NCBI GenBank assembly: GCA_023263735.1 | Contig: JALQUQ010000055.1 | Coordinates: forward strand, 1 to 11,857 | Reading direction: 5' to 3' | DNA from: Paracoccaceae bacterium | Lineage (GTDB): Bacteria; Pseudomonadota; Alphaproteobacteria; Rhodobacterales; Rhodobacteraceae | Length of the DNA: 11,857 nucleotides | Made by a program: the position numbers and the translations under genes | The notes under the pieces: model-generated | Databases searched by the model: none | Told to the model about the DNA's origin: nothing | Seen by the model: only the letters and a program-made list of their open reading frames with translations | Shown here: one piece after another, positions 1 to 11,857 of the stretch | Position numbering within the stretch: the stretch's first letter is position 1 | How the letters are laid out: every line of letters starts with the position of its first letter

Positions 1-1116
1 CAACACCATCTGCTGGCTGATCGGCGCAATCTTAAGATGGCGGGTTTCCATCCAGAACCGCGACACATGATATTCGCGCGACATCGAATAGCCGCCATGG
101 AACTGCATTGCGTTATCCGCCGCCTGGAACCCGGCGTCGCTGGCCAGAAACTTGGCCGCATTCGCCTCGGGGCCGCAGGGCTTGCCTTCGTCAAACAGAC
201 GCGCGGCTTTCTGGGTGATCAGATCCGCTGCCTCAAGCCGCATCCAGCTTTCGGCAAGCGGGTGCGCCACGGCCTGATTTTGACCAATCGGACGGTCAAA
301 GACGATGCGATCCTTGGCGTATTGGGTCGCAAGGTTCAGCGCGCCTCGGCCAAGCCCGATGCAGGTTTGTGCAACCGCGATCCGCTCGGGGTTCAGGCCG
401 TCGATCAGGCAGCGGAAGCCCTTGCCCTCTTGTCCGACGATCTCATCCTCGAACACTTCGAAATTCTCGAAAACGATCTCGTTTGAATCGACCGCGTTGC
501 GCATGATCTTGTCGATGCGGTTGATCTCGGCCCCCTTCTTGCCCTTCAGGCGGGTCAGGAACAGCGTCATCCCGTCATAGGGCTTTTCCGGATTGCGCGG
601 GGCGGTGCGGGTCAGCAGCAGGATGCGATCGGCGTTTTGCGAATTGGAAATCCAGACCTTGCGCCCGTTGACCAGATACCGGCTGCCCTCTTTCTTGGCA
701 AAGGTCTTGAGCCGCGAGGTATCCACCCCGTTATCCGGCTCTGACACGCCAAAGCACATCATTTCCTCGCCACTGGCCAGTTTTGGCAGGAATTCGCGCT
801 TCATCTCCTCTGATCCGTGATGGATCACCGGGCCCGGCGGGAACACATAATATTGAAACACCGAATTGGCGTTGAACCCGCATTTCTGGCCCAATTCGTC
901 CAAAACGATCCCGCATTCGATCAGGCCCAGACCCATGCCGCCATATTGTTCGGGCATCAGCATGCCCAACCAACCGCCTTCGGCCAGCGCCTCCTTGAAA
1001 TCCCAAGGATATTGCTTGTCGCGGTCCATTTTCCGCCAATAGTCCAGATTGAACGTCTCGGCGATCTTGCTGATCGACGCGCGGATCAGGTCCAGTTCAG
1101 ATTGATCAAGTGGCAT
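1..1116 (-). CDS. Acyl-CoA dehydrogenase, C-terminus cut by window edge
   Basis: FAD-dependent acyl-CoA dehydrogenase, expected to introduce an alpha,beta double bond into an acyl-CoA in the cytoplasm and pass electrons to ETF. 372 residues are visible without a stop; family proteins are about 380-390, so roughly 15 residues are missing beyond base 1. Landmarks: FAD/substrate motif CFGVSEPDNGVDTS at residues 121-134, KVWISN at 153-158, and QFHGGYSM at 338-345. The canonical C-terminal YEGT glutamate seen in medium-chain enzymes is replaced by IAPIS (363-367). Instead Glu244 in NPERIAVA sits where isovaleryl-CoA and long-chain dehydrogenases carry their catalytic base (family knowledge, aligned by eye). 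The ATG at 1116 has GGAGG six bases upstream (1123-1127) and starts 20 bp after the ligase stop, so it is the third gene of the operon. Natural substrate unknown. Confidence 0.93.
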   Translation of the reverse strand, partial: MPLDQSELDLIRASISKIAETFNLDYWRKMDRDKQYPWDFKEALAEGGWLGMLMPEQYGGMGLGLIECGIVLDELGQKCGFNANSVFQYYVFPPGPVIHHGSEEMKREFLPKLASGEEMMCFGVSEPDNGVDTSRLKTFAKKEGSRYLVNGRKVWISNSQNADRILLLTRTAPRNPEKPYDGMTLFLTRLKGKKGAEINRIDKIMRNAVDSNEIVFENFEVFEDEIVGQEGKGFRCLIDGLNPERIAVAQTCIGLGRGALNLATQYAKDRIVFDRPIGQNQAVAHPLAESWMRLEAADLITQKAARLFDEGKPCGPEANAAKFLASDAGFQAADNAMQFHGGYSMSREYHVSRFWMETRHLKIAPISQQMVL

Positions 1117-1136
1117 TCAGTGCCTCCGATGTCGGG

Positions 1137-3071
1137 TCAAGAAGCGACCGGGATAAGGGTGAGCGGCGTCGCGATATCCAGCGCAGACATGTCGCCCGTG
1201 GGTTGGCCCAGATAACGCGCGCGGATGGCCCGCCGCATGATCTTGCCGTTCTTGGTTTTGGGCAGGCCATCGACCGGCAGGATCGCCGCCGGGATCATCG
1301 CTTTGCCCACCAGACGCGTGACCTGCTCGATCGCGGTTGAGGCGTCGAAGCGCCCGGGCGTCTTGAGCGTGACAAAAGCCACGATGACCGACCCTTTGTC
1401 AGGGTCGGGAACACCGATCACCGCAGCCTCGGCGATCTGCGGATCGGTGACCAATGCGCTTTCGATTTCGGCCGGTCCGATACGGCGGCCCGCGACCTTG
1501 ATCGTATCATCCGACCGGCCCCGAATGTGCCAATAGCCATCGGCATCGATATGGGCCAGATCGCCATGAACCCAAGTGTCGGCCCAGCGGTCCCAATAGG
1601 TGCCGAAATAGCGATCCCGGTCGCCCCAGAAGGCATGGGTCATCCCCGGCCAAGTGTTGCGCACGACCAGTTCCCCAATATCATCGGTCCGCGCCCCATC
1701 TTCGCCCAGAACATCGACATCCTGCCCAAGGATCGGCCCGGCAAAGCTGGCCGGCGACATCGGGGTGATGGTGTAATTCGTCAGGATGCCGCCGCCCGTT
1801 TCCGTGCCGCCGGTATAGTTCAGGATCGGCAGGCGTTTGCCCCCCACCGTTTCAAACAGCCATTGCCACGTCGGCACGTCCCACGCCTCTCCGGTCGAGG
1901 TAAACGCCCGAAGGGTCGAGATATCCTGTTTCGGGGCGGCTCCGTCCATCGCAGCCCGGATGCCCCGCGCCGCGGTGGGTGCCATGCCCAGAACCGTCAC
2001 GCCATTCCGCTCGACGATATCCCAAAGCCGATTTTCATCGGGCCAGTTCGGCAAGCCTTCGATCCAGACAATGGTCGCGCCAAATTGCAGCGTGCCCAAA
2101 ATCATCAGCGGGCCCAGCATCCACCCCATATCGGCGATCCAGCCAAGCCGGTCGTCGGACTGAATGTCGAAACCATATCCCCAATCCATTCCCGCCTTGA
2201 CCAGATAGCCCCCGTGGGAATGCACGATCCCCTTGGGCGCCCCTGTGGTGCCCGAGGTAAAGATGATCATCACCGGATCATTCGGGTCCATCTCTTCGGT
2301 CGGAACGGGGGGCAAGGCCTGCCCCAGATCGGCCCAATCCAGATCGCGGGGCGACGTTGCACAGGGGCCGCCATCGTGGCGAATGGTGACAATCGTTTGC
2401 AGAGCCGGTGCCTTGTCGGCCGCCGCATCGGCGACTTCCTTCATTGGCACGCGCTTGCCGCGCCGTGTGGTGCCATCGACGGTGACCAAGACCTTGACAC
2501 CCGCCGCATTCAACCGCGCCACCAAGGGGTCGGGACCATAGCCCGAAAAGGCTGGAACCCCAATCGCGCCAATCTTGGCACAGGCCAGCACCGCAATCGC
2601 CGCCTCGGGGATCACGGGCATGAAAAACGCGACGCGGTCGCCCTTTTCAACGCCAATCGATCGCAGACCCGCAGCCACGCGCTCAACCTCGGTGGCCAGC
2701 GTGGCAAAAGAGATTTCGGTCCGTTTGCCGTTGTCGCCTTCGTAAATCACGGCGGGACGTGTGTCGCTGGCGTGCCGCAGGGCACAATTCCACGCCACGT
2801 TGATCTTGCCGCCGTTGAACCACCTTGGAAAAGCATATCCGTCCGTGTCGTCGATCAGGCTGGACCAGGGCGACGAAAAGTCGATCCCAAGATCGTCAAT
2901 CGCCCTGCGCCAGAACGCCTCGGCCTGATCGACCGAGTCACGGTGGAGGCTGGCCAGATCATCATAGCCCCACCGCTTCATCGCCTTGGCCAGACGCGAC
3001 CGTTCGATCTGCGCCGGTCCCGGCACCCAAACGGCCGCCTCACGCGACCCGAAAGATGCGCGACCCTTCAT
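1137..3071 (-). CDS. AMP-forming acyl-CoA ligase, acetyl-CoA synthetase-like
   Basis: Activates a carboxylate to its CoA thioester by way of an acyl-adenylate, in the cytoplasm. The 644-residue length fits the acetyl-CoA/propionyl-CoA/acetoacetyl-CoA synthetase branch, which has an extra N-terminal domain; the WFNGGKINVAWN stretch (84-95) belongs to that domain. Adenylate-forming motifs in order: P-loop FTSGTTGAPKG (271-281), NYTGGTETGGG (418-428), the VHGDLAHID region (501-509), hinge GRSDDTIKVAGRRIGP (518-533), and the catalytic lysine Lys610 in LPKTKNGKIMRR. All key residues look intact. The start ATG overlaps the stop of the upstream lyase gene (ATGA), which suggests translational coupling. 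The acid it activates cannot be told from motifs; a short or medium carboxylate or dicarboxylate consistent with the neighbouring dehydrogenase and lyase is inferred. A true acetyl-CoA synthetase is less likely in this context. Confidence 0.93.
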   Translation of the reverse strand: MKGRASFGSREAAVWVPGPAQIERSRLAKAMKRWGYDDLASLHRDSVDQAEAFWRRAIDDLGIDFSSPWSSLIDDTDGYAFPRWFNGGKINVAWNCALRHASDTRPAVIYEGDNGKRTEISFATLATEVERVAAGLRSIGVEKGDRVAFFMPVIPEAAIAVLACAKIGAIGVPAFSGYGPDPLVARLNAAGVKVLVTVDGTTRRGKRVPMKEVADAAADKAPALQTIVTIRHDGGPCATSPRDLDWADLGQALPPVPTEEMDPNDPVMIIFTSGTTGAPKGIVHSHGGYLVKAGMDWGYGFDIQSDDRLGWIADMGWMLGPLMILGTLQFGATIVWIEGLPNWPDENRLWDIVERNGVTVLGMAPTAARGIRAAMDGAAPKQDISTLRAFTSTGEAWDVPTWQWLFETVGGKRLPILNYTGGTETGGGILTNYTITPMSPASFAGPILGQDVDVLGEDGARTDDIGELVVRNTWPGMTHAFWGDRDRYFGTYWDRWADTWVHGDLAHIDADGYWHIRGRSDDTIKVAGRRIGPAEIESALVTDPQIAEAAVIGVPDPDKGSVIVAFVTLKTPGRFDASTAIEQVTRLVGKAMIPAAILPVDGLPKTKNGKIMRRAIRARYLGQPTGDMSALDIATPLTLIPVAS

Positions 3072-3958
3072 TTGTTCTTCAACACGTCATATTGCGCGAT
3101 CACTTCGCGCGCGGTTTTCACATGGGCCAGATCGATGTGCATCCCTTCATAGGAAACGGCTGCCAGACCCCGGGTCAGCCCCAGTTCAAAAGCGTCGATC
3201 ATGCCCTGATAAAAGGCGACTTGCCCCTCGGTCGGCATAAAGACCTGATTGGCGATGGCCACATGTTTGGGATGGATCGACACCATGCCACGAAAGCCCA
3301 AACGCTTGTTCGAACGTGCAAATTCCCACGCGCCGTCGTCGTCTTTCAGATCCTGCCACAGGCCCACGATCGGAAAGGCCTTGCCCGCCGCCCGCACAGC
3401 CAAAACGGCCCGCGACCGCAGATACAGGGTTTCCTCACCCGAGGGCGTGAATTCAAATCCGATGGAGCGAGAGACATCCGCGTCTCGTGCCGTACCCGCA
3501 AACAGGGTCGCGCAACGGGGCGAAGCCGCCAGCATCGCCTCACATTCGGCATAGGCTTGGGCCGTTTCCAGCGACAACACGAATTCCAGCGACCCAGCCG
3601 CAACGCCATTGCGCCGCTCGTAATGATCAACCAGCGCCTCGGCATGCAGAATATCACGGGCACCATAGGTTTTGGGAGGAAGGAAGCCGTCGCATCCGGG
3701 CACGGCCACAACTTCCAGATCGTCCCCCATCATGCCCGTTTCCAGCGCGTTCAGCCGGACATAAATCCCCAAATCGGGGTTATCCTTGCGCAGATTGGCA
3801 ATCGTTTCGGCGACCATATGGCGCGTCTCGGACTTCATGTCCTGCGGGACCGAGTCTTCCAGATCCAAAATCACGGCATCAGCCCCGGCGGCAACGGCCT
3901 TTTCGGCCCAACCTTTCCGGTGCCCCGGCACAAAGAGCATTGATCTCGTCGGTCTCAT
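3068..3958 (-). CDS. CitE/HpcH-family beta-hydroxyacyl-CoA lyase
   Basis: Member of the HpcH/HpaI aldolase, citrate-lyase-beta-like family (TIM barrel, Mg2+-dependent), which cleaves or forms malyl-, methylmalyl- or citramalyl-type CoA thioesters. 296 residues, normal for CitE-like lyases. Visible motifs: RSMLFVPG (5-12), LDLEDSVP (31-38), YVRLN with Arg68 expected to bind substrate carboxylate, SLETA with Glu131 and the Asp161 region (expected metal ligands), and SIHPKHV (227-233). Start choice: an ATG at 3958 has AAGGAG seven bases upstream, while a GTG six bases earlier (3964) leaves only one base after the same ribosome site. First gene of the minus-strand operon, divergent from the SnoaL gene; the next gene overlaps by 4 bp. 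Whether it acts on malyl-CoA, citramalyl-CoA or another hydroxyacyl-CoA is open. Confidence 0.9.
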   Translation of the reverse strand: MRPTRSMLFVPGHRKGWAEKAVAAGADAVILDLEDSVPQDMKSETRHMVAETIANLRKDNPDLGIYVRLNALETGMMGDDLEVVAVPGCDGFLPPKTYGARDILHAEALVDHYERRNGVAAGSLEFVLSLETAQAYAECEAMLAASPRCATLFAGTARDADVSRSIGFEFTPSGEETLYLRSRAVLAVRAAGKAFPIVGLWQDLKDDDGAWEFARSNKRLGFRGMVSIHPKHVAIANQVFMPTEGQVAFYQGMIDAFELGLTRGLAAVSYEGMHIDLAHVKTAREVIAQYDVLKNK

Positions 3959-4118
3959 TGGCACACTCCTTCTTGGTGTCCCTGAGTGTCATTGGAGGGG
4001 AAGTTTCGTCAACGAAACCGGCCACCACCCCAGCCACATCCTGCCACCTGTAAAGGCATAACCGATAGCCCGCGTCCGGGCGCCAACGCTGGCTTGAATG
4101 CGCCGTTCGTCAAATGAC

Positions 4119-4135
4119 TATAGACATCGCCTATC
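4119..4135. promoter_or_regulatory. Putative LysR operator (imperfect copy)
   Basis: TATAGACATCGCCTATC matches the cluster dyad CATAGG-N5-CCTATG with three changed positions but keeps ATA-N9-TAT and T-N11-A. It lies in the 252-bp divergent gap between the lyase start (3958) and the SnoaL start (4211), 75 bp before the latter, so it could serve either or both promoters. An outward-facing CCTA-N9-TAGG overlaps it at 4130-4146. I see no convincing -35/-10 pair in this gap. Function inferred from repetition of the motif, not proven. Confidence 0.55.
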
Positions 4136-4210
4136 CAAATCTTAGGTAAACTGCTCATAGTGCAGCCAAAGGTCTTCGGCCTACTGTCACTGAAACGGAT
4201 GAGACATGAA

Positions 4211-4723
4211 ATGAACGCAGTCGATACACTCATTGCCCGATCAGAGATCGAAGATTGCATGAAACGCTATGCGCGCGGTGTGGACCGCCGCGATTGGGAC
4301 CTTGTCCGGGGCTGTTTTCATCCGGATGCCCGCGATCACCATGGCGAATTCTATGGCGACCCCGAAGAGTTCATCGAATGGGTCAAGCAGCGTCATGCGG
4401 CCGTTCCGTTTTCGATGCACTATCTGCTGAACTGCCTGATCGAATTCGTGTCGCCCGAACAGGCCTTAGTTGAAACCTATTTCTGGGCCATTCAGCGGCG
4501 CGGGGATGGGGACGCTCAAGGCGGCACCGATATCGAAGTGTTCGGGCGCTATATCGACGTCTTTGAAAAACGCGGCGATTGCTGGCGCATTGCCAATCGC
4601 AAGGTCGCCTATGACAGCACCCGCCAATCGCCCAGCACCGCACATTTGCGAAAATTGGTGGGCGTGATCGGCCAGCGCGACCGCACGGACCCCAGCTATA
4701 TGCAGTTGCAAGCCGCCGAATAG
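4211..4723 (+). CDS. SnoaL-like/NTF2-fold protein, possible dehydratase or hydratase
   Basis: 170-residue cytoplasmic protein of the SnoaL_4/scytalone-dehydratase-like group (alpha+beta cone fold). Typical features are RYARGVDRRDWDLVRGCFHPDA (within residues 19-40, with Tyr20 and Asp25), the pocket stretch MHYLLN (His70, Asn74), GRYIDVF (112-118) and a closing CWRIANRKVAYD (124-135). Tyr, Asp and His at these places are the residues used for catalysis in scytalone dehydratase and related hydro-lyases, so the pocket looks usable. Start choice: an upstream GTG at 4160 and an ATG at 4199 are in frame, but family proteins begin about ten residues before EIxD, which fits ATG 4211, with a weak GGATGAG seven bases upstream. 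Placed between the lyase operon and the LysR gene, it may supply the hydration/dehydration step missing from the pathway (inference). Other NTF2-fold roles such as isomerase or non-catalytic binding remain possible. Confidence 0.82.
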   Translation: MNAVDTLIARSEIEDCMKRYARGVDRRDWDLVRGCFHPDARDHHGEFYGDPEEFIEWVKQRHAAVPFSMHYLLNCLIEFVSPEQALVETYFWAIQRRGDGDAQGGTDIEVFGRYIDVFEKRGDCWRIANRKVAYDSTRQSPSTAHLRKLVGVIGQRDRTDPSYMQLQAAE

Positions 4724-4763
4724 GCGAAAATCGGGGCTAACCGGGGCCTACCAAGCCCAAACT

Positions 4764-4780
4764 CATAGGCCACACCTATG
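4764..4780. promoter_or_regulatory. Putative LysR operator, perfect 6-5-6 dyad
   Basis: CATAGGCCACACCTATG is a perfect inverted repeat with a 5-base spacer, giving ATA-N9-TAT and T-N11-A. It lies 113 bp before the LysR start at 4877 and 43 bp before a second copy (centre-to-centre 59 bp). A pair of dyads upstream of a LysR gene fits the recognition-site/activation-site arrangement known for autoregulated LysR genes; assignment is inferred. Confidence 0.7.
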
Positions 4781-4822
4781 ACGGCCAGCGACCCACCCCT
4801 GTGCGAAACCCTCTCGGCTTGA

Positions 4823-4839
4823 CATAGGAAGTTCCTATG
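4823..4839. promoter_or_regulatory. Putative LysR operator, perfect 8-1-8 palindrome
   Basis: CATAGGAAGTTCCTATG is a full palindrome around a single central base, the most symmetric copy in the window, again ATA-N9-TAT. A TTGACA hexamer (4819-4824) overlaps its left edge and would make a good -35 box, but I find no matching -10 at 16-18 bp. If TTGACA is the -35, bound regulator would block it, which is what negative autoregulation needs (inference). It lies 37 bp before the regulator's start codon. Confidence 0.75.
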
Positions 4840-4876
4840 AATGAGCCTTTCCCCTAGGGAAGAGGGATTACCACCT

Positions 4877-5860
4877 ATGGCAACTGTCGACGACTCGCAG
4901 GACGTGCTCAAGCTCAAGCAACTGTCCTACTTTTTGACTTTGGCGGATTACGGATCGATTTCGGCGGCAGCCAATGCCCTGAACATGGCGCAGCCGTCGC
5001 TCTCGGAAAACATCGCAAAACTGGAACGGCAACTTGATGTCAAACTGGCGATCCGCGGGTCACGCGGTATCCAGATGACCGAGGCGGGCATGATGCTGGT
5101 CAACCGCGGCCGCGATATTCTGGATGCCGTCGATCATCTGGTGCAGGATCTTCGGCTGCTGAATGGCGAACCCCGGGGGCCGGTTTCGATTGGGTTCCCG
5201 CCCTCGCTTAGCCTGCTGCTGTCGGTCCCGCTTTTGGAAACGATCCAGTTCGAACACCGTCACGTCCGGCTTCATATCGCCGAGGCAATGTCGGGCGACA
5301 TTCTGGAATGGCTGGCCAATGACCGCATAGACGTCGGATTTGTCTACGAAATTTCCGACAGCATGCCCTATATGTTTGAACCGGTCTTGACCGAAGAGCT
5401 GTTCTTGGTTGCGGCGACCGACAACTGGGATGATGAATTCGGCCCCGATGGCGTGGCCAAAAACCCGATCAGCGCCGAGCGGTTGCAGGATTTGCCCTTG
5501 GTGCTGACCAGCCCCACCCATGGCGCCCGCAAGCTCCAGGAAAAGTTTGCCCGCGCAGGCGGGTTCACCTTGAACGTGGTCGCCGCGATCGATTCATTGA
5601 CCCACATCGTCGAAATGGTCAGCCGCGCCAGCGCCTATTCGATCCTGTCGCACTGCGCGGTGATCAAGGAAGTTGCCGAGGGCAAATTGGGCCTGATCCG
5701 GATCGAAGAGCCGACCATCCGCCGCACCGCCTATATGGTGCGCAAACGGTCCCGTCCGGTGTCGAATGCCAGCGCCATCGTCGAAAACACCATCACGACG
5801 ATCATCCGGGAGCTGGTCGAACGGTATCACATTCAGGCGACTCTTCCGAACAAAGACTGA
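4877..5860 (+). CDS. LysR-family transcriptional regulator, NAC-like
   Basis: 327-residue DNA-binding regulator with an N-terminal winged helix-turn-helix (about residues 12-70; key stretches QLSYFLTLADYGSISAAA and AQPSLSENIAKLE) and a C-terminal effector-binding domain (about 100-310). The run ending in LAIRGSRGIQMTEAG resembles the nitrogen-assimilation-control (NAC) branch of the family. NAC of enteric bacteria binds ATA-N9-TAT (established), and that pattern recurs around this gene. Start choice: ATG 4877 has GAGGGA nine bases upstream and gives the usual short lead before the helix-turn-helix; an in-frame ATG at 4841 would add 12 residues and begin two bases after an operator palindrome. 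Two perfect operator dyads precede the gene, so autoregulation is likely. It is co-oriented with the SnoaL gene before it and the TRAP genes after it. The effector is unknown, probably the transported substrate or a CoA derivative. Confidence 0.93.
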   Translation: MATVDDSQDVLKLKQLSYFLTLADYGSISAAANALNMAQPSLSENIAKLERQLDVKLAIRGSRGIQMTEAGMMLVNRGRDILDAVDHLVQDLRLLNGEPRGPVSIGFPPSLSLLLSVPLLETIQFEHRHVRLHIAEAMSGDILEWLANDRIDVGFVYEISDSMPYMFEPVLTEELFLVAATDNWDDEFGPDGVAKNPISAERLQDLPLVLTSPTHGARKLQEKFARAGGFTLNVVAAIDSLTHIVEMVSRASAYSILSHCAVIKEVAEGKLGLIRIEEPTIRRTAYMVRKRSRPVSNASAIVENTITTIIRELVERYHIQATLPNKD

Positions 5861-5872
5861 TTTCGACCTCAG

Positions 5873-5910
5873 CCTATAGGATGGCACTTCAACAGCCACA
5901 GGGACCTATA
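5873..5910. promoter_or_regulatory. Possible operator half-sites before the TRAP genes
   Basis: Two half-sites of the cluster motif, TATAGG (5875-5880, inside the 8-bp palindrome CCTATAGG) and CCTATA (5905-5910), face each other with start-to-start spacing of 30 bp, about three helical turns, instead of the 11 bp seen in the compact sites. They sit in the 175-bp gap between the LysR stop (5860) and the TRAP small subunit (6036). The rest of the gap shows no clear terminator and no clear promoter. Weak evidence on its own; listed because of the matching half-sites. Confidence 0.35.
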
Positions 5911-6035
5911 CCTTTGACGGCAAGCCCCTTCTGGCGCGATCCATACGGCACATCATATCCGCGCACCGAGGAGACGCGGATCGGCATAAAAAGTGCGTAC
6001 CGACAGGGTGAGGAACGCACCAACCCGGAGGAAAC

Positions 6036-6557
6036 ATGACCCGCAACCCGCTTGAGTGGCTGGCCGAGACGTTGCTCTCGATCACGTCAATACCGATATT
6101 GGCCATGATGGTTCATGTCACCGCCGACGTCGTTTTGAAATATACCGTCAAAATGCCGATTCAAGGCACGCTCGAGATTTCGGCCTACTATTACATGGTC
6201 TCGATCGTCGTTTTGCCGATGGCCCTCATCGAATTGACCCGTCAATCCATCGCGGTTGACCTGTTCTATCAGATGATGGGGCCGCGCCTGCAGGTCGTTG
6301 TCACCGGGATCGTGCTTTTGGTCAGCACCATTGGCTACTGCGGTTTGGCCGCCGCCACCTTCCCCGATGCGCTCCTATCCTTGGAGAAACGGGAAATCGT
6401 CATGGGCACGATCAACATCTACATCTGGCCGTCCCGTTTCATCATGCCGGCCGCGTTGTTCATGGCAGGTCTGGTCTGCTTTTATCACTTCATCCGCTTG
6501 GTGATCAGCCCAGCAGCGCGCACGCAGCTGACGGCGATCCACCAAATCGATTCCTGA
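6036..6557 (+). CDS. TRAP transporter small membrane subunit (DctQ type)
   Basis: 173-residue inner-membrane protein with four hydrophobic helices at roughly 12-34, 48-66, 86-108 and 132-155, the DctQ layout. It partners the large DctM subunit in a tripartite ATP-independent periplasmic transporter driven by the sodium or proton gradient. Family signs include the early helix ending near DVVLKYTVKMPIQGTLEIS (32-50) and the conserved-type VLPMALIELTRQSIAVDLF (58-76). GGAGG at 6027-6031 lies just before the ATG. The large subunit follows after 18 bp. The third component, the periplasmic DctP binding protein, is not in this window, so it must be encoded elsewhere or outside the edges. Substrate unknown, usually a carboxylate or sugar acid. 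Confidence 0.9.
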   Translation: MTRNPLEWLAETLLSITSIPILAMMVHVTADVVLKYTVKMPIQGTLEISAYYYMVSIVVLPMALIELTRQSIAVDLFYQMMGPRLQVVVTGIVLLVSTIGYCGLAAATFPDALLSLEKREIVMGTINIYIWPSRFIMPAALFMAGLVCFYHFIRLVISPAARTQLTAIHQIDS

Positions 6558-6575
6558 GCCGAGGGGCACTGATCC

Positions 6576-7886
6576 ATGTCTATGCTTGAAATCGGATTTG
6601 CCGCGGTTGGCGTGGTGCTGGCGTTGATCGCCTTGCGCGCCCCCATCGGCATCGTCCTTCTGACCGTGTCCTTTGGTGGCGTCTGGGCTGCCTTGGGGTT
6701 CAAGGTCGCCGTGGGTATCGCCCGCGCCATTCCCTTTGACTTTATCGCGAACTGGTCGTTCAGCGCCGTGCCGATGTTCCTGCTGATGGGCTATATCGCG
6801 TCGAATGGCGGGCTGACGGACGGTCTGTTCAAGGCCCTGAAAATCCTGTTGCGTTGGCTTCCGGGTGGTCTGGCCTCGGCTGGTGTGGCCGCTTGCGCCA
6901 TGTTCGCCGCCGCGTCGGGGTCTTCGGTGGCAACCGCTGCTGCCATGTCGCGGATCGCGGTTCCGGAAATGGTAAAGCAGGGCTATGACAAAGCTCTGGC
7001 CGCTGGCGCCATCGCTTCGGCCGGCACCTTGGGGTCGCTGATCCCGCCGTCGATCATCATGATCGTCTATGCCATCTTCGCCAACGTTTCGGTCGGCAAA
7101 CTGTTCATGGCTGGCTTTATTCCGGGTATCCTCTCGGCGGTCATGTACATGACGATGATTACCGTTCGCGTCATGGCCAATCCCAAACTGGCCCCGCGCG
7201 TCACGGAAAAGCCCCAACCCGGCGAGACCATGGCCGCGATCAAGGAAGTCTGGCCGCTGCCGACGCTGATCCTTGGCGTTCTGGGCGGGATCTTCGCGGG
7301 CGTCATGACCCCGACCGAAGCCGGTGCCGTGGGCGCGTCTTTGGCCGTGGTGCTGGCCGCTGCGCGCCGCAGCCTGAGCGTCAAGGTCCTGATGACGGCC
7401 GTGCGCGATGCTGCCGTGGGCACCTCGACCGTGTTCGTGATCGCCGTCGGCGCCACGATGTTCACCAGCTTCATGGGTCTGACCGGGGTTCCCCGTGCCG
7501 TCTCCGAGGCGCTGCTGTCCATCGGTGGTGACAATCCGATCACCCTGATCATCATGATCGGCATCGTCTACATCCTGCTGGGCATGTTCATCGAATCGAT
7601 CGGCATCATGCTTTTGACCCTCCCGATCTTCTTCCCGATGCTCCAAGCCGCCCATGTCGATATGATCTGGTTCGGGATCATCGTGGTCAAGCTGCTTGAG
7701 ATCGGGATGATCACCCCGCCGGTTGGTCTGAACTGCTATGTCATCAGTTCTTCGCTGAACGGATTGGTCAATCTGACGACCGTTTTCCGCGGTGCGCTGT
7801 GGTTCATCTTCACTGATCTGGTGACGCTGACCCTGATCATCGCATTCCCGGCACTGTCGCTCTGGTTGCCCTCGATCATGAGCTGA
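6576..7886 (+). CDS. TRAP transporter large permease subunit (DctM type)
   Basis: 436-residue integral membrane protein, normal length for DctM, with about 12 hydrophobic segments; this is the transport channel of the TRAP system. Recognisable family motifs: AVPMFLLMGYIASNGGL (64-80), ASGSSVATAAAMSRIAVPEM (113-132), GTLGSLIPPSI (150-160), GVMTPTEAGAVGA (242-254) and GMITPPVGLNCYVI (377-390). These two related halves reflect the internal duplication typical of the ion-transporter superfamily. GAGGGG (6561-6566) precedes ATG 6576 by nine bases; a second ATG two codons later is also possible. It is transcribed with the small subunit, and a hairpin terminator follows at 7922-7967. No binding-protein gene follows, which is unusual for a TRAP operon. 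Confidence 0.95.
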   Translation: MSMLEIGFAAVGVVLALIALRAPIGIVLLTVSFGGVWAALGFKVAVGIARAIPFDFIANWSFSAVPMFLLMGYIASNGGLTDGLFKALKILLRWLPGGLASAGVAACAMFAAASGSSVATAAAMSRIAVPEMVKQGYDKALAAGAIASAGTLGSLIPPSIIMIVYAIFANVSVGKLFMAGFIPGILSAVMYMTMITVRVMANPKLAPRVTEKPQPGETMAAIKEVWPLPTLILGVLGGIFAGVMTPTEAGAVGASLAVVLAAARRSLSVKVLMTAVRDAAVGTSTVFVIAVGATMFTSFMGLTGVPRAVSEALLSIGGDNPITLIIMIGIVYILLGMFIESIGIMLLTLPIFFPMLQAAHVDMIWFGIIVVKLLEIGMITPPVGLNCYVISSSLNGLVNLTTVFRGALWFIFTDLVTLTLIIAFPALSLWLPSIMS

Positions 7887-7903
7887 TGTTCAGGCTCTGA
7901 CAC

Positions 7904-7920
7904 CATAGAATACCTATGGA
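7904..7920. promoter_or_regulatory. 17-bp palindrome related to the operator, spacing variant
   Basis: CCATAGAATACCTATGG is a perfect 6-5-6 dyad built from the same CATAG/CTATG half-sites, but these are two bases closer (ATA-N7-TAT) than in the other copies, so T-N11-A is not kept. It sits 17 bp after the TRAP large-subunit stop and just before the terminator. It could be a further binding site for the downstream ABC operon or a remnant. Not a terminator itself, since no T-run follows. Confidence 0.4.
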
Positions 7921-7921
7921 T

Positions 7922-7967
7922 ACGGCGGCGCTCGCCTTTCTTGGCGCGCGCCGTCATTTCATTTTTA
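7922..7967 (+). terminator. Rho-independent terminator after the TRAP genes
   Basis: GC-rich inverted repeat with outer arms ACGGCG (7922-7927) and CGCCGT (7949-7954) and inner arms CGCC/GGCG around a TTTCTT loop, with small bulges, followed by a T-rich run (CATTTCATTTTTATTC). It closes the SnoaL/LysR/TRAP side and separates it from the ABC operon. Confidence 0.7.
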
Positions 7968-8011
7968 TTCATATATTACAGAGGGTTATTCAAGGCGGGC
8001 GCAATGTGCAT

Positions 8012-8029
8012 CATAGGTTTTAACCTATA
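8012..8029. promoter_or_regulatory. Putative LysR operator before the ABC operon (N6 version)
   Basis: CATAGGTTTTAACCTATA contains the perfect 7-2-7 dyad ATAGGTT-TT-AACCTAT. Half-sites are identical to the copies near the LysR gene but the spacer is one base longer (ATA-N10-TAT). It lies 105 bp before the permease start at 8135 and after the terminator, so it is placed to control the ABC transporter operon as part of the same regulon (inference). Confidence 0.62.
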
Positions 8030-8087
8030 GCATGGCCTTTCGTTTTCGGTTTTTCTAGACCCAGTTCGCGCAACAAAATTAGCGCGC

Positions 8088-8120
8088 CGCACGCGGAGGA
8101 CAGATTCAATCTGGCGTGCG
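8088..8120 (+). other. Leader hairpin just before the permease ribosome site
   Basis: Outer stem CGCACGC (8088-8094) pairs with GCGTGCG (8114-8120); inside it AGAT (8102-8105) pairs with ATCT (8109-8112) around a TCA loop. The left internal loop holds GGAGGAC, a Shine-Dalgarno-like run with no start codon at the right distance. The real ribosome site GGGAGG (8123-8128) begins three bases after the hairpin. It may tune translation or mRNA stability; no known riboswitch class is recognised. Confidence 0.4.
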
Positions 8121-8134
8121 CAGGGAGGGTTCGA

Positions 8135-9118
8135 ATGCTGAAATCAAAGGCTCTGGGTGGCATCACCCAGGGAAAAATCGTCACAGCCATCGATGTGGCC
8201 ATGCTTGCAATTTTTGCGGCCACATTGCCGGGGTTCGCGGGAACCGACAATATGCTGTCGTTGCTGCAGAACGTGGCGGTTCTGGGCATTCTCGGGCTTG
8301 GCATGGCCATAACGATCATCGGGCGCGGCATCGATCTGTCGATGATTGCGATCGCCTGCATGCCGGTCGCCTGGGCCTTTCTTGAAATGGCAAACGGCGT
8401 TTCGGCATCGGTCGCCATCGGACAGGCAGTGGCCTTTACCGTTGTGGTCGGGCTGCTGAACGGCTGGCTGATCACCTATGTCGAAGTTCCGGCGATTTTT
8501 GCGACCTTGGCTTCGGGCATCGTGGTTTTCGGGACCATCCAGTATTTTTATGTAAACACCGATCTGGTTTCGATCCCGTCGCAGATGGGCGCAATGGCCG
8601 ATCTGATCCGCGGCACCACGCTGGGGCTGCCGAACAGCGTGCTTGCCTTTCTGCTGATTTCGGCCGGCGTCGCGCTGTTCTTGCGGTTTCGCACGGCGGG
8701 TCGGTTTGTTTATGCCGTGGGCGACAACCCGATGGCGGCGCGGGTCACCGGGGTTCCGGTTCGCACCAACATCCTCATGCAATATGTGATGTCGGCATTG
8801 ATCGCGCTTTTGGCCGGTTTCTTTCTGGCCACCACGGTGGATGGGGCCAACACGCGCCTGTTCAACTCGACCATGATCTATGACGTGATCCTGATCGTCG
8901 TTCTGGGGGGCATTGGTCTTTCCGGCGGCAAGGGCTCGGTCGCGAACGTTTTGGCCGGAACCGCGATGATCGGCATCCTGACCAACGCGATGACCATCCT
9001 GAACGTGGATTACTACACGCAGAACCTCGTGAAGGCCGCCATCCTTCTCGTGACCATTGCCATCGACAGCGCGCTGAACCCGCGTGACGAGCAAACCTCG
9101 CAACAAGGCGACATCTAA
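8135..9118 (+). CDS. Sugar-type ABC transporter permease (RbsC family)
   Basis: 327-residue inner-membrane permease of the BPD_transp_2 family, which forms the channel for ribose/xylose-type ABC importers. Family signature GRGIDLSMIA (63-72) corresponds to the usual GGIDLSVG motif, and the cytoplasmic coupling stretch is VVLGGIGLSGGKGS (255-268). Hydrophobic helices fill most of the chain. GGGAGG at 8123-8128 sits six bases before the ATG. It heads an operon with the binding protein (47-bp gap) and a second permease after a terminator; two different permeases suggest a heterodimeric channel. The ABC ATPase that must energise it is not in the window, probably beyond the right edge. Substrate class 'sugar' comes from family membership only; sugar acids, polyols or lactones are possible. 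Confidence 0.93.
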   Translation: MLKSKALGGITQGKIVTAIDVAMLAIFAATLPGFAGTDNMLSLLQNVAVLGILGLGMAITIIGRGIDLSMIAIACMPVAWAFLEMANGVSASVAIGQAVAFTVVVGLLNGWLITYVEVPAIFATLASGIVVFGTIQYFYVNTDLVSIPSQMGAMADLIRGTTLGLPNSVLAFLLISAGVALFLRFRTAGRFVYAVGDNPMAARVTGVPVRTNILMQYVMSALIALLAGFFLATTVDGANTRLFNSTMIYDVILIVVLGGIGLSGGKGSVANVLAGTAMIGILTNAMTILNVDYYTQNLVKAAILLVTIAIDSALNPRDEQTSQQGDI

Positions 9119-9165
9119 ACTTGAAAGGCGTGAACAACGCGCCGAAACACCAAGGGAGAAGATCA

Positions 9166-10212
9166 ATGTTTTCCAAGCTTAAGAAGCTGGCCTTTACGGC
9201 TGCGGTTGCAGCGGCCATGCTGCCGGCCGTCACGGCCCATGCGCAAGACGTCGAAGGCGACGGCAAGCCGTGGCATGATTATTATGACGCGCTGAAGGGC
9301 AAGAAGGTTGCCTTTGTGCCGATGTCGTTGTCCTTCGACCTCGCCCAGATCTACGACGGCGCGATGAAGCAATACGCCGATTACATGGGCTTTGAATACA
9401 TCTCGCGCGACCCGAACTGGTCGGTTGAAGGCGCGGTCCAGATCGCTGAACAATATGTCGACGAACATCCCGACGTCATGGTCATCCACCCGCTGGACGA
9501 CAAGGCCTTTACCCGTGTGGTCAAAAAGGCCCAGAAGGAAGGCATCTATGTGATCTTCATGAACCTGCGGAATGGTTCGGGCACGGATTCGATGGAAGGC
9601 GACGCCTACATCGGCCCCGACTTCTTCCAGTTCGGTCAGCGCAAGGTTCAATTGGCCGCCGATTACTGCAAAGACAGCGAGTCGAAAAAGATCATCATGG
9701 TGCAGGCGGGTGCCACCAACTCGGTTGGCATCACCGAAACCAATGGCTCGCTTTGGGAACTGAAGCACAACCACCCGGAACTGAATCTGGTGGCGATGCA
9801 ATCGGCCGAGGCTGACCCGGCAAAGGCCAAAGCCATCGTCGCGACCGCGCTGAAACAGCATCCGGATGTCTGCGCGATCATCGACCAGTGGGAAGGCGGC
9901 GCCATCGGCATCCCGCCGGCCGTCGAAGAGGCAGGCCTGCGCGACAAGATCAAGATCATCACCTCGGGTGGCGGTTCGCAGGTCAATGGCTGCGACATGA
10001 TCAACGCTGGCAAGTATGACGCCTACATCAGCTACAACGCCGGTCACCAGACCTACATGCTGAAATCGCTGATCGCTCAGGTTCTGCAAACCAAACCGGT
10101 CCCCGGCGAAACCCAGTTCTCGGTCTACAACGACTATGTCGTCATCACCAAAGACACGATGACCGCAAACTCGTGCTGGGACATCAACTACTACACCCGT
10201 CCGTTGAAGTAA
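9166..10212 (+). CDS. Periplasmic sugar-type ABC substrate-binding protein
   Basis: 348-residue secreted receptor of the Peripla_BP_4 (RbsB-like) type that captures substrate for the flanking permeases. A signal peptide is clear: MFSKLKK, hydrophobic core to about residue 22, and cleavage after AHA at 26 with mature start QDVEG. The mature part shows the family pattern KKVAFVPMSLSFDLAQIYDG (46-65), DVMVIHPLDDKAFTRVV (103-119) and HPDVCAIIDQWEGGAIGI (232-249). Four cysteines remain after processing (168, 236, 276, 337), more than usual for this family; paired disulfides are possible. Start choice: ATG 9166 has GGGAG seven bases upstream and gives a clean signal peptide; a TTG at 9121 would add 15 charged residues in front. 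A strong terminator follows, which would make this the most abundant product of the operon. Confidence 0.93.
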   Translation: MFSKLKKLAFTAAVAAAMLPAVTAHAQDVEGDGKPWHDYYDALKGKKVAFVPMSLSFDLAQIYDGAMKQYADYMGFEYISRDPNWSVEGAVQIAEQYVDEHPDVMVIHPLDDKAFTRVVKKAQKEGIYVIFMNLRNGSGTDSMEGDAYIGPDFFQFGQRKVQLAADYCKDSESKKIIMVQAGATNSVGITETNGSLWELKHNHPELNLVAMQSAEADPAKAKAIVATALKQHPDVCAIIDQWEGGAIGIPPAVEEAGLRDKIKIITSGGGSQVNGCDMINAGKYDAYISYNAGHQTYMLKSLIAQVLQTKPVPGETQFSVYNDYVVITKDTMTANSCWDINYYTRPLK

Positions 10213-10225
10213 TCGCTTTGAATTG

Positions 10226-10258
10226 GGACCGGCGGCGCCCTGCTGCCGGTCCTTTTTT
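10226..10258 (+). terminator. Strong hairpin terminator between binding protein and second permease
   Basis: Stem GGACCGGCGGC (10226-10236) pairs with GCTGCCGGTCC (10242-10252) over 11 bp with one G-T wobble, loop GCCCT, followed at once by six T. It starts 13 bp after the binding-protein stop and ends 27 bp before the next start codon. Likely a partial terminator that lowers expression of the permease relative to the binding protein, a common pattern in ABC operons. Confidence 0.85.
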
Positions 10259-10285
10259 GCCTCATGTCCAGCCGCCGGGAAGCCA

Positions 10286-11857
10286 ATGTCCGACATCAAC
10301 CACACTGACCAGACCCATCGGGCCAGCTTGCTCAAACGGCTGCGCTACAAATACATCCCGGATCACCTTATCGGCGAGGTTCTGACCAAAGCCTGGATCG
10401 ACACGGCCATTCCTGCCCTGATCCTGCTTGTGACGATCGTTGTCTTTTCCGCGCTGACGCCCGATTTCTACCGGCCAAGCAATCTTGAAAACCTGGGTCG
10501 GGTCACCGGTGAATTCCTGATCATCGCCATTGGTCAGGCCATGGTGATCATCGCTGGCGGGATCGACCTGTCGGTCGGCTCGATCTTTGCGCTGTGCAAC
10601 CTTTTCGCGATTTTCCTGATCTTTACCCTCAAGATGCATGTCTTGCTGGCCTTGCCGCTGGTGGCGCTGCTTGGGGGATTGATCGGTGCGGTGAACGGAA
10701 CCCTGATCGGGTATTTCCGCCTCCGCGCCTTTCTGACAACGCTGGTCACCCTGATCATGGGCCGGTCGCTGGCCGATATCCTGTCGGTCAAATATGGCAA
10801 CATGCTGGTCAGTGACTGGGATATCAACGGCGAAGACATCTTTGACTGGCTGGCCGATGGCACGTTCCTTGGCATGGCCTCCAGCTTTGTCGTTGCCGTC
10901 CTGACCGCCATCGCCTTTCACATCCTGCTGTCGCGCACCCGGTTCGGCTGGCACGTTCTGGCTGTGGGCGGGTCGCGTCGTTCGGCCTTTAACGCGGGCA
11001 TCCATGTGCGCCGCACCGTTTTCCTGACCTATGTCATCTCGGGCGCCATGACGGGCTTTGCGGCCTATTTCTACGCCGCCCGCCTGTCTGCCACCGGCAC
11101 CACGACCGGCATCGGCATGGAGATGATCATCATCACCTCGGTCATTCTGGGGGGCATTTCGCTGGGCGGGGGGCGCGGCTCGATCCTCAAGGCCGTTTTG
11201 GGCACCATGGTCGTGGTCACCATCACCTTCTCGCTCTTGCGGCTGGGCCTTGCCTCGGGCGGGTCGTCGCTGGTGCTGGGTCTGATCCTGATGCTGGCCG
11301 TGATCATCGACATCCGCTGGAACAAGAACCGCCACAAACTGTTGAACCGCGCCTATGTGTCGCCGACCTATCTGGCACATCCGCCGATGCCGTCGATCGA
11401 AGAGGGCTCCGCCTCGCCCTACGCCCGCCGCAACCGGCTGGATGATGTCAAGGTGATCGGCAAGAACGTTCTGGACGGGCCCGAAGACATCATCATCGAT
11501 GACGAAGGCAACCTGTTTGCTGGCACCCGCAAGGGCAACATCTACAAATTCTTCGGCCCCGATTTCGAACGCTATGAATTGTTTGCCCATACCGGTGGGC
11601 GTCCCTTTGGGATCACGGTCGACAAGGACGGATCGATCCTGTGCTGCGTGGCGGGTTCGGGTCTTTACCGCATCACCAAAGACCGCGAGGTGATCGCCCT
11701 TTCCACCCAGACCAATCGCAGCCTGTTTTCGATCAACGATGATAGCCGCGTGCGCATGGCCGACGACCTCGACATCGCGCCGGATGGCAAGATCTATTAC
11801 TCCGATCCGATCAGCCGCTATGACGCCTCGGAATGGCAGTATGACGCGCTAGAAGGC
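10286..11857 (+). CDS. ABC permease fused to an SMP-30/strictosidine-synthase-like propeller, 3' end missing
   Basis: One reading frame runs from ATG 10286 to the window end (524 codons, no stop), joining two domains. Residues about 35-345 are an RbsC-type permease: GGIDLSVGSI (91-100) and VILGGISLGGGRGS (286-299), ending with a basic stretch near IRWNKNRHK that normally closes this family. A linker (about 345-390, rich in Pro, Ser and Arg) leads into a soluble beta-propeller: GPEDIIIDDEGNLFAGT (398-414), GRPFGITVDKDGSI (438-451) and MADDLDIAPDGKIYYSDP (491-508) are strictosidine-synthase/SMP-30 blade motifs. Family propellers are about 300 residues, so around 150 are missing. Since permeases of this family end in the cytoplasm, the propeller is expected there, perhaps hydrolysing an imported lactone or sensing substrate (inference). 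No stop, frameshift or ribosome site is seen at the junction. The start has only weak upstream AGCC/GGGAAG context (10278-10283). Confidence 0.88.
   Translation, partial: MSDINHTDQTHRASLLKRLRYKYIPDHLIGEVLTKAWIDTAIPALILLVTIVVFSALTPDFYRPSNLENLGRVTGEFLIIAIGQAMVIIAGGIDLSVGSIFALCNLFAIFLIFTLKMHVLLALPLVALLGGLIGAVNGTLIGYFRLRAFLTTLVTLIMGRSLADILSVKYGNMLVSDWDINGEDIFDWLADGTFLGMASSFVVAVLTAIAFHILLSRTRFGWHVLAVGGSRRSAFNAGIHVRRTVFLTYVISGAMTGFAAYFYAARLSATGTTTGIGMEMIIITSVILGGISLGGGRGSILKAVLGTMVVVTITFSLLRLGLASGGSSLVLGLILMLAVIIDIRWNKNRHKLLNRAYVSPTYLAHPPMPSIEEGSASPYARRNRLDDVKVIGKNVLDGPEDIIIDDEGNLFAGTRKGNIYKFFGPDFERYELFAHTGGRPFGITVDKDGSILCCVAGSGLYRITKDREVIALSTQTNRSLFSINDDSRVRMADDLDIAPDGKIYYSDPISRYDASEWQYDALEG

Follow-up and report, generated by a model that had tools for sequence, protein, structure and literature searches.

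A CUT2-type ABC importer channel fused to a six-bladed propeller and paired with a second, free propeller: a candidate tethered hydrolase in Alphaproteobacteria

Introduction

ABC importers are usually thought to deliver their substrates unchanged. The CUT2 importers of the RbsABC, AraFGH and MglABC type combine BPD_transp_2 channels in an N-in/C-in topology with a Peripla_BP_4 binding protein and a double ABC ATPase, and the importer described here shares these parts and, by prediction, that topology. To our knowledge, no known CUT2 member carries a cytoplasmic propeller on its channel or uses a free propeller subunit.

On the propeller side, DFPase, Drp35, PON1 and the RPA3624 lactonase are calcium-dependent hydrolases that share the fold discussed below, but they are stand-alone enzymes and their identity to the fused propeller is lower (16-20%). 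Strictosidine synthases and strictosidine-synthase-like proteins resemble it in their six-bladed propeller and their Str_synth and SSL_N domains. The rice IAA-glucose hydrolase TGW6 (PDB 8kg3) differs in being a soluble plant protein with no transporter fusion and, as reported, no observed calcium. Among the matches listed, the closest printed parallel is DrSOD, a Cu/Zn-superoxide dismutase fused to a propeller lactonase, for which Ca2+ coordination by Glu, Asn, Asn and Asp and a weak lactonase activity are reported (PMC12362111). DrSOD is a natural fusion of the same propeller class, unlike the present one in that its partner is a dismutase and not a membrane transporter. A search of 5.39 million open-licence papers (title and start of abstract) gave no description of the fusion or its operon among the matches listed, an absence that is not proof. 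All its parts come from known families, and databases already hold the architecture under generic labels; it is therefore no new kind of protein.

Here we describe, by computation, the anatomy of this fusion, its operon and pairing with a second propeller, its predicted topology and folds, the conservation of its residues and its gene neighbourhood, starting from a window of 11,857 nucleotides from a Paracoccaceae bacterium.

Results

The fused gene and its probable continuation on a second contig

The window is the entire contig C510 of a 740-contig draft genome, and the contig end cuts the gene of interest. Translation of 10286..11857 (plus strand) gives 524 of about 720 residues, free of stops, in a frame that runs off the contig. 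Pfam places BPD_transp_2 at residues 69-338 (E 1.9e-34; 119.5 bits against a gathering score of 26.8) and SSL_N, the strictosidine-synthase-like N-terminal domain, at residues 378-422 (E 1.1e-10), both above their curated cut-offs. The domain search on a full protein proposed in the preliminary description returned both halves: BPD_transp_2, SSL_N, Str_synth and SGL are all present in P0002, the nearest full-length homologue (721 aa, 79% identity to the window fusion over 98% of the query). Approximate bounds transferred from the P0002 model give a channel part of about ten membrane helices at 10394..11320, a positively charged, predicted cytoplasmic linker at 11321..11446 and, from SSL_N and the fold model, the first part of a six-bladed propeller at 11447..11857, all on the plus strand. 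The preliminary description had read 10286-11857 as a stop-free fusion of a channel reaching to about residue 345, a short linker and a propeller. The 524 open codons and the one-frame full-length homologues bear this out, the channel end is placed near residue 345 and the linker spans about 40 residues, with a predicted propeller start near residue 390 of P0002.

Extension past 11857, also suggested there, led to contig C142 of the same genome, which very probably carries the missing C-terminus: its edge matches P0002 residues 552-720 with 77% identity in a frame open at the contig end (candidate C-terminus at locus L110, 4764-4252, minus strand). The two contigs end without overlap, and about 24 codons between them are absent from both. 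Beyond the fusion C-terminus, C142 encodes a second propeller, termed PROP2 (L110:3194-4255), and then a double-domain ABC ATPase (L110:1662-3194, with two PF00005 stretches); the second propeller is absent from the window because the contig ends first. On the opposite strand lies a short-chain dehydrogenase, together with an incomplete family III CoA-transferase. The source genome also has a second copy of the operon, with 50% identity over the compared part of the fusion, in which four genes are complete and the ATPase is cut by a contig end.

A fragmented draft of 740 contigs and a gene cut at a contig end could raise the suspicion that two genes were joined by a chimeric assembly or a frameshift. 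In many genera, however, the homologues run full length without a break, on long contigs and on complete plasmids, and the source genome has a second intact fusion gene. We reject this artefact as vanishingly improbable.

Distribution of the fusion

Many Alphaproteobacteria, and a few Beta- and Gammaproteobacteria, have full-length fusions of about 720 aa. In the set of 80 named loci, taken as the best of 462 relatives with the fusion itself as query, the fusion lies in one frame in every case. To lessen selection by the fusion query, the propeller alone was searched against 386 alphaproteobacterial genomes. This gave 16 matches of 456-662 bits, every one in a frame of 559-755 aa that also contains the channel domain, except in G388, where the contig ends; a 17th fusion is the window gene, in its two contig pieces. 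The idea that the homologues are always two separate genes, named in the preliminary description as a possible refutation, was rejected by this search. A copy at L163 (genome G024, 10741-12887) has a frame break inside the channel part, with its propeller sharing one frame with the channel tail, and from its reading frames looks like a damaged fusion, not two genes.

The same search returned a second group of 17 free frames (358-417 aa, 171-242 bits), which from their sequence are presumed to be stand-alone, strictosidine-synthase-like kin of the tethered propeller. The tblastn identity of this free kin to the tethered propeller is about 28-33% at 16 loci (L121-L136), and no operon transporter gene matched within at most 1.5 kb per side of those 16. 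The matches at L124, L125, L126 and L133 were flagged with one or two stop codons. Four weaker matches in the search were PROP2 genes.

The fusion is patchy, being found in 9/385 other genomes of a sample of the class, in 6/240 of another class sample, and in 11/396 genomes of a phylum sample (all 11 in Alphaproteobacteria), counts that may be low since these genome searches scored 2-5 candidates per genome and could miss copies. Among close relatives it was found in 2/60. It also occurs in 15/72,556 plasmid records at E below 1e-100, and named cases outside the class come from Variovorax, Alcanivorax, Paraburkholderia and Pantoea. Plasmid annotation calls the fusion mostly 'SMP-30/gluconolactonase/LRE family protein' and PROP2 either 'hypothetical protein' or 'strictosidine synthase'. 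Genome G362 (contigs C25, C26 and C41) holds five fusion copies; multiple operons there and at locus L079, several of them in tandem, suggest expansion of the family with different substrates.

A five-gene importer operon

The operon keeps the order permease 1 (perm1), binding protein, fusion, PROP2 and double ATPase. At the 80 named loci the fusion is accompanied by PROP2 in 80/80, the ATPase in 78/80, the binding protein in 78/80 and perm1 in 75-76/80, where the loci lacking perm1 (five on the locus map) or the ATPase are those whose contigs begin or end inside the operon. The fusion stop overlaps the next start as [AG]TGA at 70/80 loci. In the window, perm1 (8135..9118, plus strand; BPD_transp_2 E 1.6e-23) is the first RbsC-type permease and the partner channel subunit, in the same position as in the homologous operons. 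It is followed by a periplasmic sugar-type binding protein of the Peripla_BP_4 family (9166..10212, plus strand, likely ATG at 9166; PF13407 E 1e-37). By its channel domain, sugar-type binding protein, double ATPase and predicted cytoplasmic termini, the importer is of the CUT2/RbsC type, and the NCBIfam equivalog score of the window importer is far under the cut-off. PDB profile matches of the binding protein are mostly CUT2 sugar binders of known structure; as these are only general matches, the binding protein was rejected as a guide to substrate identity. The binding proteins, including that of the window (9172-10209), have four invariant cysteines in an alignment of 18, which is uncommon for this class.

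Upstream, at 6036-7886, are TRAP permease genes, a small DctQ and a large DctM; none of the ten window proteins scanned with Pfam is a DctP binding protein. Two importers of different kinds thus lie next to each other in the window.

Predicted topology and fold

In the P0002 model (pLDDT 85.8) the helical channel extends as far as residue 360 and the propeller begins at 392, and the pTM of 0.64 carries little information on their relative placement. The side of the membrane was read from charge, with Lys plus Arg counted over 80 homologues and helices assigned by us from the P0002 model. Predicted inner segments average 4.8 at the N-terminus, 2.0 in loop 4-5, 3.5 in the coupling loop, 1.0 in loop 8-9 and 5.7 in the C-terminal linker, against 0 to 0.17 in the opposite loops, although the inner loop 93-99 also has none. 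From this sharp alternation both ends of the fusion are predicted to be cytoplasmic. The tethered propeller is accordingly predicted to sit on the cytoplasmic face, where the preliminary description had put it, and an outer-face placement is disfavoured by the charge distribution.

In the model and in fold comparison, the tethered propeller has the six-bladed fold of the SMP-30/strictosidine-synthase-like superfamily. Its best fold match is TGW6, followed by strictosidine synthase, DFPase, the RPA3624 lactonase, Drp35 and PON1, and the top matches are mostly enzymes. By sequence, the nearest solved relatives are strictosidine-synthase-like (E 1e-21 to 3e-30), and the gluconolactonase 3e5z reaches only 1.3e-4.

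A metal-ligand set kept in the tethered propeller and mostly lost in PROP2

Calcium-chelating positions common to DFPase, a gluconolactonase and Drp35 are described for TGW6 as Glu59, Asn167, Asn226 and Asn272, and TGW6, which has all four, is reported to have shown no bound calcium (PMC10958001). These align to E403, D/N496, N554 and N601 of P0002. The preliminary description had held that loss of all calcium and active-site residues would argue against an enzyme; such a loss was looked for, and the four ligand positions are kept in 80/80 fusions if Asp or Asn is allowed at 496, where 56/80 have Asp and 24/80 Asn. In the window the two covered positions are Glu (codon 11483..11485, plus strand, aligned to E403) and Asp (codon 11762..11764, plus strand, aligned to D496), and both Asn residues are present in L110 on contig C142. 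The tethered propeller thus appears to have an intact metal-ligand set, and would on this basis bind calcium. Solved strictosidine synthases read PGG and PGN where the fusion reads PNG and PDN, so the N554 position is lost in the synthases. The synthase catalytic glutamate, which we take to be Glu309, is aligned with a Thr that does not vary among the fusions (T679 of P0002), though the segment concerned scores only 11-13 bits.

PROP2 presents the opposite picture. A PROP2 profile search of the 386 genomes, with 2-5 candidates scored per genome, found 17 PROP2 genes. They are confined to the ten genomes that have the 17 fusions, every one adjoining a fusion, in a one-to-one pairing; PROP2 was also present in 30/30 fusion regions of the neighbourhood comparison below. 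The G213 gene was flagged with a stop, and at the Brucella pituitosa locus L055:10046-11136 the PROP2 gene seems interrupted, with two matched pieces in different frames. The window-genome PROP2 matches no Pfam family at E 0.01, and at most 15 of 48 PROP2 relatives match any single Pfam family. PROP2 is nonetheless homologous to the tethered propeller by hhalign, and its model (pLDDT 89.4) has a six-bladed fold with much the same fold matches, though weaker, which led us to reject PROP2 as an unrelated gene. Counted over 76/80 loci (L035 and L049 are contig-cut, L055 is short and L079 has a mis-called start), metal position 1 remains acidic in 72/76 (Asp 70, Glu 2), position 2 is Thr or Ser in 71/76, position 3 is Asn in only 16/76 and position 4 is Arg in 72/76. 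As judged from the alignments, PROP2 has lost three of the four calcium-ligand positions, so that the tethered propeller looks metal-competent and the free one metal-dead.

Conservation, compared over the 34/80 loci with all parts cleanly called, is highest in the ATPase (68%) and the tethered propeller (66%), and falls to 56% in the fusion channel, 47% in the binding protein and 43% in PROP2. The tethered propeller may therefore do one common reaction or mechanical task, with PROP2 and the binding protein varying with the substrate. That the propeller is conserved nearly like the ATPase, and above the channel, even where neighbouring pathways differ, also fits a substrate-independent role. 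One such role would be that of a sensor or gate, in which the tethered propeller binds either Ca2+ or the substrate that has been imported and acts together with PROP2 to regulate the ATPases, much as regulatory domains control ATPases in some other ABC importers. The constant pairing with a degenerate propeller points in the same direction, as does the reported absence of visible calcium from TGW6. The four ligand positions kept in 80/80 fusions while PROP2 lost three speak against this, since there would be less cause to retain them if the propeller were purely structural, and the top fold matches are mostly enzymes; we regard a sensor or gate as unlikely, though the strongest of the alternatives to catalysis.

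Gene neighbourhood

In the window, an acyl-CoA dehydrogenase, an AMP-forming acyl-CoA ligase (acetate/propionate-CoA-ligase-like) and a CitE/HpcH-like lyase stand in a row at 1-3964 (minus strand; Pfam), and after them come a SnoaL-like protein and then a LysR regulator on the plus strand. The commonest neighbours of the 80 loci include a zinc alcohol dehydrogenase (26), an AMP-binding ligase (25), a short-chain dehydrogenase (24), LysR (21, by eye), a carboxymuconolactone-decarboxylase-like gene (20), an enoyl-CoA hydratase (16) and AraC (15). Of 67 long named loci, 36 have one or more of five acyl-CoA gene kinds nearby and 31 have none.

Plain RbsC-type loci, taken from genomes that also have the fusion, served as controls. 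In a first round of 7 genomes, with 30/34 loci from one genus, acyl-CoA genes were near 5/16 same-genome fusion regions and, once the fusion-bearing L163 was moved out of the controls, 0/33 plain loci. Because one genus dominated, a second round brought in a further 14 fusion regions and 31 plain ones from 9 other genomes, with L189, which has no propeller, left out of the fusion regions. Combined, acyl-CoA genes are near 12/30 fusion and 2/64 plain-RbsC loci (p 1e-5), with neighbour query genes that had been chosen from fusion loci; the enrichment is weaker than in the first round and still present, and 18/30 fusion regions have no acyl-CoA gene kind. At least two kinds occur in 7/30 fusion regions against 0/64 controls. 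Shuffling labels within genera only gives p 0.006, and the contrast within single genera is small (1/6 vs 0/30, 1/6 vs 1/19 and 2/3 vs 1/11). The enriched acyl-CoA neighbours are AMP ligases, enoyl-CoA hydratases, acyl-CoA dehydrogenases and CoA transferases. Carboxymuconolactone-decarboxylase-like genes (8/30 vs 0/64) and AraC (5/30 vs 0/64) are also enriched, and short-chain and zinc dehydrogenases show no enrichment between the 30 fusion and 64 plain regions.

Neighbour modules follow the fusion subfamilies, with the labels LysR, CitE, HMG-CoA lyase, aldehyde dehydrogenase and phosphotransferase in these modules assigned by eye or recall. The 24 Asn-496 loci have a carboxymuconolactone-decarboxylase-like gene in 20/24 and a class IV aminotransferase in 13/24, a zinc alcohol dehydrogenase as well, and hardly any CoA ligase. 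Asp-496 loci show one module of AraC, AMP ligase and hydratase and others of thiolase with an OB-fold protein or CoA transferase with hydratase; the window fusion is in the Asp-496 group and its neighbours fit that group, namely the acyl-CoA dehydrogenase, AMP ligase and CitE-like lyase upstream and the dehydrogenase and CoA transferase on C142. The Asn-496 module recurs at L029, L030, L037, L056, L078, L080, L091 and others, and is likewise annotated on Shinella plasmid p1. At L021:12654-15338, directly downstream of the transporter, an AMP-binding CoA ligase and an enoyl-CoA hydratase form one 895-aa protein, and L019 and L020 have similarly long genes downstream of the transporter.

The acyl-CoA neighbours fit the release of a carboxylic acid better than that of a plain sugar lactone, with one subfamily having other neighbours. 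This bears on the sugar lactone that the preliminary description had offered as an example substrate, with the propeller acting as a gluconolactonase-type lactonase on imported sugar lactones. The CUT2 channel, the sugar-type binding protein, the SGL domain and the DFPase- and lactonase-like fold all agree with such an importer. Against it stand the acyl-CoA gene kinds, enriched among those searched for, and the sequence relationships, which are much closer to strictosidine-synthase-like proteins than to the gluconolactonase; with the sugar-ester hydrolase TGW6 as the closest solved structure, the sugar lactone is not supported as a guide to function, and we consider this importer quite improbable, the least favoured of the functional alternatives.

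The neighbourhood also bears on a non-catalytic scaffold, in which the two propellers would form a pair on the cytoplasmic face that recruits the downstream CoA ligase or other enzymes. A free PROP2 encoded beside the fusion without a metal site, and with no signal peptide by eye in 12 N-termini, would suit it, as would the clustering of CoA enzymes near part of the loci. The same retention of ligand positions in 80/80 fusions, set against their loss in PROP2, weighs on the other side, and because neighbouring enzymes vary by subfamily a single common docking partner is unlikely. Such a scaffold seems to us improbable, more so than a sensor or gate.

Discussion

The reading that we prefer is an ABC importer whose channel has a hydrolase tethered to it and a pseudoenzyme for a partner, to which we give a probability of about one half, with catalysis by the tethered propeller as its inferred element. 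The sugar-type channel and binding protein, the apparently intact metal site and the acid-activating neighbours of many loci make import, hydrolysis and CoA activation the simplest account. One of the two channel subunits would bear the six-bladed propeller on its cytoplasmic C-terminus. The substrate brought by the binding protein would be a polar ester, glycosyl ester or lactone; import driven by ATP would free it beside the tethered propeller, and the propeller would hydrolyse it with bound calcium. In the window's subfamily the freed acid could then pass to the CoA ligases and acyl-CoA enzymes encoded nearby; the different neighbours of the Asn-496 subfamily mean that this acid-to-CoA step is not general. 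PROP2, which varies as much as the binding protein does, would probably dock on the same assembly, where it may adjust specificity or keep the parts of the complex together.

For the substrate class, TGW6 is suggestive only, in that this enzyme is reported to hydrolyse an acyl-glucose ester (PMC10958001), and the resemblance of the binding protein to sugar binders counts against the preferred reading. Coupling of uptake to hydrolysis, raised in the preliminary description, is likewise what we infer from the arrangement of the parts. A stronger form of it, in which uptake and the first catabolic hydrolysis belong to one machine, the channel bears a calcium-dependent hydrolase of its own, the obligate pseudoenzyme propeller sets specificity or activity and the substrate is trapped as a free acid on entry, is offered tentatively, as a possibility clearly short of an even chance; if true, an ABC importer would here be carrying out a kind of group translocation.

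The five-gene operon is a clear, fixed unit. A channel with a built-in hydrolase-like propeller and a metal-less sister would couple transport to metabolism, and would give a function to genes now named 'SMP-30/gluconolactonase/LRE family protein', 'ABC transporter permease', 'strictosidine synthase' or 'hypothetical protein'. The fusion operons found in some soil and sea bacteria suggest that imported molecules are processed on entry.
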